NCBI GenBank assembly: GCA_020831775.1 | Contig: JAFIFZ010000079.1 | Location: forward strand, 248,001-312,000 | Direction of reading: 5' to 3' | DNA length: 64,000 nucleotides | Source of the DNA: Phycisphaerales bacterium | GTDB taxonomy: Bacteria > Planctomycetota > Phycisphaerae > Phycisphaerales > UBA1924 | Shown: positions 1 to 64,000 of the stretch, piece after piece | Layout: every line of letters begins with the position of its first letter | Numbering within the stretch: the first letter of the stretch is position 1 | Notes under the pieces: model-generated | What the model saw: the letters and a program-made list of their open reading frames with translations, nothing else | What the model was told of the DNA's origin: nothing | Database searches by the model: none | Translations under genes and position numbers: made by a program

Positions 1-685
1 GCTTCTCTTCTTCACGGTCCCTGATCTGGGTGAATCGACGCTTGGCGGGGGCGTGCTCGTCGGCGAGCCGCCTCATGTCGCCAGCCATGAAGGATATGCG
101 CACGCCGCTCCACTGTGCCCGCTCGACCATGTTGTCCCAGAGCCATGCGTAGTTCTCGGCCGCCTCGTCGAGCTTGCCCTGATGCACCTGCTCGCGGGCG
201 AGGTCGAGGCGTGCGTGGACATCCTCACGGGCCCGCTGGGCCAGATCGCGCAGCTCTTCCTCACCGATCGCCTCGCCCCGCTTTGCCGCCTCCAGAAACG
301 CGAGCATCTGCGCCGGAGTCTGGTAGCCCGTGACTCGGGCGAAGTCCTCGCCTTCCCTGAACACAATGATCGTCGGCATCGCGCGGATGCCGAGCTCGCG
401 GGCCAACTCCCGCTCCTGGTCGACATCGACCGCCACCGCGATCGCGTGCTCGCGGATGAACGCCGCCAGCTCCGGGTTCGGCCAGGTCTCGCGGTCCATC
501 CTGCGGCAGGGGCCGCACCAGACCGCCGTGCCCTTGACCACCAGCAGCCGGTTCTCGTCCACCGCCTGGGCCTTGGCCTCTGCGAAGGGCTTGTCTGCAA
601 AGACCCCGTCGGGGGCGGCCGACGCGACGCCGCACGAGAGCAACACCGCACACGCCAACAACACAATTCTTGATGCGCACTGCAT
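1..685 (-). CDS. Secreted thioredoxin-fold protein, paralogue 1 (3' end off window)
   Basis: The gene starts at the ATG at 685 and runs off the left edge, leaving about 228 residues. A signal peptide covers about residues 1-23 and ends in ASA-AP. A thioredoxin fold follows, with the redox motif WCGPC (C57, C60), a TWP box and a cis-proline region (RAMPTIIVF). Beyond that lies a helical region rich in Ala, Arg and Glu, as in its two upstream paralogues. It is probably exported to the periplasm or cell surface and acts as a disulfide reductase or isomerase; no substrate can be inferred. Only 30 bp separate it from the upstream paralogue, so it is probably the last of three co-transcribed copies. 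It is closer in DNA sequence to the outer paralogue at 2022-3284 than to its direct neighbour: 443-500 and 3048-3105 are identical. Confidence 0.8.
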   Translation of the reverse strand, partial: MQCASRIVLLACAVLLSCGVASAAPDGVFADKPFAEAKAQAVDENRLLVVKGTAVWCGPCRRMDRETWPNPELAAFIREHAIAVAVDVDQERELARELGIRAMPTIIVFREGEDFARVTGYQTPAQMLAFLEAAKRGEAIGEEELRDLAQRAREDVHARLDLAREQVHQGKLDEAAENYAWLWDNMVERAQWSGVRISFMAGDMRRLADEHAPAKRRFTQIRDREEEK

Positions 686-715
686 TTCCGAGCCCTCACT
701 TGCCTTATCAAACCG

Positions 716-1978
716 CTACTGCGGCGACCTCTCCGACAGCAATCTCTGCAATCTCTCCCGCGTCGCGGGATCCGCACGATCCGCCAGCTTCGACAGGTCG
801 TTGTGCAACACGCCCGAATCCAGCGCGTCGCGGAGCATGAACTCATGGATCGATCCGTCGCGGACGCGCTCCGTCGCGAGCTCCCGCACGCCGATCGCCT
901 CGTCGACCCTGCCCGCCGCGAGCAGCGACTTGTAGTACAACGAGACCTTCTCGGCGATGGAATCGTGCTGGCGCCGGATCATCTCGTCGGGATCGGCGCC
1001 GAATGGCATATCGCCCGCGTGCTGGCGGATCCGCTGGATGAACTGCTCGTTCACCTCGAACTTGATCCGGATCGACATCAGCGGCTCCTCGATCAAGAGC
1101 CCGTAGTCGCCCCACCTGCCCTCCCGCTGAAGCAGGCGTTCAACGGTGTGGCCCGCGCGTCGCATCGACTCGACGCCTTCGGGATCGTCCTTGACCCGGT
1201 CGACCCAGTCGAGGATCCGCTGGTGGTCGCCGAGCTCGTTGCAGAGCACGAGCCAGTCGCGGAGGTTCGAGAGCGTGCCCATGCCCTCCTGAAGCATCCG
1301 CTCGTCGTTGTCGCGCACCGCGGCGAAGGCTTCCCGGGCCGGCGGGTGCTGCCTTGCGAGCTGCCCGATGTTGCCGGCGAGGAACGACATCCGCATCGGC
1401 CCCTTGGACGGATCGACCTGGTGGATGTTCTCCCAGAGCCAGAGAAGCTCTTCGGTCGCCTTGTCGAGCTCGCCGTACTGCATGAGTTCGAGCGCGCGGC
1501 CGTACCGCTCCTGCATGTCCAGACCCGGGTCGTCGCGGAGCGCTCGGAGGTCGGACTCCTCGGCGATCTCGCCGCGTTCGGCTGCTCGAAGGAACAGCAA
1601 CATCTGCGGCGCGGAGTGGAAGCCGACGAGCCTTGCGAACTCCTTGCCGTCACGGAAGGCGATCACGGTCGGCAGCGTCCTGACCTCCAGCGACTCAACG
1701 AGCTCTCGTTCGTTGTCGGCATCGACCGCGACAATGATCGCGTGGCGCCCGATCCACGCCGCGAGCTCCTCATCTGGCCATGTCTCTCGGTCCATCCGGA
1801 CGCAGAAGCCGCACCAAGGGGCGGTCATCTTGGCGACGAACAAACGCTTTTCTTGCTGAGCCTCTGCCATTGCTGCATCGAACGGCTTGTCGGAGAACAC
1901 TCCCGCCGGAGCGGCCCTCGCAACGCCGCAGCAGAGAGCGGCACACACGGCAGAAACCAGTATCGCCCGCACAAACAT
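716..1978 (-). CDS. Secreted thioredoxin-fold protein, paralogue 2
   Basis: This 420-residue protein has an N-terminal signal peptide (about 1-22, ending ARA-AP), a thioredoxin domain with WCGFC (C56, C59) and cis-Pro segment RTLPTVIAF, then about 280 residues of mostly helical sequence that may form TPR-like helices. The length matches its upstream paralogue (420 residues), but sequence identity is clearly lower than between the two outer copies. The CGFC active site differs from the CGPC of the other two, which suggests a different redox potential or partner. It lies 43 bp downstream of paralogue 3 and 30 bp upstream of paralogue 1 on the same strand. A role in envelope thiol-disulfide exchange is inferred from the fold and signal peptide. 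Confidence 0.85.
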   Translation of the reverse strand: MFVRAILVSAVCAALCCGVARAAPAGVFSDKPFDAAMAEAQQEKRLFVAKMTAPWCGFCVRMDRETWPDEELAAWIGRHAIIVAVDADNERELVESLEVRTLPTVIAFRDGKEFARLVGFHSAPQMLLFLRAAERGEIAEESDLRALRDDPGLDMQERYGRALELMQYGELDKATEELLWLWENIHQVDPSKGPMRMSFLAGNIGQLARQHPPAREAFAAVRDNDERMLQEGMGTLSNLRDWLVLCNELGDHQRILDWVDRVKDDPEGVESMRRAGHTVERLLQREGRWGDYGLLIEEPLMSIRIKFEVNEQFIQRIRQHAGDMPFGADPDEMIRRQHDSIAEKVSLYYKSLLAAGRVDEAIGVRELATERVRDGSIHEFMLRDALDSGVLHNDLSKLADRADPATRERLQRLLSERSPQ

Positions 1979-2021
1979 CGCTCGACCTCCCGGTCATCGG
2001 ACTTCGTGTTTCAGCGCCGCC

Positions 2022-3284
2022 TTACGCAGGCGGCAGGCGCATCGCGTTCTCAAGCCGCTCGACGAGGCCGGGGTCGACGCCCTCGGTCATCTCCAGCATG
2101 TCGGGATGGACGATGCCCGATTCCAGGGCGTCGACAATGATGTACTCGCGGAGCCAGGGCTCGGGCACCTGGAGGACGAGCGCTTCCCGTACGGCGACGG
2201 CGTCGTCGACCCGGTCCGCCGCGAGGAGCGACTTGTAGATCGTTGACACCTTCTCCCCGAGCATGTTGTTGCCCACCTGGCGGATGTCCGCCTCGTCGAA
2301 GAAGCCTTCGAGTGCCGCCGCATCTCGACGCACATGCAGCTCGTTGAACGCAAGCATGTTGAATTGGATTTTTCGCTGCACCCGCAGCGCCGGGTCTTCG
2401 AGCATGCGTCCGATGTCAACCCATCGCGCGTTCCTCCTGAGCAACCCATCGACCGGTTCGCTCACACGCCGGATCGTCTCACGACCGTGCTCGTCGTCCT
2501 TGACGCGGTCGAACCAGTCGAGCGACCGCCGGTCGTCGCCGACGACCTTGTTGAGCAAAATCCAGTCGCCGAGATTGTCGATGCTCGCCTCGCCCGCCCT
2601 GAGCTTCTCTTCTTCTCGGTCTCTGAGCTGGATGAAGCGGTGCCTGGCGGGAGCGTGGTCTTCCGCGAGCCGCTTCATCTCACCGGGCATGAAGGATGTG
2701 CGCATGTCGACCATCGACGGGGTGTGCCCGTGCATGTTGTCCCAGAGCCATGCGTAGTTCTCGGCCGCCTCGTCGGGCTTGCCCCGCCTCGTCTGTTCGC
2801 GGGCGAGGTCCATGCGTGCACGGACTTCATCGCGGGCCCGCTGGGCCAAATCGAGCAGCTTGTCCTCGCCGATCGCCTTGCCCCGCTTTGCTGCTTCCAG
2901 AAACGCGAGCATCTGACCCGGCGACTGGTGCCCCACTACACGGGCGAAGTCCTCGCCTTCCCTGAAGACGATGATCGTCGGCATCGCGCGGATGCCGAGC
3001 TCGCGAGCCAACTCCCGCTCCCGGTCAACATCGACCGCCACCGCGACCGCGTGCTCGCGGATGAACGCCGCCAGCTCCGGGTTCGGCCAGGTCTCGCGGT
3101 CCATCATCCGGCATGGCCCGCACCAGACGGCCGTCCCCTTGACCACCAGCAGCCGGTTCTCGTCTGCCGCCTGGGCCTTCGCCTCTGCGAAGGGCTTGTC
3201 CGTGAACACGCTGACGGGCGCGCCCAGCGCAGCACCGCACCAGAGCACCGAACACGCCGCCAACGCCATCGCTTGTCTGAACAT
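2022..3284 (-). CDS. Secreted thioredoxin-fold protein, paralogue 3 (first of the tandem)
   Basis: This encodes 420 residues: a signal peptide (about 1-22, ending ALG-AP), a thioredoxin domain with WCGPC (C55, C58) and cis-Pro segment RAMPTIIVF, and a long helical C-terminal half with WLWDNMHG and DWFDRVKDD segments. The ATG at 3284 was chosen because AGGAGGG lies 7 bases upstream (3291-3298) and a signal peptide follows directly; a longer reading to 3362 would bury the signal. It is transcribed away from the CHAD gene, with a 136-bp divergent gap that should hold the promoter for all three copies. The long C-terminal region is shared by the copies and is not a known thioredoxin accessory domain to me. 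Confidence 0.85.
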   Translation of the reverse strand: MFRQAMALAACSVLWCGAALGAPVSVFTDKPFAEAKAQAADENRLLVVKGTAVWCGPCRMMDRETWPNPELAAFIREHAVAVAVDVDRERELARELGIRAMPTIIVFREGEDFARVVGHQSPGQMLAFLEAAKRGKAIGEDKLLDLAQRARDEVRARMDLAREQTRRGKPDEAAENYAWLWDNMHGHTPSMVDMRTSFMPGEMKRLAEDHAPARHRFIQLRDREEEKLRAGEASIDNLGDWILLNKVVGDDRRSLDWFDRVKDDEHGRETIRRVSEPVDGLLRRNARWVDIGRMLEDPALRVQRKIQFNMLAFNELHVRRDAAALEGFFDEADIRQVGNNMLGEKVSTIYKSLLAADRVDDAVAVREALVLQVPEPWLREYIIVDALESGIVHPDMLEMTEGVDPGLVERLENAMRLPPA

Positions 3285-3420
3285 CGCACGCCCTCCTGAA
3301 TCCCGCGGCTCGAACCCCGTCCTGTCTTCAACGAGTGTAACCGAAAAGGCGCCCGACAGCACACAGACTTGTCCTCAACGGGCGCGAGTTGTGTCTCCAT
3401 CTGCATGCATAGGGTTCTGC

Positions 3421-4368
3421 ATGGGTCGATTTCTCTCCAAAGCCGCCCTCGGCGAACTCTCAGCGCAGACCCCCTCGGGCGAAGCGGCGACGATCATGCT
3501 CGCCGACGCCGCCAGACGCGTGGCGGAACACCTGCCCGGCGATGTCGCCGACCTCGAAGACGAACGCCTCGTGCACAAGCTCCGCGTCTCGACGCGTCGT
3601 GCCGCGGCGGTCGCTCGTGGCTTCAAGGGCGTTGTCCGCACCAAAGACCTCGAGCGCTTGCGCAAGACACTCAAGCGGATCCGGCGTGCGGCGGGGCCCC
3701 TCCGCGATCGCGATGTGCTCGAAGCCCTCGTCGAGGAGCGGATGGCCGGGACAGCCGATCGGCCCCAGACCCTCGGGCTCTCGTACTGCGCCGGCGTGCT
3801 CGGAGCGCGGGCGCTCAGCGAACGACGCTCGGGCTGGGAGGCGTTGCAGCGCCCGCGCATCCAGCGCCTCGTCGCTGACGCCGAACGCGCGAAGGTCCGC
3901 AAGGGCGCCCGCGAGACGCCGCTGGGCGAACTCGGCAAGACGCGGATCGCCGCGGCACGCGAAGCGTTCAACGACGCCAGACGCGCCGACCTCCGCGACA
4001 TCGAAAACCTGCACGCGCTGCGGATCGCGGGCAAACGGCTCCGCTACTCGATGGAGCTTTTCGGGCGCTTCACAGTGATGCCGGACCTCAAGACCGACCT
4101 CAAGCGGCTGAAAACGCTCCAAGACGACCTCGGCGACATCAACGACCTGCGCACCCTCGCCGAGTTCGCAGAAGAAGTCGCCGAGATCGCGCCCGCTGAC
4201 GGCCCGACTGCCGAAGGGCTGCGAGCCGCGATCAACGCCCTGCGGGCCGACGAACGACGCGCCGGCGAAGCCGCGGCCGAACAGCTCCGCCCAAGGCACT
4301 CAAACGGCCGAGCCCCTGCGCCGGGCGCCCGCCCCCCGATCAGCACCATCAGCACGCTCGGCGGCTGA
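3421..4368 (+). CDS. CHAD domain-containing protein
   Basis: This 315-residue protein has the hallmarks of a CHAD domain: repeated helices rich in Arg, Lys and conserved His, namely HKLRVSTRRAAA near the N-terminus and LHALRIAGKRLRYSMELFG in the second half, followed by LKRLKTLQDDLGDINDL. CHAD domains bind polyphosphate through such basic patches and often accompany CYTH triphosphatases or polyphosphate enzymes. No CYTH domain is fused here and no polyphosphate gene is nearby. The ATG at 3421 places the first CHAD helix about 20 residues in. No signal peptide is visible, so it is probably cytosolic. The C-terminus is a short Pro-rich low-complexity tail. Confidence 0.85.
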   Translation: MGRFLSKAALGELSAQTPSGEAATIMLADAARRVAEHLPGDVADLEDERLVHKLRVSTRRAAAVARGFKGVVRTKDLERLRKTLKRIRRAAGPLRDRDVLEALVEERMAGTADRPQTLGLSYCAGVLGARALSERRSGWEALQRPRIQRLVADAERAKVRKGARETPLGELGKTRIAAAREAFNDARRADLRDIENLHALRIAGKRLRYSMELFGRFTVMPDLKTDLKRLKTLQDDLGDINDLRTLAEFAEEVAEIAPADGPTAEGLRAAINALRADERRAGEAAAEQLRPRHSNGRAPAPGARPPISTISTLGG

Positions 4369-4443
4369 CCTTTCGCCCAGCCGGTGATCAAGCGGGAGCG
4401 ACACCCCCACGCCCCCTTACGCACAGGCAAGTCGGAGTCGTGG

Positions 4444-4878
4444 TCAATGGAGGCAGGCGCAGCAGAGCCAATAGACCCGTCCGACTTTGCGGACCTGGGC
4501 CTGCTTCAGGATCGTGGAAAGGGGCGTGACCGAGCCATCGGGCAGATCGAAGACCTTGCCGACGCCGACCTCGTAGACGCCCGATCGGAAGTCGGTCGTG
4601 CCGTAGGCGTTGTAGTCGGGCACGATGCTCTTCTGGGTCTTGGTCTTGTGGATGCGTCCGGTGATGGCGGGGTCGTTCTCGTTGCCCGCGATGAAGGCGT
4701 CGAGTTCCGGATCGCCGCCGTAGAAGATGTCGCCCTGCTTGGTGAACATGACCAGCTCGACCCCGCTCGGAACCGAGGTGACGGAGTACTTGAACTTCTC
4801 GGTCGGCGCGATCAACCTGCGGACGCGGTTCTTGGACTTGTCCACCCCGCCGTGCGCTGAGACTACCCATGAGGTCAT
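4444..4878 (-). CDS. Hypothetical protein, possible Stv-like putative adhesin domain
   Basis: The protein has 144 residues and opens with MTSWVVSAHGG, followed by a mixed alpha/beta sequence and two Cys near the C-terminus (WLCCACLH). The N-terminal SAHGG motif recalls the putative adhesin Stv domain described in diverse bacteria, where a small domain starts with a similar HGG turn. That is a resemblance from memory, not a search result. There is no signal peptide. A Shine-Dalgarno-like GAGAAGGAGAA lies directly upstream of the ATG at 4878. The neighbours give no functional hint. Confidence 0.55.
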   Translation of the reverse strand: MTSWVVSAHGGVDKSKNRVRRLIAPTEKFKYSVTSVPSGVELVMFTKQGDIFYGGDPELDAFIAGNENDPAITGRIHKTKTQKSIVPDYNAYGTTDFRSGVYEVGVGKVFDLPDGSVTPLSTILKQAQVRKVGRVYWLCCACLH

Positions 4879-4996
4879 GCCGAATTCTCCTTCTCAGTGA
4901 AGGTGGAGTGTACCAGAAACGGCGCCTCCGACGGCGGACGGCAAGGGGCGGATAGGCCTCGCCGCCGACACCGTCACGGGCCGCCCTCCGGCACGA

Positions 4997-5839
4997 TCAC
5001 AGCATCGGGAATGGCCGAAAGTCGCCGTCCGTCCCGAACGAGACTGTGACCGGCACCCAGACTTCCGCTTTGCTGTCGAGATAGAAGTGGATCTTCATCC
5101 GCGTCCGCATGCCGCTGGTAAAGCGGCCCTCGATCATGACCCAGGCGCTGTCCTTGGTCTCTGCCAAGCGGGCTCGTTCTACACCGCCCAGCCGGCCGCT
5201 TCTGGGCGCGTAGAGGCTGCCCTGGCCGTACTCCCCCATGTACGGCCAATCCGGCGTGCCGGCGACGGTGGTGAGCCCGAATCCCACACGCAATGTCGAA
5301 AGCCGCACCGACTCGAACTCCACGCCCCGCTCGCGCGGGTGATTCCAGAGGTAGCGTACCTGCGTCACAAGCGGAGCATCAAAGTTCAATTCTGGAACCG
5401 AATCCGGATAGATCTCCCGATCGACCATCCGCTGGGCGACGGTTGCCGCGACCATGTCCAGAAACAACCCACGCTCGGTCATATGCCTGTGGTAGGTATC
5501 GAAGTCCGGCGCGAACATCGCCGTGAGCACCGTCTGCGCATCCCGCCCGAGCTGCGCGGCCTTCTCCTCGTCCTGGCCCAATTCCACCCATTGCCGCTCC
5601 GCCTTCTCCGCGATCTGCTGCGCCACCTCCGACGCCGCCTCCAAGCCAGCGACCGCCGACCACGCGCTTTCGTCGTGCGCTTCCTCCTCGCCGAGCTCGG
5701 CTTCCCACACGATGCGGACGGAGTCGGAACGCTGTTTGGAGGGCGGCGAGGCCTGCCCGAGCGAAACGCCGCCGATCGCCATCGCTACAGCAGCCGAACT
5801 CAAAGTCCCCAACGCCACAAGCCTCTTCCGTTGCCCCAT
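4997..5839 (-). CDS. Exported hypothetical protein
   Basis: This is about 280 residues if it starts at the ATG near 5839 (MGQRKRLVALG...); a GTG 42 bases further upstream is possible. A signal peptide of about 28 residues (basic start, alanine-rich core, GQA end) suggests export. The remainder has an acidic helical region (residues about 40-110) and a beta-rich C-terminal half with several Trp, Tyr and Phe. I recognise no family or catalytic motif. It stands alone between the Stv-like gene and the toxin-antitoxin module, transcribed divergently from the latter. Confidence 0.6.
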   Translation of the reverse strand: MGQRKRLVALGTLSSAAVAMAIGGVSLGQASPPSKQRSDSVRIVWEAELGEEEAHDESAWSAVAGLEAASEVAQQIAEKAERQWVELGQDEEKAAQLGRDAQTVLTAMFAPDFDTYHRHMTERGLFLDMVAATVAQRMVDREIYPDSVPELNFDAPLVTQVRYLWNHPRERGVEFESVRLSTLRVGFGLTTVAGTPDWPYMGEYGQGSLYAPRSGRLGGVERARLAETKDSAWVMIEGRFTSGMRTRMKIHFYLDSKAEVWVPVTVSFGTDGDFRPFPML

Positions 5840-5978
5840 CGCCCACCGTCCTTTCCCGTTTGCCCGCCGAAGGCGATTCACCCGAACAGGCCCAGCTTAC
5901 CAAATTCCGCTTGGCGATCCCGGAGGCTCTACGACCTTGACCGGCACCGGCCAATAACGCGAGCGAACGGCGGATCTC

Positions 5979-6009
5979 TTGAACCCCGTGCGGCATTCTG
6001 CCGTACAAT
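5979..6009 (+). promoter_or_regulatory. Promoter with palindromic operator for the toxin-antitoxin pair
   Basis: A -35-like TTGAAC (5979-5984) and a -10-like TACAAT (6004-6009) are separated by 19 bases. The imperfect palindrome GTGCGGC-ATTCT-GCCGTAC (5988-6006, 6 of 7 pairs) sits in the spacer and reaches into the -10. This layout is typical of operators bound by the ribbon-helix-helix N-terminus of DUF1778 antitoxins for autorepression. The assignment is inferred from position and symmetry. Confidence 0.5.
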
Positions 6010-6034
6010 ACAACAGCCATACAGCGAGAACACC

Positions 6035-6319
6035 ATGAGCGCAGTCCCGAACCCACAATCCGCCCGCCTCGACTTCCGGCTCTCGCCGGAGCACAAGGCG
6101 CTGATCGAGCAGGCGGCGACCTCCGTGGGCCAGACCGTTTCCAGCTTCGCGATCGCCGCCCTGCTCAAGGCGTCCAATGAAGCGATCCGCAGCGAGACGA
6201 CGCTCAAGCTCTCCGCCCGTGATTCGCGGATCTTCCTCGACCTGCTCGACGACGAGGGCGAGCCCAACGAGGCACTCAAGACTGCCGCGGATCGCTACAG
6301 GGAAGAGCGTGGGCGCTGA
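6035..6319 (+). CDS. DUF1778 family antitoxin (TacA-like)
   Basis: This 94-residue protein has an N-terminal ribbon-helix-helix pattern (SARLDFRLSPEHKALIEQAATSVG), then the DUF1778 helix (TVSSFAIAALLKASNEAI) and the characteristic C-terminal segment LSARDSRIFLDLLDD. DUF1778 proteins bind their own operator through the RHH and neutralise a GNAT toxin through the C-terminal helices. Its 3' end overlaps the following GNAT gene by 11 bases (toxin GTG at 6309), the usual coupling for this type II module. The start at 6035 follows the palindromic operator by 28 bases. Confidence 0.88.
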   Translation: MSAVPNPQSARLDFRLSPEHKALIEQAATSVGQTVSSFAIAALLKASNEAIRSETTLKLSARDSRIFLDLLDDEGEPNEALKTAADRYREERGR

Positions 6320-6827
6320 ACCGCCCCGGTGGTCGATCGAGGCGCTGGCGTCCGACCACGATCGCGACGGCTTCTCGTGCGGGCACGCCTCGCTCGACGA
6401 GTTCCTCAAGCGATATGCCGGCCAAAACCAGCGGACCGGCGTCAGCCGCACTTTCGTCGCCGTCCGGCCCGGCGAGCGGGTCGTCTGCGGCTTCTATTCG
6501 CTGGCCGCCGGCTCCGTCGAACTCAACCACCTGACCGACGAGCAGCGCAAACGGCTGCCGAGATACCCCGTGCCGGTGGCGCACCTCGGCAGACTCGCGG
6601 TGGACCGAGGCTCGCAGGGAAAGCGGCTCGGCGAGACGCTGTTGATCGATGGCCTGTGGCGCATCGCCCGTGCGGACCGCGAGATCGGCATCCACGCCGT
6701 GGAGGTGGTTGCGATCGACGAGGCGGCGAGGCGCTTCTATCTGAAGTACGGGTTCAGCGAACTCCGCGACGACCCGCGCCACATGTTCATCTCGATGAAG
6801 ACGGTGCGTAAGCTCGGGGTGGTCTGA
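6309..6827 (+). CDS. GNAT acetyltransferase toxin (TacT-like)
   Basis: This 172-residue GNAT-fold protein starts at the GTG at 6309, inside the end of the antitoxin gene. The N-terminal motif FSCGHASLDEFLKRYAGQNQ is typical of TacT/AtaT-type toxins. The acetyl-CoA loop appears as LAVDRGSQGKRLGETLL, and the catalytic Tyr region as RRFYLKYGF. Family members acetylate the amino group of charged tRNAs and stop translation. With the DUF1778 gene it forms a complete, apparently intact type II toxin-antitoxin module inserted upstream of the ribosomal protein operon. No frame damage is seen. Confidence 0.88.
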   Translation: MGAEPPRWSIEALASDHDRDGFSCGHASLDEFLKRYAGQNQRTGVSRTFVAVRPGERVVCGFYSLAAGSVELNHLTDEQRKRLPRYPVPVAHLGRLAVDRGSQGKRLGETLLIDGLWRIARADREIGIHAVEVVAIDEAARRFYLKYGFSELRDDPRHMFISMKTVRKLGVV

Positions 6828-6940
6828 TCCGTCCGGGGCCGGGCATGACTCCGGCCGAGTCGGCCCCTAGTATGTCGGCCGCCCGCGGGACCGACCCGGG
6901 CTGACCGGACGATTGTAAGGGTTTTTGCAGGGAGTATCGC

Positions 6941-7393
6941 GTGGTTCGGATCCGCATGCAGCGACTTGGACGCCGTCACCGGCCGTTTTACCGCATCGGC
7001 GCCGTCGATTCGCGCGTCAAGCGTGACGGCAAGGTGCTCGAGAACCTCGGCTGGTACGACCCCATCGCCAAGGAAGAGGACAAGCAGATCTCGCTCAACG
7101 GCGAGCGGATCCAGCACTGGCTGAGCCAGGGCGCGATCCCCTCCGAGACCGTCGCCGACCTGCTCGCCAAGAACGACCTCCTCCCCGAGAAGCTCAAGGC
7201 CGAGTGGGAAGGCCGGCGCCAGCGCCGACGCGACCTCGTCCAGAAGCGCATCGACGAAAAGGCCGTCGCGGAGAAGGCCAAGGCCGACAAGGCCGCCGCT
7301 GACGCCGCGGCAGCCGAAGCAGAGAAGGCGAAGGCCGAAGCAGCAAAGGCCGAAGCCGAAGCCGCCAAGGCGGCCGAGAGCAGCGAGGGCTGA
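6941..7393 (+). CDS. rpsP: Small ribosomal subunit protein bS16
   Basis: The first 85 or so residues are a standard bS16 (VRIRMQRLGRRHRPFYRIGAVDSR, LGWYDP, RIQHWLSQGA). The total is 150 residues because of a long Ala/Lys/Glu-rich tail (about residues 95-150, repeats of AEKAKA and AEAAKA) predicted to be a charged helix. Translation starts at a GTG preceded by GGGAG at about 6930. It heads the rpsP-trmD-rplS group and is closed by a strong hairpin terminator at 7417, so the downstream genes probably need their own promoters. Confidence 0.95.
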   Translation: MVRIRMQRLGRRHRPFYRIGAVDSRVKRDGKVLENLGWYDPIAKEEDKQISLNGERIQHWLSQGAIPSETVADLLAKNDLLPEKLKAEWEGRRQRRRDLVQKRIDEKAVAEKAKADKAAADAAAAEAEKAKAEAAKAEAEAAKAAESSEG

Positions 7394-7416
7394 TCCCCCC
7401 GCCACCCAGACCCTCC

Positions 7417-7443
7417 AAAGCCGGCCGTCCGCCGGCTTTTTTC
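7417..7443 (+). terminator. Intrinsic terminator after rpsP
   Basis: A perfect 9-bp stem (AAAGCCGGC at 7417-7425 with GCCGGCTTT at 7431-7439), a 5-base loop and a run of T form a canonical rho-independent terminator 24 bases after the rpsP stop. Confidence 0.9.
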
Positions 7444-7494
7444 ATGCGCCCAACTCCCGAATCGGCGGCGGCGCCCGCCCCGAACCGCAAGGTC

Positions 7495-7956
7495 ATGTCC
7501 CGCCCGCGCCACCTCCTGCTCGCTCTGCTCATCGCCATGCCCCTGACCCTCCCCGCTTGCAACGGCGGCCCCGACCCGGCCCGCCAGAGCTCGCCTGAGC
7601 CATCGCCATCGCCCGAAGGCGAGCCGGCGACCGAAGCGATCGCCGACGCCGTGCTGGGGCGCTGGGAAAACTCGTTCCGCAAGGCGCTCTTCGAGTACAC
7701 CGTGCGGCTGGAGTTCCGCGAGGGCGGCGAGGCCTTCTTCCGCACCGCGGGCTTCGGCGTGCCGCGCCCCCTCCGCGACGGGCTGACGGGCTCGTGGACC
7801 CTCGAAGGCTCGACCATCGTCACCGACTTCTACCGCCCCGACACCGACGAGCGCGAGGTCAAACGCTGGGCCGTCGTCGACACCGCCCCAAACACCCTCA
7901 CCCTCCGCCCCGAAGAAGAAGACACCCCGGGCGAATGGCATCGCACAAACGACTGA
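7495..7956 (+). CDS. Small lipoprotein of unknown function
   Basis: The protein has 153 residues with a lipoprotein signal peptide: basic start MSRPRH, a Leu-rich core and the lipobox LPAC with the lipidated Cys at 22. A Pro/Ser/Glu linker follows, then a compact beta-rich domain ([29 protein letters not shown]) of the kind seen in lipocalin-like or META-type small domains; the exact family is not recognised. A longer start at 7444 would hide the signal. It sits between rpsP and trmD, where rimM is usually found, and is not a RimM. Confidence 0.7.
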
Positions 7957-8047
7957 CACCAGTCTCTCCGCCTCTCCGTCTCTCTATCTCTCCGTCTCTT
8001 CCCCCCCTCCGTCCCTCCGTGCCTCTCTTCCCCCACTACCCTCCCCC

Positions 8048-8788
8048 GTGCCCATCCGCTTCGACATCCTGACGACCTTCCCCGAGATGTTCGCGACCGA
8101 GCCGCCCGGCGCTCTTGCCCTGAGCATCCCCGACCGCGCCCGCAGGGCCGGCCTCGTCGAGTGGCACGCGACCAACATCCGCGACTTCACCACCGACAAG
8201 CACCAGAAGACCGACGACCGCCCCTTCGGCGGCGGGCCCGGCATGGTCATGTCCTGCCAGCCGGTGTGGGACGCGGTCTGTGCCGTCGAGGCGATGGACG
8301 ACCGCCCGGCCACCCGCGTCCTGCTCACGCCCCAGGGCGTCCCGCTCACGCAGCCGCTGGTCGAGGAACTGGCGACCATGCCCCGCCTGCTCCTGCTCGC
8401 CGGGCACTACGAGGGCATCGACGAGCGCGTCATCCGAAAGCTCGACCCGATGGAGGTCTCGATCGGGGACTTCGTGCTCTCTGGGGGCGAGCTCGCGGCG
8501 ATCGTCCTCATGGACGCCGTGATCCGCCTGCTGCCCGGAGCCCTGGGCGATGGCGAGTCCGCCGGACAGGACTCCTTCAGCCCCATCGGCCCCGGGGGCC
8601 AGCGCCTGCTCGACTGCCCCCACTACACCCGCCCACGCGTCTGGGAGGGTGAGGAGGTCCCCGAGATCCTGCTCTCTGGCGACCACGGCAGGATCGCCGC
8701 GTGGCGGCTGGAACAGTCCCTCCAGCGGACCCGGGAGCGCCGCCCGGATCTGCTCGCTGGCCCCCCCGATCAGCCCCCTCCCGCCTGA
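8048..8788 (+). CDS. trmD: tRNA (guanine-37-N1)-methyltransferase TrmD
   Basis: This 246-residue SPOUT methyltransferase uses SAM to methylate G37 next to the anticodon, preventing +1 frameshifting. Visible signatures are [11 protein letters not shown] at the N-terminus, the [11 protein letters not shown] motif (about 59-68), [14 protein letters not shown] and the knot segment [14 protein letters not shown]. It starts at a GTG (8048) right after an 85-bp pyrimidine-rich low-complexity stretch. It is followed by rplS after 145 bp, the normal partner. Confidence 0.95.
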
Positions 8789-8808
8789 CCGGCGCGGCCG
8801 AGCCGCGA

Positions 8809-8837
8809 TGGACGCCCGAACGGCACGCGCCTAGTCT
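8809..8837 (+). promoter_or_regulatory. Candidate promoter for rplS
   Basis: TGGACG (8809-8814) and TAGTCT (8832-8837) are separated by 17 bases, giving -35/-10-like elements about 100 bases before rplS in an otherwise non-coding gap. The elements are weak matches, so this is tentative. Confidence 0.35.
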
Positions 8838-8933
8838 TGAGGCCGCTCCGGGCCGCGCCCGGACGGTCTTTCTGCACCAGCAACCAAGGCGGGCCGCCCG
8901 CCTGAAGCCGCCCCAGGGGCCAGAGCCCGCACC

Positions 8934-9329
8934 ATGGACACGCAGCGACTCATCGAGAGCCTCACCAAGGACCAGGTCCAGGCCGACAAGTTCCCCCGCT
9001 TCGACATCGGCGACACGATCAATGTGCACGCCAGAATCGTCGAGGGTCAGAAGGAGCGCATCCAGGTTTTCCAGGGTGTGCTGCTCAGCCGCAAGGGCAG
9101 CGGCATCAACGAGATGATCACCGTCCGTCGCATCGTCGACAACATCGGCGTCGAGCGGACCTGGCCCCTCAACTCGCCCCTGATCGCCAAGATCGAGGTC
9201 GTGCGCCGCGCCGACGCCCGTCGCGCCAAGCTCTACTACCTGCGCGACCGCGTGGGCAAGAGCCGCCGCCTCCGCGACCGCCGCCGCGGCATGAAGCATG
9301 TCGAAGGCCAGTCGACCGTTCAGGGCTGA
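8934..9329 (+). CDS. rplS: Large ribosomal subunit protein bL19
   Basis: This 131-residue bL19 sits at the 30S/50S interface. Family signatures include FDIGDTINVHARIVEGQKERIQ, FQGVLLSRKGSG, the TVRRI segment, GVERTWPLNSPLI and the basic end AKLYYLRDRVGKSRRLRDRR. Length and composition are normal apart from a short extra C-terminus. It is the last gene of the block and is followed 21 bases later by a set of strong palindromes that may double as its terminator. Confidence 0.96.
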   Translation: MDTQRLIESLTKDQVQADKFPRFDIGDTINVHARIVEGQKERIQVFQGVLLSRKGSGINEMITVRRIVDNIGVERTWPLNSPLIAKIEVVRRADARRAKLYYLRDRVGKSRRLRDRRRGMKHVEGQSTVQG

Positions 9330-9350
9330 CAATCAATCAACCAATCAGAT

Positions 9351-9502
9351 CTGTGGCACTGGCGGCTTGTCCGCCAGTGTTTCTTTTTGTCGGGAACGAA
9401 ACCTGCCGTGGTCCTGTACGGCGAATGGCGCAAAAAACACTGGCGGACAAGCCGCCAGTGCCACAGGTCCATGCTCCGGGTGGCACGGCTCGCCGAGCCG
9501 TG
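9351..9502. repeat. REP-like palindrome cluster after rplS
   Basis: Positions 9351-9382 and 9435-9466 are perfect 32-base inverted copies of each other, separated by 52 bases. Each arm is itself a hairpin: CACTGGCGG, loop CTTGT, CCGCCAGTG. A third hairpin of different sequence but the same design (CACGGCTC-GCC-GAGCCGTG, 9484-9502) follows. The layout fits REP/BIME-type extragenic palindromes, which often stabilise or terminate mRNA and are moved by RAYT transposases. No RAYT gene is in the window. Confidence 0.85.
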
Positions 9503-9514
9503 TCTCCGCCCCAA

Positions 9515-10639
9515 TCACCTCGCTTCAAACAAGAACGCACACTTCTCGCGCCGTGCGCCGTTCCCGTCATCGACCGCGAACTCTCTGCCCTCGATCATGC
9601 ACGCCGAGCCGTAGGCCCCGTCCTTGCGCACGGCGTAGAGCACGAGATTGAAGTTCGGCCGCCCGCGCTCATCGACGAGCCTCCGCTGGCGGCGCACACG
9701 GTCGGCCACCTTCTTGAGCACCGCCAGGCACGCCTCGGTCGGGTCTTTGCCGCCCGCCATCTCCATTACGACGCTGTGGGCGCCGCAGGACTGGATGGCC
9801 TCCTCGCCCCGCCCCGTCGCGCCCGCCGAGCCGACCTCGTTGTCGGTGAACAGCCCCGCGCCGATGATCGGCGAATCGCCGACGCGCCCGGGGATCTTGT
9901 ACGCCAGGCCGCTGGTGGTCGTGCAGCCGGCGAGGTCGCCCGCCGGCGTCACCACCGAGCAGTGGATCGTGCCCGCCGAACGCTCTTCGATTTCCGCCCG
10001 CTTCTCGGCGTTGGTGAGCGGGCGCGTGCCGTCGGGCTTCCAGTCCATCTGGCTGTCGGTGAGCCAGTCGTCGATGTCGCTGCGGTGACGCCGCCAGCGC
10101 ATCCACTCCTGCCTCGTCTCCTCCGTCAGCAGGTCCTCTTCCTTGAACCCGTGGGCGATTGCGAACTTCCGCGCCCCGTCGCCGACGATCATCACATGGT
10201 CGGTGTACTGCAGCACCTTCAGCGCCACCTGCGCCGGGTGCATGATGTTCTGGATCGACGCGACCGAACCCGCCTTGTGCGTCGGCCCGTGCATCACCGA
10301 CGCGTCGAGCTCGACGATGCCGAGTTCGTTGGGCCGACCGCCCAGGCCGACGGTCTTGTCGTTCGGATCGGCCTCGGCGATGCCGACGCCCTCGACCACC
10401 GCCAGCGCCGGGTCGACGCCCGCCCTGATCCGCTCGACGGCTTTCGCCACCGTCTGCACGCCGTTGGCCGACGAAATCGCGCACACACGCCCGGCCCGCC
10501 TCGCGCCGACGCCCGCGCCGCCCGCCTGCGATTGGCCGACGGCGCCGAGCGCCCCGCCTGTGAGCCCCGCCGTCGCCGCAGCCCCCGCTGCGGCCCCCAC
10601 TGAAACCAGAAATCCGCGTCGATCGATGTGGTTGCTCAT
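9515..10639 (-). CDS. Glycosylasparaginase/isoaspartyl peptidase family Ntn-hydrolase, Tat-exported
   Basis: This 374-residue protein starts at the ATG at 10639 with a twin-arginine-like signal (DRRGFLVSVGAAAG). The fold is that of N4-(beta-N-acetylglucosaminyl)-L-asparaginases: GGRPNELGIVELDAS, MHGPTHKAGSVA, and the autocleavage site before Thr224 in SAGTIHCSVVT. The substrate-binding segment GRVGDSPIIGAG and the GRGEEAI motif follow. Processing would give alpha and beta chains with Thr224 as nucleophile. The Tat signal predicts a periplasmic enzyme acting on glycoprotein- or peptide-derived asparagine conjugates. It is divergent from the MDR gene, with 59 bp between starts. Confidence 0.85.
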   Translation of the reverse strand: MSNHIDRRGFLVSVGAAAGAAATAGLTGGALGAVGQSQAGGAGVGARRAGRVCAISSANGVQTVAKAVERIRAGVDPALAVVEGVGIAEADPNDKTVGLGGRPNELGIVELDASVMHGPTHKAGSVASIQNIMHPAQVALKVLQYTDHVMIVGDGARKFAIAHGFKEEDLLTEETRQEWMRWRRHRSDIDDWLTDSQMDWKPDGTRPLTNAEKRAEIEERSAGTIHCSVVTPAGDLAGCTTTSGLAYKIPGRVGDSPIIGAGLFTDNEVGSAGATGRGEEAIQSCGAHSVVMEMAGGKDPTEACLAVLKKVADRVRRQRRLVDERGRPNFNLVLYAVRKDGAYGSACMIEGREFAVDDGNGARREKCAFLFEAR

Positions 10640-10698
10640 AAGCCGCAACCTACACACTCGCGCGCCACTTTGCACCCCCTCCCGACTACCCTCCGCAC

Positions 10699-11742
10699 AT
10701 GAAAGCCATCGTCTGCACCAAACAGGGCGCCCCCGTCGCGAACAACATCCGACTGCAAGATGACTGGCCCGACGAGCCCGCCCCCGCACCCGGATGGGTC
10801 ACCATCAAAACCCTCGCCAGCGCCTTCAACCACATGGACCTCTGGGTCGGACGCGGCGTCCCCGGCCTCAAGCTCGAATACCCACGCGTCTCCGGCTGCG
10901 ACGCCTGCGGCATCGTCGAGTCCGTCGGCGAGGGCGTCGACAACGCCTGGGTCGGGCGCATGGTCATCGCCAACGCCGCGGTCGTCCAGCCCGAACGCCA
11001 GCACCCCGATGACCCCCCCGCCTCCACGCTCGCCCCCAACTACGAGCTCATCGGCGAGCACACCCACGGCATGCACAAGCACCGCTACAGCGTCCCCGCC
11101 GCAAACCTCGCGGCCATCGGACCCGACGCCGACCCCGTCCAGGCCGCGGCCTTCGGCCTGACGATGCTCACCGCCTGGTCGATGATGGTCACCAAGGGCG
11201 ACCTCCGCTCGGGCCAGTCCGTCCTCATCACCGGCATCGGCGGGGGCGTCGCGACCGCGGCCCTCAAGATCGCCAAACACCACGCCTGCCCCGTGATCGT
11301 CACCAGCCGCCACCAGTGGAAGCTCGACCGCGCCAAACAGCTCGGCGCCGACGAAACCATCCTCGACGAAGGACAGGATTGGTCCAAACAGGTCCGCTCG
11401 TTCACCAACAAGCGCGGCGTCGACATGGCCGTCGACAGCGCCGGCAAGGCCACACACCTGAGCTGCATCAAGTCCCTCGCCCGAGGCGGCGCCTATGTCA
11501 CCCCCGGCTGCACCTCAGGCCCCGACGCGACCACCGACCTCGCACGAATCTTCTGGAACCAGCTCCGCGTGCTCGGCTCGACAATGGGCGGCAACGAAGA
11601 GTTCCGAGAGCTCGCCGCCCTCTTCAACACCGGCAAGCTCGAACCCGTCATCGACAAGGTCTATAGCCCCGAGGAATGCGTCGACGCGTACAAGCGGCTG
11701 GAAGGCGCAGAACAGTTCGGGAAGATCGTGGTGAGGTGGTAA
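10699..11742 (+). CDS. Medium-chain dehydrogenase/reductase (MDR), zinc-less type
   Basis: The protein has 347 residues with a GroES-like N-terminal domain (FNHMDLWVGRG, YPRVSGCDACGIVESVGEGV) and a Rossmann domain with GIGGGVATAALKIA. The C-terminal segment PEECVDAYKRLEGAEQFGKIVVRW is typical of quinone-oxidoreductase-like or alcohol dehydrogenase-like MDRs. The four-Cys structural zinc loop of classical alcohol dehydrogenases is missing; the corresponding region reads VQPERQHPDDPP. It probably reduces a carbonyl or quinone with NADPH; the substrate is unknown. The start ATG at 10699 is 59 bp from the divergent asparaginase start. Confidence 0.82.
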   Translation: MKAIVCTKQGAPVANNIRLQDDWPDEPAPAPGWVTIKTLASAFNHMDLWVGRGVPGLKLEYPRVSGCDACGIVESVGEGVDNAWVGRMVIANAAVVQPERQHPDDPPASTLAPNYELIGEHTHGMHKHRYSVPAANLAAIGPDADPVQAAAFGLTMLTAWSMMVTKGDLRSGQSVLITGIGGGVATAALKIAKHHACPVIVTSRHQWKLDRAKQLGADETILDEGQDWSKQVRSFTNKRGVDMAVDSAGKATHLSCIKSLARGGAYVTPGCTSGPDATTDLARIFWNQLRVLGSTMGGNEEFRELAALFNTGKLEPVIDKVYSPEECVDAYKRLEGAEQFGKIVVRW

Positions 11743-12303
11743 TCGCGACCGCTGAAAGCCCCGAAGGGGCGCAGGGTTGTAGCCACGGGTGGAAGCGTGC
11801 GAAGCACGCTGGAACCCGTGGATAGCGTCATAAACCATCCCCCGCTCTGAAGGAGCGGAGGAATCGATCGATCAGCTCCACACACTCCTTCGCCCTTTCA
11901 GGGCGAAGTGGTCTTTGCGCCGCTTTCCACGGGTTGCGCTTGTCCGACGCTGCGCGTCGGCCTGCGCTCCACCCGCGGCTACAGCCCATCGCTCCTTCGG
12001 AGCGAGGGAAGCGCAGGCGTCGATCGAGTCTCACGCCGCCATCCAGCGCTAGCGTCACGAACTCCGCCTGCTGCGCCACGATCGACCTTGCATGCCATGC
12101 CGGACCTCCAAAGGAGGGCCATCATGCGCTCGGCCAAAAGTGTCAACCATGTCCCCGAACACTGTCAGCGATGTCTCCGGGCTGTACAGCTTTGAGAGGT
12201 CGGTGCTCTGATTCATCCGCACGAATAAACGATCTCGAAAGAACAACAATGAAGTAAGCACCGACCTCACCGAGCCGAGGTCGGTGGCACGTCAAGACGC
12301 GCC
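11743..12303. repeat. Gene-free 560-bp gap filled with inverted repeats
   Basis: No convincing gene is present. Two diverged, inverted copies of one element face each other: 11751-11823 and 11924-12007. Both carry the pieces CCGAAGG, TGTAGCC, CGGGTGGA and AACCCGTGGA in the same order when one copy is reverse-complemented. Further right, a 12-base inverted pair (12196-12207 with 12257-12268) and a perfect 10-bp hairpin (12259-12268 with 12277-12286) share the word GAGGTCGGTG. The stretch 12140-12195 resembles the edge of a decayed insertion sequence, but that is only an impression. One of the only three ACGT words in the window lies here (12289). Confidence 0.7.
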
Positions 12304-12492
12304 TTATGTTCCAGCGAGACTCAGCACCAGCCCAACCACCAGCCATGTGCCTCCAAGCACGATGACCCAAGTCCAAACGCGCCGAACGCGCCGGTTGTGC
12401 CGCTCCTTTTCGACGCGAAGCTTCTCGTCCTCGTGAGCGAGGTCCGGCTCTTCTGCTTTGGCTGGCTTTCCGAAAGCCTTCTCAATATCCAT
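12304..12492 (-). CDS. Small single-pass membrane protein
   Basis: The gene encodes 62 residues starting at the ATG at 12492 with GGAAGG upstream. The N-terminal half is charged (AEEPDLAHEDEKLRVEKERHNRRVRR) and is followed by one C-terminal membrane helix (VWTWVIVLGGTWLVVGLVLSLAG). The pattern is that of a tail-anchored small protein. It lies 100 bp downstream of hldE on the same strand and may share its transcript. No family is recognised. Confidence 0.55.
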   Translation of the reverse strand: MDIEKAFGKPAKAEEPDLAHEDEKLRVEKERHNRRVRRVWTWVIVLGGTWLVVGLVLSLAGT

Positions 12493-12592
12493 CGCGTCCC
12501 TTCCAAAGACACGGAGTAACCGACGACCGACCAGCCGCAACCAGCCCAGCCTACACAAAACCCGCCCCCGCCGAAACCCCGATCGGGGCCCC

Positions 12593-14071
12593 CTACCCCC
12601 CCATCTTCTCAATAGTCTTCGTCGTCGACACGCCCTCCACCGGCGGGATCAGCACCACGCGACCGCCGTAGGACTCGACGAAATCGCCCCCGACCACGCC
12701 CTCGCGGCTGTAGTCCCCGCCCTTGACGAGCACATCGGGGCGGAGCATCTCCAGCAGGCGTTCGGGCGTGTCCTCCTCGAAGACCACCACCGCCCCCACC
12801 GACTCGAACGCGCCGAGCACGCGCGCCCGATCATCTTGGTTATTCACCGGCCGCCCCGGGCCCTTGAGGCGCGAGACCGACGCGTCGGCGTTGATCGCCA
12901 CCACCAGGAAATCCCCGAGCTTCGACGCCTGCTCGATCAGCTTCACATGCCCCGAGTGCACCACATCGAAGCACCCGTTGGTGAAGACGATCCGCTGGCC
13001 CTGCTGGCGCCGTGACGCCGCCTCGACACGCAGCTGCTCGGCGTCGCGCACCTTCCCCGCCGAGCCCGAGTGCTGCATCATCAGGCTGTGGTGGATCCGC
13101 TCCAGCGGGATCGGCATCACGCCGAAGACCTCGACCTCCAGCCCCGCCGCGGCGTTTGCAAACCGCACCGCGTCCAGCCACCCCATCCCGTTCGCCTTCG
13201 CCGCCGCAAGCCCCGCAAGCATCATGTCCCCCGCGCCCGTGACATCGTAAACCTCGCGCGCGACCGTCGGCACGCCGATCGGCTCGCTCCCCCGCCGGTG
13301 AAGCAGCGCGCCGTGACGGTCGAGCGTGAGCACCACCGCCTCGCACGCGAGCTGTTCGAGCAATCTCGCCGAGACCTGGCCGTTCACCCGTGTGTCGGCG
13401 TCGGGCGCTGTGGGCATCGTGGTGGCGATCTCCGCCTCGTTGCGGTTCGGGGTGATCGCCGTGGCGCCGGTGTACTTCGCGTAGCTCGACAGCATCGCCG
13501 GGTCGACGAGCACGGGCTTGCCCGCCTTCTTCGCAAGCCGGATCACGCCCTGGCAGAGCGCTTCAGAACAGACGCCCTTGTTGTAATCCTCGATGCAGAC
13601 CACATCGGCCCCCGCCAGCGCCGATTCGAAACGGGCGAGCATCTCCTCGACCACCTCGTCGCTCAAGGGCTCGCGCGATTCGTGGTCCACGCGGAACATC
13701 TTCTGCGGGTGGCGCTGTGAGGCCAGACCGATCATGTACCGCTTCACGGTCGTCGGACGCTCGGCGTCGGTGACGATGCCCGAGACATCCACACCCTGGG
13801 TCTCCAGCTCGCGCTTGAGCTGCCCCGCGTCCCCGTCCTCGCCGACGACGCCAAACGCGAGCACCCGCCCCTTCATCGCGGCAAGGTCCAGGCACAGATT
13901 CGCCGCCCCGCCCGCCCGATTCTCGGCACGACGGACGCGCAGGATCGGCACCGGTGCATCGGCCGCCAACCGCTCCGCGTCGCCGTAGAGCATCTGATCG
14001 AGCATGAAGTCACCGACAACGATCGCGGTAAACGGCTTCCAACGCGCAAGATGCCCAAGCAGCGTGTCCAT
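12593..14071 (-). CDS. hldE: Bifunctional heptose-7-phosphate kinase / heptose-1-phosphate adenylyltransferase HldE
   Basis: This 492-residue fusion has an N-terminal ribokinase-type domain (about 1-310) with VGDFMLDQMLYGD, GGAANLCLDLAAM, ITPNRNEAEI and the anion-hole/catalytic motif DVTGAGD. A C-terminal nucleotidyltransferase domain carries FTNGCFDVVHSGHV and ends VSTTKTIEKMGG. It makes ADP-heptose for lipopolysaccharide inner core or other heptosylation. The start at 14071 avoids a TTG one codon earlier. Together with lpxK just upstream it indicates a Gram-negative style LPS. The 5' gap to lpxK is only 14 bp, so they are probably one operon. Confidence 0.93.
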   Translation of the reverse strand: MDTLLGHLARWKPFTAIVVGDFMLDQMLYGDAERLAADAPVPILRVRRAENRAGGAANLCLDLAAMKGRVLAFGVVGEDGDAGQLKRELETQGVDVSGIVTDAERPTTVKRYMIGLASQRHPQKMFRVDHESREPLSDEVVEEMLARFESALAGADVVCIEDYNKGVCSEALCQGVIRLAKKAGKPVLVDPAMLSSYAKYTGATAITPNRNEAEIATTMPTAPDADTRVNGQVSARLLEQLACEAVVLTLDRHGALLHRRGSEPIGVPTVAREVYDVTGAGDMMLAGLAAAKANGMGWLDAVRFANAAAGLEVEVFGVMPIPLERIHHSLMMQHSGSAGKVRDAEQLRVEAASRRQQGQRIVFTNGCFDVVHSGHVKLIEQASKLGDFLVVAINADASVSRLKGPGRPVNNQDDRARVLGAFESVGAVVVFEEDTPERLLEMLRPDVLVKGGDYSREGVVGGDFVESYGGRVVLIPPVEGVSTTKTIEKMGG

Positions 14072-14085
14072 CAATGCCCTTCCAG

Positions 14086-15183
14086 CTAGCTCTCTCTCCG
14101 TCTCTCCGTCACTTCCGCCCCCTCCGTGCCCCCGTGCCTCCCCCTATCCACCACCATATCCCGCAACCGCTCGGCCCCCTGCTCGATCCGCATCACCAGC
14201 CGCGGGCGTACCACAGGCACCGCCCACTGTGTCGATCCCAGCTTCGCCCAATCCTTCTCCGTCGTGACGATCACATCCGCCTCCGCCTTCCCGACCTCAC
14301 TGGCGATCTGCTCGCGCGTGTCCTGCTTGTACGGATCGTGGTCGCGCAACACCAGCTTCCCCGCCGCCGGCCCGCCGATCGCCCCCTCGACCTGCCGCAC
14401 AAACGGCTCGGGCCTGCCGATGGCGCACACCACCAGCGCCTTTTTGCGCTTGAGCCACCCCACCGGCCGCGGGACCTCCCGCCCCTCCATCCGCACATCC
14501 ATCCCGTCCCACGCGTGGGCCGCCCGCGCCACCGGTGAGCGCCCGTGCGCCGCCTCGACCTGCAGCTCCAGCTCTTCCAGCCTCATCGGCGTCACCGACT
14601 CCGCGTGCGTCAGCACGACGCCGTGGGCCCGTTTGAGCGACTCCACCGGCTCGCGCAGCCATCCCGACGGCAGCAGCGCATCCTCGAACGGGCTGCTCGT
14701 CGAGTCGACGAGCACGAGGTCCAGATCGCGCGCGATCTTGCGGTGCTGGAACCCGTCGTCGAGCACCACCACATTTACCCTGCGCCCCGCCTCGGTCTGA
14801 AACAGCTCGCGCAGACCCGCCAGCCGGTCCGGCTGCGCCACCACCGGCACGCCCTCCAGCGTCCGCCGGTACACCAGTTCCTCGTCGGACTGCCCCTTGC
14901 CCTTCTTGTACCCCCGCATCGCGATGCACGGCGAGCGCCCCGCCTCCAGCAGCGTGCGCACGATCCATGCGACCATCGGCGTCTTGCCCGTCCCGCCCAC
15001 CGAGAGATTGCCAACGCTGATCACGGGCACATCGAGCTTTGTGACACCGGCCCCCGCGTCATACCTGCGGTTCCGCCGCCCGATCTCGCGCGAATACACC
15101 CGCGCCGCCAGACGCCCAACAGCGCCACCGACAGCACCCTGCTCCCCGCGCCCTGCGCCCTGCGCCCCGTTCCCGTCCCTCAT
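14086..15183 (-). CDS. lpxK: Tetraacyldisaccharide 4'-kinase LpxK
   Basis: This 365-residue membrane-associated kinase phosphorylates the lipid A disaccharide at the 4' position. Signatures are VPVISVGNLSVGGTGKTPMV (P-loop), CIAMRGYKKG, VVLDDGFQHRKIARDLDLVLVD and VVTTEKDWAKL. The start overlaps the stop of the upstream membrane-protein gene by ATGA (15180-15183). Both ends are odd. The first 25 residues (Gly/Ala/Arg/Gln-rich) and the last 19 or so (GGTEGAEVTERRRES) are encoded by low-complexity G-rich repeats that resemble intergenic repeats elsewhere in the window, so the native protein may be shorter at both ends. Confidence 0.92.
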   Translation of the reverse strand: MRDGNGAQGAGRGEQGAVGGAVGRLAARVYSREIGRRNRRYDAGAGVTKLDVPVISVGNLSVGGTGKTPMVAWIVRTLLEAGRSPCIAMRGYKKGKGQSDEELVYRRTLEGVPVVAQPDRLAGLRELFQTEAGRRVNVVVLDDGFQHRKIARDLDLVLVDSTSSPFEDALLPSGWLREPVESLKRAHGVVLTHAESVTPMRLEELELQVEAAHGRSPVARAAHAWDGMDVRMEGREVPRPVGWLKRKKALVVCAIGRPEPFVRQVEGAIGGPAAGKLVLRDHDPYKQDTREQIASEVGKAEADVIVTTEKDWAKLGSTQWAVPVVRPRLVMRIEQGAERLRDMVVDRGRHGGTEGAEVTERRRES

Positions 15184-15605
15184 TCCTTCCCCTCCAAAAT
15201 CCGCCTGAGCTCTTCCTTCGCCTCGCGGATCTTCGACTTTGTGTCCTTTGTCTCGCGCGCGTGCAGCCGGAAGGTGTTGAGCATGTCCAAGAGCGAAAGC
15301 CCGAGCACCACAACCAGCAGCCCCACCGCCGCCAGCCAACCCAGCGTAAAGCCCCCGGGCAACGCGGGTGTCGCCACGCCGATCGCGTACGCCAGCACCG
15401 TCACAAGCAACATCATCACCACGCCGTTGGCCGTGCGGATCCTTCTGCGGCTGTCGGGCATCGGCGCGACGCGGATCGCCATCACATGCGCCGCGAGCAC
15501 CACCAGCGTCACCGCCGCCATCGGCAGCACGACCCAGCGAGGCGCCAGCGGCTGGCTCGACACCTGCGCCAGAAGCTGCGCACCGACCTGGCCCGCCCCC
15601 CACAT
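15180..15605 (-). CDS. Four-helix membrane protein of unknown function
   Basis: This is 141 residues if translated from the ATG at 15605, which overlaps the maf stop as TGATG. Four membrane helices are evident (about 25-43, 60-78, 84-105 and a partially polar N-terminal one). A cytosolic charged tail ends AKEELRRILEGKE. It is translationally coupled on both sides, to maf upstream and lpxK downstream, which argues for a real gene with a role in the envelope. No recognised family. Confidence 0.7.
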   Translation of the reverse strand: MWGAGQVGAQLLAQVSSQPLAPRWVVLPMAAVTLVVLAAHVMAIRVAPMPDSRRRIRTANGVVMMLLVTVLAYAIGVATPALPGGFTLGWLAAVGLLVVVLGLSLLDMLNTFRLHARETKDTKSKIREAKEELRRILEGKE

Positions 15606-16288
15606 CACGACGCGCCCTTCCTCGCCGCAACCCCCAGCCGCTTAAGCAACGGCACAAGCCGACGCATCGGCAGCCCCACGATCGCCCCCGGATCCCCCTC
15701 AAACTCGATCGGCCACCCCTCCGCGAGGCGTTCGGTGAGGTTGTACCCCCCCGCCTTGCCCCGCCATCCACCCGAGTCCACATACCGCTCGATCCGCTCG
15801 CGCCCGATCTCGCCGACACGGACCGTCGCACGATCGACAAAGACCGTGCGCACAAACGCGTCGTTGCCCGCCCGCCCGCAAATCGCGACGCCCGTCAACA
15901 CGCCGTGCTCGCGGGATTGCATCTCGTCGATCATCTCAGCCGCGTGCGCCTCGTCACGGGGCTGACCGATGATCTGTGTGACACCAGCATCCTCGATCAC
16001 ACAGACCGTGTCCGCCCCGAGCACGAGCACGCCCTCGTCCGCCTCGCCGATCGCCTCTGCCCCCGCCCTCGCCTTCAGCCACGCCAGGGCCGCGACCCAC
16101 GCATCGGGCCCGACCTCGCCGGGCGAGAGCTCCCCGTCGTCCACCGATGGATCGATCGCCTCGTGCTCGATCCCCGCTTCTTCCAGCAGCATTCGTCGCC
16201 GGGCCGAGCGGCTCGCCAGCACCAGCCGCACACGCACCGGCCGCGCAGCTCCCCGCCCCGCGTCCTTGCTCGCCTGCGCCTCATGCAT
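15605..16288 (-). CDS. maf: Maf-like nucleotide pyrophosphatase
   Basis: This 227-residue Maf/YceF family protein hydrolyses non-canonical or modified nucleoside triphosphates. Signatures are LVLASRSARRRMLLEEAGI at the start, GADTVCVIEDAGVTQIIGQPRDEAHAAEMI, and the C-terminal GGWRGKAGGYNLTERLAEGWPIEFEGDPGAIVGLP, which carries the usual catalytic Lys/Asp context. The N-terminus is about 20 residues longer than usual, so an internal start is possible. It heads a tightly packed run maf - membrane protein - lpxK - hldE and is divergent from the omega-amidase-like gene. Confidence 0.9.
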   Translation of the reverse strand: MHEAQASKDAGRGAARPVRVRLVLASRSARRRMLLEEAGIEHEAIDPSVDDGELSPGEVGPDAWVAALAWLKARAGAEAIGEADEGVLVLGADTVCVIEDAGVTQIIGQPRDEAHAAEMIDEMQSREHGVLTGVAICGRAGNDAFVRTVFVDRATVRVGEIGRERIERYVDSGGWRGKAGGYNLTERLAEGWPIEFEGDPGAIVGLPMRRLVPLLKRLGVAARKGAS

Positions 16289-16330
16289 CTGGAGGGAAGT
16301 CTACAACCCCCGCGGGCCGTACCATCGCGC

Positions 16331-17164
16331 GTGCGGGCCCACCTCGTCCAGCTCGATCTCGCCTGGGAAGACCCCGAGCGGAACTTCGCCAAGGCGATCG
16401 ACCTCGCCGACGCGGCCGAGCCGGACCCGGGCGACCTCGTCGTCCTCCCCGAGCTCTTCGACACCGGCTTCAGCATGAACACCGAGCGGACGGCCGACCG
16501 CGAGGGACGCACCCTGGCCTTCATCCAGAGGTTCGCCGCCGACCGGAGTGTCTACCTCCACGCCGGACGAACCCTCAGAGCCCCGGGCGAACCCATGGCC
16601 CGCAACATGGCCACCATCGCCGGGCCCGACGGCACGATCCTCGCCGAATACGCCAAGATCCACCCCTTCAGCTTCGGCAAAGAGTCCGACCACTTCGTCG
16701 GGGGCGACCGCACCGCCACCTATCTCTGGAACGCCTCGCCCGACGACCCCGACCGCCAGACCACCGTCGGCTGCGCCGTCTGCTACGACCTCCGCTTCCC
16801 CGAACTCTTCAGAGCGCTCGTCGATCTGGGCGCAGAGGTCTTCGTGCTCGGCGCCAACTGGCCCGCGGCCAGAGCGGCCCACTGGCGCGCCCTCTCCATC
16901 GCCAGGGCCATCGAGAATCAGGCCTGCGTCCTCGCCGTCAACCGCTGCGGCAACGACCCCTACCTCGCTTACGCCGGGGGCACGATCGCCGTGGGCCCAA
17001 AGGGCGAGATCCTCGGCGAATTAGGCGACAACGAGGGCGTTTGCTCGATCGAGATTGACACTCCCCATATCCGGGCATGGCGAACGCAATTTCCTGCGCT
17101 GCACGACCGCCGCATCCCAATCGGCGACCGCCCTGCGCCGATGCGCACCGATCGCCCGGATTGA
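16331..17164 (+). CDS. Carbon-nitrogen hydrolase, omega-amidase (NIT2/YafV)-like
   Basis: The protein has 277 residues with the nitrilase triad Glu41 (VVLPELFDTGF), Lys109 (EYAKIHPFSF) and Cys151 (GCAVCYDLRFPELFR). The YDLRFPELF context and length match the omega-amidase branch, which hydrolyses alpha-ketoglutaramate and alpha-ketosuccinamate to clear transamination products. The GTG at 16331 starts exactly at the usual family N-terminus; an ATG about 45 bases upstream would add a short unusual leader. It is divergent from maf. Confidence 0.87.
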   Translation: MRAHLVQLDLAWEDPERNFAKAIDLADAAEPDPGDLVVLPELFDTGFSMNTERTADREGRTLAFIQRFAADRSVYLHAGRTLRAPGEPMARNMATIAGPDGTILAEYAKIHPFSFGKESDHFVGGDRTATYLWNASPDDPDRQTTVGCAVCYDLRFPELFRALVDLGAEVFVLGANWPAARAAHWRALSIARAIENQACVLAVNRCGNDPYLAYAGGTIAVGPKGEILGELGDNEGVCSIEIDTPHIRAWRTQFPALHDRRIPIGDRPAPMRTDRPD

Positions 17165-17256
17165 GCACAGCCGACCTGTCGAAGTGCCGAACTGGTTGAA
17201 ATGGCGCAAACTGTGGACAAAGCGGCGTGCGCACGCCGACCGAAACCCGCGCAGTA

Positions 17257-17285
17257 TTGCGGTTTGCACCCATTGCGCCTAGGCT
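17257..17285 (+). promoter_or_regulatory. Candidate promoter for the DUF11 lipoprotein
   Basis: TTGCGG (17257-17262) and TAGGCT (17280-17285) are 17 bases apart, about 100 bases before the lipoprotein start in a 218-bp gap. The -35 is weak, so this is tentative. Confidence 0.35.
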
Positions 17286-17382
17286 GGACGCCAGTGTGGG
17301 GCCGCACGAGTTACCCGTCCGAATCGCTGATGGCGGAGTCCCGATGGCCGGGAAGCAACGCCTCAAATAGGGGAAAAAGGTC

Positions 17383-18963
17383 ATGATCCAGAGCCGACGA
17401 AACCTCGCCGGCGTGCTCGCGGTGCTCGGATGCTTCGCCTTGGTGGGCTGTGCATCCCAGCGTGAGCCCGCCCAGACCCCGCAGCCCGAGCCCCGCGCCG
17501 AGCAGCCGCAGCCCGAACGCCAGACACCCGCCCGGCGGACCTACCGCCCGGAGACCACCGGGGATCAGGTCGCTTCGCACCTGGCCTTCCCGACGGGCGA
17601 TGAGCGCACCAGCGCCATCCTGCTGCACACCGTGATGCCCGGCTCGGCAACGCCCGGGGCGTCGTTCAACTACGAGTACCATGTCACCAATCTCACCGAC
17701 AACACGCTCCAGAATGTCGCGGTCCTCCAGGAGAGCGCCGAGAACCTGAGCGTGACCCGCTCGAACCCCGAGGCCCAGCGTGCCTCGGGCAACGATCAGC
17801 TCTTCTGGGCACTGGGCGAGCTCGGCCCGCGCCAGACGCGCGTCATCCGTGTCGTCGCCGAGGCGGGCAGCACCGGCACCGCCGCCAACTGCGTCAGCGT
17901 CTCGTACAACAACTTCCTCTGCTCGGTCGTCCCGATTGTGCAGCCCGAGCTGACCCTCGCCAAGACCGCGACGCCCGAGGCGATCCGGTGCGACGGCGTC
18001 CTGCTCACCTACACCGTCTGCAACACCGGCTCCGGCGTCGCCCGCAATGTCCGCATCCGCGACACGCTGCCCCAGGGCCTGAGCGTCGAGGGCCGGCGTG
18101 AGATCAACATCCCCGTCGGCGACCTCATCGCGGGCGAGTGCCGCGAGTTCACCATCGCCGCCGAGGCCTCACGCGTCGGCGAGTTCGAGAGCGCCGCGGT
18201 GGCGACCGCCGACGGCGACCTCCGCGCCGAGTCCGACGCGACCACCACGCTCGTCACCCAGCCGACCCTCGCGCTGGAAGCCTCGGCCCCCGAGGAGGCG
18301 TACCTCTTCCGCAGCTTCACCCACCGCTACACCGTCCGCAACACGGGCGACGCCCCGAGCCACAACACCATCGTCGCCGTCGCCCTGCCCACCGGCCCCG
18401 AGCTGATGGAGCACTCCGAGGGCGGCGTGGTCGAAGCCGAGCGCGTCCTGTTCAACATCGGCTCCCTCGCCGCGGGCCAGGAGCGTGAAGTCTCCGTCAG
18501 CTTCCGTCACACCGAAGACGGCGATGTCCGCAGCCGGGCTACCGCGAACGGCGACTGCGTCGAGACCGCAGCCAACGCCGAGGCCCGCTCGAACATCATC
18601 GGCATCCCCGCCATCCTGATGGAGCTGATCGACATCAATGACCCCGTCGAGGTCGGCCAGACCGAGACCTATGTCATCACCATCACCAACCAGGGCTCCA
18701 GGGCGGACACCAACATCGCCATCCGCTGCCAGATCCCGCCGGAGTTCGAGCTCGTCAGCACCGCCGGCCCCACCGAGGCGACGCTCGACGGCGATGTCCT
18801 GACCTTCGAGCCGCTCGGCCGCCTCGGCGCCCGCCAGGTCGGTGAATGGCGCGTCCGCGTCCGTGCGATCGGCGAGGGCGATGTCCGCTTCGCGGTCGAG
18901 ATGATCAGCGACAACCTCACCAGCCCGGTCCGCGCGACCGAGGCCACCCGCCTCTTCCGCTAA
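17383..18963 (+). CDS. OmcB-like DUF11-repeat lipoprotein
   Basis: This 526-residue protein has a lipoprotein signal (core AGVLAVLGCFALVGC; lipobox LVGC-AS, Cys about 23). A Pro/Gln/Arg/Glu linker (about 27-60) leads into three or four repeats of an Ig-like DUF11 domain, each with a motif such as YEYHVTNLTDNTLQNV, LTYTVCNTGSGVARNVRIRDTLPQG, HRYTVRNTGDAPSHN or YVITITNQGSRADTN. Several Cys pairs (AANCVSVSYNNFLCS, CDGV..YTVCN) recall chlamydial OmcB, a disulfide-linked periplasmic cysteine-rich protein built from the same domain. A structural envelope role is inferred. It is monocistronic, with a strong terminator behind it. Confidence 0.82.
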   Translation: MIQSRRNLAGVLAVLGCFALVGCASQREPAQTPQPEPRAEQPQPERQTPARRTYRPETTGDQVASHLAFPTGDERTSAILLHTVMPGSATPGASFNYEYHVTNLTDNTLQNVAVLQESAENLSVTRSNPEAQRASGNDQLFWALGELGPRQTRVIRVVAEAGSTGTAANCVSVSYNNFLCSVVPIVQPELTLAKTATPEAIRCDGVLLTYTVCNTGSGVARNVRIRDTLPQGLSVEGRREINIPVGDLIAGECREFTIAAEASRVGEFESAAVATADGDLRAESDATTTLVTQPTLALEASAPEEAYLFRSFTHRYTVRNTGDAPSHNTIVAVALPTGPELMEHSEGGVVEAERVLFNIGSLAAGQEREVSVSFRHTEDGDVRSRATANGDCVETAANAEARSNIIGIPAILMELIDINDPVEVGQTETYVITITNQGSRADTNIAIRCQIPPEFELVSTAGPTEATLDGDVLTFEPLGRLGARQVGEWRVRVRAIGEGDVRFAVEMISDNLTSPVRATEATRLFR

Positions 18964-18992
18964 GACGGACCGAGACATCCAGGTGAAACGAC

Positions 18993-19023
18993 CCGACGGG
19001 CCGAAAGGCCCGTCGGTTTTTTT
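18993..19023 (+). terminator. Intrinsic terminator after the DUF11 lipoprotein gene
   Basis: A perfect 10-bp stem (CCGACGGGCC at 18993-19002 with GGCCCGTCGG at 19007-19016), a GAAA tetraloop and seven T follow the stop by about 30 bases. Confidence 0.92.
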
Positions 19024-19029
19024 ACAGGA

Positions 19030-19063
19030 GGGGCGTGGGGTGTGGGGCGTAGGGCATGGGGGG
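19030..19063 (+). repeat. G-tract array with G-quadruplex potential
   Basis: Five G-tracts of 3-6 bases (19030-19033, 19037-19040, 19044-19047, 19052-19054, 19058-19063) with 3-4 base spacers fit an intramolecular quadruplex. The word GGGGTGTGGGGCG recurs (reverse-complemented near 28562 and forward near 50104), so it belongs to a dispersed low-complexity family. It lies between two convergent genes. Confidence 0.6.
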
Positions 19064-19115
19064 AGGAGATCGGACTTGTGGGCCGCAGACGCGCCGTCTA
19101 CACCCCACACCCCTC

Positions 19116-20807
19116 CTACAGCTCTTCCGCCACGCGCTCGACTTCCTCGACGCTGGTCACCCCGTCGGCGACAAGCCTGAAGCCGAACTGCGCCAGCGTT
19201 GTGAACAGCCCGCCGGCGATCACCTTCTTCATCGCCTGCATGCTCGGCTCGTTGAGCACGATGTCGCGCAGATCGTCGTTAAAGTCGAGCATCTCGAAGA
19301 TCGCGCGACGACCGAAGTACCCCGTCTTGAGGCACCGTTTGCACCCGACCGCGTGGTACGCCTTGGTCTTGCCGCCCAGGTGCTTGCCCATCTTGGTGAC
19401 CTGACCCGGCAGCAGCCGCACCTCTTCCTTGCAGTTGGGGCAGAGCAAGCGGACCAGGCGCTGCGCGATCACAACATCCAGCGAGTTGGCCACCAGGTAA
19501 GGCTCGACCTTTAGGTCTAGCAGCCGAAAGATCGCCGCGATCGAGTCCTTCGCGTGCACCGTCGACAGGACCAGGTGCCCGGTCATCGCGGCCTGCATCG
19601 CCGTCCGCGCCGTCTCCTCGTCGCGGATCTCGCCGACAAGAATCACATCGGGGTCCTGCCTGAGCACCGATCGCAACAGTTCTCCGAACCCCTTGCCTCT
19701 CTGGTCGTCGACGGGGAGCTGCGTCGTCCCGTCGAGCTGGTACTCGACGGGGTCCTCAATCGTCACGACATTCTTCGCATTGCGGTCGATCTCGCGCAGG
19801 ATGCTGTACAGCGTCGTCGTCTTGCCCGAGCCCGTCGGCCCGCAGCTGAGCACAAGCCCGGCGTCCATCCGCACCGTGCGCCGCAGGCGCTGGTGCATGT
19901 ACGGGAGCAGTCCGAGCTCTTCGGTCGCGTGCGGGGCGTTCATCGTGTCGAGCACGCGCAGCACCGCCTTCTGCCCGTGCGTGCTCGGCGTCAGGCTCGC
20001 GCGGAACTCGACCCGCCGGTCCAGCACGCCGCCGGAATACTTCGCCGAGAAGTGCCCCTCCTGCATCGCGTCGCGTGCGGCCTGCTTCATGTGGCACGCC
20101 GCACGCACGATGCCCAGCACGAACTCACCGGTCTTGGCGGGCAGCTCGGCGATCCAGACCATCTGCCCGTCGACACGCATGCGCGTGTGGTACCCCTCGC
20201 CCTTTGGCTCGATGTGGATGTCTGTCGCCCGCGCTTTGGAGGCGACGCGCAGCAGGTACTTCAGCGCCCTCGAGCCGTCGCCGGCCGCCGAGAGCACATC
20301 CGTCGGACGCCCGTCGGCCGCCAGCAGCACGATCTCTTCCTTGCCCGCCCCGGCCGGCGGCAGTTCCTTGAGGATCCGGTTGAGCTCCAGCAGCCAGACC
20401 GGCGCCGCGCCCGAAATCTCCCCCTGAAGCTGGGGGTCGAATTCCGCCGCGCCTTCCCGCTCGGCGAAGAAGGTGCTCCTGCCGACCTGGATCGTGTCGC
20501 CCGGGTGCAGCCGCACCGACTGGATCTTCGCCCCGTTCACCTTTGTGCCGTTGCGGGATTCGAGGTCGCGGACCTGGTACCCCCCCTCGACCGGCTCGAC
20601 GACGCAGTGAAACCGGCTCGCCTTCTCGTCTTTGAGGCAGACGGTGTTGTCCGGGTGGCGGCCGAAGGTGATCGGCTCGTCGGAAAGCGCGATCGGGCGT
20701 CCCCGCCCGTGCTCGGGACGCAGCCGCAGACCTGTTCCTGTTTCCCCTTCGGGCATGGATCGATTCCCCATCGCACCCCCATACGGCGACTGTTGTTTGC
20801 TGCCCAT
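19116..20807 (-). CDS. FHA-domain/GspE-PilB fusion secretion ATPase
   Basis: This 563-residue protein starts with an FHA phosphothreonine-binding domain (FGRHPDN 48-54, SRFH 64-67, DLESRNGT 81-88). A GspE/PilB hexameric ATPase follows, with DIHIEP, Walker A GPTGSGKT (323-330), the Asp box TIEDPVEY, Walker B DPDVILVGEIRD (385-396), the His box HLVLSTVHAKD, and a tetra-cysteine zinc motif C456-x2-C459/C489-x2-C492. It should power type IV pilus or type II secretion extension. The usual N-terminal T2SSE domain is replaced by FHA, hinting at control by Ser/Thr kinases. No other pilus gene is adjacent; the secretin lies 11 kb away. Confidence 0.9.
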   Translation of the reverse strand: MGSKQQSPYGGAMGNRSMPEGETGTGLRLRPEHGRGRPIALSDEPITFGRHPDNTVCLKDEKASRFHCVVEPVEGGYQVRDLESRNGTKVNGAKIQSVRLHPGDTIQVGRSTFFAEREGAAEFDPQLQGEISGAAPVWLLELNRILKELPPAGAGKEEIVLLAADGRPTDVLSAAGDGSRALKYLLRVASKARATDIHIEPKGEGYHTRMRVDGQMVWIAELPAKTGEFVLGIVRAACHMKQAARDAMQEGHFSAKYSGGVLDRRVEFRASLTPSTHGQKAVLRVLDTMNAPHATEELGLLPYMHQRLRRTVRMDAGLVLSCGPTGSGKTTTLYSILREIDRNAKNVVTIEDPVEYQLDGTTQLPVDDQRGKGFGELLRSVLRQDPDVILVGEIRDEETARTAMQAAMTGHLVLSTVHAKDSIAAIFRLLDLKVEPYLVANSLDVVIAQRLVRLLCPNCKEEVRLLPGQVTKMGKHLGGKTKAYHAVGCKRCLKTGYFGRRAIFEMLDFNDDLRDIVLNEPSMQAMKKVIAGGLFTTLAQFGFRLVADGVTSVEEVERVAEEL

Positions 20808-20934
20808 GGTATCGACAGACGCACGAGGGCCGGATCTGTTCCCGAATCCGGTCTAGGAACCACCCGGCGGCAACCGACGCGGAGTGACCCCACGGGGATT
20901 CGAACCTCCCCCGCCCCCACTACACTCCCCTCCC

Positions 20935-22353
20935 ATGATCGACCTGAAGCTGCTCCGCGAAGATCCCGACCGCTTCCGCCAGGGCGCGGCTCGGAAAAAC
21001 TACACCGTCGACATCGACCGCATCCTCGAACTCGACGCCCATCGGCGCGAGATCCAGACACGCCAGCAGACCCTCCAGGCCGAGGCCAACAAAGCCGCCA
21101 AGGAGTCGGGGCCGCTGATCGGCAAGCTCATGGGCCGCCTCAAGGCCGCTTCCGGCGACGAGAAGGCCGCGATCGAGGCCGAGGTCGCCCAGCTCAAGGC
21201 CCGGCCCCAAGAGCTCAAGCAGCAGATCCAGGACCTCGAGCACGAGCTCGCGGCGATCGAGCCCGACCTCGACGCCCTGCTCCTGGAGATCCCCCTCCCC
21301 CCGGACCCGGATGTCCCCGTCGGCGCCTCCAGCGACGACAACACCGAGATCAGCCGCTGGTCGCCTGAGGGCTTCGACCTGTCGAAATCCTTCCGGGAGA
21401 ACCGGGGCTTCGACCCCAAGACCCACATCGAGCTGGTCAACGAGCTCGGCCTCGCGGACTTTGAGCGGGGCGTCCGCCTGGGCGGGGCCCGCCACTATGT
21501 TCTCACCGGCCACGGCGCCCGCCTGCACCAGGCCGTCCTCCGCTACGCCCTGGACTTCATGGCCGAGAAGCACGGCTTTACCCCCATGACCATCCCCGTC
21601 ATCGTTCGCGAGGAGATGATGGTCGGCACCGGGTTCTTCCCCGCCGGCAGAGACCAGGCCTACCACATCCAGGAGACCCATCGCGGCTCGGGGGAGGACC
21701 TCTACCTCACCGGCACCGGCGAGGTCTCCTTGATGGGCGTGCACGCCGGCGAGATCCTCGACGAGGCGCAGCTCCCCCTCACCTATGTCACCGTCAGCAC
21801 CTGCTTCCGCCGCGAGGCGGGCGCCGCGGGCAAAGACACGGCCGGGCTGTACCGCATCCACCAGTTCGACAAGGTCGAGCAGGTGGTCGTCTGCCGCGCC
21901 GACGAGGCCGAGAGCCGCGCGTGGCACAAGAAGATGATCGGCTTCGTCGAGGAGTTTTTGCGATCGCTCGGCCTGCCACACCGCCTGCTGCAGTGCTGCA
22001 CCGGCGACCTGGGCATGAAGAACGCCGACATGATTGACCTCGAATGCTGGATGCCCGGGCGGGGCGAACTGGATGCCCAGGACAGACCGACGGGCGGCTT
22101 CGGCGAGACCCACTCGGCCAGCCGCCTGTACGACTTTCAGTGCCGACGCCTGAACATGCGCTACCGGCCCGGGGGCGAGGGGGGCAAGGGCCCGACCACC
22201 TTCTGCCACAGCCTGAACAACACCGTCGCCGCCAGCCCGCGGATCCTGATCCCGCTGCTGGAGATCCACCAGAACAAGGACGGATCGGTGACGATCCCAG
22301 AACCCCTGCGCCCCTACATCGGCGGGCGCGAACGCATCGAACCAACCAATTGA
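20935..22353 (+). CDS. serS: Seryl-tRNA synthetase
   Basis: This 472-residue class II synthetase has the N-terminal coiled-coil tRNA-binding arm (about 30-110). The catalytic core includes TGTGEVSLMG, motif 2 TCFRREAGAAGKDTAGLYRIHQFDKVE and motif 3 LNNTVAASPRILIPLLEIHQ. The end is GSVTIPEPLRPYIGG. It is slightly longer than the common 420-430 residues owing to a longer linker. The ATG at 20935 begins the standard MIDLKLLREDPDRFR. It is divergent from the FHA-GspE gene; no T-box or other leader was recognised. Confidence 0.96.
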   Translation: MIDLKLLREDPDRFRQGAARKNYTVDIDRILELDAHRREIQTRQQTLQAEANKAAKESGPLIGKLMGRLKAASGDEKAAIEAEVAQLKARPQELKQQIQDLEHELAAIEPDLDALLLEIPLPPDPDVPVGASSDDNTEISRWSPEGFDLSKSFRENRGFDPKTHIELVNELGLADFERGVRLGGARHYVLTGHGARLHQAVLRYALDFMAEKHGFTPMTIPVIVREEMMVGTGFFPAGRDQAYHIQETHRGSGEDLYLTGTGEVSLMGVHAGEILDEAQLPLTYVTVSTCFRREAGAAGKDTAGLYRIHQFDKVEQVVVCRADEAESRAWHKKMIGFVEEFLRSLGLPHRLLQCCTGDLGMKNADMIDLECWMPGRGELDAQDRPTGGFGETHSASRLYDFQCRRLNMRYRPGGEGGKGPTTFCHSLNNTVAASPRILIPLLEIHQNKDGSVTIPEPLRPYIGGRERIEPTN

Positions 22354-22461
22354 CAGACCATTGACCGTCCGTCCGGCGGCCGGAACACACCCGCCCTCGG
22401 CGGGGTTCACACCGCTGCGGCAGAATCAACCAAAGTAAGCCACCCATCAGGGGACTCCGAC

Positions 22462-23034
22462 ATGACCAAGATCCTCGCCTTCTCGGGCAGCCTCCGCAAA
22501 GAATCGTTCAACACCAAGATTCTCGCCCACGCGATCGAGGGCGCAGAGGCCGCGGGCGCGAAGGTGACCCGCGTCAACCTCGCCGATCTCGACATCCCGC
22601 TGATGAACGAGGACCTGGAGAGGGAGTCGGGCATCCCCGCCGACGCCAAGAAGTTCAAGCAGATGCTCATCGAGCACGACGGGATGCTGATCGCCTCGCC
22701 CGAGTACAACAGCTCGATCACCCCCGCCCTGAAGAACGCCATCGACTGGGCGACGCGCCCCGAGAAGGGCGAGAAGCCGCTGGTCGCCTTCGCCGGCAAG
22801 CACGCCGGTTTGGTCGCCGCATCGGGCGGGGCACTGGGCGGGCTGCGCGGGCTCTTCCATGTCCGCGAGATCCTGCAGAACATCATGGTGACGGTGATCC
22901 CGAACATGCTCGCCGTCTCCAAGGTCGACACCCTGCTCGACGATGAAGGCCGCATCACGGACGAGCAGTGGCGCAATAAGCTGGAGAATGTCGGCAAGGC
23001 CCTCGCCGAGACCATCGCAAAGCAGAAGGGCTGA
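22462..23034 (+). CDS. NADPH-dependent FMN reductase family protein
   Basis: This 190-residue flavodoxin-like protein has the FMN phosphate loop SGSLRKESFN at the N-terminus and the conserved SPEYNSSITPALKNAIDW, which identify the YieF/ChrR/SsuE-type NAD(P)H:FMN reductases. A role in quinone or chromate reduction or flavin supply is possible; the substrate cannot be read from sequence. A GGGGACTC spacer and weak Shine-Dalgarno precede the ATG. It is followed by an unknown gene after 73 bp of G-rich low-complexity DNA. Confidence 0.88.
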   Translation: MTKILAFSGSLRKESFNTKILAHAIEGAEAAGAKVTRVNLADLDIPLMNEDLERESGIPADAKKFKQMLIEHDGMLIASPEYNSSITPALKNAIDWATRPEKGEKPLVAFAGKHAGLVAASGGALGGLRGLFHVREILQNIMVTVIPNMLAVSKVDTLLDDEGRITDEQWRNKLENVGKALAETIAKQKG

Positions 23035-23107
23035 GGAAGGGCGCGGGAGCAGGGCGCGGGGCGCAGGGGACTGCCGCACGGACAGCACTTTGTGACGGAG
23101 CACAACC

Positions 23108-24061
23108 ATGGCGGCATCGAGCAAGACCAAAGACTCCAAAACACCCGCATCGCCCGACCGCAAGGCCCAGCTCGCCGGCGAGACCGTCGACGCACGCAAG
23201 TCGCTCAGCGAGCCCGAGTTCTCAAAGAGCGACTACACGCTCCTCCGCGTGCAGGCGCTGAACGCGGCGGCGATCCTCGACGCATACGGCATCGAGCGGG
23301 GCAAGAACGACCGCCTCAGCCGCGCCATCGCGACACTCAAGGCCCTGGTCAGCGACGCGGCAACCTCGAAGCCGAGCGAATCGGAGTCGTACCTGACCGG
23401 GCTGGAGGTCGGGCGGCTGTCGATGATCGTCGCCTCGCTCGCGCAGCCCAAGGGCAAGTTCAACGAACATGTGCGGGCGCTCGTCTCGCCCGATGACCCG
23501 GCCTCGCCAGGCCTCGCCGACTGCGCCCTGCGCCTCCAGTTCCTGGCGCTCTGCCGCGACGCGAAGTTCAAGGTCGAGCCCCCCGCCGAGCTCACCCCCG
23601 GCGAGGGCCACGACGGCGTGGTCGAGCTCGACCGCTGGCGCGTCGGCATCGCCGCGGCCACCCTCGAAGCCTCCGATGAATCGCTGGAAAAGGCGATCGA
23701 AACTGGTAATGCCCGCCTGAAGCACGCCCGCCTGCCCGGCATCCTCGTGCTCGACGCCACATCGATTTGCTGGCCGGAACGCAAGATCATCCGTGTCGCC
23801 GCCGACCGCGACGCGGCAGGCGAGATCCACCGCCGGGCCGACGCCTTCCTCGAACGCTCGCTCGAAACGCTCGACCGCCTGACCGACGCCGACTTCGTCT
23901 TCGGCGTCGTCGCGATCGCGACCATCCCGACCTTCAATGTCGCGCGAGGGCTCGTCGCGTTCAGCTCCAGCGTCCGCCTGGCGATCCTCAGGGCGGACAC
24001 CGACCCCAGAGCCGCACAGATGGAACGCTTCGCCGCCGGCCTCCGACGCGACAGACACTGA
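23108..24061 (+). CDS. Conserved-looking hypothetical protein
   Basis: This 317-residue soluble protein is rich in Ala, Asp, Glu and Arg. The first 40 residues are Lys/Ser-rich and probably disordered. The rest alternates helices and strands, with ILVLDATSICWPERKIIRVAADRDAAGEIHRRADAFLERSLETLDRL as the most distinctive part. The final section FGVVAIATIPTFNVARGLVAFSSSVRLAILR could be a core strand-helix pair. I do not recognise the family. Codon use matches the neighbours and no signal peptide is present. It converges with the NHLRC2-like gene, with 7 bp between stops. Confidence 0.6.
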   Translation: MAASSKTKDSKTPASPDRKAQLAGETVDARKSLSEPEFSKSDYTLLRVQALNAAAILDAYGIERGKNDRLSRAIATLKALVSDAATSKPSESESYLTGLEVGRLSMIVASLAQPKGKFNEHVRALVSPDDPASPGLADCALRLQFLALCRDAKFKVEPPAELTPGEGHDGVVELDRWRVGIAAATLEASDESLEKAIETGNARLKHARLPGILVLDATSICWPERKIIRVAADRDAAGEIHRRADAFLERSLETLDRLTDADFVFGVVAIATIPTFNVARGLVAFSSSVRLAILRADTDPRAAQMERFAAGLRRDRH

Positions 24062-24068
24062 CAGCGCC

Positions 24069-26126
24069 TCAACGCTCGCCCGGCGCTCCGGTCAGCACCA
24101 CGCTCCGCCCCGGCCCGGGCTCCAGCGTCACGACCCACGCCAGCTCCAACGGCAGGCAGACGCTCTCATCGTCGAAGCAATACGCCATCGACGCCTCGAC
24201 GATCAGCGTCTCTGCGCCGAACCCCTCGAGAACTTCGACCTCCAGCGGGAGCGTCGGACGCGTCACGGTCCGCTGCGCGACCACCTTGTACTCGTCCCCT
24301 TCGCTACTCGTGCGGACGCGCACGCTCGCGGGAAACTCGGGGTTGATCTTCGCCCCTTCGGGCAGATCCGCCCGGATCTCGATCGAGATCGATCGCCCGA
24401 CATCGACCGCCGCCGTCACGCGCGCCGCCCCCTCCGGCTCGGCCTCGGCGTCGTCCGAGAGCCCGGCAATCATCACCTCGCGCCAAGGGCGCTCGCGGAT
24501 CTCGCCCGGGTCGCCGGCGTCGATCATCACCACACGGTGGTTGTTGGTGTCGGCGACGAACAACACCGAATCGTCGGGGTTGAATTCGACGCCCGCGGGC
24601 TCGTACAGGCGCAGCGACGCGGGGCCGTCGCCCCCGCCCGCCCAAGTCGTGCTGCGCTGCTGCGCGGGGTCGATGAGCTTGATCTTGTCGTTGTAGCTGT
24701 CGGCGATGAGCAGCAGCTCGCCGCCCTCGGCGTCGATCAGCGTGACACACAAGGGGTGCTGCAGCTTCGCCTGGGGGTACACCCCGTCGACATCGCCGAA
24801 GTAGAACAGCCCGTTCTCGCGCACGCTCGGCGCGCGGAAGCCGACAACCGTCCGCACCAGCGCCGGGTCAGACCCGAAATCGACCACACGGATGCCCGAA
24901 GACTCCGAGTCGGCGAAGTACAGGCGCTCGCCGTCGCGAGAGAGCGCAAGCCCCGAGGGCTGCGCCAGCGCCGCCTCGGGCGCCGGCGCGTCGAAGCTGT
25001 TCTCGATGCCCGAGCCCGCGATCGCGCGGGTATCCAGCGACTCGAGGTCGGTCGCCCAGATCTGGTGCGGGCCCGCCATCGCGATGTAGAGCGTCCGCCC
25101 GTCGCGCGACAGCTCCAGATCCCACGGCGAGCTCAGCCCCTGCTCACGCCCCGAACGCCCGCCCGCGCGGTCGTAGCTCTGCTCGCCGGTACCCACCAGC
25201 GTGCCGAGGCTGAAGGTCGCCATGTCGATCGCGCGCACGGCGTGGTTGCCCCGGTCGGCGACAAACAGCCGCCCCCCCGCCGCGTCGTACGCCATCCCCT
25301 CGGGCTTGTGGAACCTCGCGTCTTCGGCAAAGCCATCGGCGAAACCCGCGTCCTTCCCGCCGATCACGCGCACGACCCTCGCCCGCCCGTCGCTGTCCGG
25401 ATAGGTCGTGATCACCACACGGTGGTTGGCGCTGTCGGCGATCGCCAGCAGCGCAGGCCGATCCCCGTGAGCGCGCAGCACGCGCACCTTGCCCGGATAG
25501 TTCAGCCCCGTCGCGGGGCGCACCTGCGCATCGAGGTCGAACTCGACGCGCCGCTCCGCCAGCGTCCCGTTTTCTCTTGCAAGCTCCAGCGCCCGGGCGA
25601 TCGCCTCGTCGAGCAGCTCGCGCCGGCCTTCGCCGGCGGTCTGCCCGATGATCTTCCCGTCCGCCCCGATCAGCACGAAGGTCGGCCACGCCCTCGCCCG
25701 GTACTGCCGCCAGATCGCAAACGAATCGTCGACCACCACCGGGTGCTCGATCCCGTATCGGAACATCGCGTTGCGGATCCGGTCCCGCTCGCCCTCGGCG
25801 GTGAACTTCGCCGAGTGCACCCCGATCACGACGAACGGCTCCTCGGCGTACTTCGCTTCGAGGTACTTCAGGTCGGGGATCACATGCAGGCAGTTGATGC
25901 AGCAGTAGGTCCAGAAGTCCAGCAGGACGACATGGCCCTTCAGCTCGTCCGACAGCCGCAGCGGCCGGTCGGTGTTCAGCCAGCCCAGGTTCGGTTCAAG
26001 CTCTGGCGCATCGCGGAGGATCTGCGCCCCCGCGATCGACCGCCAGACCGAAGGCCCGCCCACCACCACTGCGAGAGCGACAGCGAAGAACACCAGAAAC
26101 CGACCGGTCCGACCGATGCTTGTCAT
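24069..26126 (-). CDS. Thioredoxin-like/NHL-repeat protein (NHLRC2-type)
   Basis: This 685-residue protein has an N-terminal membrane anchor or signal (about 8-30), a thioredoxin-like domain with the atypical motif FWTYCCINCLHV (C75, C76, C79), and a cis-Pro stretch RARAWPTFVLIGADG. A six-bladed NHL beta-propeller follows, with repeats such as LLAIADSANHRVVI, RLFVADRGNHAVRAID, LLLIADSYNDKIKLID and VLFVADTNNHRVVMID, then a C-terminal beta domain (about 590-685). Architecture and the CCINC motif match animal NHLRC2 and its bacterial relatives. Its function is unsettled; a periplasmic redox role is plausible given the many other thioredoxin-fold exports here. It lies 32 bp downstream of the pseudouridine synthase gene. 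Confidence 0.88.
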   Translation of the reverse strand: MTSIGRTGRFLVFFAVALAVVVGGPSVWRSIAGAQILRDAPELEPNLGWLNTDRPLRLSDELKGHVVLLDFWTYCCINCLHVIPDLKYLEAKYAEEPFVVIGVHSAKFTAEGERDRIRNAMFRYGIEHPVVVDDSFAIWRQYRARAWPTFVLIGADGKIIGQTAGEGRRELLDEAIARALELARENGTLAERRVEFDLDAQVRPATGLNYPGKVRVLRAHGDRPALLAIADSANHRVVITTYPDSDGRARVVRVIGGKDAGFADGFAEDARFHKPEGMAYDAAGGRLFVADRGNHAVRAIDMATFSLGTLVGTGEQSYDRAGGRSGREQGLSSPWDLELSRDGRTLYIAMAGPHQIWATDLESLDTRAIAGSGIENSFDAPAPEAALAQPSGLALSRDGERLYFADSESSGIRVVDFGSDPALVRTVVGFRAPSVRENGLFYFGDVDGVYPQAKLQHPLCVTLIDAEGGELLLIADSYNDKIKLIDPAQQRSTTWAGGGDGPASLRLYEPAGVEFNPDDSVLFVADTNNHRVVMIDAGDPGEIRERPWREVMIAGLSDDAEAEPEGAARVTAAVDVGRSISIEIRADLPEGAKINPEFPASVRVRTSSEGDEYKVVAQRTVTRPTLPLEVEVLEGFGAETLIVEASMAYCFDDESVCLPLELAWVVTLEPGPGRSVVLTGAPGER

Positions 26127-26158
26127 CGCCGCGCTCGCTTTCGATCTTTCGCCTCGGT

Positions 26159-27331
26159 TCACGATCCGCCGCCCGACCGTTCGAGCCCGAACCGCTCCAG
26201 CGGCACGGTCTGCTCGACCACCACCGCTTCGACCGACGCGCCCCGCAGATGCTCGATCAGGCCCCGCATGTCTTCTGGGGACGGGGCCGCGAAGCTCGCC
26301 GCCTCGCCCGTGATCGGGTGCTCGAAGGCGAGCAACGCCGCGTGGAGCATCTGGCGTGCCGCCAGCACCTCGCCGCCGGCACCCTGAAACACCCGCCCCC
26401 CGTACATCGTGTCGCCCACGATCGGCCAGCCCAGGTGCGACAAGTGCACGCGGATCTGGTGCGTCCTGCCCGTTTTGAGCTCCAGCTCCACCAGCGAAAA
26501 ATCCTGATCCCCCACCGATCGCCCGTGCAGCCGGTACCGCTCGCGCACGCGGCAAATCGTGATCGCGTTTTTGCCCAGTTCGTCGTGCCGCACGACCTGC
26601 TTCTCTCGGTATCCCTTGGCGCGGCTCTGGTGCGGGCCGATCGGAAAATCGATCACCTGCTCGTCGGGCTCGACGCGCCCCTGCACCACCGCCAGGTACC
26701 GCTTGTCGACCTTGCGGTGCTCGAACTGTCGCCCGAGCTTCCAGTGCGCCTCGTCGTCCTTGGCGAAGACAATGCACCCGGTCGTGTCGCGGTCGAGCCG
26801 GTGCACCACGCCCGGACGCGCAAACTCCTCGCCCACGCCCGACAGCGAGCCCCCCGACCGATGCTCGAAGTGCCACGCCAGCCCGTTGATCAGCGTCCCC
26901 ATCAGCTCGCCCCGCGCCGGGTGCACGATCACATCCGGACGCTTGTTCAGCACGATCAGGTGCGCGTCCTCAAACAGCACATCCAGCGCCATCTCCTCGG
27001 GCCGGATGTGCTTGCCCGGGGGCGGCGGAAGCAGAATGTCCACCACATCGCCGATGCGCAGCTTTGTCGAGGCACGCGACGCGACACCGTTCACAAACGC
27101 CGCGCCCTCGTCGATGAGGCGCTGCACCTGCGTGCGGCTCATGAACCCGATGCGTTGTGTGAGGTACTTGTCCAGCCGCGACCCGCGGTCGCGCTGCAGC
27201 TCGAAACGGACGCGGATCGGATCGTCCGCGTCAGACTCTTCCCACGCCTTGCGGACCGCCTCCTGGTCGACCTGCCCGCCTGGAAGAATGAGATCCGGCG
27301 TCGGACCGGGCCCGGGCGCCCCGGCGTTCAT
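26159..27331 (-). CDS. RluD-family 23S rRNA pseudouridine synthase
   Basis: The protein has 390 residues with an N-terminal S4 RNA-binding domain (RLDKYLTQRI...SRTQVQRLIDEGAAFVNG) and the RsuA/RluA catalytic domain with the active-site Asp in VVHRLDRDTTGCIVFAKDD. LKTGRTHQIRVHLSHLGWPIVGDTMYG is also diagnostic. It is most like RluD (U1911/1915/1917 of 23S rRNA), but the exact site cannot be assigned. An acidic N-terminal extension of about 45 residues is unusual. The start overlaps the upstream gene's stop as ATGA (27328-27331), so translation is coupled. Confidence 0.9.
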   Translation of the reverse strand: MNAGAPGPGPTPDLILPGGQVDQEAVRKAWEESDADDPIRVRFELQRDRGSRLDKYLTQRIGFMSRTQVQRLIDEGAAFVNGVASRASTKLRIGDVVDILLPPPPGKHIRPEEMALDVLFEDAHLIVLNKRPDVIVHPARGELMGTLINGLAWHFEHRSGGSLSGVGEEFARPGVVHRLDRDTTGCIVFAKDDEAHWKLGRQFEHRKVDKRYLAVVQGRVEPDEQVIDFPIGPHQSRAKGYREKQVVRHDELGKNAITICRVRERYRLHGRSVGDQDFSLVELELKTGRTHQIRVHLSHLGWPIVGDTMYGGRVFQGAGGEVLAARQMLHAALLAFEHPITGEAASFAAPSPEDMRGLIEHLRGASVEAVVVEQTVPLERFGLERSGGGS

Positions 27332-28212
27332 CCAGCCCCGCCGTCGCCAGCGCCGCGTTCCCCGTCACCAGTCCCCTGCTCACCGGCCCCCTGCCCGTCC
27401 TGGCCGGGAGCGCCCTCGTCGCCCGGCGAACGCTGGCCCTCGAGCTGTTCCATCAACTCCGGGTCGAACATCTGGATGTCCAGCTCTTCTCCGGACTCGG
27501 CGGCTGCCTCCGGCTCGACCGGAACCTCCGCCCGACGCACCGGCTCGGGCACATCGCCCAGCTCGCCGAGCCCCGCGATCCGCGCCCGCGCGATCGCCGC
27601 GATCTGCGGGAACGCACGCGTCTCGGCCAGCTCGATCACCTGCTGATAGAAGCCTTCGGCATCGCCGATGCTCCCCCGCGACTCGGCGATCGCGCCGAGC
27701 CCGAAGAGCGCGCTCGCGGCGTGCAGCGTCCCGCCGCTCCGCGTCCGGTTTGTTTCCAACACCTCGCGGTAGAGCGCCTCGGCCTGCGAGAGGGCGTGAT
27801 CGACACCCGCGGCGTCGAGCAGGTCTTCCTCGGTCAAGAGCTCGCCGTCGGGCCCGATCGCCGCGCCGGGCGCAACACCCTTGCGGGCCGCCCGCAGCCA
27901 CGCGTCGGCGGCGCCGAGCCTGGCCATCGAGCCCACGCCGCGGACATTGCCCCGCTCGCGAGCCACCCGCAGGTACTGCTCGGGCAGCGCATCGCCCGAT
28001 GCGGCCACCAGCGACAGCTCCTCGAACGCCCGGTCGATGCGGTCACGCTCGCGCGTGGTCGACCAGTTGCGGTAGGCGACGACGCCGAAAATCAGCGCGA
28101 TCACCAGCAGCGCCGGCGTCGACCACTTCCGCAGAAAGTCGATGAAATCCTGGTTGATCCGGGATTCCTCGAGCCCCGCACCTTCCCGGATCTGGCTCTG
28201 GCGTTCGTCCAT
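27328..28212 (-). CDS. Single-pass membrane protein with TPR-like domain
   Basis: The protein has 294 residues: a cytosolic N-terminus, one membrane helix (about 31-48, ALLVIALIFGVVAYRNW), then a helical repeat region with alanine-rich helices (ALSQAEALYREVLETN, ASALFGLGAIAESRGSIGDAEGFYQQVIEL). The layout resembles YfgM/tetratricopeptide anchors that interact with the Sec translocon or outer-membrane assembly; this is inference only. The last 30 or so residues are a Gly/Glu/Gln/Asp low-complexity tail encoded by a G-rich repeat similar to intergenic repeats elsewhere. Confidence 0.68.
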   Translation of the reverse strand: MDERQSQIREGAGLEESRINQDFIDFLRKWSTPALLVIALIFGVVAYRNWSTTRERDRIDRAFEELSLVAASGDALPEQYLRVARERGNVRGVGSMARLGAADAWLRAARKGVAPGAAIGPDGELLTEEDLLDAAGVDHALSQAEALYREVLETNRTRSGGTLHAASALFGLGAIAESRGSIGDAEGFYQQVIELAETRAFPQIAAIARARIAGLGELGDVPEPVRRAEVPVEPEAAAESGEELDIQMFDPELMEQLEGQRSPGDEGAPGQDGQGAGEQGTGDGERGAGDGGAG

Positions 28213-28368
28213 CAGCTCACTCTGCTCTTGCCCTGCGCCGCCAAACGCCCGAGCCCCGACAAGGGACCGACCGCCGCCGGCTCATCAACCGGGAAAACAC
28301 GCCCGAGAGATGATGCTAGGGATCCACCCCCGCCCGCGACGCTCGCGCCCCAGACCCGAGCCAGACCC

Positions 28369-29376
28369 TCAGCCCGCCCCCCAGCCCGACCAAAACCGCC
28401 ACGGCGTGCCCGATTCAAGCATCCGGGCCGGGACCAGCCGCTCGCGGATCAACCCCGCAAGCTCCTCAATGCCCTCCCCCGTCTGAGCGCTGACCTCGAT
28501 ATCCACCGCCCCCCCCGGCGGCCCCAGATCCCGCCGCAGCCCAACACGGAGCACCGAAACCCCGCGCCCCACACCCCACACCCCACGCCCTGCATCTGCG
28601 GCCAAGCAGCCAGTGCCACATTCCCCGAAGCATTCGAGCACCAGGTCCGCCTGTGCGACCACCTCCGCCGCGATGGACGCAGCCTCCGCCTCGACCCCCT
28701 CTGCCTCGCGGATCCCCGGCGTATCGACATACCGCACCGCCAGCCCCCCGACCTCCAGCAGCAGCCCGATATGGTCGCGGGTCGTCCCCGGCTCGTCGGC
28801 GACCGCCGCCACCGACCGGCCGGCCAGCGTGTTCAGCAGGGTCGATTTGCCGATGTTCGCCGGGCCGACCGCCGCCACCAACGGCGGCTCGATCAGCCTC
28901 GCCAGCACGCGGTCCCGTTCCGGATCGCTCTGGCCCCCCGCCCGCCAGAGCTCCGGCTGCCTGAGCAAAAGGTCGATCGCCAGCGGGCTCTGGGCCTCGG
29001 CCAACGCCGCGAGCATCCGGGCCTCGATCAGGTCGCTGGCCTCCGGATACAGGAGCGCCAGGGCCTCGTCGTCAGCCCCGGCCCGGACCGCGCCCCGGGC
29101 TTGCAGCTCATAAACGACAGCCTTCATCACCGCCGGCCCCCCGTGCGGCATCACCTGCGTCAGACCCTCCGACCAGCAGACCACCAGCCCCCGGTCAACG
29201 CCCCAAAGGTCCGCCAGCACCATCGACCCGGGCCCGACCCGCGGCAGACCGATCTCTTGGAGCCGTGAAGTTTCGCCGAGAAGATCGACCACCCCGATCG
29301 CACCCGGACGCGACCGGTCTGTCGCGACGCGGAAGCGCCAGCCGCCACGACCGGCCCCCGACATAGCCCCGGTCAT
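28369..29376 (-). CDS. Degenerate MnmE (TrmE)-like GTPase
   Basis: This 335-residue protein resembles the GTPase half of MnmE. It has the N-terminal GAIGVVDL-type segment, a helical region, and a G domain with G1 GPANIGKS (171-178), GTTRD (197-201), G3 DTPG (218-221) and a G5-like SAQTGEGI (296-303). It is about 120 residues shorter than true MnmE and lacks the C-terminal Cys motif (CxGK) needed for tRNA wobble modification. The G4 NKxD motif is not found; its place holds a Gly/Val/Arg-rich run (about 259-285) encoded by an intergenic-type repeat. It may be a diverged planctomycete paralogue or a decaying gene. It overlaps coaX by ATGA. Confidence 0.75.
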   Translation of the reverse strand: MTGAMSGAGRGGWRFRVATDRSRPGAIGVVDLLGETSRLQEIGLPRVGPGSMVLADLWGVDRGLVVCWSEGLTQVMPHGGPAVMKAVVYELQARGAVRAGADDEALALLYPEASDLIEARMLAALAEAQSPLAIDLLLRQPELWRAGGQSDPERDRVLARLIEPPLVAAVGPANIGKSTLLNTLAGRSVAAVADEPGTTRDHIGLLLEVGGLAVRYVDTPGIREAEGVEAEAASIAAEVVAQADLVLECFGECGTGCLAADAGRGVWGVGRGVSVLRVGLRRDLGPPGGAVDIEVSAQTGEGIEELAGLIRERLVPARMLESGTPWRFWSGWGAG

Positions 29377-30152
29377 GGCCCGTCGTCGCCCTCGGCGTTG
29401 CGCCGGCAGGCCTCGTGGATCCCGATCAGTTGCAGGTCCGGCACGATGTGCTCGACCACCGAGTCGCCGGCTTCAAAGAGCACCGGCGCGTCGCCACCCG
29501 TCGCGATCACGCGCGGGTATCCCCCGTACGCCTCGGCGTACCGGTCCAGAAGCTCCCGCACCGCCCCGCGAACGGCGGCGAAGACCCCCAGCCGCATCGC
29601 CTCCTCGGTCACCTTGCCGAAGGGTCGGTCGGCCCCGACGGGGCTGAAGGCGACCTCGGGCAATGCCGCGGTGCCCTCGTGCAGCGAACGCAGCATCATC
29701 GAGAGGCCGGGCAGAATCGCCCCGCCCTGAAATATCCCCTCGCCATCGACAAAGTCGGCGGTCACCGCCGTCCCCGCGTCGATCACCAGGCAGGCCTGCT
29801 TCGACTTGGAGTACGCGCCCAGGGCGTTGAGCAGGCGGTCTTGCCCGACCCGCTCGGGGCTCTGGACATCGTGCAGCAGCGGGATCGGGACATCCCGCCC
29901 GATGCGGTACACGCCCCCACCCACCTCGCCGAGGTCCCGTTCCAGCCCCTCGGCCAGCGCGGGATTGACCGTCGCGACGACGACCATCGCCCCGCCATCC
30001 TCATCGAGCCTCGACCGGACGGCCGAAGCGATTTCCGAGGGTGTCGAATTGGCAACCGACTCGGGCCGGTGCAGCCCCTCGGGGTCGAACAGGCCCAGAC
30101 GCGTGCGAGAATTGCCGATCGCAACGGCGAGGATGCTGGCTGGGGCTTCCAT
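29373..30152 (-). CDS. coaX: Type III pantothenate kinase
   Basis: This 259-residue kinase performs the first step of coenzyme A synthesis with the ASKHA fold. Signatures are ILAVAIGNSRTRLGLFD (phosphate 1), QDRLLNALGA, ACLVIDAGTAVTADFVDGEG (with the catalytic Asp) and GGAILPGLSMMLRSL. The ATG at 30152 gives the family-standard start. Its stop overlaps the start of the MnmE-like GTPase gene (29373-29376). The divergent neighbour begins 46 bp away, so promoters must be compact. Confidence 0.9.
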   Translation of the reverse strand: MEAPASILAVAIGNSRTRLGLFDPEGLHRPESVANSTPSEIASAVRSRLDEDGGAMVVVATVNPALAEGLERDLGEVGGGVYRIGRDVPIPLLHDVQSPERVGQDRLLNALGAYSKSKQACLVIDAGTAVTADFVDGEGIFQGGAILPGLSMMLRSLHEGTAALPEVAFSPVGADRPFGKVTEEAMRLGVFAAVRGAVRELLDRYAEAYGGYPRVIATGGDAPVLFEAGDSVVEHIVPDLQLIGIHEACRRNAEGDDGP

Positions 30153-30198
30153 AAGGAAGCTGAGCGTAGCGTCGGGAGCCGATATAGGCTTGCCGCCG

Positions 30199-31212
30199 AT
30201 GCCGCAGTGCGTGATCGACAACTCGCTGACCCGCCTGGAAGTCCCGGGCTTCCGCTACCCGCTGGGGGTGTTCCCCACCAGCGAGCTGACGCCCCGCCCG
30301 GGGTTCGCCGTGAGCTTCGAGCCAGCCGACGGGGGCGAGAGCGCCGAGGACGGGGCCGAGTGGGAGGAGTGGCCCGACCGCTACGCCTACGAGGTGGTGG
30401 TCTCGTCCGAGCGGCTGCCGGCGATGGTCTCGTCCCTCCTGCCCCTGCTGCCCGGCCGGGTCTACCCCATCCTCGATGTGCTCGGACGCGACGCGTACCG
30501 CGAGATCGACCCGTTCATCTCCTACGAGCTCGTTGGGCTGGACCGGTTCATCGATGGGATCCGACGCTACCGGCCCTTTCTCTACGAGGACGGGCTCTGC
30601 GGCTTCGGCGCCATGTGCGACGATCCGTTCATCTACCTCGTGATCGATGAGCACAAAAACCTCGTCCTGCGGGTGACCCCAGAAGACCGCGAGCGGGTCG
30701 AGAAAATTCTCCGTTCCTTCGATCTTGAGCAGATCGAGGACCCTGTTGGGATCGACGCGGCCGACCACGAGCACCGCTCTGTCCTGCTCGCCCCCGAGGA
30801 CAAGCCCGAATTTCTTAGCGTCGACGAGGTCGTCGAACGCCTTCGCGACGAGTGGCGGCTGACCCTCAACATCGACATCGAGTCGAACACAGACGACGAC
30901 GGCCGGGAGCTCGGCGTCACCGCCTGGCGCTGCCTGGTGCGGGTGAACACCGAAGAAAACCCGGACCCGAAGTACGCCGAGGTGCTGATGGAAGCGCCGA
31001 ATTTCCGGTGCGCCGAGGAAGGCTGCCAGGAAGCGACAATCCGGAGGCTGGGGCTCGACGAGGCCTCGCTGATCGACCTCATGACGATCAGCGCCGACCG
31101 CGTCCGGCCCGAAACCCTCAAGCGCTGGCTGGCTGGGCGGAGGCAGGAGGCTTCGGAAATGCTTTCTGATCTCCCCGATACGCGGATCCACCGGGTCCGG
31201 TGGCTCGGATAA
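30199..31212 (+). CDS. Hypothetical protein, divergent from coaX
   Basis: The protein has 337 residues, cytosolic by appearance and strongly acidic. The N-terminal part (VIDNSLTRLEVPGFRYPLGVFPTSELTPRPGFAVSF) leads into a domain with YEVVVSSERLPAMVSSLLPLLPGRVYPILDVLGRDAYREIDPFISYE. This has the look of a compact alpha/beta domain that measures or binds something, but I recognise no family. A C-terminal Cys pair in FRCAEEGCQE could bind metal. It starts at an ATG 46 bp from the coaX start and is followed by the secretin after a 291-bp gap. Confidence 0.62.
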   Translation: MPQCVIDNSLTRLEVPGFRYPLGVFPTSELTPRPGFAVSFEPADGGESAEDGAEWEEWPDRYAYEVVVSSERLPAMVSSLLPLLPGRVYPILDVLGRDAYREIDPFISYELVGLDRFIDGIRRYRPFLYEDGLCGFGAMCDDPFIYLVIDEHKNLVLRVTPEDRERVEKILRSFDLEQIEDPVGIDAADHEHRSVLLAPEDKPEFLSVDEVVERLRDEWRLTLNIDIESNTDDDGRELGVTAWRCLVRVNTEENPDPKYAEVLMEAPNFRCAEEGCQEATIRRLGLDEASLIDLMTISADRVRPETLKRWLAGRRQEASEMLSDLPDTRIHRVRWLG

Positions 31213-31232
31213 CCGATCGCGCCGGGGGCGGG

Positions 31233-31261
31233 TTGCGTTGGCGGCCGGGGGGGAGTATCTT
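31233..31261 (+). promoter_or_regulatory. Candidate promoter for the secretin gene
   Basis: TTGCGT (31233-31238) and TATCTT (31256-31261) are 17 bases apart in the 291-bp gap before the secretin, about 240 bases upstream of its ATG. This implies a long 5' leader with several GC-rich inverted words but no recognised riboswitch. Confidence 0.4.
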
Positions 31262-31503
31262 CCCGGGCCGCGGCGGCAATGCCGCTCGGGGTCTCGCCGG
31301 AGACCCTTCCGGGTGCCGACCACACGACCTGCCTTCGGTCGGCTCCAGGCGCGGACGAAATCGGTGAGGGGCGCACGCGCGTCCCTCGGCGGAAGCACCA
31401 CACCCCCCGTTGACGCGGAGCCCGGGTTCTTCAATCAGACACGCACATGGGTCGCAGACCGGGCGTCGCTGTCCGTTGCCCGCGACCGGGATGGAGATCG
31501 GCC

Positions 31504-34500
31504 ATGAAGCGCACCAATCGGACAGTTCGAACCGTTCTGGCGGCCGCTGCCGCGTTCTCGATCGGCCTCCCCGCGATCGCTTCAGGTTCTGAGCGGCCCT
31601 GGGCCGACGAGCGTGCAGCGCTGAGCGCCCCCGAGGCGCTGACCGCCGCACGCGACCTGATCGAGACGGGCCGCCCTGTCGAGGCACGCGCGATCCTGAT
31701 CAAGCTCATGGAGGGCGGGGGCGCCGCCCTGGCCGACCGCGAGCGCGACCGGGGCTACCGCCTGCTGGCCGAGGCGAGCCGTCGCGTCCGCGCCCTGCCC
31801 GCCGACGAGCTGAGCATCCAGCGGGCCGAACTGGCCCTGAACGAGGGTGACCTCCGCGGGGCCCTCGAACAGGTCGACGCCGTGCTCGACATGGACGACC
31901 TCCCCGGCGCCAACCTGGTCCGGGCCGAGCTGCTCCGCGATCGGATCGAAGCCCGACGCGCCCAGCTCGCCCCGATGATCGCCGGCGCGATGGAAGAGGC
32001 CTCGCGGGCGATCGACGCCGGCGAACTCGCCGAAGCCAAGCTCTACATCGCTTGGCTCAACCGCAGCGGGATGGAGCTCAACCAGCAGCAGCGCTCGAAG
32101 CTGACCGACTGGCAGATGCAGATCGTCGCGGCCGAGCGCCGCGCCGGCCGCTCCTTCGACGCCGGGGGCGACACCCTGACCCTCTCCGCCCAGCCCGGCA
32201 TCCGCCGGATGGACGAGGAGCCCCGCGAACAGACCCGCGAACAGACCCGCGAGCGGACGACCGAACGTCAGCCCGACCCGGTCGATGAGGTGATCGACGA
32301 CGCCGAGCGTGAGGAGGCCCTCCGCCTGATCCGGCGCGCCGACGAGGCCTTCCAGGGTCGGCGTCTCAACGACGCGCTGGCGACCTATGAGGATGTCCGC
32401 ACCCGCCTCCGCGACGCGCTGAACGAGAGCGAACGACGCGAGCTGGACTCGAAGATCTTCGAGACCCAGCGGCTGCTCCAGGGCGACCCCAGCGGGCGCG
32501 ATGTGCTCGATCAGGCGATCACCGCCCGCGAGCGTCAGCGTCAGGAGGCCCTGACGGTCTTCAACAACCAGCTCGAAGCCGCCGAGCGTGCGATCGCCAC
32601 CGGCGACATCGAGGGCGCTCGCAACAACGCGACCGCCGCCCGCCTGACGATCGATCGCAACCGCGCCGTCTTCGACGAGCAGTCGTACGAGCGGTACCTG
32701 AACCAGGCCCGCGACATGGCCGGCCGCGTCGAAGCCGCCCAGGAACGCCTCGCCCAGCGCGAAGCCGCCGAGCGTGCGACCCAGTTGGAACGCCAGGCCC
32801 GCGAAGCCGAGCGCGAGCGTGAGGCCCGCAGGCGTCGTCAGATCAACGAGGCGATCCTCCGCGTCCGCGACCTGCAGATGCAGCGTCGCTACCGCGAGGC
32901 GCTCGATGTGATCGAGCAGGAGATCCTCTTCGTCGATCCGAACAATGTGCAGGGCCAGCTGCTCCGCGACATCATCTCCGACACCGCCCTGTACCGCGAG
33001 TCGGCCGAGAACACCCGCGATTTCCACCGGCACGCAGGCGAGCTCCGCGTCGAGAACGAGCGGGCCGCGATCCCCCCGCTGGACATCATCGAGTTCCCGC
33101 CGGACTGGCCGAGCCTGTCGGCCAACCGCACGCTGCAGACGGCCTACTCCGAGCCGGCCGAGAACCGCCAGGTGCTCGCCCGCCTCCGCACCCAGCGCAT
33201 CCCGCAGGTCGACATCAGCAACACCTTCCAGGAAGCGCTGGAGTTCGTCCAGGTCGTCGGCCAGATCGATGTCGATGTCGATTGGGACGCGCTGGAGGAG
33301 ATCAATGTCCGGCGTGACGACCCCGTCACCCTCAGCCTCCGCAACAAGCCCCTCCAGGCAGTGCTCGAGCGCGTTCTCGCCCGCGTCGGCGACCCCGCCT
33401 TCGGCGAGAAGGCGTGGTACTCGGTGCAGGACGGCATCCTGATCGTCAGCTCCGACCGCGCCCTCCGCCGCAACACCTACCTCGAAATCTACGATGTCCG
33501 CGACCTGGTCGTCGAGATCCCCGAGTACCGCAACGCCCCCCAGTTCGACCTGAACCAGATCCTCCAGGGCGGCCGAGGCGGCGGCGGGCAGAGCCCCTTC
33601 CAGGATCCCGGCGACGAGCAGCCCGACCGCATCCCGCTCGAAGAGCGCATCGACCGGATGAAGGACATCATCCGCGAACTCGTCGACCCGGGCGAGTGGC
33701 GCGACCAGGCCGGCGAGACCGGCGCGATCTACGACTGGCAGAGCCAGCTCCTGATCACCCAGACCGCCGAGAACCACCGCCAGATCCGCTCGCTGCTCAG
33801 CAAGCTCCGCTCGGTCCGCGCGATGCAGATCAATGTCGAGACCCGCTTCCTGCTCGTCAGCCAGGACTTCTTCGAGCAGATCGGCTTCGACCTGGATGTC
33901 TACTTCAACGCCACCAGCGATGTCGTGCAGAACGCCCAGGCCCTCGATCCGACCATCCTCCCCAGCGACTTCTTCGGCACCTCCGGCCGATACCAGCGCA
34001 ATGTCTCCGGCGGCCTGACCCAGACCGGCGAGGACCCGACCGCGTTCGGCAACCCCGGCCCTCAGCAGTCGCGCTGGACGCCCGTCGGCGTCGTGCAGGA
34101 CTCCTTGGGCATCGCCGGCGCCCTGATGCCGTCAGAAGGCATCGCCGCGACCGTCCTCGGGCGCGCCCCGGCCATGGGCATCTCGGGCCAGTTCCTCGAC
34201 GACATCCAGGTCGACTTCCTCGTGCAGGCGACCCAGGCCGACCGGCGCAGCGTCCAGCTCACCGCCCCGCGCCTGACCTTCACCAACGGCCAAGTCTCCA
34301 ACATCTATGTCGCCACCCAGCAGGGCTTCGTCAGCGACCTGACCCCGGTCGTCTCCGACTCGGCCGTCGGCTTCGACCCCACGATCGATGTCATCTCCGA
34401 AGGCGTTCGCATGATCGTCGAGGGCACGATCACCGCCGACCGGCGGTATGTCATCCTCGACATCGACGCCGCCATCGCCCAGATCGAGGGTTTCAGTTCC

Positions 34501-34854
34501 GAGCCCGTGACCGCCGTCGCCGGCGGCCAGCTGGTCACCTCCGCCGACACCCAGTCGTTCGTTCAGGTGCCCCGCACGACCGTCACCCGCGTCAGCACGA
34601 CCGTCACCGTCCCCGACCAGGGCACCCTGCTCTTGGGCGGCCAGCGGATCGTCAACGAGGTCGAGGTCGAGTCCGGCGTCCCGGTCCTCTCCAAGCTCCC
34701 CGTCATTAACCGCTTCTTCACCAACAGGATCATGTCCAAGGAAGAGCAGACGCTCATGATCCTCGTCAAGCCCACGATCCTCATCCAGAACGAGCAGGAA
34801 GAGCAGAACTTCCCCGGCATCACCGAGTCGCTCGGGCTGGGCATCGGCGGCTGA
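31504..34854 (+). CDS. Very large secretin (type II/IV pilus outer-membrane pore)
   Basis: This 1116-residue protein starts at the ATG at 31504 with a signal peptide (about 1-27, ending AIA-SG). Residues about 30-520 are helical and charged, with TPR/coiled-coil character and a short REQT repeat near residue 245. After about 560 an N0/N1-type secretin subdomain appears (DISNTFQEALEFVQVVGQIDVDVDW). The C-terminal secretin domain contains INVETRFLLVSQDFFEQIGFD, QATQADRRSVQLTAPRLTFTNGQ, VPDQGTLLLGGQRIVNE and VPVLSKLPVINRFFTN. It should form the outer-membrane channel for the FHA-GspE driven system. No lipoprotein signal or pilotin gene is seen. A strong terminator follows. Confidence 0.9.
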   Translation: MKRTNRTVRTVLAAAAAFSIGLPAIASGSERPWADERAALSAPEALTAARDLIETGRPVEARAILIKLMEGGGAALADRERDRGYRLLAEASRRVRALPADELSIQRAELALNEGDLRGALEQVDAVLDMDDLPGANLVRAELLRDRIEARRAQLAPMIAGAMEEASRAIDAGELAEAKLYIAWLNRSGMELNQQQRSKLTDWQMQIVAAERRAGRSFDAGGDTLTLSAQPGIRRMDEEPREQTREQTRERTTERQPDPVDEVIDDAEREEALRLIRRADEAFQGRRLNDALATYEDVRTRLRDALNESERRELDSKIFETQRLLQGDPSGRDVLDQAITARERQRQEALTVFNNQLEAAERAIATGDIEGARNNATAARLTIDRNRAVFDEQSYERYLNQARDMAGRVEAAQERLAQREAAERATQLERQAREAEREREARRRRQINEAILRVRDLQMQRRYREALDVIEQEILFVDPNNVQGQLLRDIISDTALYRESAENTRDFHRHAGELRVENERAAIPPLDIIEFPPDWPSLSANRTLQTAYSEPAENRQVLARLRTQRIPQVDISNTFQEALEFVQVVGQIDVDVDWDALEEINVRRDDPVTLSLRNKPLQAVLERVLARVGDPAFGEKAWYSVQDGILIVSSDRALRRNTYLEIYDVRDLVVEIPEYRNAPQFDLNQILQGGRGGGGQSPFQDPGDEQPDRIPLEERIDRMKDIIRELVDPGEWRDQAGETGAIYDWQSQLLITQTAENHRQIRSLLSKLRSVRAMQINVETRFLLVSQDFFEQIGFDLDVYFNATSDVVQNAQALDPTILPSDFFGTSGRYQRNVSGGLTQTGEDPTAFGNPGPQQSRWTPVGVVQDSLGIAGALMPSEGIAATVLGRAPAMGISGQFLDDIQVDFLVQATQADRRSVQLTAPRLTFTNGQVSNIYVATQQGFVSDLTPVVSDSAVGFDPTIDVISEGVRMIVEGTITADRRYVILDIDAAIAQIEGFSSEPVTAVAGGQLVTSADTQSFVQVPRTTVTRVSTTVTVPDQGTLLLGGQRIVNEVEVESGVPVLSKLPVINRFFTNRIMSKEEQTLMILVKPTILIQNEQEEQNFPGITESLGLGIGG

Positions 34855-34907
34855 CCCTACCGACAGGGGTGAAGGCCCCACGCCCCACCCTCGCATACCG
34901 AATCCTG

Positions 34908-34938
34908 AGGCCGGCCCCGCTGGGGCCGGCCTTTTTTC
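34908..34938 (+). terminator. Intrinsic terminator after the secretin gene
   Basis: An 11-bp perfect stem (34908-34918 with 34922-34932), 3-base loop and a T-run (34932-34937) lie about 55 bases after the stop. Confidence 0.92.
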
Positions 34939-34973
34939 TTCGCCCCTGACGGGGCCTGCCCCGGATGCCGGGC

Positions 34974-35001
34974 TCGACTTGGCCGCGTGGGCCCTTATCA
35001 T
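34974..35001 (+). promoter_or_regulatory. Candidate promoter for the STAS gene
   Basis: TCGACT (34974-34979) and TATCAT (34996-35001), 16 bases apart, lie about 50 bases before the STAS start codon and directly after the secretin terminator. The -10 matches the consensus at five of six positions. Confidence 0.45.
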
Positions 35002-35049
35002 GGACGCGTCCGGGGCTTCTTCTCCGGCCGGTCCTCAGGAGGGCGTTCG

Positions 35050-35409
35050 ATGGCAGGTGAAGAATCGAGATTGCGAATCACCAAGTCTGACGGCGTCACC
35101 CGCGTCGAGTTTCTGGACCGCAACATCCTCGATGAGGCGAACATCCAGAAGATCGGCGAGGAGATCTCCAACATCGTCGACGAGGACGACCGTCCCCGCC
35201 TGCTCATCTCCTTCGCCAATGTCGACCACCTCTCCTCGGCGGCCCTGGGCACGCTGATCACGATCAACAACAAGGTCAAGAACCGCGGCGGCCAGCTCCG
35301 GCTGAGCAACATCGACCCCCAGATTCACGAAGTCTTCGTGATCACACGCCTGGTCAACCTGTTCGAGATCCACGAGGACGCCGAGCAGGCGTTGGCCAGC
35401 TTCAGCTGA
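35050..35409 (+). CDS. STAS-domain anti-sigma factor antagonist (RsbV-like)
   Basis: This 119-residue STAS-domain protein has the phospho-acceptor loop in FANVDHLSSAALGTLITINNKV; a Ser in DHLSSAALG is the expected phosphorylation site. Family members bind a partner anti-sigma kinase and release the sigma factor or another target when dephosphorylated. AGGAGGG lies 7 bases before the ATG at 35050. The next gene, 76 bp downstream, is a matching HATPase_c anti-sigma kinase, so the two form a partner-switching pair. No sigma factor or phosphatase gene is nearby. Confidence 0.9.
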   Translation: MAGEESRLRITKSDGVTRVEFLDRNILDEANIQKIGEEISNIVDEDDRPRLLISFANVDHLSSAALGTLITINNKVKNRGGQLRLSNIDPQIHEVFVITRLVNLFEIHEDAEQALASFS

Positions 35410-35485
35410 AACCGCCCGCCGGCGACGCCCGCCGCCCGGGCGTCCGACGCTCCGGGGCCCGTCGCCGCCGACCGATCACTCCCGG

Positions 35486-35923
35486 ATGGCCGAGCCCACC
35501 CACAGCCCGCAGCACTTCCGTGCCGAGCTCCCTCGCGACACGGGGGAGATCCAACGCTTCACCGGTGAGGTGATCGAGGCCGCCGAGCGCATGGGCTATG
35601 CCAAGGCCGCCCGTTTCGCCGTCCGCCTCGCCTTCGAGGAGGCCGTCTCCAACGCGTTCAAGCACGGGCACGCCGGCCTCGATCGCTCGCTGACCCTGCT
35701 CGTCGAGGCGGAGGTCGCGCCGGATCGCATCCGGCTGGTCGTCGAGGACCGGGGCCCGGGGTTTGATCCGGGCGCCATCGCCGACCCGACGCTCGACGAG
35801 AATCTCGACAAGCCCTCGGGCAGGGGGCTCATGCTCATCCGGGCGTACATGACCCGCGTCGAATTCAACGAGGCTGGCAATCGGATCGAGATGCTCTATC
35901 GCCCGACCGGCGAGCAGGCCTGA
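35486..35923 (+). CDS. HATPase_c anti-sigma regulatory kinase (RsbW-like)
   Basis: This 145-residue GHKL-type ATPase has the N box FEEAVSNAFKHGH, G1 box VEDRGPGFDPG and G2 box SGRGLMLIRAYM, as in RsbW/SpoIIAB/BtrW serine kinases. It should phosphorylate the upstream STAS protein and bind a sigma factor or another regulator. The domain fills the whole protein. The gap of 76 bp to the STAS gene has no terminator, so co-transcription is likely. Confidence 0.9.
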   Translation: MAEPTHSPQHFRAELPRDTGEIQRFTGEVIEAAERMGYAKAARFAVRLAFEEAVSNAFKHGHAGLDRSLTLLVEAEVAPDRIRLVVEDRGPGFDPGAIADPTLDENLDKPSGRGLMLIRAYMTRVEFNEAGNRIEMLYRPTGEQA

Positions 35924-36085
35924 TCGCCCGTTCTCGGACGCTTGCCCGCCGGGCGCAGCGGCCCGGGGTCCGGGAACATTCCGGTGTCCAGTTCGGGTTC
36001 AGAAGGGTTGATCCGGGGCGGATACCCCGGCGTAGGATTGACCGGATATGGCCCAATGAAGGGCCCGCCCGAGGAGACACGCAGC

Positions 36086-36439
36086 ATGGCTGTTGCTGAC
36101 ACCACCGCAGGAATCATTCTCACCGAGCTCGCCGCCAAAGAGATCCACCGGATCATCGAAGAGCAGGAGCTCGACAAGGACAAGGTCCGCCTCCGGGTCG
36201 GCGTCAAGGGCGGCGGATGCTCGGGTTTTAGCTACATTCTCGACCTCACCGAGAGCCAGAAGGACACCGACGAGGCGATCGAGCACCACGGCATCACAGT
36301 GATCTGCGATCCCAAGAGCCTGCTCTACCTCGGCGGCACGACCATCGACTTCAAAGACGAGATCATGGGACGGGGGTTCGTGTTCCAGAACCCGAACGCC
36401 ACCAGCAGTTGCGGCTGCGGGTCCAGCTTCTCCGCCTGA
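36086..36439 (+). CDS. HesB/IscA/ErpA-type Fe-S cluster carrier
   Basis: This 117-residue A-type carrier has the three conserved cysteines Cys45 (GGGCSGFSY), Cys109 and Cys111 (SSCGCGSS). It passes [2Fe-2S] or [4Fe-4S] clusters to apo-proteins. The N-terminal segment GIILTELAAKEIHRIIEEQ is standard. The ATG at 36086 follows GAGGAGACAC. No isc or suf genes are adjacent. The subtype (IscA, ErpA or SufA) cannot be fixed from sequence. A terminator follows directly, so the gene is probably monocistronic or ends the STAS operon. Confidence 0.92.
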   Translation: MAVADTTAGIILTELAAKEIHRIIEEQELDKDKVRLRVGVKGGGCSGFSYILDLTESQKDTDEAIEHHGITVICDPKSLLYLGGTTIDFKDEIMGRGFVFQNPNATSSCGCGSSFSA

Positions 36440-36448
36440 TTCCCTCGC

Positions 36449-36484
36449 CGGGCCCCGGATTTCCGCCGGGGCCCGTGTTTTTTT
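36449..36484 (+). terminator. Intrinsic terminator after the Fe-S carrier gene
   Basis: A perfect 10-bp stem (36449-36458 with 36466-36475), 7-base loop and a T-rich tail (36476-36484) start 10 bases after the stop. Confidence 0.9.
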
Positions 36485-36715
36485 ACGGATCGCGCTCCCC
36501 CGAAAAACCTTGAACGGGGGAACGAGTTCCGGGTAAACTGGTTTGCGGGCTAGGGTTGTGCGTTTTTGAAAGCGCAAAGATCCGCGGCATGGCGCTCACC
36601 CGGCCTTGGGTCGTCCCCGGCGATGACCGATATCCAGCAGTGTTGAGGCGGGCCGACAGGCGGCCCCCGGGATGGGATTCGCCCCGCTCTGACGGGCCGG
36701 GCGGAAAGGGTGTGC

Positions 36716-37195
36716 ATGATGGAGCAGGGACCGCTCGCGATGCCGACGGCTCAGGGGTACTCCCCGCCGACGGTCACGCAATTCAGCGTGTTCCTCCCCC
36801 AGAGAGTCGGGCAGCTCCACGACCTGGTCGAGATTTTCGACGGAGCGGAATGCGCCATCTGCGCCCTTAGCGTGCACGAGGCGAGCGATTTCGCCGTTGT
36901 CCGCATCGTGACCAACAAGGCCGCCGTCACACGCCATGTGCTCCGCCAGGAGGGGCTGGCCTTCGGCGAGGTGCCCGTGCTGGTCGTTGAGCTCTCGCAG
37001 GGGCACACGCTGTCGAGCCTCTGCCTGTCGCTGCTCGGAGCGGAGTTGAACATCCGGTTCGCCTACCCGCTCATGATCCGACCGAACGGAACCCCCACGA
37101 TCGCAATGGCCGTGGATGATCCGACCCTCGCGGGCCAGATCCTGCGTCGCAAGGAGTTCCGGCTGTTCGGCGAGTCGGATCTGCCCGCCGCCTGA
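36716..37195 (+). CDS. Tandem ACT-domain protein, small regulatory type
   Basis: The protein has 159 residues with two ACT-like modules: the first from about residue 20 (FSVFLPQRVGQLHDLVEIFDGAECAICALSVHEASDFAVVRIVTN), the second from about 80 (VLVVELSQGHTLSSLCLSLLGAELNIRFAYPLMI...PTIAMAVDD). ACT pairs bind amino acids or nucleotides in regulators. Homologues in planctomycetes and other bacteria are unassigned. The start is uncertain among GTG 36710 and ATGs 36716/36719; 36716 has AAAGGG at correct spacing. A 230-bp upstream gap holds a possible TTGAAC...TAAACT promoter (36510-36539). Confidence 0.75.
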   Translation: MMEQGPLAMPTAQGYSPPTVTQFSVFLPQRVGQLHDLVEIFDGAECAICALSVHEASDFAVVRIVTNKAAVTRHVLRQEGLAFGEVPVLVVELSQGHTLSSLCLSLLGAELNIRFAYPLMIRPNGTPTIAMAVDDPTLAGQILRRKEFRLFGESDLPAA

Positions 37196-37387
37196 CCGCA
37201 ATGGGCCTCGGCGGCGACCCCTCTGCAAAAACTCCATCTGAGGGCCGGAAGGTTTCCGGGCCGAGGGCCGTTGTGGTAAGGTGCCTTGGTGGCGCGATTG
37301 GCCCTGCGCGACCGGGGCCGCTGCATGACACCCCAGTGGGTCGACGCGGTCGGACGCATCGCAGGCCCTTCAGGGAAGGAGTTCACG

Positions 37388-38419
37388 ATGAAACGGAAGA
37401 TGACGGTTTCAGCGCTGGTGCTGGCTTGCTCGACGATGCTGCCCCTCACAGCGACGGCCGACCCGGCCCGCGAGATGGCCCGCCAGATCAACCTTGAGCA
37501 ACTGGCAGAGCAGCTCCCCGAGTTCGAGCGCCCGCAGCTCTGGATCGGCGACCCCGCGCCCGAGTTGGAGATCGGCGCGGTCTTCAAGGGCAACCACTCC
37601 GGCGGCCTGCAGCGGGGCACCGTGTATGTCGTCGAGACCTGGGCGACCTGGTGCGGCCCGTGCATCGCGGCCTTCCCCCACCTGACCAAGCTCCAGGAGC
37701 AGCACGAGGGTGATGTGAAGATCCTCGGCGTGAACATCTGGGACAACAAGTCCGAGAGCGAGATCGCCAAGTTCGTTGAGGACCAGGGCGACCGCATGGG
37801 ATACGCCGTCGTCCAAGAGCGCGGCACCACTGTCGCTGACAACTGGATGGCTCCGGCCGGACGCAGAGGCATCCCCTCGGCGTTCATCGTCGACCGCGAG
37901 GGCCGCATCGCCTGGATGGGCCACCCGATGCGGATGGACGAGCCGCTGACCCGCGTGATCGAGCCCGGCTTCAGCGCGACCGCCGAGGCCGAACGAGCCA
38001 AGCGTGACCACCGCGCCAACGCCTGGATCTCGATGATCTGGGAGCATGTCACCGCCGGCGATGACGAGAGGGCCAAGCAGGGCTACGCGCTCGGCTACGC
38101 GCTGCTCGAAGCCGACCTCAAGGACCAGCCCGAGTCGCTGAACCGCATCGCCTGGGCGGTGCTGACCGCTCGGGGCGTGCACCAGCGCAACGCCGACTTC
38201 GCCATCGCCGCCGCGACCCGCGCCTGCGAACTGACCGAGTGGGAGAACGCGTCGATCATCGACACGCTCGCCCGCGGCTACTACGAGAAGGGCGACAACG
38301 CCAAGGCCGCCGAGATGCAGCAGAAGGCCGTCGACGCCGCCTCCGAAGAGGCCGAGAAGGACGACTACCGCAAGGTGCTCGACTACTACCGCCAGCAGCA
38401 GGCCAGCGCCGGGGGCTGA
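37388..38419 (+). CDS. TlpA-like periplasmic thioredoxin with C-terminal helical domain
   Basis: This 343-residue protein has a signal peptide (about 1-25, ending ATA-DP), a TlpA/ResA-like thioredoxin domain with ETWATWCGPC (C89, C92) and GIPSAFIVDREGRIAWMGHP (cis-Pro region). A C-terminal helical TPR-like region (about 200-340, ANAWISMIWEHV, LLEADLKDQPESLNRIAWAVL, ARGYYEKGDNAKAAEMQQKAVDAA) follows. The start at 37388 has GGGAAGGAG upstream. It is probably a membrane-side thiol reductant, possibly for cytochrome c or copper assembly given the Act/Cox genes in the same window, though not adjacent to them. Confidence 0.88.
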   Translation: MKRKMTVSALVLACSTMLPLTATADPAREMARQINLEQLAEQLPEFERPQLWIGDPAPELEIGAVFKGNHSGGLQRGTVYVVETWATWCGPCIAAFPHLTKLQEQHEGDVKILGVNIWDNKSESEIAKFVEDQGDRMGYAVVQERGTTVADNWMAPAGRRGIPSAFIVDREGRIAWMGHPMRMDEPLTRVIEPGFSATAEAERAKRDHRANAWISMIWEHVTAGDDERAKQGYALGYALLEADLKDQPESLNRIAWAVLTARGVHQRNADFAIAAATRACELTEWENASIIDTLARGYYEKGDNAKAAEMQQKAVDAASEEAEKDDYRKVLDYYRQQQASAGG

Positions 38420-38456
38420 TCGCTCCGAGCGCTTCCTCTGCTTCACGGATCAACGA

Positions 38457-38487
38457 CAGCCGGGCCCATCGCGGGCCCGGCTGTTTT
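38457..38487. terminator. Bidirectional hairpin terminator
   Basis: An 11-bp perfect stem (38457-38467 with 38473-38483), 5-base loop and TTTT on the plus strand lie between two convergent genes and can serve both. Confidence 0.85.
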
Positions 38488-38521
38488 CATGCGCTTCGAC
38501 GGAAGTCGACCCGCGTTCGCC

Positions 38522-38947
38522 TCAACGCCGGCGACGCAAGGCGAGCAGCCCGACCCCGGCTGTCGCGAGCCCGGCGCCCGTAGGCAGCGGGATGGCGATC
38601 ACCGTCGTGCCGGGCGTGTCGTCGATATTGAAGTAGCTGTCGACGGGCTGCGTCGAGACATTCGATCCGAACAGCGTCGCGAACGGGTTCGAGCCGAACA
38701 CCGGCTCGGTGGGACGCAGGCTCGGCAGGCTTGTTGGCGGATCCTTCACCGGCGAGAGGCCGGAGAGATCGAGATCCTGCTCTTGATCGTTCGCGTATTC
38801 GTAGTTCGCGGGTGCGATGAGCTCCGACGCGATATCGATGTCGGATTCCAGCTCGATCCCGCCGAAGATCGGCGTCACCGGCGAGGCCATCGCCGATGTC
38901 GCCGCGCCGAGAATCACAACAAGCCCGATCTTCTCTTTCGTCATCAT
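38522..38947 (-). CDS. Exported protein with IPLP...RRRR C-terminal sorting tag (1)
   Basis: This 141-residue protein has a signal peptide (about 1-21, ending AMA-SP), an acidic Pro/Asp-rich middle with no predicted fold, and a C-terminal tag (residues 119-141): IPLP, a hydrophobic helix GAGLATAGVGLLAL and a final RRRR. The tripartite layout of short motif, membrane helix and basic end is that of PEP-CTERM/exosortase substrates, with IPLP replacing PEP. GGAGGAG lies 6 bases before the ATG. The nearby unrelated protein at 39294-39956 has the same tag, so the tag rather than the body is conserved. Confidence 0.72.
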   Translation of the reverse strand: MMTKEKIGLVVILGAATSAMASPVTPIFGGIELESDIDIASELIAPANYEYANDQEQDLDLSGLSPVKDPPTSLPSLRPTEPVFGSNPFATLFGSNVSTQPVDSYFNIDDTPGTTVIAIPLPTGAGLATAGVGLLALRRRR

Positions 38948-39179
38948 GCACGCTCCTCCCCGCGCGTCTGTGCGCAGGCGGCGGAGGCGCAGTAGCGCTG
39001 CCCGCCGTGCTCGAATCTACTCCGAACGCTCGACCATGCAAGGCAAGCAGAACAACGGCGCTGAAAACTCTTGTTTCAGGACTTCGCGATGCCGGTTATT
39101 GGATGCGCTGCGCAACCACTCGGACCGAGAACCGAAACCGATGCGGCGTGGGCCTGAAAGCAGTGCGCCAAAAGAAGTG

Positions 39180-39205
39180 ACGCCGGACCCTTTCGGATCC
39201 GGCGC
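39180..39205 (-). terminator. Possible terminator for the second tagged protein
   Basis: A 10-bp stem with one G-T pair and a TTTC/GAAA loop (39181-39190 with 39195-39204), followed on the minus strand by TTCTTTT, lies about 90 bases after the stop of the gene at 39294. The rest of the 346-bp gap 38948-39293 shows nothing I can name. Confidence 0.45.
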
Positions 39206-39293
39206 CCTTCCCGCTCCTCTCGCCTCTCCGACGCCGTCGTGGCGGCGCCCTCCTCGTGTCCATCCCGCCGCTGCAAGAGCGACGGTTGTTCGT

Positions 39294-39956
39294 TCAGCGC
39301 CGGCGCCGCGACGCGATCATCAAGAGTCCCGCGAACGCCATCGCCGCGGAACCCGGGAGCGGGATGGCGACGATGGAATCGCTCGGTGTTCCGGGGAACC
39401 GATCCCCCATCGAGTCGGCCACCAGTTGCGACCCGATCAGCAGGTCGAACAGCTCTGCGAGTTCATCGAACTCGCAGACGAACCAGCCGCTGAGGTGATT
39501 GGTCCCGAAGCCGGACTCGTAGACGGGCCGGAAGCGTCCGTGCGCCGCGTAGATCGCGTCGCCGAAGACACCGAACCCGCCGAGCATGTTCGGATTCACC
39601 GTTCGCCCGAACCGCTGGCGGAGCGGCCCGCCCCGCTCGGCGCTCCAGTGCTCATGGAAGTCCGGTCGGAAGCTGTAGAACGGGTTGGCGGGATCGAACC
39701 CGCCTAGACCCGAACCGCTCGCTCTGCTGTGCAGCCGCTCGGGGGAGAGGCTGGGCGTGCGGATCGCGGTCACGCGGACATCGCTCATCTCGGCGATCAG
39801 ACGCCGCTCGATGGCGGGGTCGGCCGAAGACGAACCGGGCGAGGCGAGGCTGCCCACGCCTTCGATCAGCACCGGGATCGGGGCCGCGAATGCGGGAGCG
39901 AGCAACGCGATTGAAAGGGGAACGGACAGGCAGGCGGAGCGATAGGAAGAGGCCAT
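39294..39956 (-). CDS. Exported protein with IPLP...RRRR C-terminal sorting tag (2)
   Basis: The protein has 220 residues with a signal peptide (about 1-25, ending AFA-AP), a body with aromatic and Gly-rich segments (GFDPANPFYSFRPDFHEHW, GGFGVFGDAIYAAHGRF) and the C-terminal tag IPLP + GSAAMAFAGLLMIAS + RRRR (198-220). It shares no body similarity with the tagged protein at 38522-38947. The ATG at 39956 is preferred over an upstream TTG. Role unknown; surface display or release after cleavage by an exosortase-like enzyme is inferred from the tag. No exosortase gene is in the window. Confidence 0.7.
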   Translation of the reverse strand: MASSYRSACLSVPLSIALLAPAFAAPIPVLIEGVGSLASPGSSSADPAIERRLIAEMSDVRVTAIRTPSLSPERLHSRASGSGLGGFDPANPFYSFRPDFHEHWSAERGGPLRQRFGRTVNPNMLGGFGVFGDAIYAAHGRFRPVYESGFGTNHLSGWFVCEFDELAELFDLLIGSQLVADSMGDRFPGTPSDSIVAIPLPGSAAMAFAGLLMIASRRRR

Positions 39957-40198
39957 CTGTAGCAATCGCCGTGAACGCGGCGCCCTCAAAAACTCTCTAC
40001 GCAGACGCCTTGTGTTTCAACGATAAAGCGTGCAGAAGAAAATTCTACTCGTGTTCCGATGCCTGGCAAGGCCAGAGCTGAAAACTTCGCGCCAAGTGCG
40101 GCGGCAGGGGACACCGCCCGCACGCCCACCGATCCGCAAAAGTACGGAACAGGCACGCCGGCGGATCCCGACCTTCCCGGACTTTCGCGTTCAGGGCG

Positions 40199-41704
40199 TC
40201 ACTCGCGGCCGATCGGGAGGAAATCTTTCTCCTCCCCCTTGGCCCAGCGCTCGAACTTGGGCCAGAAGACCTCCCTGACGAGGATCTTCAGGCAGGCGGC
40301 GACGGGGATGGCCACCAGCACGCCGTAGAAGCCGGCCAGGGCCCCGCCGGCAAGGACGGCGAAGAGGATGGTCGGCGTGTCCATGTTGACGCTCTTGCCC
40401 TGGATGACGGGGGTCAGGAAGTAATCGTCGCCGACCTGGGCGATCTGCCAGATGACATACGGCCCGATGATCGCCCACCACCATGACGCCTGGAAGTCGA
40501 AAGAGAGCGGCCCGGGCTCGAGCAGCATCGCGACGATCGTGATCGGCAGCCCGATCATGCCCAGGTACGGGATGACCGAGAGCACGCCGACCAGCGGCCC
40601 CAGCAGCAGGGGCGCCGGCACCCCCACCGCCGCGTACCCGAGCGTGAGGTAGACGCTCAGGATCACCGCGATGGTCAGGCGCCCGCGGACGAACCCGCTG
40701 ACGACCCGGTCCATCTGGACGACCAGATCTTCCACCTGGTCCCGGTTCTTCTCGGGCACGAGGCTCCGCCCGAAGTCGATCACGCCCTTGAAGCCGGGTG
40801 AGATGAAGAGGAAGAAGAACGCCGTCAGGAAGAGCATGAAGGCGAAGGAAACGATCGAGATGAGGCCCGAGAAGGCCGCCTCGACCGCCCCTGCCCCGGT
40901 TCTAACTGCCCGCCCGGCGATCGCCTCGGCGTTGGCCCGGGTCCAGTTCAGGGCGAGCTCGATGAGGGCCCCCTGCTCGCGTTCCCCGGTGACGGCCTGT
41001 CGGAAGGTCGGGCCCTCGTCGTCGACCGTTTCTTGATCGCGTTCGCGTTCCTCGCCGCTTTCCTCATCCCCTTCCTCATCCCCTTCCTCATCCCGCTCTT
41101 CGTCCGGTGACTCGCCCTCCTCGCCTCTGAGCGACTCGCCGATGTCGCGGAGGATCTCGTCGCCCTCCCCGGTGCGACGCCACTCGACGAGCATGTCGTG
41201 CACGCTCCGCCAGAAGTCGCCGGGCAGTTCCTCGTAGAGCTCGGTGTTGTCAGGCTCGGCCGAGGACTTGAAGACCTGGTCGATGTTGGACGCGACACCC
41301 GCGGCGTACGCGACGCCCTGGGCCGCCCCGAGCGCCAGCCCAACCGTCGCGGGCAGCACGATCACAAACCCGAAGAAGAAGATGAGCACCAGCGCCGCCA
41401 GACGCCGTGTCATCCAACTGATGCGGACCATCTGGCGCACCACCGGCTCGAAGAGGTAGGCGAACAGGATCGCCAGCAGCAACGGGACGGTGACGATGCT
41501 GAGCTTGGCGCCCAGCCAGAACAGGGCGATCACGCCCGCGACCATCAGCACATCGCGGACGGGCTGGATCTGCCAGAGGTGCAGGTCCAGCCATGGGTTC
41601 TTCGCCTCGGGCCGGTCGCTCTCGGGCGACCCCTCCGGCGGGGTCTCTCCGGGCCGCTCCGGGTTGCCGGGCTCGTTCTGGTTTGGGCCTGCCTCGTCGG
41701 TCAT
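40199..41704 (-). CDS. AI-2E family (PerM/UPF0118) membrane permease
   Basis: This 501-residue protein has the AI-2E transporter arrangement: two N-terminal helix pairs (VLMVAGVIALFWLGAKLSIVTVPLLLAILFAYLFEPVV), a central soluble region, and a C-terminal bundle with GVPAPLLLGPLVGVLSVIPYLGMIGLPI and VNMDTPTILFAVLAGGALAGFYGVLVAIPVAA. Family members have been linked to export of AI-2-like compounds or to Na/H antiport. The first 45 residues are Pro/Glu-rich. The central loop carries an acidic DEEG repeat (about 205-235) encoded by a 12-base tandem repeat, an expansion I do not know from relatives. The start at 41704 is chosen as the natural ATG. Confidence 0.87.
   Translation of the reverse strand: MTDEAGPNQNEPGNPERPGETPPEGSPESDRPEAKNPWLDLHLWQIQPVRDVLMVAGVIALFWLGAKLSIVTVPLLLAILFAYLFEPVVRQMVRISWMTRRLAALVLIFFFGFVIVLPATVGLALGAAQGVAYAAGVASNIDQVFKSSAEPDNTELYEELPGDFWRSVHDMLVEWRRTGEGDEILRDIGESLRGEEGESPDEERDEEGDEEGDEESGEERERDQETVDDEGPTFRQAVTGEREQGALIELALNWTRANAEAIAGRAVRTGAGAVEAAFSGLISIVSFAFMLFLTAFFFLFISPGFKGVIDFGRSLVPEKNRDQVEDLVVQMDRVVSGFVRGRLTIAVILSVYLTLGYAAVGVPAPLLLGPLVGVLSVIPYLGMIGLPITIVAMLLEPGPLSFDFQASWWWAIIGPYVIWQIAQVGDDYFLTPVIQGKSVNMDTPTILFAVLAGGALAGFYGVLVAIPVAACLKILVREVFWPKFERWAKGEEKDFLPIGRE
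41061..41096. repeat. Three tandem 12-base repeats inside the permease gene
   Basis: Three copies of TCCTCATCCCCT (last with two changes) encode acidic DEEG units on the minus strand. The exact in-frame period means slippage would change protein length without a frameshift. Confidence 0.85.
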
Positions 41705-41813
41705 AGGGGCACAGGGTACCGCGGCGCGGCCCGGGCGCACAAACAACGCCCGGCGTCAAGCGGGGCCGGGCGTCAGAAGTGCGTCTCGCTCTGGCAGTCG
41801 CTCGGTTGTGGGT

Positions 41814-42209
41814 TCAGTTCTGGGGTTCGTTCATCGCCGGCTGGAGGGAGCCGAACGCCTCGTCGAAGTCGTAGACGGCCTGGAAATCGGCGAACGAGTC
41901 TTCGTCGGTCTTGCGCATCAGCCCGGCTTCGATCATCGCGAAGATGATCCGCCCGAAATCGTCGGTCCGGTTGATCGACCAGTGGGCGAGGACGGTGCGG
42001 GCCAAGAGCCCGTAGCGGCGCACGGCGTAGTCCTTCAGCCCGAAGCAGAGCTGCTGGCCCGAGACATGGCGGTTCTCGTCATCTGGCGCAGCGCCATCTC
42101 CGTGCACGAGACCGACCGTGTGGGAGAGCCCCTCACGCACGAACTCGAACGCCTGCTGGGGGTATGGCCCAGCGGAGTCGCGGATCATCTTCCATTCGAT
42201 TCCAGGCAT
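41814..42209 (-). CDS. Minf_1886 family protein
   Basis: This 131-residue protein has the signature of a small conserved family found in Planctomycetota and Verrucomicrobiota: YPQQAFEFVREGLSHTV, HVSGQQLCFGLKDYAVRRYGLLARTVLAHW, RTDDFGRIIFAMIEAGLMRKTDEDSFADFQAVYDFDEAF. Function is unknown; the fold seems all-helical and soluble. The start ATG at 42209 lies 6 bases after the stop of the glycosylase gene, so the two are probably co-transcribed. Confidence 0.82.
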   Translation of the reverse strand: MPGIEWKMIRDSAGPYPQQAFEFVREGLSHTVGLVHGDGAAPDDENRHVSGQQLCFGLKDYAVRRYGLLARTVLAHWSINRTDDFGRIIFAMIEAGLMRKTDEDSFADFQAVYDFDEAFGSLQPAMNEPQN

Positions 42210-42214
42210 CCCGC

Positions 42215-42976
<762 letters not shown>

Positions 42977-42980
42977 GGCC

Positions 42981-44783
42981 TCAGGCGTAGGCGTGCAGGC
43001 CGGGCAGGAGCAGATTGACGCCGAAGTAGGTCCAGAGCATCACAAAGAACCCGATGACGCTGAGCCACGCGGTCACCAGCTCGCGGTTCTGCACGACCAT
43101 GCGCACATGGATGACGATGAGGTAGACGATCCATGTGATGAGCGCCCAGGTCTCCTTGGGGTCGAACGCCCACCAGCGGCCCCACGAATGGTCGGCCCAC
43201 CACGCGCCCAGCAGGATGCCCACGCCCAGCGTCCAGAAGGCGAGCTGGAGCACGATCATCGTCGCGCGGTCCAGGTCGCGCAGCACGCGCGAGGGCGAGG
43301 CCTTGGTCTTCTCGACAGTAACGCCGTCGCTGAGGGCCGCGGCGAGCGCCGGCGTCTCGCCCACGCCGAAGCGCTTGGCGTAGTTGCCAACGAGGTAGAA
43401 GAGGCTGGTGATGAAGCCGATCGTGATCAGCCCGTACGAGGTGAGCACGATCGTGACATGGTACTTCAGGAGCACTGAGGTATTAAGGATTGCCGCCTCG
43501 CGCCCGATCGCCTGGCCGGGGATTCTCGCCTCGGTCGCGGTGATGAGGACGAGGAAGCCCGCCGCCGCGGCGGCAGCGCCGAACAGGAGCTGCTTGCGCC
43601 AGGCCATCAACCCGAGCGCCGCGAGCGAGCCGAACAGGCTCACGCCGATCATCGACTCGAACTGGTTCTGGATCGCAAACCGCTCGGCGATGATGCAGCG
43701 CAGCACGAAGCCGAAGGCGTGCAACCCGATCGCGCCCAGGAGCATCGCCATACCCAGCACCTTGAGCGTGCTGCGCTGCGTGCCGAACGCCAGCAGCAGC
43801 GTCACGAACGAGAGGGCGTAGATCCAGTACCCCCACACGAAGGCGTTGGCGCGGTTGTAGAGCATCTCGAGCGAACGCCTCGTGTCGGGGTAGACCTCGG
43901 CGTTGATGGTCGGCAGGATCTCGGCGAGGCGCACAGCCGCGGCGTTCACACCCTCGGCGTCGTGGTTGCGCCAAGCCTCGCCCAGAGCCAGCGCGATCGG
44001 ACGGACCTCCGCGGCCTGCGGGTACTCGTCAGAGAGATGATTCCAGGGCCGGTCTTCGGTGGGCGGGGCGACGAGCTTGAACATCGCCGGGGCGTTCATC
44101 AGCCCGCGGGCGGCACGCCCGAGCTCGGAGAACGCGCTTCTGTACGGGTCGCTGAACTCGTATCTCGCGTACAGCTCCTGCTGGTGCCACTCCAGCCAGA
44201 TCGGAGGGATGCGCCCGATGCGGAGGTACCGATCGCGGGCCTGCTCGATCCGCTCGGCCTCCGCGGCGCTCGTGCCCGGCTCGATCGGGAGCGCACGCTC
44301 AACAAACGAGCGACGCAGCGGCAGGTACCCGATCCGCACCAGCGGGCGGTCGGCGTAGAAGTGGCGATCGATCGAGAGGTCCAGCAGCGTAAAGAGCGGG
44401 TCGAACTCGAAGCGTTCGGGGCCCTCCTCACGCTGGATCAGGTCGAAGTAGCCCTGACGCCCGGTGATGTCGGCCATCACCTCGCGCGCCAGCGTGTCGA
44501 GGATCTTCACGCGCCCGTCGTGGAAGACTGCCAGGTCGCGCAGCGGCGAGAGATCGACGCGCGAGGCGAAGTCGGCCTTGGCTTGCAGGCGTTCGGCGGG
44601 GGTCGCGCTGCCGTCGCGATTGTGCAGCATCGGCCCGAACGGGTTTTCGCGCGAGGCGTCGGGCGTTTCGTCGTACGAGGACTCGGGGTGTTCGTTGCCC
44701 TGGGGGGCGTAGCCCTGCGCCAGCGCGCCGGGCGAGGCCAAGAGCAGCAACGCCGAAACAACGCCGGTCAACCATGCTCTCAT
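42981..44783 (-). CDS. CcsA-type cytochrome c biogenesis protein with large periplasmic domain
   Basis: The protein has 600 residues: a signal peptide (about 1-22), about 300 residues of soluble, probably periplasmic sequence, then eight or so membrane helices carrying the haem-handling WWD motif (AWWADHSWGRWWAFDPKETWALITW) and conserved His. CcsA/CcsB is the system II synthase that delivers haem to apocytochrome CXXCH sites. The start overlaps the stop of the ResB gene (44780-44783, ATGA), forming a resB-ccsA unit. A terminal oxidase with a c-type domain and ActE downstream in the same window are likely clients. Confidence 0.88.
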   Translation of the reverse strand: MRAWLTGVVSALLLLASPGALAQGYAPQGNEHPESSYDETPDASRENPFGPMLHNRDGSATPAERLQAKADFASRVDLSPLRDLAVFHDGRVKILDTLAREVMADITGRQGYFDLIQREEGPERFEFDPLFTLLDLSIDRHFYADRPLVRIGYLPLRRSFVERALPIEPGTSAAEAERIEQARDRYLRIGRIPPIWLEWHQQELYARYEFSDPYRSAFSELGRAARGLMNAPAMFKLVAPPTEDRPWNHLSDEYPQAAEVRPIALALGEAWRNHDAEGVNAAAVRLAEILPTINAEVYPDTRRSLEMLYNRANAFVWGYWIYALSFVTLLLAFGTQRSTLKVLGMAMLLGAIGLHAFGFVLRCIIAERFAIQNQFESMIGVSLFGSLAALGLMAWRKQLLFGAAAAAAGFLVLITATEARIPGQAIGREAAILNTSVLLKYHVTIVLTSYGLITIGFITSLFYLVGNYAKRFGVGETPALAAALSDGVTVEKTKASPSRVLRDLDRATMIVLQLAFWTLGVGILLGAWWADHSWGRWWAFDPKETWALITWIVYLIVIHVRMVVQNRELVTAWLSVIGFFVMLWTYFGVNLLLPGLHAYA

Positions 44784-47449
44784 GCCGTTACCTCCGCGTC
44801 GGGCGCGGGCCCGTCGGGTCTTTGGCGTTTGGCCGACGCCTTGGGTGCGGGGCGCTGGCCCGAGGCGATCTCCCGCTGGATCTTGGCCTTCTTTCGCCGG
44901 AGCAGCCAGGGCTTGACATAGAAGGCCCAGGGGATGCCCACGCCCATGAGGATGCCGCCAAACGCGATGATGTGGATGCCGGGGTTGTTGCCCGCGTGAA
45001 GGATGGTGAAGGCGACATAGGGACGGTCGATCTCGCCCGCGTCGGCCATCTCGCGCGTGCGGTTCCATGTGTTGGGGTCCCAGCCCGCCTGGGCGAACTT
45101 GAACTGCCCCGGGTTGATCCCAGAGAGCAGGCGCCCGACAAAGCCGAGCACGGGTCCGCCCGGCGGGTCGTAGACATTGAACGGCGCCCGAAGCGGCGCG
45201 TTGAGCTTGGCGATGTGGGTGAAGGGCTCCATCCGGACCGTCTGGCCGACGGGCGCAGGGCGGACGCTGACGATCGACTGATAGTCGCGCGGCGCTCCCC
45301 GGTGGGCGTACTCGATCATCTCGAAGTCTTCCAGACGCAGCTCGAAGCCCGGCAGTCGGCGCCACTGGCGCCCGAAGGCCATCGACACGCGACGCCCGTC
45401 GGGCAGCGCGATCGCGCGGCGCGTGAGCTCCGACTGCTCGCGCAGGTATCGGGTGTAGGGCAGCCACACCACCCGCTTCCACTCGGGGAAGAGCTCGCTG
45501 GTCACCTCGACCGCGAGCATCGCGCGATCGTGTGTCCCGACGAAGTCGCGATCCTGCAGATGGGCCGTCTTGGGGATCGGCCGCTCGAACGCCTCGGCGT
45601 GGGCCCAGCGCTGACCGATCTCGACCGTCAGCCCGTCGAGCACGCCCTCGAAGCGGCCCTCTCCGCTCTCGTCGAAGCGGGAGACAACGCGTCCGCCGGG
45701 CATGCGGAGGATCAGGCCGACGCCGCGGTCTGTGAACTCGACGATGAAGATCTGGGGCTTGGTCGCGTCAACATGCGCGAGGCGCAGTCGCGGGTCGGGG
45801 TCGCGCCGGGCGGGGCGTCCGTCGTCGCCCACCTCGTCGGCGATGTCCTGGGCGATCTCGGGGTAGCGGTGGTAGACCCAGCGCGTGACCGACTCGCCCT
45901 CGGGCGAGTTGACGCGGACCTTGAGCAGGCTGCTCTCGGCGCCCTCGAACCCTTCGGTGACGATCGGCAGGTCCGGGCGGTCGAGCACATCCTCGACGGC
46001 GATCGTAAAGCCGCTGTCTCCGATCGGGACGGGGCTGACAAAGAGTTCCTCGTCGGAGGCGACGCGGATGGCGCGCCGGAGGACGCCGCCGTCGGGCTCC
46101 TCGATCTCGGCGATCAGCGCGTGCCAGGTGTTTTCGGGCAGCGGCTCGAGCAGGTCGCGGAGGCGCTCCTCGCTCGGGTCGAGCAGGTACTCGACGCCGA
46201 TGTCGGGGACCTCGGCCACGCGCCAGCGCGGGATGCGCGGGAGCATGAAGAAGCTCAGGGGCTCGAAATCCGGGGCGCCGAGCCGCAGCTCCCGCAGCGG
46301 GTTGAGCGCGTCGCCCGGACGGAAGACGCTCGCGCTCTCGGGGGCCACCTTGAGCCAGTCGATGCGGGGCTGCTCTTCGGCGTACATCGTGTAGCCGACG
46401 ACGCGGAAGCGCAGATCGGTCGCGGGAGGCGTGCGATTGGGCAATTCCGGCGTTTCACGCCCGATCAGTCGATCCAGCGCGAGCGAGAAGCGCACGCTCA
46501 ACGGGATCGTCTGCTCGTGCGGGTGGCCGGTGTCGATCGAGAGCGTGCGTCCGCCGTCTTCGGGGCGATCGACCGGCGCGCCGATCTCGCTCCACGCCGT
46601 CGGCCCCGCGGTGACATTCAGCCCGTAGTCGTTGTACCGGGGGATGCGCTCGAGCGGGATCTGGTACCACCCCGAGAACTCGCTGCGGATGTTCAGTGCG
46701 ACCCGTTCGCGGTCGTAGAAGACCTCCTGCCACGGGCCGGGCTCGGGCAGCCCGTTCTCGCCGGTGGGCCCGGAGGCGAGCATCGTGTCGCCCTCCAACT
46801 TGTAGACGCCGTAATAGAGGCTGCCGACGGCGATCAGCACGATGCCCGAGTGGACCGAAAGCACGCCGATGTTGACGAACTTGAACTCGATGCGGCGCAC
46901 CGTCGCAACGATCATGTTGATCACAAAGAGGATCAGCATGAGCTGCATCGGCCAGGTGGTGTAGAACTGCAGCTCGGTCATCTCGATGCCGGGCAGGCGG
47001 CGCAGCGTCGTCGACTTGTAAGTCTCGGCGTACGCGGCAAAGAGACGGAACCCCTCGCCCGTGCCCGGGTCGTAGTCCATCCGGGGCCAGAGCACGCCGA
47101 CAAAGAAGAGCACGCCGCAGGCCGCAAAGGCGATCCCGCCCAGGAACCGCATGGCAAAGCGCCCCGCCGGGCCGCACATCTGCGCGAACGGCTGCAGGCT
47201 CAGCAGCCCGATCCCCAGTACGGCGCCGATCGTCAGGCAGAAGACCGCCGCGTAGATGAGATAGGTCGGGATCAGCGCCAGCATGCCCATCGGGATGCTC
47301 GCCAGGATGCCGTAGATGCTGACGCCGATCAGCAGGAGCACGGCGAACCAGATCGAGCTGAGCGTGCGGAGGGCCCACTTGGCGGGCGCAGCCCAAGCCG
47401 GGAAGACTCGGTCGTCCCATGCTTTGCTGCGGTGCCACTTGGCGCTCAT
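44780..47449 (-). CDS. ResB-like cytochrome c biogenesis protein
   Basis: This 889-residue membrane protein has helices at about 28-52, 62-90, 100-125 and 172-190 (LRTLSSIWFAVLLLIGVSIYGILASIPM, GRFAMRFLGGIAFAACGVLFFVGVLW, MQLMLILFVINMIVATV), then NIGVLSVHSGIVLIAVGSLYYGVYKLEGDT. A periplasmic domain of over 600 residues follows and a final helix lies near 830. ResB/Ccs1 works with CcsA to chaperone apocytochromes. The protein is roughly twice the size of a typical ResB because of the periplasmic part. It is first of the pair; no upstream partner is seen within 75 bp. Confidence 0.85.
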   Translation of the reverse strand: MSAKWHRSKAWDDRVFPAWAAPAKWALRTLSSIWFAVLLLIGVSIYGILASIPMGMLALIPTYLIYAAVFCLTIGAVLGIGLLSLQPFAQMCGPAGRFAMRFLGGIAFAACGVLFFVGVLWPRMDYDPGTGEGFRLFAAYAETYKSTTLRRLPGIEMTELQFYTTWPMQLMLILFVINMIVATVRRIEFKFVNIGVLSVHSGIVLIAVGSLYYGVYKLEGDTMLASGPTGENGLPEPGPWQEVFYDRERVALNIRSEFSGWYQIPLERIPRYNDYGLNVTAGPTAWSEIGAPVDRPEDGGRTLSIDTGHPHEQTIPLSVRFSLALDRLIGRETPELPNRTPPATDLRFRVVGYTMYAEEQPRIDWLKVAPESASVFRPGDALNPLRELRLGAPDFEPLSFFMLPRIPRWRVAEVPDIGVEYLLDPSEERLRDLLEPLPENTWHALIAEIEEPDGGVLRRAIRVASDEELFVSPVPIGDSGFTIAVEDVLDRPDLPIVTEGFEGAESSLLKVRVNSPEGESVTRWVYHRYPEIAQDIADEVGDDGRPARRDPDPRLRLAHVDATKPQIFIVEFTDRGVGLILRMPGGRVVSRFDESGEGRFEGVLDGLTVEIGQRWAHAEAFERPIPKTAHLQDRDFVGTHDRAMLAVEVTSELFPEWKRVVWLPYTRYLREQSELTRRAIALPDGRRVSMAFGRQWRRLPGFELRLEDFEMIEYAHRGAPRDYQSIVSVRPAPVGQTVRMEPFTHIAKLNAPLRAPFNVYDPPGGPVLGFVGRLLSGINPGQFKFAQAGWDPNTWNRTREMADAGEIDRPYVAFTILHAGNNPGIHIIAFGGILMGVGIPWAFYVKPWLLRRKKAKIQREIASGQRPAPKASAKRQRPDGPAPDAEVTA

Positions 47450-47524
47450 CGGGGCCTCGTACGCTGGATCGGCGCGGCTCGCGCGGGCGGTGCCGGGATC
47501 GCATGAAGTTTCGGCTGAAGCGTA

Positions 47525-48949
47525 TTATTTCCCGTTCAGCAGCAATCGGGGCGGGAAATCGCCGGAAAACACGCGTTCCAACGCCGACGCTCCGGTCCTG
47601 TTTGTGTCCACCGGGACCGCGACAATCCCCAGCGGGGTCGATCCCGCGCCGATCGTGAACCCGGACGCATCGAGCCCCAGCAGACCCGCCCCTTCGATTG
47701 TTGCCATCAAAAGGAGGTCGGCCAGTGCCGCCGGCGAACGGCCGAAGTCCCCGCGTTGATAGATGAGACGAAGGTCATCGAGCGTCGAGAGGCCCGAGCC
47801 TCCCGCCTGGACGCACGATGCGGGCAGGTTGATGATCGAATCGGTCCCGATCGCGACGCGGACGCCGGCTTTCCGCATCTCACGGTAGCGGTGCGGGCCG
47901 AGAGAGCGGTCGAAGCCGAAATACGAGGAAGCACGGGGGCAGTAGATCACCGGCGTGCCCGTTTCGGCCAGGATCTCGATGTCCCGATCCGAGGCGTCGT
48001 TGACATGGACGGCGATCGTCGGACCGTCGCGGAGGAGTTCGGCCATGTGCCCGATCGGGGTGGCACCATCGCCGACGCCATCGGGGCCCTGCTCGTCCCA
48101 CAGCCGCATCGACTCGAGGAACGCCCGGACCGGGCCCTCGCCCCGCCCGATGAACAGGTGCTCGTCCGGGGACTCTGACAGGTGCGTGCAGAGCGGCAGG
48201 GCGAACTCGCGGGCCAGCGCCGCCAGCTCGGCGTAGACCCGCCGGTCGACCGACACGGGCGCGTGGGGCGAGAGGCCGAGGCGGACCGGGAGATCCGGCT
48301 TGCAGCCCTCGGGGTGGGCTTCCAGGAGGGAGCGGACGCTCGCCGCGGCGTTCGCCCGGCCCGGACCCATCCCGAAGCTCTCGACAAAGCTGACGCCCCG
48401 CATGGAGCTTGCCGCGAGGGTCTTCCACGGGGTGGCGGTGGGCCTTGGGCCGAGGGCGCCGGCGATGTCCCCCACCGCCACGACGCCCCCGCGACGCAGC
48501 AGGTCGACCCCCAGATTGACGGCGGCCTCGATCTCCGGGTCGGTCCTCGGCCGCTCGCGGACGACCATCGAGAGCCAGTCGGCGAAGGGGCGGTCCGGGT
48601 CGAAGGGCCTCGGGCCGACGCCCGAGAGGTCGAGGTGGGTGTGGGCGTTGACCAGGCCGGGGATCAGCACCGAGTCGGCGAGGCTCACGCGGATCGCGTC
48701 GGCGAAGGTGGAGGCTTTGTCGATTGCGCCGGGTCGGTCGCAGGCGAGGACACGGATGGCGTAGGTCGGCGTCGACCCCGTCGGCGAGAGTTCGACGACC
48801 AGCGAGCCGGGTTCGAGAGCGACGCCTGCGGGATCGAGCACGCCCGCGGCGTCGAGGCGAAGGAGGACGGGCGACCGCGCGGCAACCGACACCGCCTGTT
48901 CGAGGGGATCCGGAAATACTGTCGTTTGCTGTGGATTGCTGGTGGGCAC
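47525..48949 (-). CDS. Amidohydrolase superfamily protein (chlorohydrolase/adenosine deaminase-like)
   Basis: The protein has 474 residues from a GTG at 48949. Metal motifs are visible: NAHTHLDLSGVG (HxH), CTHLSES (third His), VAVHVNDASDRDIEIL (fourth His) and GTDSIINLP (Asp). This is the SsnA/AtzB/MtaD/aminofutalosine-deaminase branch, which deaminates or dechlorinates purine- or triazine-like rings. A role as aminodeoxyfutalosine deaminase in menaquinone synthesis is one candidate, as the HTHLDLS form is seen there, but this is not certain. No ATG is suitable before residue 100, so the GTG is inferred. It is divergent from the OmpA lipoprotein. Confidence 0.78.
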   Translation of the reverse strand: MPTSNPQQTTVFPDPLEQAVSVAARSPVLLRLDAAGVLDPAGVALEPGSLVVELSPTGSTPTYAIRVLACDRPGAIDKASTFADAIRVSLADSVLIPGLVNAHTHLDLSGVGPRPFDPDRPFADWLSMVVRERPRTDPEIEAAVNLGVDLLRRGGVVAVGDIAGALGPRPTATPWKTLAASSMRGVSFVESFGMGPGRANAAASVRSLLEAHPEGCKPDLPVRLGLSPHAPVSVDRRVYAELAALAREFALPLCTHLSESPDEHLFIGRGEGPVRAFLESMRLWDEQGPDGVGDGATPIGHMAELLRDGPTIAVHVNDASDRDIEILAETGTPVIYCPRASSYFGFDRSLGPHRYREMRKAGVRVAIGTDSIINLPASCVQAGGSGLSTLDDLRLIYQRGDFGRSPAALADLLLMATIEGAGLLGLDASGFTIGAGSTPLGIVAVPVDTNRTGASALERVFSGDFPPRLLLNGK

Positions 48950-49143
48950 GGTGTCTCGGAGGTTGCGCGCGATCGGCGCTTCAGGGATGATGTATTTGTG
49001 GTCGGCGCGGAGGCTCTGACGGGCTATGCTCGGACAAGCAGGGCCGGTGTCGGCCGGCAAGGAATCATTGACCGGGTGCGGCGGAGCCACGCCCCGCGGG
49101 CCGGACCGGCCGCCGAAAGCGGCGCGGAAAAAGGAGTATTCGC

Positions 49144-50043
49144 ATGCGCAGAGCCCCGTCCAGTATTCATCGTCGCCGGCGCTTGTCGCTGGCGGTCCTC
49201 GCACTCTCTGGCCTCGGCATGGGGCTTGGCGGGTGCGCCACGCAGGGCAGCTACGACGACCTGCGTCAGACCAACAGAACACTGCAGGAACAGAACCTGC
49301 GATTGCAGCAGGAGCTCGAGTCCTGCCGCAGCACCCTCTCGGCCCGCGACGGCGCCGAGGGCGACGCGTACACCGCGATGCAGACGCAGCAGCGCGAGAT
49401 CGACCGGCTCAAGGGCCTGGTCTCCGAGCGCGACCGTGCGTTGGCTGACTTCGAGCGGATGGTCAACGAGATGGACGGCACCCGGCTCGACCCGGTGACC
49501 GACCGGGCGCTGGCCGACCTCGCGGCCCGCTACCCCAACCTGATCAGCTACGACGCGGATCGCGGGATGCTCCGCTTCGCCAGCGACCTGACCTTCGGCT
49601 CGGGCTCTGACGCCCTGAGCGACCAGGCTAAGCGTTCGATCCGCCAGCTCGCCGAGGTGCTCAAGGGCGCGGGCGCTCAGTACGATGTCGACATCGTCGG
49701 GCACACCGACAATGTGCCGATCGGCAACCCCGCGACACGCGAGCGTCACCCCACCAACATGCACCTCTCGGTGCACCGCGCGATCTCGGTCCGCAACGAG
49801 CTGCGCTCGGCGGGCGTCACGGCCGAGAAGATGCGCGCCAGCGGCTGGGGCGAGCACCGCCCGATCGTCCGCAACAACCCCTCTGGCGGCACGGTGCAGA
49901 ACCGGCGCGTCGAGATCTACCTGACCCGCGGCGGCTGGAGCGGCCCCTCGGCGACCCCCGCGCTGGCGAGCCCCGAACGCCGCACCGAGCCGACGCGTCA
50001 GCAGCCGACGCAGACCCGCGACGACGCGGACATCGTCAAGTAA
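49144..50043 (+). CDS. OmpA/MotB-family peptidoglycan-binding lipoprotein
   Basis: The protein has 299 residues with a lipoprotein signal (RRRRLSLAVLALSGLGMGLGGC, Cys31). A coiled coil follows (about 35-120; YDDLRQTNRTLQEQNLRLQQELESC, TQQREIDRLKGLVSERDRALADF). An OmpA C-terminal domain comes next (about 145-275; LTFGSGSDALSDQAKRSIRQLAEVL, DIVGHTDNVPIG, SVHRAISVRNELRSAGV, RRVEIYL) that clamps diaminopimelate in peptidoglycan. The last 25 residues are low-complexity. The architecture resembles Pal/YiaD tethers. It is monocistronic, with its own terminator, and divergent from the amidohydrolase. Confidence 0.9.
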   Translation: MRRAPSSIHRRRRLSLAVLALSGLGMGLGGCATQGSYDDLRQTNRTLQEQNLRLQQELESCRSTLSARDGAEGDAYTAMQTQQREIDRLKGLVSERDRALADFERMVNEMDGTRLDPVTDRALADLAARYPNLISYDADRGMLRFASDLTFGSGSDALSDQAKRSIRQLAEVLKGAGAQYDVDIVGHTDNVPIGNPATRERHPTNMHLSVHRAISVRNELRSAGVTAEKMRASGWGEHRPIVRNNPSGGTVQNRRVEIYLTRGGWSGPSATPALASPERRTEPTRQQPTQTRDDADIVK

Positions 50044-50070
50044 TCAACGGCCCGATCAACGCGATCACCG

Positions 50071-50100
50071 ACCGCCGCCCCTGGGCGGCGGTTTTCTTTT
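50071..50100 (+). terminator. Intrinsic terminator after the OmpA lipoprotein gene
   Basis: A 9-bp stem (ACCGCCGCC at 50071-50079 with GGCGGCGGT at 50084-50092), CCTG loop and a T-rich tail lie 28 bases after the stop. It also faces the end of the respiratory operon. Confidence 0.9.
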
Positions 50101-50123
50101 GAGGGGTGTGGGGCGGAGACGCG

Positions 50124-50957
50124 TCAGGCGTTCTCTTTGTCGTCATTGCCCGGCCATTGGTCGGTCCGCCTGGGCGCGAGGCCGAAGCCGAGGGCGATCA
50201 GGAAGATGATGCAGCTCCCGCCCGCCAGCGCGAGGGGGAGGCGTGCCTCGACGAGCTGGCCCCGCGTGAACTCGGCGCTAGGGGGCTTGCCGCCCATGAG
50301 GTGCATCGCGGTCGCGTACTGCCAGGTGCTGGGCTGCAGCTCGTTGCGCCGGCGCTCGGGGCGGGGCGCGCCGTCGCGCTCGGCCCGCTGCACGCGGCGC
50401 TGGAAGGCCCGCTCGGACTCTGGGAAGACGAGGCGTTGGTGATCGAACCCGCCCTCTGGATCGAAAGTGAAAAAGTCGAACGACCAGTCGCTGCGGAAAA
50501 CCTCGCCGAAGCTCTCGGGGTCGGTGCCGGGCCTGGGCACCTTGCGCACAGCGACGAGGTTGCCCTCGATCAGCCCGGCGTCCATGAAGCGCCGGGTCTC
50601 CTCGGGGTCGAACCCCTCGTTCTCACGCCAGAGCACGAAGACGAGCCAGTCGCGGTATCGCTCCAGGCGGGGGAGTGTGACGCGGGCGGGGATGGTGACT
50701 GGGAGGCTGAGGGTCTCGTCGCCGTAGGTGACGACGACCTCGCCTGTCCCGTCCTCACGGATGTTCTCGCCGGAGACCTCGACCCGCCGCCCCGCGTATT
50801 CGAAGGCGGGGACATTGAGCACAAAGGTGTAGAAGATCTGCGGGGGCTGCTCGATGTTGTAGCGGTCGATCTGGCGGAAGAGCGAGAAGCCCGAGAGAAC
50901 GAAGACCACCAGCGCTGCGCCGGCGATCGAGAGGGGGATGAGTCGTCTTCGGTTCAT
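50124..50957 (-). CDS. Membrane protein at the end of the cox operon
   Basis: The protein has 277 residues with an N-terminal membrane helix (LIPLSIAGAALVVFVLSGFSLF), a periplasmic beta-rich domain (PQIFYTFVLNVPAFEYAGRRVEV, GTGEVVVTYGDETLSLPVTIP) and a C-terminal helix (LPLALAGGSCIIFLIALGFGL). No catalytic motif is seen. It follows subunit IV after 57 bp on the same strand. The position suggests a role in oxidase assembly or stability; this is inference from context. Confidence 0.65.
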   Translation of the reverse strand: MNRRRLIPLSIAGAALVVFVLSGFSLFRQIDRYNIEQPPQIFYTFVLNVPAFEYAGRRVEVSGENIREDGTGEVVVTYGDETLSLPVTIPARVTLPRLERYRDWLVFVLWRENEGFDPEETRRFMDAGLIEGNLVAVRKVPRPGTDPESFGEVFRSDWSFDFFTFDPEGGFDHQRLVFPESERAFQRRVQRAERDGAPRPERRRNELQPSTWQYATAMHLMGGKPPSAEFTRGQLVEARLPLALAGGSCIIFLIALGFGLAPRRTDQWPGNDDKENA

Positions 50958-51014
50958 GGTGGTCGTCGGGTTGGATCCCCCCCGACGCCGAGTTTGCGGC
51001 GGGCCCGCTTTCAG

Positions 51015-51791
51015 TCAGTTGTTGCCGTCGCCGTCTTCGTCGTCCGGCGGGGCGAAGAGCCTTGGCGAGGAGAGGTCGGTGACGCGGTTGGGGCTCGCGG
51101 CGGGGCGCTGGGCCCTGCGGCGCTCCTGGTAGCGTTCGAGGCGTTCGAGCACATCGGCGTCGATGCGCGTGCGGGCGACATCCGGATCGGCGGAGTAATC
51201 GGTGATTGCGCCGGCGACTTCCTCGCTCGCTCTGCGGGTGCGGCCGGTGTCCTCGCCGTCGGGGCCGGTGACCGTGGTGCGGCGCGGATTCCGGTCGCTG
51301 TCGAACGCGCCGCGTTCTAAGCCGAGTCCTCCGGTGCCGCCGGGAGTGTGCTGCCCGTCCTTCCAAGAGTAGATGCGGTCGCGGTTGCCCATGTCGATCG
51401 AGGTGAAGCCGATGAAGAGGCCGAAGGTGAGCAGGCAGAAGAGGAGAATCATCGTGTTGAGCTTGGTGTCGTAGTAGAGCTGCATGAAGAAGGCGACGAC
51501 GAGGATCGCCTTGACCGTGGCGATGGTCATCGCGATCGTGACATTCACCCACTGGGGGATGGAGATCCCGAGCTCTTCGGCGATGATGATCTCGGCCTGG
51601 GCCGAGCCGACGGTGAGGCCCGTCAGCGCGAGGAGCAAGGCGAGAATGACGACGAGCATCCGCATCGAGAGGATGTGGTGCCCGTGCTCCTCGCCCTCGT
51701 GGAAGCCGTGCGGGTCGTGCGGGTCGAAGCCCAACTTCTCCTTTTCGGAGGTGGGGCTTCCGGCTGGGCCTTGGTGCTGCTGGTCGGCCAT
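51015..51791 (-). CDS. Cytochrome c oxidase subunit IV (prokaryotic, Cyt_c_oxidase_4/CyoD-like)
   Basis: The protein has 258 residues. A His-rich N-terminus (GFHEGEEHGHHILSMRMLV) precedes three membrane helices (about 44-66, 80-104, 112-132) that match the small subunit IV of bacterial haem-copper oxidases (IATVKAILVVAFFMQLYYDTKLN). The C-terminal half (about 135-258) is soluble and Arg/Asp-rich with no known role, roughly doubling the family size. It follows subunit III after 34 bp. Confidence 0.85.
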   Translation of the reverse strand: MADQQHQGPAGSPTSEKEKLGFDPHDPHGFHEGEEHGHHILSMRMLVVILALLLALTGLTVGSAQAEIIIAEELGISIPQWVNVTIAMTIATVKAILVVAFFMQLYYDTKLNTMILLFCLLTFGLFIGFTSIDMGNRDRIYSWKDGQHTPGGTGGLGLERGAFDSDRNPRRTTVTGPDGEDTGRTRRASEEVAGAITDYSADPDVARTRIDADVLERLERYQERRRAQRPAASPNRVTDLSSPRLFAPPDDEDGDGNN

Positions 51792-51825
51792 GGCAGATGG
51801 TTCCTGTGGGTACTGGCGTGCGCGT

Positions 51826-52536
51826 TCAGTGGATGAGGTAGAGGAGGGGGAAGAGGAAGATCCAGATCACATCGACGAGGTGCCAGTAGAGGCCGGCGAC
51901 CTCGATGCCGGTGTAGTGCTTGGGCCCGTACCAGCCCTTGAACGACTTGAGCAGGACGACGAAGAGGACCCCGGCGCCGATGAGCACATGGAGCGCGTGG
52001 ATGCCGGTGGCTGTGTAGTACAGGCTCCACCAGATGTGCTCGTTGGGGTCGGCCGCGAAGGGGTAGCTGAACCAGACGCCGGGGCGCTTGCCCTCGGCCC
52101 ACTTGGGCGCATACTCGAAGGTGAACTTGATGATCATGAAGAGCAAAGCGCAGACCAGCGTGATGCTCAGGTTGATCTTCAGCAGGCCCTGCTGGTTGAG
52201 CTGGGCGTTGCGGATGCTCGCGGCGACGGTGAACGACGAGATCAGCAGGATCACCGTGTTCAGCGCGCCCCAGTGCACATCGAGGTGGTGCGACCCGTTG
52301 GCGAACGCCTCGGGGTACCACATCCTGAAGACGGCGTAGGCGACGAAGATGCCCGCGAACAGCAGCACCTCGGTCGTCAGGAAGAGCCACATGCCGATCT
52401 TGCACGCGTCGAAATCTTCCGCGTGGCTCCGCCAGTGGTTGGCGAACGGCTGGCGCTTCCACCTGGGCTCGGTGGAGAGCGCCGGGGGCTGCTGGTTGTG
52501 CTGCGGCGGATTGCCGCCGGTCTCGATCGAGGTCAT
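51826..52536 (-). CDS. ctaE: Cytochrome c oxidase subunit III
   Basis: This 236-residue, five-helix subunit III has IGMWLFLTTEVLLFAGIFVAYAVFR, NTVILLISSFTVAASI and the characteristic EHIWWSLYYTATGIHALHVLIGAGVLF and VAGLYWHLVDVIWIFLFPLLYLI. It stabilises subunit I. Two short genes apart, it sits between subunits I and IV. The ATG at 52536 begins a 40-residue polar N-terminus. Confidence 0.93.
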   Translation of the reverse strand: MTSIETGGNPPQHNQQPPALSTEPRWKRQPFANHWRSHAEDFDACKIGMWLFLTTEVLLFAGIFVAYAVFRMWYPEAFANGSHHLDVHWGALNTVILLISSFTVAASIRNAQLNQQGLLKINLSITLVCALLFMIIKFTFEYAPKWAEGKRPGVWFSYPFAADPNEHIWWSLYYTATGIHALHVLIGAGVLFVVLLKSFKGWYGPKHYTGIEVAGLYWHLVDVIWIFLFPLLYLIH

Positions 52537-52643
52537 CGGGCCCCCTCCGGGTGAGGCAGGGTCAGGCTCTTGTCGGCCGGGCGCTGGGCCCGGCTGGTTT
52601 CAAAGCCCCGGCCCGGGCTGGTCGGCCCGGGCGGGGATGGGTG

Positions 52644-54452
52644 TCAGTGCGTGCGCTCGCCGGGGCGGAGCGGCTCGGGCATCGGGAACTCGGCCGGGTC
52701 GGTGTGCGGCGGCTGGACCGTGTCGAAGTCGTAGGGGCCGTGCTTGACGATCGGCTCGTGGTGGAAGTTGTGCTCGATGGGCGGGCTCTCGGTCTCCCAC
52801 TCGAGGCTCAGGCCGCCCCACGGGTTCTCCGGGGCCTTGCGCCCGGCGACCAGCGAGTGGACGAAGACGCCCAGGTGGATCAGGAAGCCGATGCCCAGGA
52901 TCCACGACCCGATGGTCGAGAGCTGGTGGAGGAACTGGAACTCGTCGGGGTAGCTGGCGTAACGGCGCGGCATCCCGCGGGTGCCGAGGATGAACTGGGT
53001 GAAGAAGGTCAGGTTGAAGCCGATGAAGACCAGGACGCAGCCGACGATCGCCCAGCGCTCGTTGTACAGCTTGCCGAACATCTTGGGCCACCAGTGGTGG
53101 ATGCCCCCGACGAAGGCGATGATCGTGCCGCCCATCATGACATAGTGGAAGTGGGCGACGACGAAGTAGCTGTCGTGCAGGTGCAGGTCGGTGGCGAGGG
53201 TGGCCAGGGGGAGGCCGGTGAGCCCGCCGATGGTGAACATGAACAGGAAGCTCAGGGCGTAGAGCATCGGGGTGTTGAAGGCGATCGAGCCCTTGTAGAG
53301 CGTGGCGACCCAGTTGAAGACCTTGATGGCGGTCGGGATGGCCACGAGGAAGGTCAGGGCGCTGAAGATCATCGCCGCCAGCTCACCGGACGCGGTGAAC
53401 ATGTGGTGGCCCCAGACGAGGAACGAGACGGCGGCGATGCCGAGCGTCGCGAAGGCCATGGCCCGGTAGCCGAAGAGCTTCTTGCGGGCGTGGACCGGGA
53501 TGATCTCGTTGATGATGCCGAAGGCGGGAATGATCATCACATAGACGACCGGGTGGCTGTAGAACCAGAAGAAGTGCTGGTAGAGGACGGGGTCGCCGCC
53601 CATGCGCGGGTCGAAGATGCCGACATGGAAGACCCGCTCGAAGATCAGCAAGAGCAGGGTGATGCCGATGACCGGGGTCGCCAGGACCTGGATGATCGCG
53701 GTGGCGTACATGGCCCAGACGAACAGGGGCATGTCGAACCAGCCCATGCCGGGCGCCCGAAGTTTGTGCACCGTGACGATAAAGTTCAGGCCCGTCAGGA
53801 TCGAGCTGAAGCCCAATATGAACGCCGCCAAGATGACGAAGACCACGCGTAAGTGGTCCGCGTCGGTCATCGTTGAATAGGGCGTGTAGAAGGTCCAGCC
53901 CGTGTCTACACCCCCCATCACGACCGCCGCGACGGCGAAGATCGAGCCGAACACATAGATGTACCAGCTCATCAGGTTCAGGCGTGGGAAGGCGACATCC
54001 TTCGCGCCGAGCATGAGTGGCAGGAAGAAGTTGCCCAGCGACGCCGGCACCGAGGGCACGATGACCATGAAGGTCATGATGATCCCGTGGAGGCTGAAGG
54101 CGCGGTTGTAGATGTTCATGCCCGCCGAGATGCCGCCCTCGGACTCGACGCCGGGGACGATGGGCGCGAGGTTGACGAGCACCTGGCCGGTGTAGCTGGT
54201 GACCGTTTCGCCCTCGACGACCTCGGTGACGACGCGGGTCGGCTCCCAGAGCTCGGCCCGGACGCCGAGGGCCGCCACGCCCCCGAGGAAGAACATGAAC
54301 ATGATGGCGAAGAGGTACATCACGCCGATCTTTTTGTGATCGATCGTGGTGGCCCAGTTCCAGATGGTGGCCAGCGCGCCGCCGTGGGGCGTGAGGTAGC
54401 TGCCCTCGTGGTGGGCGTGCTGTCCTGCGTTGTGGGTGTCGATGGTGCTCAT
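52644..54452 (-). CDS. ctaD: Cytochrome c oxidase subunit I, A2 type
   Basis: The protein has 602 residues and about 12 helices, with haem and CuB ligands in [41 protein letters not shown] and [11 protein letters not shown]. The segment YSHPVVYV lacks the channel Glu of A1 oxidases and instead has the YSHPxV motif that defines the A2 subclass. It reduces O2 and pumps protons. It follows subunit II after 79 bp and precedes subunit III after about 107 bp. A His-rich start ([11 protein letters not shown]) and a C-terminal Pro/Glu tail are present. Confidence 0.94.
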
Positions 54453-54531
54453 GGTGTGTTCACGCCCTCGTGTGGGTGTGGGTCGCTCCCCCCCTGGGGC
54501 CCCGGGAGGCCGGGGCCGGACGCTTCAGGAT

Positions 54532-55674
54532 TCAGTTCCCGCCGGTTTCCTCTTCTTCTTCGTCTGGGAATCCGGCGGTCGGGTCGCCGCCCTGGTCGCT
54601 GATCGATCGCATGAAGGCGATCAGGGCCCGCATCTCTTCCTCGTTGATCTGGCCGAGGTAGGAGTTCATGACATTCTGGTAGCCCGAGCGGATTTTGCGG
54701 CCGGGGTAGTAGATCGACTCGCGGGTGAAGTCGGCGTCGGCGAGGTGGGTCGAACCGTCGGTGTAGCTGTGCTCGTAGCCGTACCAGTTCAGCCATGTCG
54801 GACCGGTGCCCGACGAGCCGTCGAGGCTGTGGCACGCGTTGCACCCGCGGAGGCTGTGGAGGAGCTTGCCCTTCTCGACGAGGCTGATGCCCTCGGGCCA
54901 GGGGTTTCTCAGGAAGTTTTCGTAGACATCGCGGGGAACGACGCGGATAAGGCCGAGCATCTGGGAGTGCTGGTCGCCGCAGTACTCGGCGCAGTAGAGG
55001 ATGTGTTCCTTGTTGGGGTAGCCCAGGTCCGGGTTGTCCATATCGCCGGGCTGGAGCGTGCTGGTGCGGAACCAGAAGCTGGTGCTGCGGTTGGGGAAGA
55101 GGTCCATCTTGGAGCGGAAGTCGGGCACCCAGAAGCTGTGGATCACGTCCTGGCTGGACATTTCAAGCAAGATCGGCGTGTCTTCGGGGAACATGAAGAC
55201 GGGGACACTGGACGCAGAGAGCGTGCCCGCGGGCAGGGTCTCCGTCGAGGTGACACCCCCGGGGTAGTAGAGGTTCCAGCCCCAGCGGTAGCCGATGAGG
55301 TCGAGGCGGACGGCGTCGGACGGGGCGATCACCTGCTTGGCGTAGACGCGGAAGCCGACAAAGAAGAGCGAGATGAAGATGATCGAGGGGATGATCGTCC
55401 AGGTGATTTCCAGCGCGGTGTTGTGGCTGGGGCTGCGCTGAGGGGCGACGCCGGGGCGGCGCCGGTACTTGACGGCCCAGTAGAACGAGATCGCCATCAG
55501 CCCGATGAACACGAAGGTGCTGATCCAGAAGATAAACATGAACAGACCTTCGACCCCGGCGGAGTAGGTCGCCTCCTGCGGGTCGCGCCCGAAGATGAAG
55601 CGGGCCACCGGGCCCTGCTGGGCCAGGAAGGTCGCGGCTCTCGCCGATTCGAACAGACCGAGAAACGGGTTCAT
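54532..55674 (-). CDS. ctaC: Cytochrome c oxidase subunit II with fused cytochrome c domain
   Basis: The protein has 380 residues: two N-terminal helices (about 42-65, 92-110), the CuA domain with His179, Cys228, Cys232, His236 and Met239 (CAEYCGDQHSQM), then a C-terminal cytochrome c domain with haem site C278-N-A-C281-H282. A caa3-type subunit II of this kind accepts electrons from the bc1-replacing complex via its own haem. The start overlaps the SCO stop as ATGA (55671-55674), showing coupled translation. The tail is acidic. Confidence 0.94.
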   Translation of the reverse strand: MNPFLGLFESARAATFLAQQGPVARFIFGRDPQEATYSAGVEGLFMFIFWISTFVFIGLMAISFYWAVKYRRRPGVAPQRSPSHNTALEITWTIIPSIIFISLFFVGFRVYAKQVIAPSDAVRLDLIGYRWGWNLYYPGGVTSTETLPAGTLSASSVPVFMFPEDTPILLEMSSQDVIHSFWVPDFRSKMDLFPNRSTSFWFRTSTLQPGDMDNPDLGYPNKEHILYCAEYCGDQHSQMLGLIRVVPRDVYENFLRNPWPEGISLVEKGKLLHSLRGCNACHSLDGSSGTGPTWLNWYGYEHSYTDGSTHLADADFTRESIYYPGRKIRSGYQNVMNSYLGQINEEEMRALIAFMRSISDQGGDPTAGFPDEEEEETGGN

Positions 55675-56627
55675 GCGCTGGGCCCCGTGAATCCGGGCGT
55701 CGGACGGTTGGCGGCGTTGGCGAGCCGGACAGGGCCCGCCGACGCCGGGCGTCGACGCAGTCTTTCTTTCAGAAACATCACACCGATCAGCCCCCCGAGC
55801 AGCACGATGGTGCCCGCCCCGGCGAGGCGCATCACCGCCATCGCCTCCATGTTGTAGGCCCCCGCGTCGGGGTCGAAGGTGAAGCAGGTGTGCACGAACC
55901 AGTCGATGAAGCCCCGCGCGATCCGCCCGTCGCTCGCCTCCAGCAGCGCCATGCGGAGCATCGGCCCGACACTCTGGTCGGTCGTGTTGAAGCCGGGAAG
56001 GTAGCGGGTGACCACGCCCTCGGGACTGAGCACGATCAGGGCCGAGGGGTGCGAGTACTCGCCGTTGACCAGCAGCTTGTAGCGGAAGCCGACCGCGTCG
56101 GCCAGGCGCCGGGCCTCGGCCTCGCCGGCGACATGGAACATGATGCCGCGCCGGGTGTCCTCGTTGACGCGCCGGCCGTAGGTCAGCTCGTGGCGGACCA
56201 GCGCGTCGCGCTTGGCCTCTTGGGCCATTTTCTCGGTGTTGGTCGGGTCGAAGCTGACGACGAGGACGGTGTAGTCGACGCCCGGCTCGTAGGGCGTTTC
56301 GCCGATGGTCTGCGAGAGGTTCTCAAGGAGCGCCGGGCACTGCAGCGGGCAGTCGTAGTAGACCAAGGAGAGGAGGACGGGCTTGCCCTTGTTGAAGTAG
56401 CTCGCCAGGTCGACCGCCTCGCCGAGCTCGCTGCGGACGATGATCGGGAAGGGGACGCGGTTGCCCAGGCGGTCGTCCATGCCGACGCCGCGGGCCGGCT
56501 CGGGCAGTTCGTTGAGCACACCCTGCGCCGTCGCTGGCCTCGACGCCACGCAGACAGCCGCGACGGCGATGACCGCGAGGCTTATGGTGAGGCGCTTGGC
56601 GAGGCTGGATGTGAACGAACGCTTCAT
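55671..56627 (-). CDS. SCO1/SenC copper chaperone for CuA
   Basis: The protein has 318 residues with a signal peptide or anchor (about 12-30), a thioredoxin-fold SCO domain with the copper motif CPLQC (Cys93, Cys97) and the conserved His193 (NGEYSHPSAL), and an extra C-terminal helix (about 272-293). SCO proteins insert or reduce copper at CuA of subunit II. Its placement right before ctaC, with a 4-base overlap, fits this role. The longer C-terminus with a second membrane helix is less common. Confidence 0.9.
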   Translation of the reverse strand: MKRSFTSSLAKRLTISLAVIAVAAVCVASRPATAQGVLNELPEPARGVGMDDRLGNRVPFPIIVRSELGEAVDLASYFNKGKPVLLSLVYYDCPLQCPALLENLSQTIGETPYEPGVDYTVLVVSFDPTNTEKMAQEAKRDALVRHELTYGRRVNEDTRRGIMFHVAGEAEARRLADAVGFRYKLLVNGEYSHPSALIVLSPEGVVTRYLPGFNTTDQSVGPMLRMALLEASDGRIARGFIDWFVHTCFTFDPDAGAYNMEAMAVMRLAGAGTIVLLGGLIGVMFLKERLRRRPASAGPVRLANAANRPTPGFTGPSA

Positions 56628-56665
56628 GGGTGCTCTGCCGTGTGTCCTTCAAGGCCCGTCGGGCC

Positions 56666-57055
56666 TTACTCCTGTCCTTCCGAGTACCGCTCGATCACGC
56701 GGTCGATCGCCAGGTCGAGGGGGACGCGGACGACCTCGTTGTCTTCGTCTTCCCAGGCGTAGCCGGTGAGGGCCTGGCGGGCGCTCTCGCGGTAGGGGAT
56801 CGAGATGTCGGTCCGCCAGTCGGTGGTTTCGTGCAGCTCGGTCTTCAGCGCCGTGGTGTGCTGGCTGAAGTAGAAGATGAGCGCGACCACAGTGACCGTC
56901 AGGCTGACGGTCATGACGCAGAAGACCAGGAAGAGGATGCCGGCGTTCACACGCGATGTGTGCTCCTCTTGGGGAGGCCCCTCATCGGGCGTGTGGGTGT
57001 GCCACTCGTCCGGCTCGGTGTGGTCCACCTCGAGATGTCTCGGTTCGTCGCTCAT
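56666..57055 (-). CDS. Membrane-anchored hypothetical protein of the act-cox operon
   Basis: The protein has 129 residues: a His/Glu/Asp-rich cytosolic start, a single hydrophobic segment AGILFLVFCVMTVSLTVTVVALIFYF (about 42-67), then a soluble tail with WRTDISIPYRESARQALTGYAWEDED. It sits between actF and SCO, with a 123-bp gap before it. Function unknown; location suggests assembly of the ACIII-oxidase assembly. The ATG at 57055 is chosen; a start 36 bases upstream lacks support. Confidence 0.68.
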   Translation of the reverse strand: MSDEPRHLEVDHTEPDEWHTHTPDEGPPQEEHTSRVNAGILFLVFCVMTVSLTVTVVALIFYFSQHTTALKTELHETTDWRTDISIPYRESARQALTGYAWEDEDNEVVRVPLDLAIDRVIERYSEGQE

Positions 57056-57178
57056 GGTGCTGCCCCATCCGGGCTTCGCCGGTCTTGCCAAACAGTATTC
57101 ATTCTTCCCCGACAGAACAGGGCTGTCCGCGCCGCGTTTGCGGGCGAGGGCCCTCCAGCGGAGATTCTGACCCTGAAC

Positions 57179-58459
57179 TCAGACATAATTCTTGTGCTTC
57201 AGGGCCTTGAGGAGCCTGGGGTCTCTGACGGGGATCAGCGGCACCCGGGCGATCCGACGCACGAGGAAGCCGCCCCAGACGGCGAACACGCCCGCCGCCG
57301 CGACGACATCCAGCCACCATCCGGCGGGGCCGGGGTCGTTCTGGGCGAAATCACGGATGTAGACCATCGGGCGGACGATCCAGGTCTTGTCGATCGTGGT
57401 CATCACCAGGAGCCAAACCCCGACGATCGCCAGCCCGACCAGCGACCGCTTGACCGGACGCTGGAGCAGGATGATGAAGGGGATGAGGAAGTGGCCGAAG
57501 ACGAGCAGCCAGGCCAGGACCTCCCACCCGTTCTCCTTGCGGTGGGTGTACCAGGCGACCTCTTCGGGGATATTGGAGTACCAGATGAGGAAGTACTGGC
57601 TGAAGGCGATGTAGCCCCAGAAGACGGTGAACCCGAACATGAGCTTGCCCATGTCGTGGGTGTGCTCGGCGGTGATCGCGCCGGTCATGCGTCCGAAGAA
57701 CTTGGCGAGGCAGCAGATGATCGCGACGACCGCGATCGACGAGAAGGTCCCGCCCGCGAAGTAGTACACGCCCCACATCGTGCTGAAGAAGCGGTAGTCG
57801 GGGCTCATCAGGAAGTCGAAGGCGAAGAACGCGACCGAGAGGGCGAACAGCAGCATGCCCCAGCTGCTGGTGAACCGGGCCTTGTTGACCAGGTACCGGT
57901 CACCGGTCTGGTCCTGGGCCATGCTGTAGCCCCAGAGCTTCATGGCCAGCAGGATCCAGATCCCGCCGTAGAGCAGGAACCGGACAGCCAGGAACGCCGG
58001 GTTCAGGTACGCCGACTTCTTGTTGACGAGGTATTCGTCGGCGTCGCCCATCATCCAGTGGAACAGCACGCCGCCGGCGGCGAGCTCGAAGATCAGGATC
58101 GGGGCGATGAGCACCACGCAGAGCGGGATGTTCATCATCACATTCTCGAACTGGCGCCGGACCCCGGCGCTCCAGCCCGAACGCACCAGCTCGAAGACCA
58201 TCACCCAGAACATCGCGCCCAGGCTGATCGCGGTGACGGCGTAGACGCCCACTGCGTATGACGCCAGCGCGTGGCGCCCGTTGACGATCACGGCGCCCGC
58301 GGCGGTCAGGGCCAGGAGCAGCGCCCCGATGCCGATCATGATCGCCGCTGCCTTGTCCATCGAGGCCCGGTCGGCGGTGATGTTCTCGGCGCTCATCGCC
58401 GGGTGCTCGGCGATCCGCTTCAGACGGCGCTTGTACTGCGTCGCAGAGAGCTGGGTCAC
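57179..58459 (-). CDS. actF: Alternative complex III quinone-binding subunit ActF
   Basis: The protein has 426 residues and about ten membrane helices, of the NrfD/PsrC-like type, as expected for the second membrane subunit of ACIII. The pattern includes FFSTMWGVYYFAGGTFSSIAVVAIICCLAKFFGRM and FSQYFLIWYSNIPEEVAWYTHR. In this complex it pairs with ActC to bind quinol. The start overlaps the actE stop as ATGA (58456-58459). Confidence 0.9.
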   Translation of the reverse strand: MTQLSATQYKRRLKRIAEHPAMSAENITADRASMDKAAAIMIGIGALLLALTAAGAVIVNGRHALASYAVGVYAVTAISLGAMFWVMVFELVRSGWSAGVRRQFENVMMNIPLCVVLIAPILIFELAAGGVLFHWMMGDADEYLVNKKSAYLNPAFLAVRFLLYGGIWILLAMKLWGYSMAQDQTGDRYLVNKARFTSSWGMLLFALSVAFFAFDFLMSPDYRFFSTMWGVYYFAGGTFSSIAVVAIICCLAKFFGRMTGAITAEHTHDMGKLMFGFTVFWGYIAFSQYFLIWYSNIPEEVAWYTHRKENGWEVLAWLLVFGHFLIPFIILLQRPVKRSLVGLAIVGVWLLVMTTIDKTWIVRPMVYIRDFAQNDPGPAGWWLDVVAAAGVFAVWGGFLVRRIARVPLIPVRDPRLLKALKHKNYV

Positions 58460-59442
58460 TGCGCACCCCCTTCGATCTCGCCGCGATCAGTCGCCAGCAG
58501 GTCGGCGCCGGAAGCCGGACGCTCGGCGGTCCCCGCCCCGCCCATCCGCAGGCGACGCAGACGCTCGCGGGCGTCGCGTTCGGCGGGCACATCGTCGCGG
58601 AGCTCGGCCATCGGGAAGTTCCGCGAGAGCTGCAGCGCCCGGATGTACGCGACGATCGCCCACGCGTCGCCGGCGCTCAGCGCGTGGCTGTAGCCGGGCA
58701 TGCGGAGGCCCTTGCCGACATCCTCGGGCGACTCAAAGCCGACCCCGTACATTGTCGTGTAGAACAAGTACCCGTCGCGCCCGCCCGGATCCTCGACGCC
58801 CTTCTGGTAGCGCTCGTCGTGGAAGCTGGGCACGGCGTACGACCAACGCCGGCCGACCAGGCCGCCGTACTGCTCGTAGCGGTTGACCGGCCCGCCGGTC
58901 TCGACGATGTTCTCGCCCCCGCCCTCGCCGGCGTAGCCGTGGCAGGCGGCGCAGAAGATGTCGTATCGGTTCTGCCCGCGTCCGATCAACTCCGCGTCGA
59001 CGGGGATTGGGATGTCGTGGATGAAGGGGTCGGCGTCGCCGGACTCCCACGCAAAGCGGAAGTCGACCCCGGCGACAACGCCGTGGAACCGCTCGCTGTT
59101 CTCGCGGAGCAGCGCGTCGCGCCCGGGCTGGATGGTGCGCTGGTACCAGTCCTCGTCCGCGTGGCGGACGGGGTCGATCCCGTGCCGGTCGAACGCGACG
59201 ACGCCCGCGGGCGGCAAACGCATCGCGCGCCCGCCGTCGGTCTCGTCAAAGAGCGCCAACGAGCCCTGCGGGCTGACGCGGGGCTGGTCGTCCATGTCCG
59301 GGAGGAACTGGCGCGGCGGCTTGTCGCTGCGGTCGCCCCGGCAGCCCGTCAGGCCCGCCGAGGCTGCGAGCGCCGCGCCGATCGCCAGCGCAGCAACAGC
59401 GCGGCTCGCCGGGCGTCCTCTTTGGTGTGTCGTGGCAGTCAA
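58456..59442 (-). CDS. actE: Alternative complex III cytochrome c subunit ActE
   Basis: The protein has 328 residues from a TTG at 59442, supported by GGAGG 6 bases upstream and by the absence of an in-frame ATG before the signal. A lipoprotein signal ends at Cys34 (LTGC), and the single haem site is C164-A-A-C167-H168. The segments AVPSFHDERYQKGVEDP and GLRMPGYSHALSAGDAWAIVAYIRALQL match ActE-type monohaem cytochromes that pass electrons to the oxidase. It is coupled to actF by a 4-base overlap. Confidence 0.88.
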   Translation of the reverse strand: MTATTHQRGRPASRAVAALAIGAALAASAGLTGCRGDRSDKPPRQFLPDMDDQPRVSPQGSLALFDETDGGRAMRLPPAGVVAFDRHGIDPVRHADEDWYQRTIQPGRDALLRENSERFHGVVAGVDFRFAWESGDADPFIHDIPIPVDAELIGRGQNRYDIFCAACHGYAGEGGGENIVETGGPVNRYEQYGGLVGRRWSYAVPSFHDERYQKGVEDPGGRDGYLFYTTMYGVGFESPEDVGKGLRMPGYSHALSAGDAWAIVAYIRALQLSRNFPMAELRDDVPAERDARERLRRLRMGGAGTAERPASGADLLATDRGEIEGGAQ

Positions 59443-59462
59443 GTGGAGCCTCCGTCGGGGCG

Positions 59463-60083
59463 TCAGTCGCGCTGACCGATCAGCTCGATGTGGTCGGGAT
59501 GGGTCTTTTCGAGGAGCTTCCGCGTCGCCTCGGGGTCGAAGCGCTCGTCGGTCGCCTCGATGTAGACGAAGAACTTGTCGTCGCTGCTGGAGAGGAACCG
59601 CTCGCTCTGGTACAGCGGGTGGTGGTGCCTGGGCAGCCCGTTGAACGCGAACATCCCCAGCAGCGTCGTGAACGCCGTGATCAGGATGCCGATCTCGAAG
59701 GTGATCGGCACGAACGGCTCCCAAGCCGTGTAGGGCTTGCCCTGCACGACCATCTGGTAATCGTTGGAGATCCACCACTGCAGCAGGTAGCCCATGGCCG
59801 CGGCCGAGAGCCCCGCGACACCGATGATGTAGGGCAGCTTTGTCCGCGCAAACCCCATCGACTCCTCCATCCCGTGGATCGGGAAGGGGGAGAAGGAGTC
59901 CCACACCTTGTACCCCGCGTCGCGCACCGCCTCGACCGCGTGGACGAGGTCGGGCGTCTTGGAGTACTGCGCAAGCATCCCGTGCACCGGCGTGCCGTCC
60001 TCGAGGACGAACTTCGTCGAGGGGCCCCGCAGCGGCGCGGGGAGCTTGGAGGTCGGGATCGGCAGATAGTCGGCAAGAGCCAT
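59463..60083 (-). CDS. actD: Alternative complex III subunit ActD (DUF3341)
   Basis: This 206-residue ActD/DUF3341 protein has a soluble N-terminal domain (VEAVRDAGYKVWDSFSPFPIHGMEESMGF) followed by two helices (LPYIIGVAGLSAAAMGYLLQWW and FEIGILITAFTTLLGMFAFN). The family is a fixed partner of ActC. The start at 60083 is one base from the actC stop; a longer reading has a low-complexity Pro-rich lead and is less likely. Confidence 0.92.
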   Translation of the reverse strand: MALADYLPIPTSKLPAPLRGPSTKFVLEDGTPVHGMLAQYSKTPDLVHAVEAVRDAGYKVWDSFSPFPIHGMEESMGFARTKLPYIIGVAGLSAAAMGYLLQWWISNDYQMVVQGKPYTAWEPFVPITFEIGILITAFTTLLGMFAFNGLPRHHHPLYQSERFLSSSDDKFFVYIEATDERFDPEATRKLLEKTHPDHIELIGQRD

Positions 60084-60084
60084 G

Positions 60085-61722
60085 TCAGCGGCCCTCCTCA
60101 GGGTGGGCCGGGGCGGGCGCGGGGGCGGCGCCGCCGGCGGCCTCAGGGTCGTCGCCACGGGCGCCCGCCATCGCCGGAGCCTCCTCCGGATCCGGGTGCG
60201 GGTCGGCCTGCGGCATCACGGCCTTGATCTCCGCCATCGGGAAGATCGGCAGGAACTTCAGGAACAGCAGGAACAGCGTCATGAAGATCCCGAAGGTCCC
60301 CACGAAGGTCAGGATGTCCACGATCGTCGGGTAGAACATGTGCCACTGCGCCGGCAGCCACCCGCGGTGCAGGCTCGTCACGATGATCACGAAACGCTCA
60401 AACCACATCCCGATCGTCACCAGGAGCGCCACGCCCCACACGATCCGGACATCCTGGCGGCAACGCCTGAACCAGAACACCTGCGGCGAGACGACATTGC
60501 AGAAGATCATCGTCCAGTAGGCCCACCAGTACGGCGCGCCGCTCTCGTGCAGCCAGTCAGGCACCGCACGGTTGAACATGAACACATAGAACTCGAACTC
60601 GTTGGCCCCGTACCAGGCGACGAAGAACTCCATCGCGTACGCGAAGCCCACCATCATCCCGGTGACCAGCAGGATCTTCGCCATGTTCTCGATGTGGCGG
60701 AGCGTCAGCAGGTCCTTGAAGTTCGGCAACAGCTCACGCGCCGGGATCAACAGCAGCAGCACCATCGCGAAGCCGCCGAAGATCGCACCCGCGACGAAGT
60801 AGGGCGGGAAGATCGTCGTGTGCCAACCGGGCACCACCGAGGTGGCGAAGTCGAACGACACGATCGAGTGGACGCTGAGCACCAGCGGCGTCGAGATGCC
60901 CGCCAGGATCAGGTAGGCGACCTCGTAGCGGTGCCAGTGCCGGTTGCTGAACCGCCAGCCCAGCGCAAAGACGCCGTAGATGTACGCCCGCAGCGTGTCG
61001 GGCAGGCTCCGCGCCCCGCCCGAGGCCATGGCCCGGCGCAGGCGCCGGTCGGCCCGGTCGCGCAGCGTCGCGAAGTCGGGCAGCATCCCCATGTACCAGA
61101 ACAGGGTCGAGACCGTCGCGTAGGTGCTGACGGCAAACACATCCCAGAGCAGGGGCGAGCGGAAGTTCGGCCAGATCGCGTTGGCGTTGGGGATCGGGAA
61201 GACCATCCAGATGAACCAGATCCGCCCGACATGGATCGCCGGGTAGATGCCGGCGCAGGTCACTGCGAAGATCGTCATCGCCTCGGCCGAGCGGTTCACC
61301 GCCGTGCGCCACTTCTGCTTGAACAGGCAGAGGATCGCGCTGATCAGCGTGCCGGCGTGGCCGATGCCGATCCAGAACACGAAGTTGGTGATGTCCCAGG
61401 CCCAGTTGACCTGGTTGTTCAGACCCCACACGCCCACGCCCGTGATGATCAGGTAAAGGATCATCATGGTGCCAAGGCCCGCGACCGACGCGCTGACGAG
61501 CAGCGCCGGCAGCCACCACTTGGGCGCCGGGCGCTCGGCGTAGCCGCAGACGATCTCCGTCACTTCGTGCAGGGACCGCCCGCCCAGGACGAGCGGCGCT
61601 TCGAGCGCCGGGTCGTCGATCAGCGAGCCGTCGCCCGGGTCGTGCGGGGCCGGCTGGCTGGATTCCGGTTCACGCCCGAGCAGTTGCTCGACCGTGCGCT
61701 GGTCCGGATGCTCAACGCTCAT
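60085..61722 (-). CDS. actC: Alternative complex III NrfD-like quinone-binding subunit ActC
   Basis: This 545-residue NrfD/PsrC-family membrane protein has about ten helices, with [30 protein letters not shown] and [25 protein letters not shown]. It holds the quinol site on the periplasmic side of the membrane and is the core of ACIII. The last 40 residues are Pro/Ala/Glu low-complexity. The start overlaps actB's stop as ATGA (61719-61722). Confidence 0.93.
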
Positions 61723-64000
61723 GCGTGCACCCCCAGAACGCTCAGACTGCCGACATAGCCGGCGTCTTCATGTCTTCGTGTCGGATCATGCAACAGGCCC
61801 TGGCGGACACCGCCAACGCCGCCACCCGGGACCGAGGCGTACGCCTTGGGGTCCTTGGGCTCTCTGAGCCTCGGGTTGGGGTTCCGCACGCGGAGGAGAT
61901 GGCTCGTCCGCGGGCGGGTGTTCAGGTAGCCAAGCAGGAGGTAGCTGCGATGGTTCGCACGCAGCTTCGAGACCTCGCTCGTCTCGTCGAGGATGTCGCC
62001 GAAGACGATCGCGTTCGTCGGGCAGGCCTGCTGGCAGGCGGTCTGGAAGAACCCGTCGGGGATGTTTTCCAGGTGCTTCAGCTTCATCTCGAAGCGGGCC
62101 CGGTTGATCCGCTGGAGGCAGTAGGTGCACTTCTCCATCACGCCGCGCGAGCGGACGGTCACATCCGGGTTGTGCTTCATGCGGCTGACCTGATCGACAC
62201 GCTCCCGCAGGCGGGGCGGGATCAGGTTCAGGTTGTCCGGGCGGGCGCCGATCCGGTCCTGGAAGGCGAAGCGGCCGTTGAACTTCGTCTGGCCCCAGTC
62301 GAAGAAGTTGAACCGGCGGACCTTGTAGGGGCAGTTGTTCGAGCAGTACCGCGTGCCGATGCAGCGGTTGTACACCATCAGGTTCAGGCCCTCGGGCCCG
62401 TGCACCGTCGCGTTGACCGGGCAGACCACCTCGCACGGCGCGTTCTCGCACTGCACGCACGCGATCGGCTGGTGCACCATCTCGTCGGGCGTCCGCCAGT
62501 CGTCGCCGGTGAAGTACCGGTCGACGCGGATCCACGACATCTCACGCCCACGGGCGACCTCGGTCTTGCCCACCACCGGGATGTTGTTCTCCGACCGGCA
62601 AGCGACGGTGCAGGTCCCGCACCCGATGCAGGTCGAGGTGTCGATCGTCATCCCCCACTGCGGACGCATCGCATAGACGGGCGGGGTCTCGCGCCCCAGC
62701 CGGTCGCGGACGGTGCGGTCGGGATTCACATCGCCGCGCGACTGGTTGTACGGGTGCGAATACGCGCTGATGTTCGGCGGCGTGTGGTCCAGCTCGCCGA
62801 GCTGCTCGGCGATATTCAGCTTCTTCTCGTAAATGCCGTAGATCTCGTCGGGCTTCGCCTCGATCGGCTTGGCGGCGTACTTGTCGAAGTAGGGCTTGTC
62901 GATCTGGCGGAAGATCGTGGTGCGACCCTCCAGCGACCAGTGGTTCTGCGTGCTGGCGATGAAGTAGCGTGCGTTGGTCCTGGTCAGGCGGGCGCCCCGG
63001 GCCATGAGCCCGCGCTGCGAAGAACGCGCCTTGTAGGTGTTGAAGCCGACGCCGTCGCCGACCGAACCGGCGGCCGTCCGCCCGTACCCGAGCATCACGC
63101 CCACGCACCCGTCGGCCATGCCCGGCATGATCCAGACGGGCACATCGATCGAACGGTCGCCGACGGTGAGCCTCGCGATGCGGGCCTTGGGCTCCTTGCG
63201 GGTATAGGGGTCGGGCGTGAGGTTCAGCGTCTCGGCCGTCGCCGGGCTGACCACGACCGGGTTGTCCCAGACCACGCGGGTGCCGACATGCGGCTGCTCC
63301 TGCAGCCAGGGCATGTTGGCGAAGCGGCCGTCACCGACGGGGCCCGTGTAGAAGAAGACATCGAGGTTCTCCGAACGCGGGGCCTCGGGCACGCGGAGCG
63401 AGCCGATGCGCGAAGCGATGGCCGCGAGCGCGTCTCCCACGCCGTCGACGCGCCCGCGTGCCATCGCGTTTTCGGGGCGACGCCTGGAGGGCATGTTGGC
63501 CACGCCGTTCTGACGGGCGCGCCGCCAGGGACGGTCCAGCTCGCGCTCGAAACGCCGGTTCTCCCGCTCCCACGCCTCGAGGCGGCTCTGGCGGTCGTCC
63601 TCGCGCTCCTGCCAAGCGGCCATCGCCGATTCGTCCTCGGGGTCGGGCTGGGGGTCGCGATCGAAGACCGGACGCGAGCCCGGGCCCTCGACCTCGCCGA
63701 GCAGGCCGAGCGAACGCCAGGTGTGCATGACGATGCGGTGGCCGTCGGCCATGCGGCGGGCGTCGGGCGTGCTGCGCGAACGCCCGTCGTTCTCGACAGG
63801 GAGATACGCCTCCTCGCCGGTGAACCAGCCGAGCAACTCGATCTCGCTGTACGCCGGGGCGTAGAGCGGGGCGATGACGGGTTGCACGGGCGCGATCGTG
63901 CCCTCGGCCGCCTTCGTGTCGCCCCACGCTTCGAGGAAGCACGCGCGGCTGAGCTGCCAAAGCGACGCCTCGCCCGTCTCGGTCATCTGCGTCGAAAGGG
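61719..64000 (-). CDS. actB: Alternative complex III iron-sulfur subunit ActB (5' end off window)
   Basis: The open frame continues past the right edge, so about 760 C-terminal residues are seen. The first part belongs to the molybdopterin-oxidoreductase-like domain that in ACIII lacks cofactor. The C-terminal part carries four cysteine clusters for [4Fe-4S]/[3Fe-4S] centres: [25 protein letters not shown], the CIG...[15 protein letters not shown] pair and CTYC...CQQACP. It relays electrons from the quinol site of ActC to the cytochromes. The pentahaem ActA gene is expected immediately upstream, beyond 64000. Confidence 0.92.

Follow-up and report, generated by a model that had tools for sequence, protein, structure and literature searches.

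Genome comparison suggests that IPLP-type C-terminal tags belong to a second exosortase system in a family of Phycisphaerales

Introduction

In the PEP-CTERM/exosortase system (TIGR02595, PF07589, TIGR02602; Haft et al. 2006, PMC1569441) the tag combines a P-x-P motif, a hydrophobic helix and a basic C-terminus and sits on many unrelated cargo proteins, and the exosortase is associated with genes for exopolysaccharide and with a TPR protein; the system analysed here resembles it in each of these respects. NCBIfam also names systems in which another signature goes with an exosortase of its own. One precedent, with an altered signature and an enzyme devoted to it, is VPDSG-CTERM with XrtC (TIGR03778, TIGR04151); VPLPA-CTERM with XrtD (TIGR03370, TIGR04152) likewise joins a P-L-P signature to its own exosortase.

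A search of open-licence papers by title and start of abstract returned nothing on exosortase/tag pairs in Phycisphaerales, which does not establish absence from print. In PMC12078418 the words 'exosortase' and 'Phycisphaer' both occur, the sole passage being a reference entry, and PMC12288469 contains both words as well.

Here we analyse a window of 64,000 nucleotides (contig 81, 248001-312000) from a Phycisphaerales genome bin of 3.55 Mb (84 contigs, 95% complete), in which two neighbouring genes end in the same IPLP tag. We consider it about 85% probable that their products are cargo of a second exosortase system, that of XrtI, which would run in parallel to a system formed by XrtII and VPAP tags.

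Results

Two adjacent proteins with one tag

ORF 1 (38522..38947, minus strand) would encode an exported protein of 141 aa, and ORF 2 (39294..39956, minus strand) one of 220 aa counted from its ATG. The tail of ORF 1 is IPLPTGAGLATAGVGLLALRRRR (residues 119-141; 38525..38593, minus strand) and that of ORF 2 is IPLPGSAAMAFAGLLMIASRRRR (residues 198-220; 39297..39365, minus strand), both reading IPLP, 15 mostly hydrophobic residues and a C-terminal RRRR. A sequence-only reading of this DNA had described IPLP, a hydrophobic stretch of 14-15 residues and RRRR at the ends of two proteins with differing bodies; this is confirmed, and the spacer from the second proline to the first arginine is 15 residues in both. 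Putative signal peptides, placed by eye only from the translations, cover about 21 residues of ORF 1 (38885..38947, minus strand; site between TSAMA and SP) and about 24 residues of ORF 2 (39885..39956, minus strand; site between APAFA and AP).

A leave-out profile, which drew on 12 further IPLP tags in the genome and excluded the window's two, was run over the 947 window frames of at least 30 aa and placed ORF 1 (E=4.2e-11) and ORF 2 (E=7.5e-9) ahead of a third-ranked frame at 0.28. With their last 32 residues removed, the two bodies were compared by BLASTP (E 1e-3, over 40 residues) with each other and with 45 further tagged proteins, and gave no match. In G001 and G002, two genomes of the same genus, both genes are conserved side by side and carry their tags, and the ortholog of ORF 1 has the same neighbour there. 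A plasmid search with ORF 1 gave no match.

Two tag classes and two exosortases in one genome

A profile built from 14 IPLP tags found 17 tags in the window's genome at E≤7e-10, followed by a drop in score from 41 to 27 bits, and we take the count as at least 17. An eighteenth has a decayed end, RRVRSDS, and scores 2.9e-5. A count made with Pfam PF07589 was set aside, because it recovered only 6 of the 17, together with the decayed eighteenth. The same genome has a second class, VPAP-14-RRRR, of the PEP-CTERM kind, which gave 24 matches at 1e-6 and is at least as common as IPLP; we put its size at 22 tags or more. Two of these VPAP tags exceed the TIGR02595 cut-off. Among the stretches read from this genome the PLP spacer is 15 residues in 11 and 16 in 6 of the 17 tags, and the PAP spacer is 14 residues in 20 of 22 and 15 in two. 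In these stretches IPLP and VPAP form two discrete classes with no continuum between them.

Two short genes of the array on the XrtI side, L033:12695-13183 (contig 81, about 220.7 kb) and L033:14981-15460 (same contig, about 223.0 kb), end in decaying tags that read GARRVRSDS and VVPLSKGGLLAIVEPGLIGAHRV, and seem to be losing them. On contigs 66 and 68 (L021 and L026), similar-looking frames of 341 aa have a VPAPS tag with residues past the arginine run (RRRRIAS and RRRRFHHD).

Several features that mark the PEP-CTERM/exosortase class are found here: the window tags have a P-x-P signature, a hydrophobic helix and a basic end, one tag is carried by several unrelated proteins of the genome (17 tags), and two exosortase genes, XrtI and XrtII, score above the PF09721 cut-off. 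Both the further tags and the exosortases to which the sequence-only reading had pointed as a check on itself are thus present. XrtI lies on contig 81 at 232136-233008, some 15 kb before the window's left edge; XrtII is on contig 22. XrtI passes TIGR02602 (131.7 of 105.55 bits), which XrtII narrowly misses at 104, and both pass TIGR04178 (XrtI with 54.9 of 23 bits). The two enzymes align over only 106 residues, at 33% identity, and neither reaches the cut-off for named exosortases such as XrtA, B, C, D, V and W. The nearest named records of XrtII are in two Phycisphaerales MAGs (96-97% identity), and a search of PDB sequences with XrtI returned one chance-level match, to a photosystem subunit (E 0.036).

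It is conceivable that XrtI does other work, that IPLP is a drifted PEP-CTERM tag and that XrtII handles both classes, an improbable reading in our judgement. The layout and the RRRR that IPLP and VPAP have in common would fit such drift; two discrete classes with differing spacer lengths in one genome argue against it.

PLP tags are largely confined to genomes that have XrtI

XrtII was found in all 61 family genomes first examined, every IPLP-tagged one included, as would be expected if it handled both classes, and VPAP tags were found in 61 of 61. XrtI is present in 29 of these genomes and in 73 of 163 in a wider set spanning 74 genera. We called [IV]PLP tags with a profile, A3, of 30 rows (12 from the window's genome and 18 from relatives), which leaves out four relatives' tags that are not P-L-P: L082 (IPEP), L086 (VPTP), L088 (IPAP) and L089 (IPTP). 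At E≤1e-8, a cut chosen after the profile results, the 61-genome result among them, had been inspected, tags were present in 18 of 29 genomes with XrtI and 1 of 32 without it (Fisher 5e-7). Across all 163 family genomes the counts were 32/73 and 1/90 (1.3e-12), and in the 102 genomes not used before, separated from the 61 by genome number, 14/44 and 0/58 (1.9e-6). The near absence of PLP tags from the 90 genomes that lack XrtI argues against XrtII as the one enzyme for both classes. At a looser 1e-5, A3 matched 26 of 29 genomes with XrtI and 16 of 32 without; the matches in the latter are weak except in G042, and those that were read (G021, G038, G045, G050) are IPTP- or VPVP-like.

The association also appears within genus g3, where G168 has XrtI and PLP tags and G004 has neither. 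Two genomes carry tags and lack XrtI, G042 (PLP; 69% complete) and G022 (VPLPP; 82% complete), which incompleteness may or may not explain. Kinship bears on these counts, as 6 of the 14 newly found PLP-positive genomes belong to one genus, g24, and related genomes are not fully independent evidence. On a tree of XrtII, poorly resolved and drawn without G058 and G060, the XrtI and PLP traits are scattered (17 and 14 changes). A pair test that used only starred, well-supported branches (8 of 56 inner branches) had 3 pairs and no power, and for this reason we added an all-branch pair test and a simulation. Using all branches, the 59 genomes gave 17 independent pairs, about 10 of them concordant and 0 discordant, and none of 8594 simulated trait sets was as extreme as the observed one.

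At the cut-offs used, 13 of the 73 genomes with XrtI have neither a PLP nor a VPLPP tag. Five of these (G041, G056, G057, G113, G160) have other P-x-P tags beside XrtI, and the specificity of XrtI may therefore exceed one motif. Of 40 genomes from other families, 26 contain a gene resembling XrtI (E≤1e-20) and only one has an A3 match at 1e-8, which reads IPEP; we therefore limit the claimed XrtI/PLP pairing to this family. A strong PLP tag in G006 (C11:148333-148401; E=3.4e-11) ends an open frame of only 25 aa, which may reflect a frameshift in the gene or an error in sequencing.

Tags cluster beside XrtI

In 14 of 32 genomes XrtI has a PLP tag no more than 15 kb away, against 1.05 expected (p about 2e-13). 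The corresponding figure for XrtII is 0 of 19, uninformative alone because 0.70 would be expected. In the window's own genome, IPLP-tagged proteins, four of which are homologous, form an array that begins 10 kb downstream of XrtI. IPLP tags do occur on the contig of XrtII, three at 26-28 kb in the window's genome (G000) and two at 23 kb in G012.

Our first scan of protein tails needed judgement by eye and overlooked G060 and G188, and we recounted with one rule. Applied to both sides, in windows of mostly 18 kb and in sets of genomes that differ between the two enzymes, this rule found P-x-P tags in 15 of the 20 windows that lie downstream of XrtI, with two or more in 7 and 41 tags in all, and in 3 of the 20 that lie downstream of XrtII, none with two (3 tags); p=3e-4 for any tag and 0.008 for two or more. 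In 10-kb windows on either side it found P-x-P tags in 8 of 40 around XrtI and 1 of 20 around XrtII. Tags that gather near XrtI far more than near XrtII speak against XrtII serving both classes. At 17 of 41 XrtI loci, some of them on short contigs, no tag was found in the stretches read.

The arrays on the XrtI side contain several unrelated body families. In G044 (L236; contig 2, 87000-105000) about ten tagged genes follow XrtI, mostly of IPTPL/VPTP type and with at least three body families, and this run is an unusually large cargo array.

Tags vary with XrtI and meet a prediction

The tags beside XrtI vary by lineage and include IPLP[TSG], VPLPQ, VPLPP, VPTPQ, LPLPQ and IPTPL. When all tags that a single rule detects are used, tag distance correlates with XrtI distance (r=0.53 in 24 genomes, p=1e-4). 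The correlation persists once XrtII distance is removed (r=0.59, p=2e-4, 13 genomes), and tag distance against XrtII distance gives r=-0.09 (p=0.73). An earlier test with hand-picked tags from 21 genomes, which dropped VPAP-type and some other tags (G000, G023, G025, G041, G044, G057, G108, G113) and omitted G196, gave 0.61 for XrtI, 0.51 with XrtII removed and -0.07 for XrtII. Such co-divergence can be inflated without selection, because adjacent tag and enzyme genes may be inherited together. Tags that vary with XrtI and not with XrtII nevertheless count against a single enzyme for both classes.

From XrtI neighbourhoods in six seed genomes we made a second tag profile, VPLPP, and wrote down before the search that VPLPP tags should be confined to genomes with XrtI, chiefly those with an XrtI at 42-48% identity. 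They were found in 31 of 163 genomes, namely 30 of 73 with XrtI and 1 of 90 without, the one being G022, contrary to the prediction. Leaving out the six seed genomes the counts are 24 of 67 and 1 of 90, with 12 of the 24 in genus g59. In a tree of 41 of the XrtI found, with tips labelled from matches to the PLP and VPLPP profiles, 11 of the 13 VPLPP genomes present share a branch (100% SH-aLRT) with a single IPLP genome, G046. Outside this branch lie two weak VPLPP matches, G043 (labelled IPLP) and G192 (labelled other). Jointly the two profiles match 60 of 73 genomes with XrtI and 2 of 90 without (Fisher 5e-29, a statistic that ignores kinship).

Separate cassettes and conserved residues

In 41 XrtI windows, the own genome's included, the enzyme is accompanied by its own EpsI/DUF3485 protein (41), a chain-length kinase (38), a sugar transferase of PF02397 type (35) and a TPR protein (23). 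In 21 XrtII windows we found a different EpsI (21), a TPR protein (21), a kinase (19) and a PF00953-type glycosyltransferase (18). These counts are lower bounds, as several windows end at contig ends, and the Pfam classes are those of the own genome's proteins. Between XrtI and XrtII windows no cross-cassette match was found at E 1e-8 for EpsI, the TPR protein or the sugar transferase; the kinases match weakly, and the XrtII-side epimerase occurs in 5 of 41 XrtI windows. XrtI and XrtII lie in two distinct cassettes, both conserved and each equipped with an EpsI and a sugar transferase of its own. The difference between the transferases suggests two glycan routes, one of PF02397 and one of PF00953 type.

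Cys185, Arg230 and His250 (XrtI numbering) are among the columns conserved at 100% in the aligned 41 XrtI and 59 XrtII, and we take them to be the exosortase catalytic residues. Thirteen alignment columns separate XrtI from XrtII. In a tree with four reference exosortases all 41 XrtI group together, 30 of the 59 XrtII make up a second clade, and the references lie outside both. That these residues are kept in 41 of 41 XrtI speaks against the tail being a plain membrane anchor, a hydrophobic stretch with positive charges that undergoes no processing. Composition alone could hold a protein in the membrane in this way; an anchor of this sort needs neither two classes of signature and spacer nor co-distribution with one enzyme, and we think it very unlikely.

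Most PLP tags fall below the family models

Both window proteins score below every NCBIfam and Pfam cut-off. PF07589 gave ORF 2 10.1 of 20.7 bits and ORF 1 no match, and TIGR02595 reported neither. Among NCBIfam models, 7 or 8 of 10 PLP tags or proteins, the window's two included, stay under all sorting-signal cut-offs. Of the eight beyond the window's two, L074, a relative's PLP tag, passes TIGR02595 by 0.1 bit (16.1 of 16), L070 and L074 pass the LPXTG model, and the others pass none. One of four VPLPP tags scanned passes the IPTL-CTERM model. Standard annotation can thus miss cargo with such tags.

That the tag belongs to a different system of C-terminal sorting, for instance MYXO-CTERM/myxosortase or GlyGly-CTERM/rhombosortase, is scarcely credible: MYXO-CTERM (TIGR03901) is the NCBIfam model of lowest E for both window proteins, yet its 15.6 and 13.7 bits lie under the cut-off of 20 and the window tags lack the cysteine that PMC11980579 calls invariant in MYXO-CTERM.

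Discussion

The sequence-only reading saw in these tails a PEP-CTERM layout with a changed signature, and this holds up: P-x-P, helix and basic end are present at scores below the PEP-CTERM cut-offs. It further proposed an exosortase variant of matching specificity. Co-occurrence with XrtI, physical linkage, co-divergence and the VPLPP prediction all support this, and they make XrtI the likely partner of the tag.

If the two window proteins are XrtI cargo, they would be exported from the cytoplasm through a Sec-type signal peptide and retained in the inner membrane through their C-terminal helix, RRRR lying on the inner side. By the exosortase/PEP-CTERM model (PMC1569441, PMC3237569), XrtI would then recognise the IPLP signature, remove the helix and pass the protein to the cell surface. 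There it would probably be joined to a glycan made by the products of the XrtI cassette (EpsI, chain-length kinase, PF02397 sugar transferase and TPR protein). XrtII, with its own EpsI, TPR protein, kinase and PF00953 transferase, would serve the VPAP tags. Recognition, cleavage, exclusive pairing and the glycan anchor are points that we infer, and XrtII could also act on IPLP tags.

A more ambitious reading, to which we give slightly less than even odds, is that the two systems are orthogonal channels. One would consist of XrtII, a fixed VPAP tag and a PF00953 (WecA-like) glycan, the other of XrtI, a lineage-specific, co-evolving tag (IPLP, VPLPP, VPTPQ or IPTPL) and a PF02397-initiated glycan, and the last 25 residues of the cargo would choose the anchor. 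To our knowledge, how exosortases choose their substrates is little understood. If the channels are as described, the family would offer a natural series of enzyme/tag pairs for the study of exosortase specificity. Specificity could be probed by comparison and by tag swaps, because the window's genome has two classes and two enzymes, XrtI and its tag change together along a series of related genomes, and 13 columns separate the enzymes.

The tag had also been called new. This stands for the signature and for the pairing of XrtI with it; it does not stand for the kind, since NCBIfam already has VPLPA/XrtD and VPDSG/XrtC. The XrtI system falls outside XrtD/VPLPA-CTERM on three counts: XrtI scores 120 of 400 bits on the XrtD model (TIGR04152), it has a separate EpsI gene in place of a fused EpsI domain, and no tag scanned reaches the VPLPA-CTERM cut-off (TIGR03370). 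Against the annotated XrtD of a Roseobacter plasmid, XrtI shows about 26% identity across 56% of its length. Two EpsI-like (DUF3485) proteins, L034:3441-4136 and L036:9651-10559, give weak alignments to XrtD (TIGR04152) in its C-terminal half, and XrtD therefore looks like a fusion of two genes that are separate here. From VPDSG-CTERM/XrtC the system differs in its signature and in the 54.9 of 300 bits that XrtI scores on the XrtC model. The MYXO-CTERM model is not reached by either window tag. Compared with PEP-CTERM/exosortase itself, the window's IPLP tags score below the cut-offs, their spacer is longer than that of the VPAP class in this genome, and they accompany a second exosortase, parallel to an ordinary system in the same cell.
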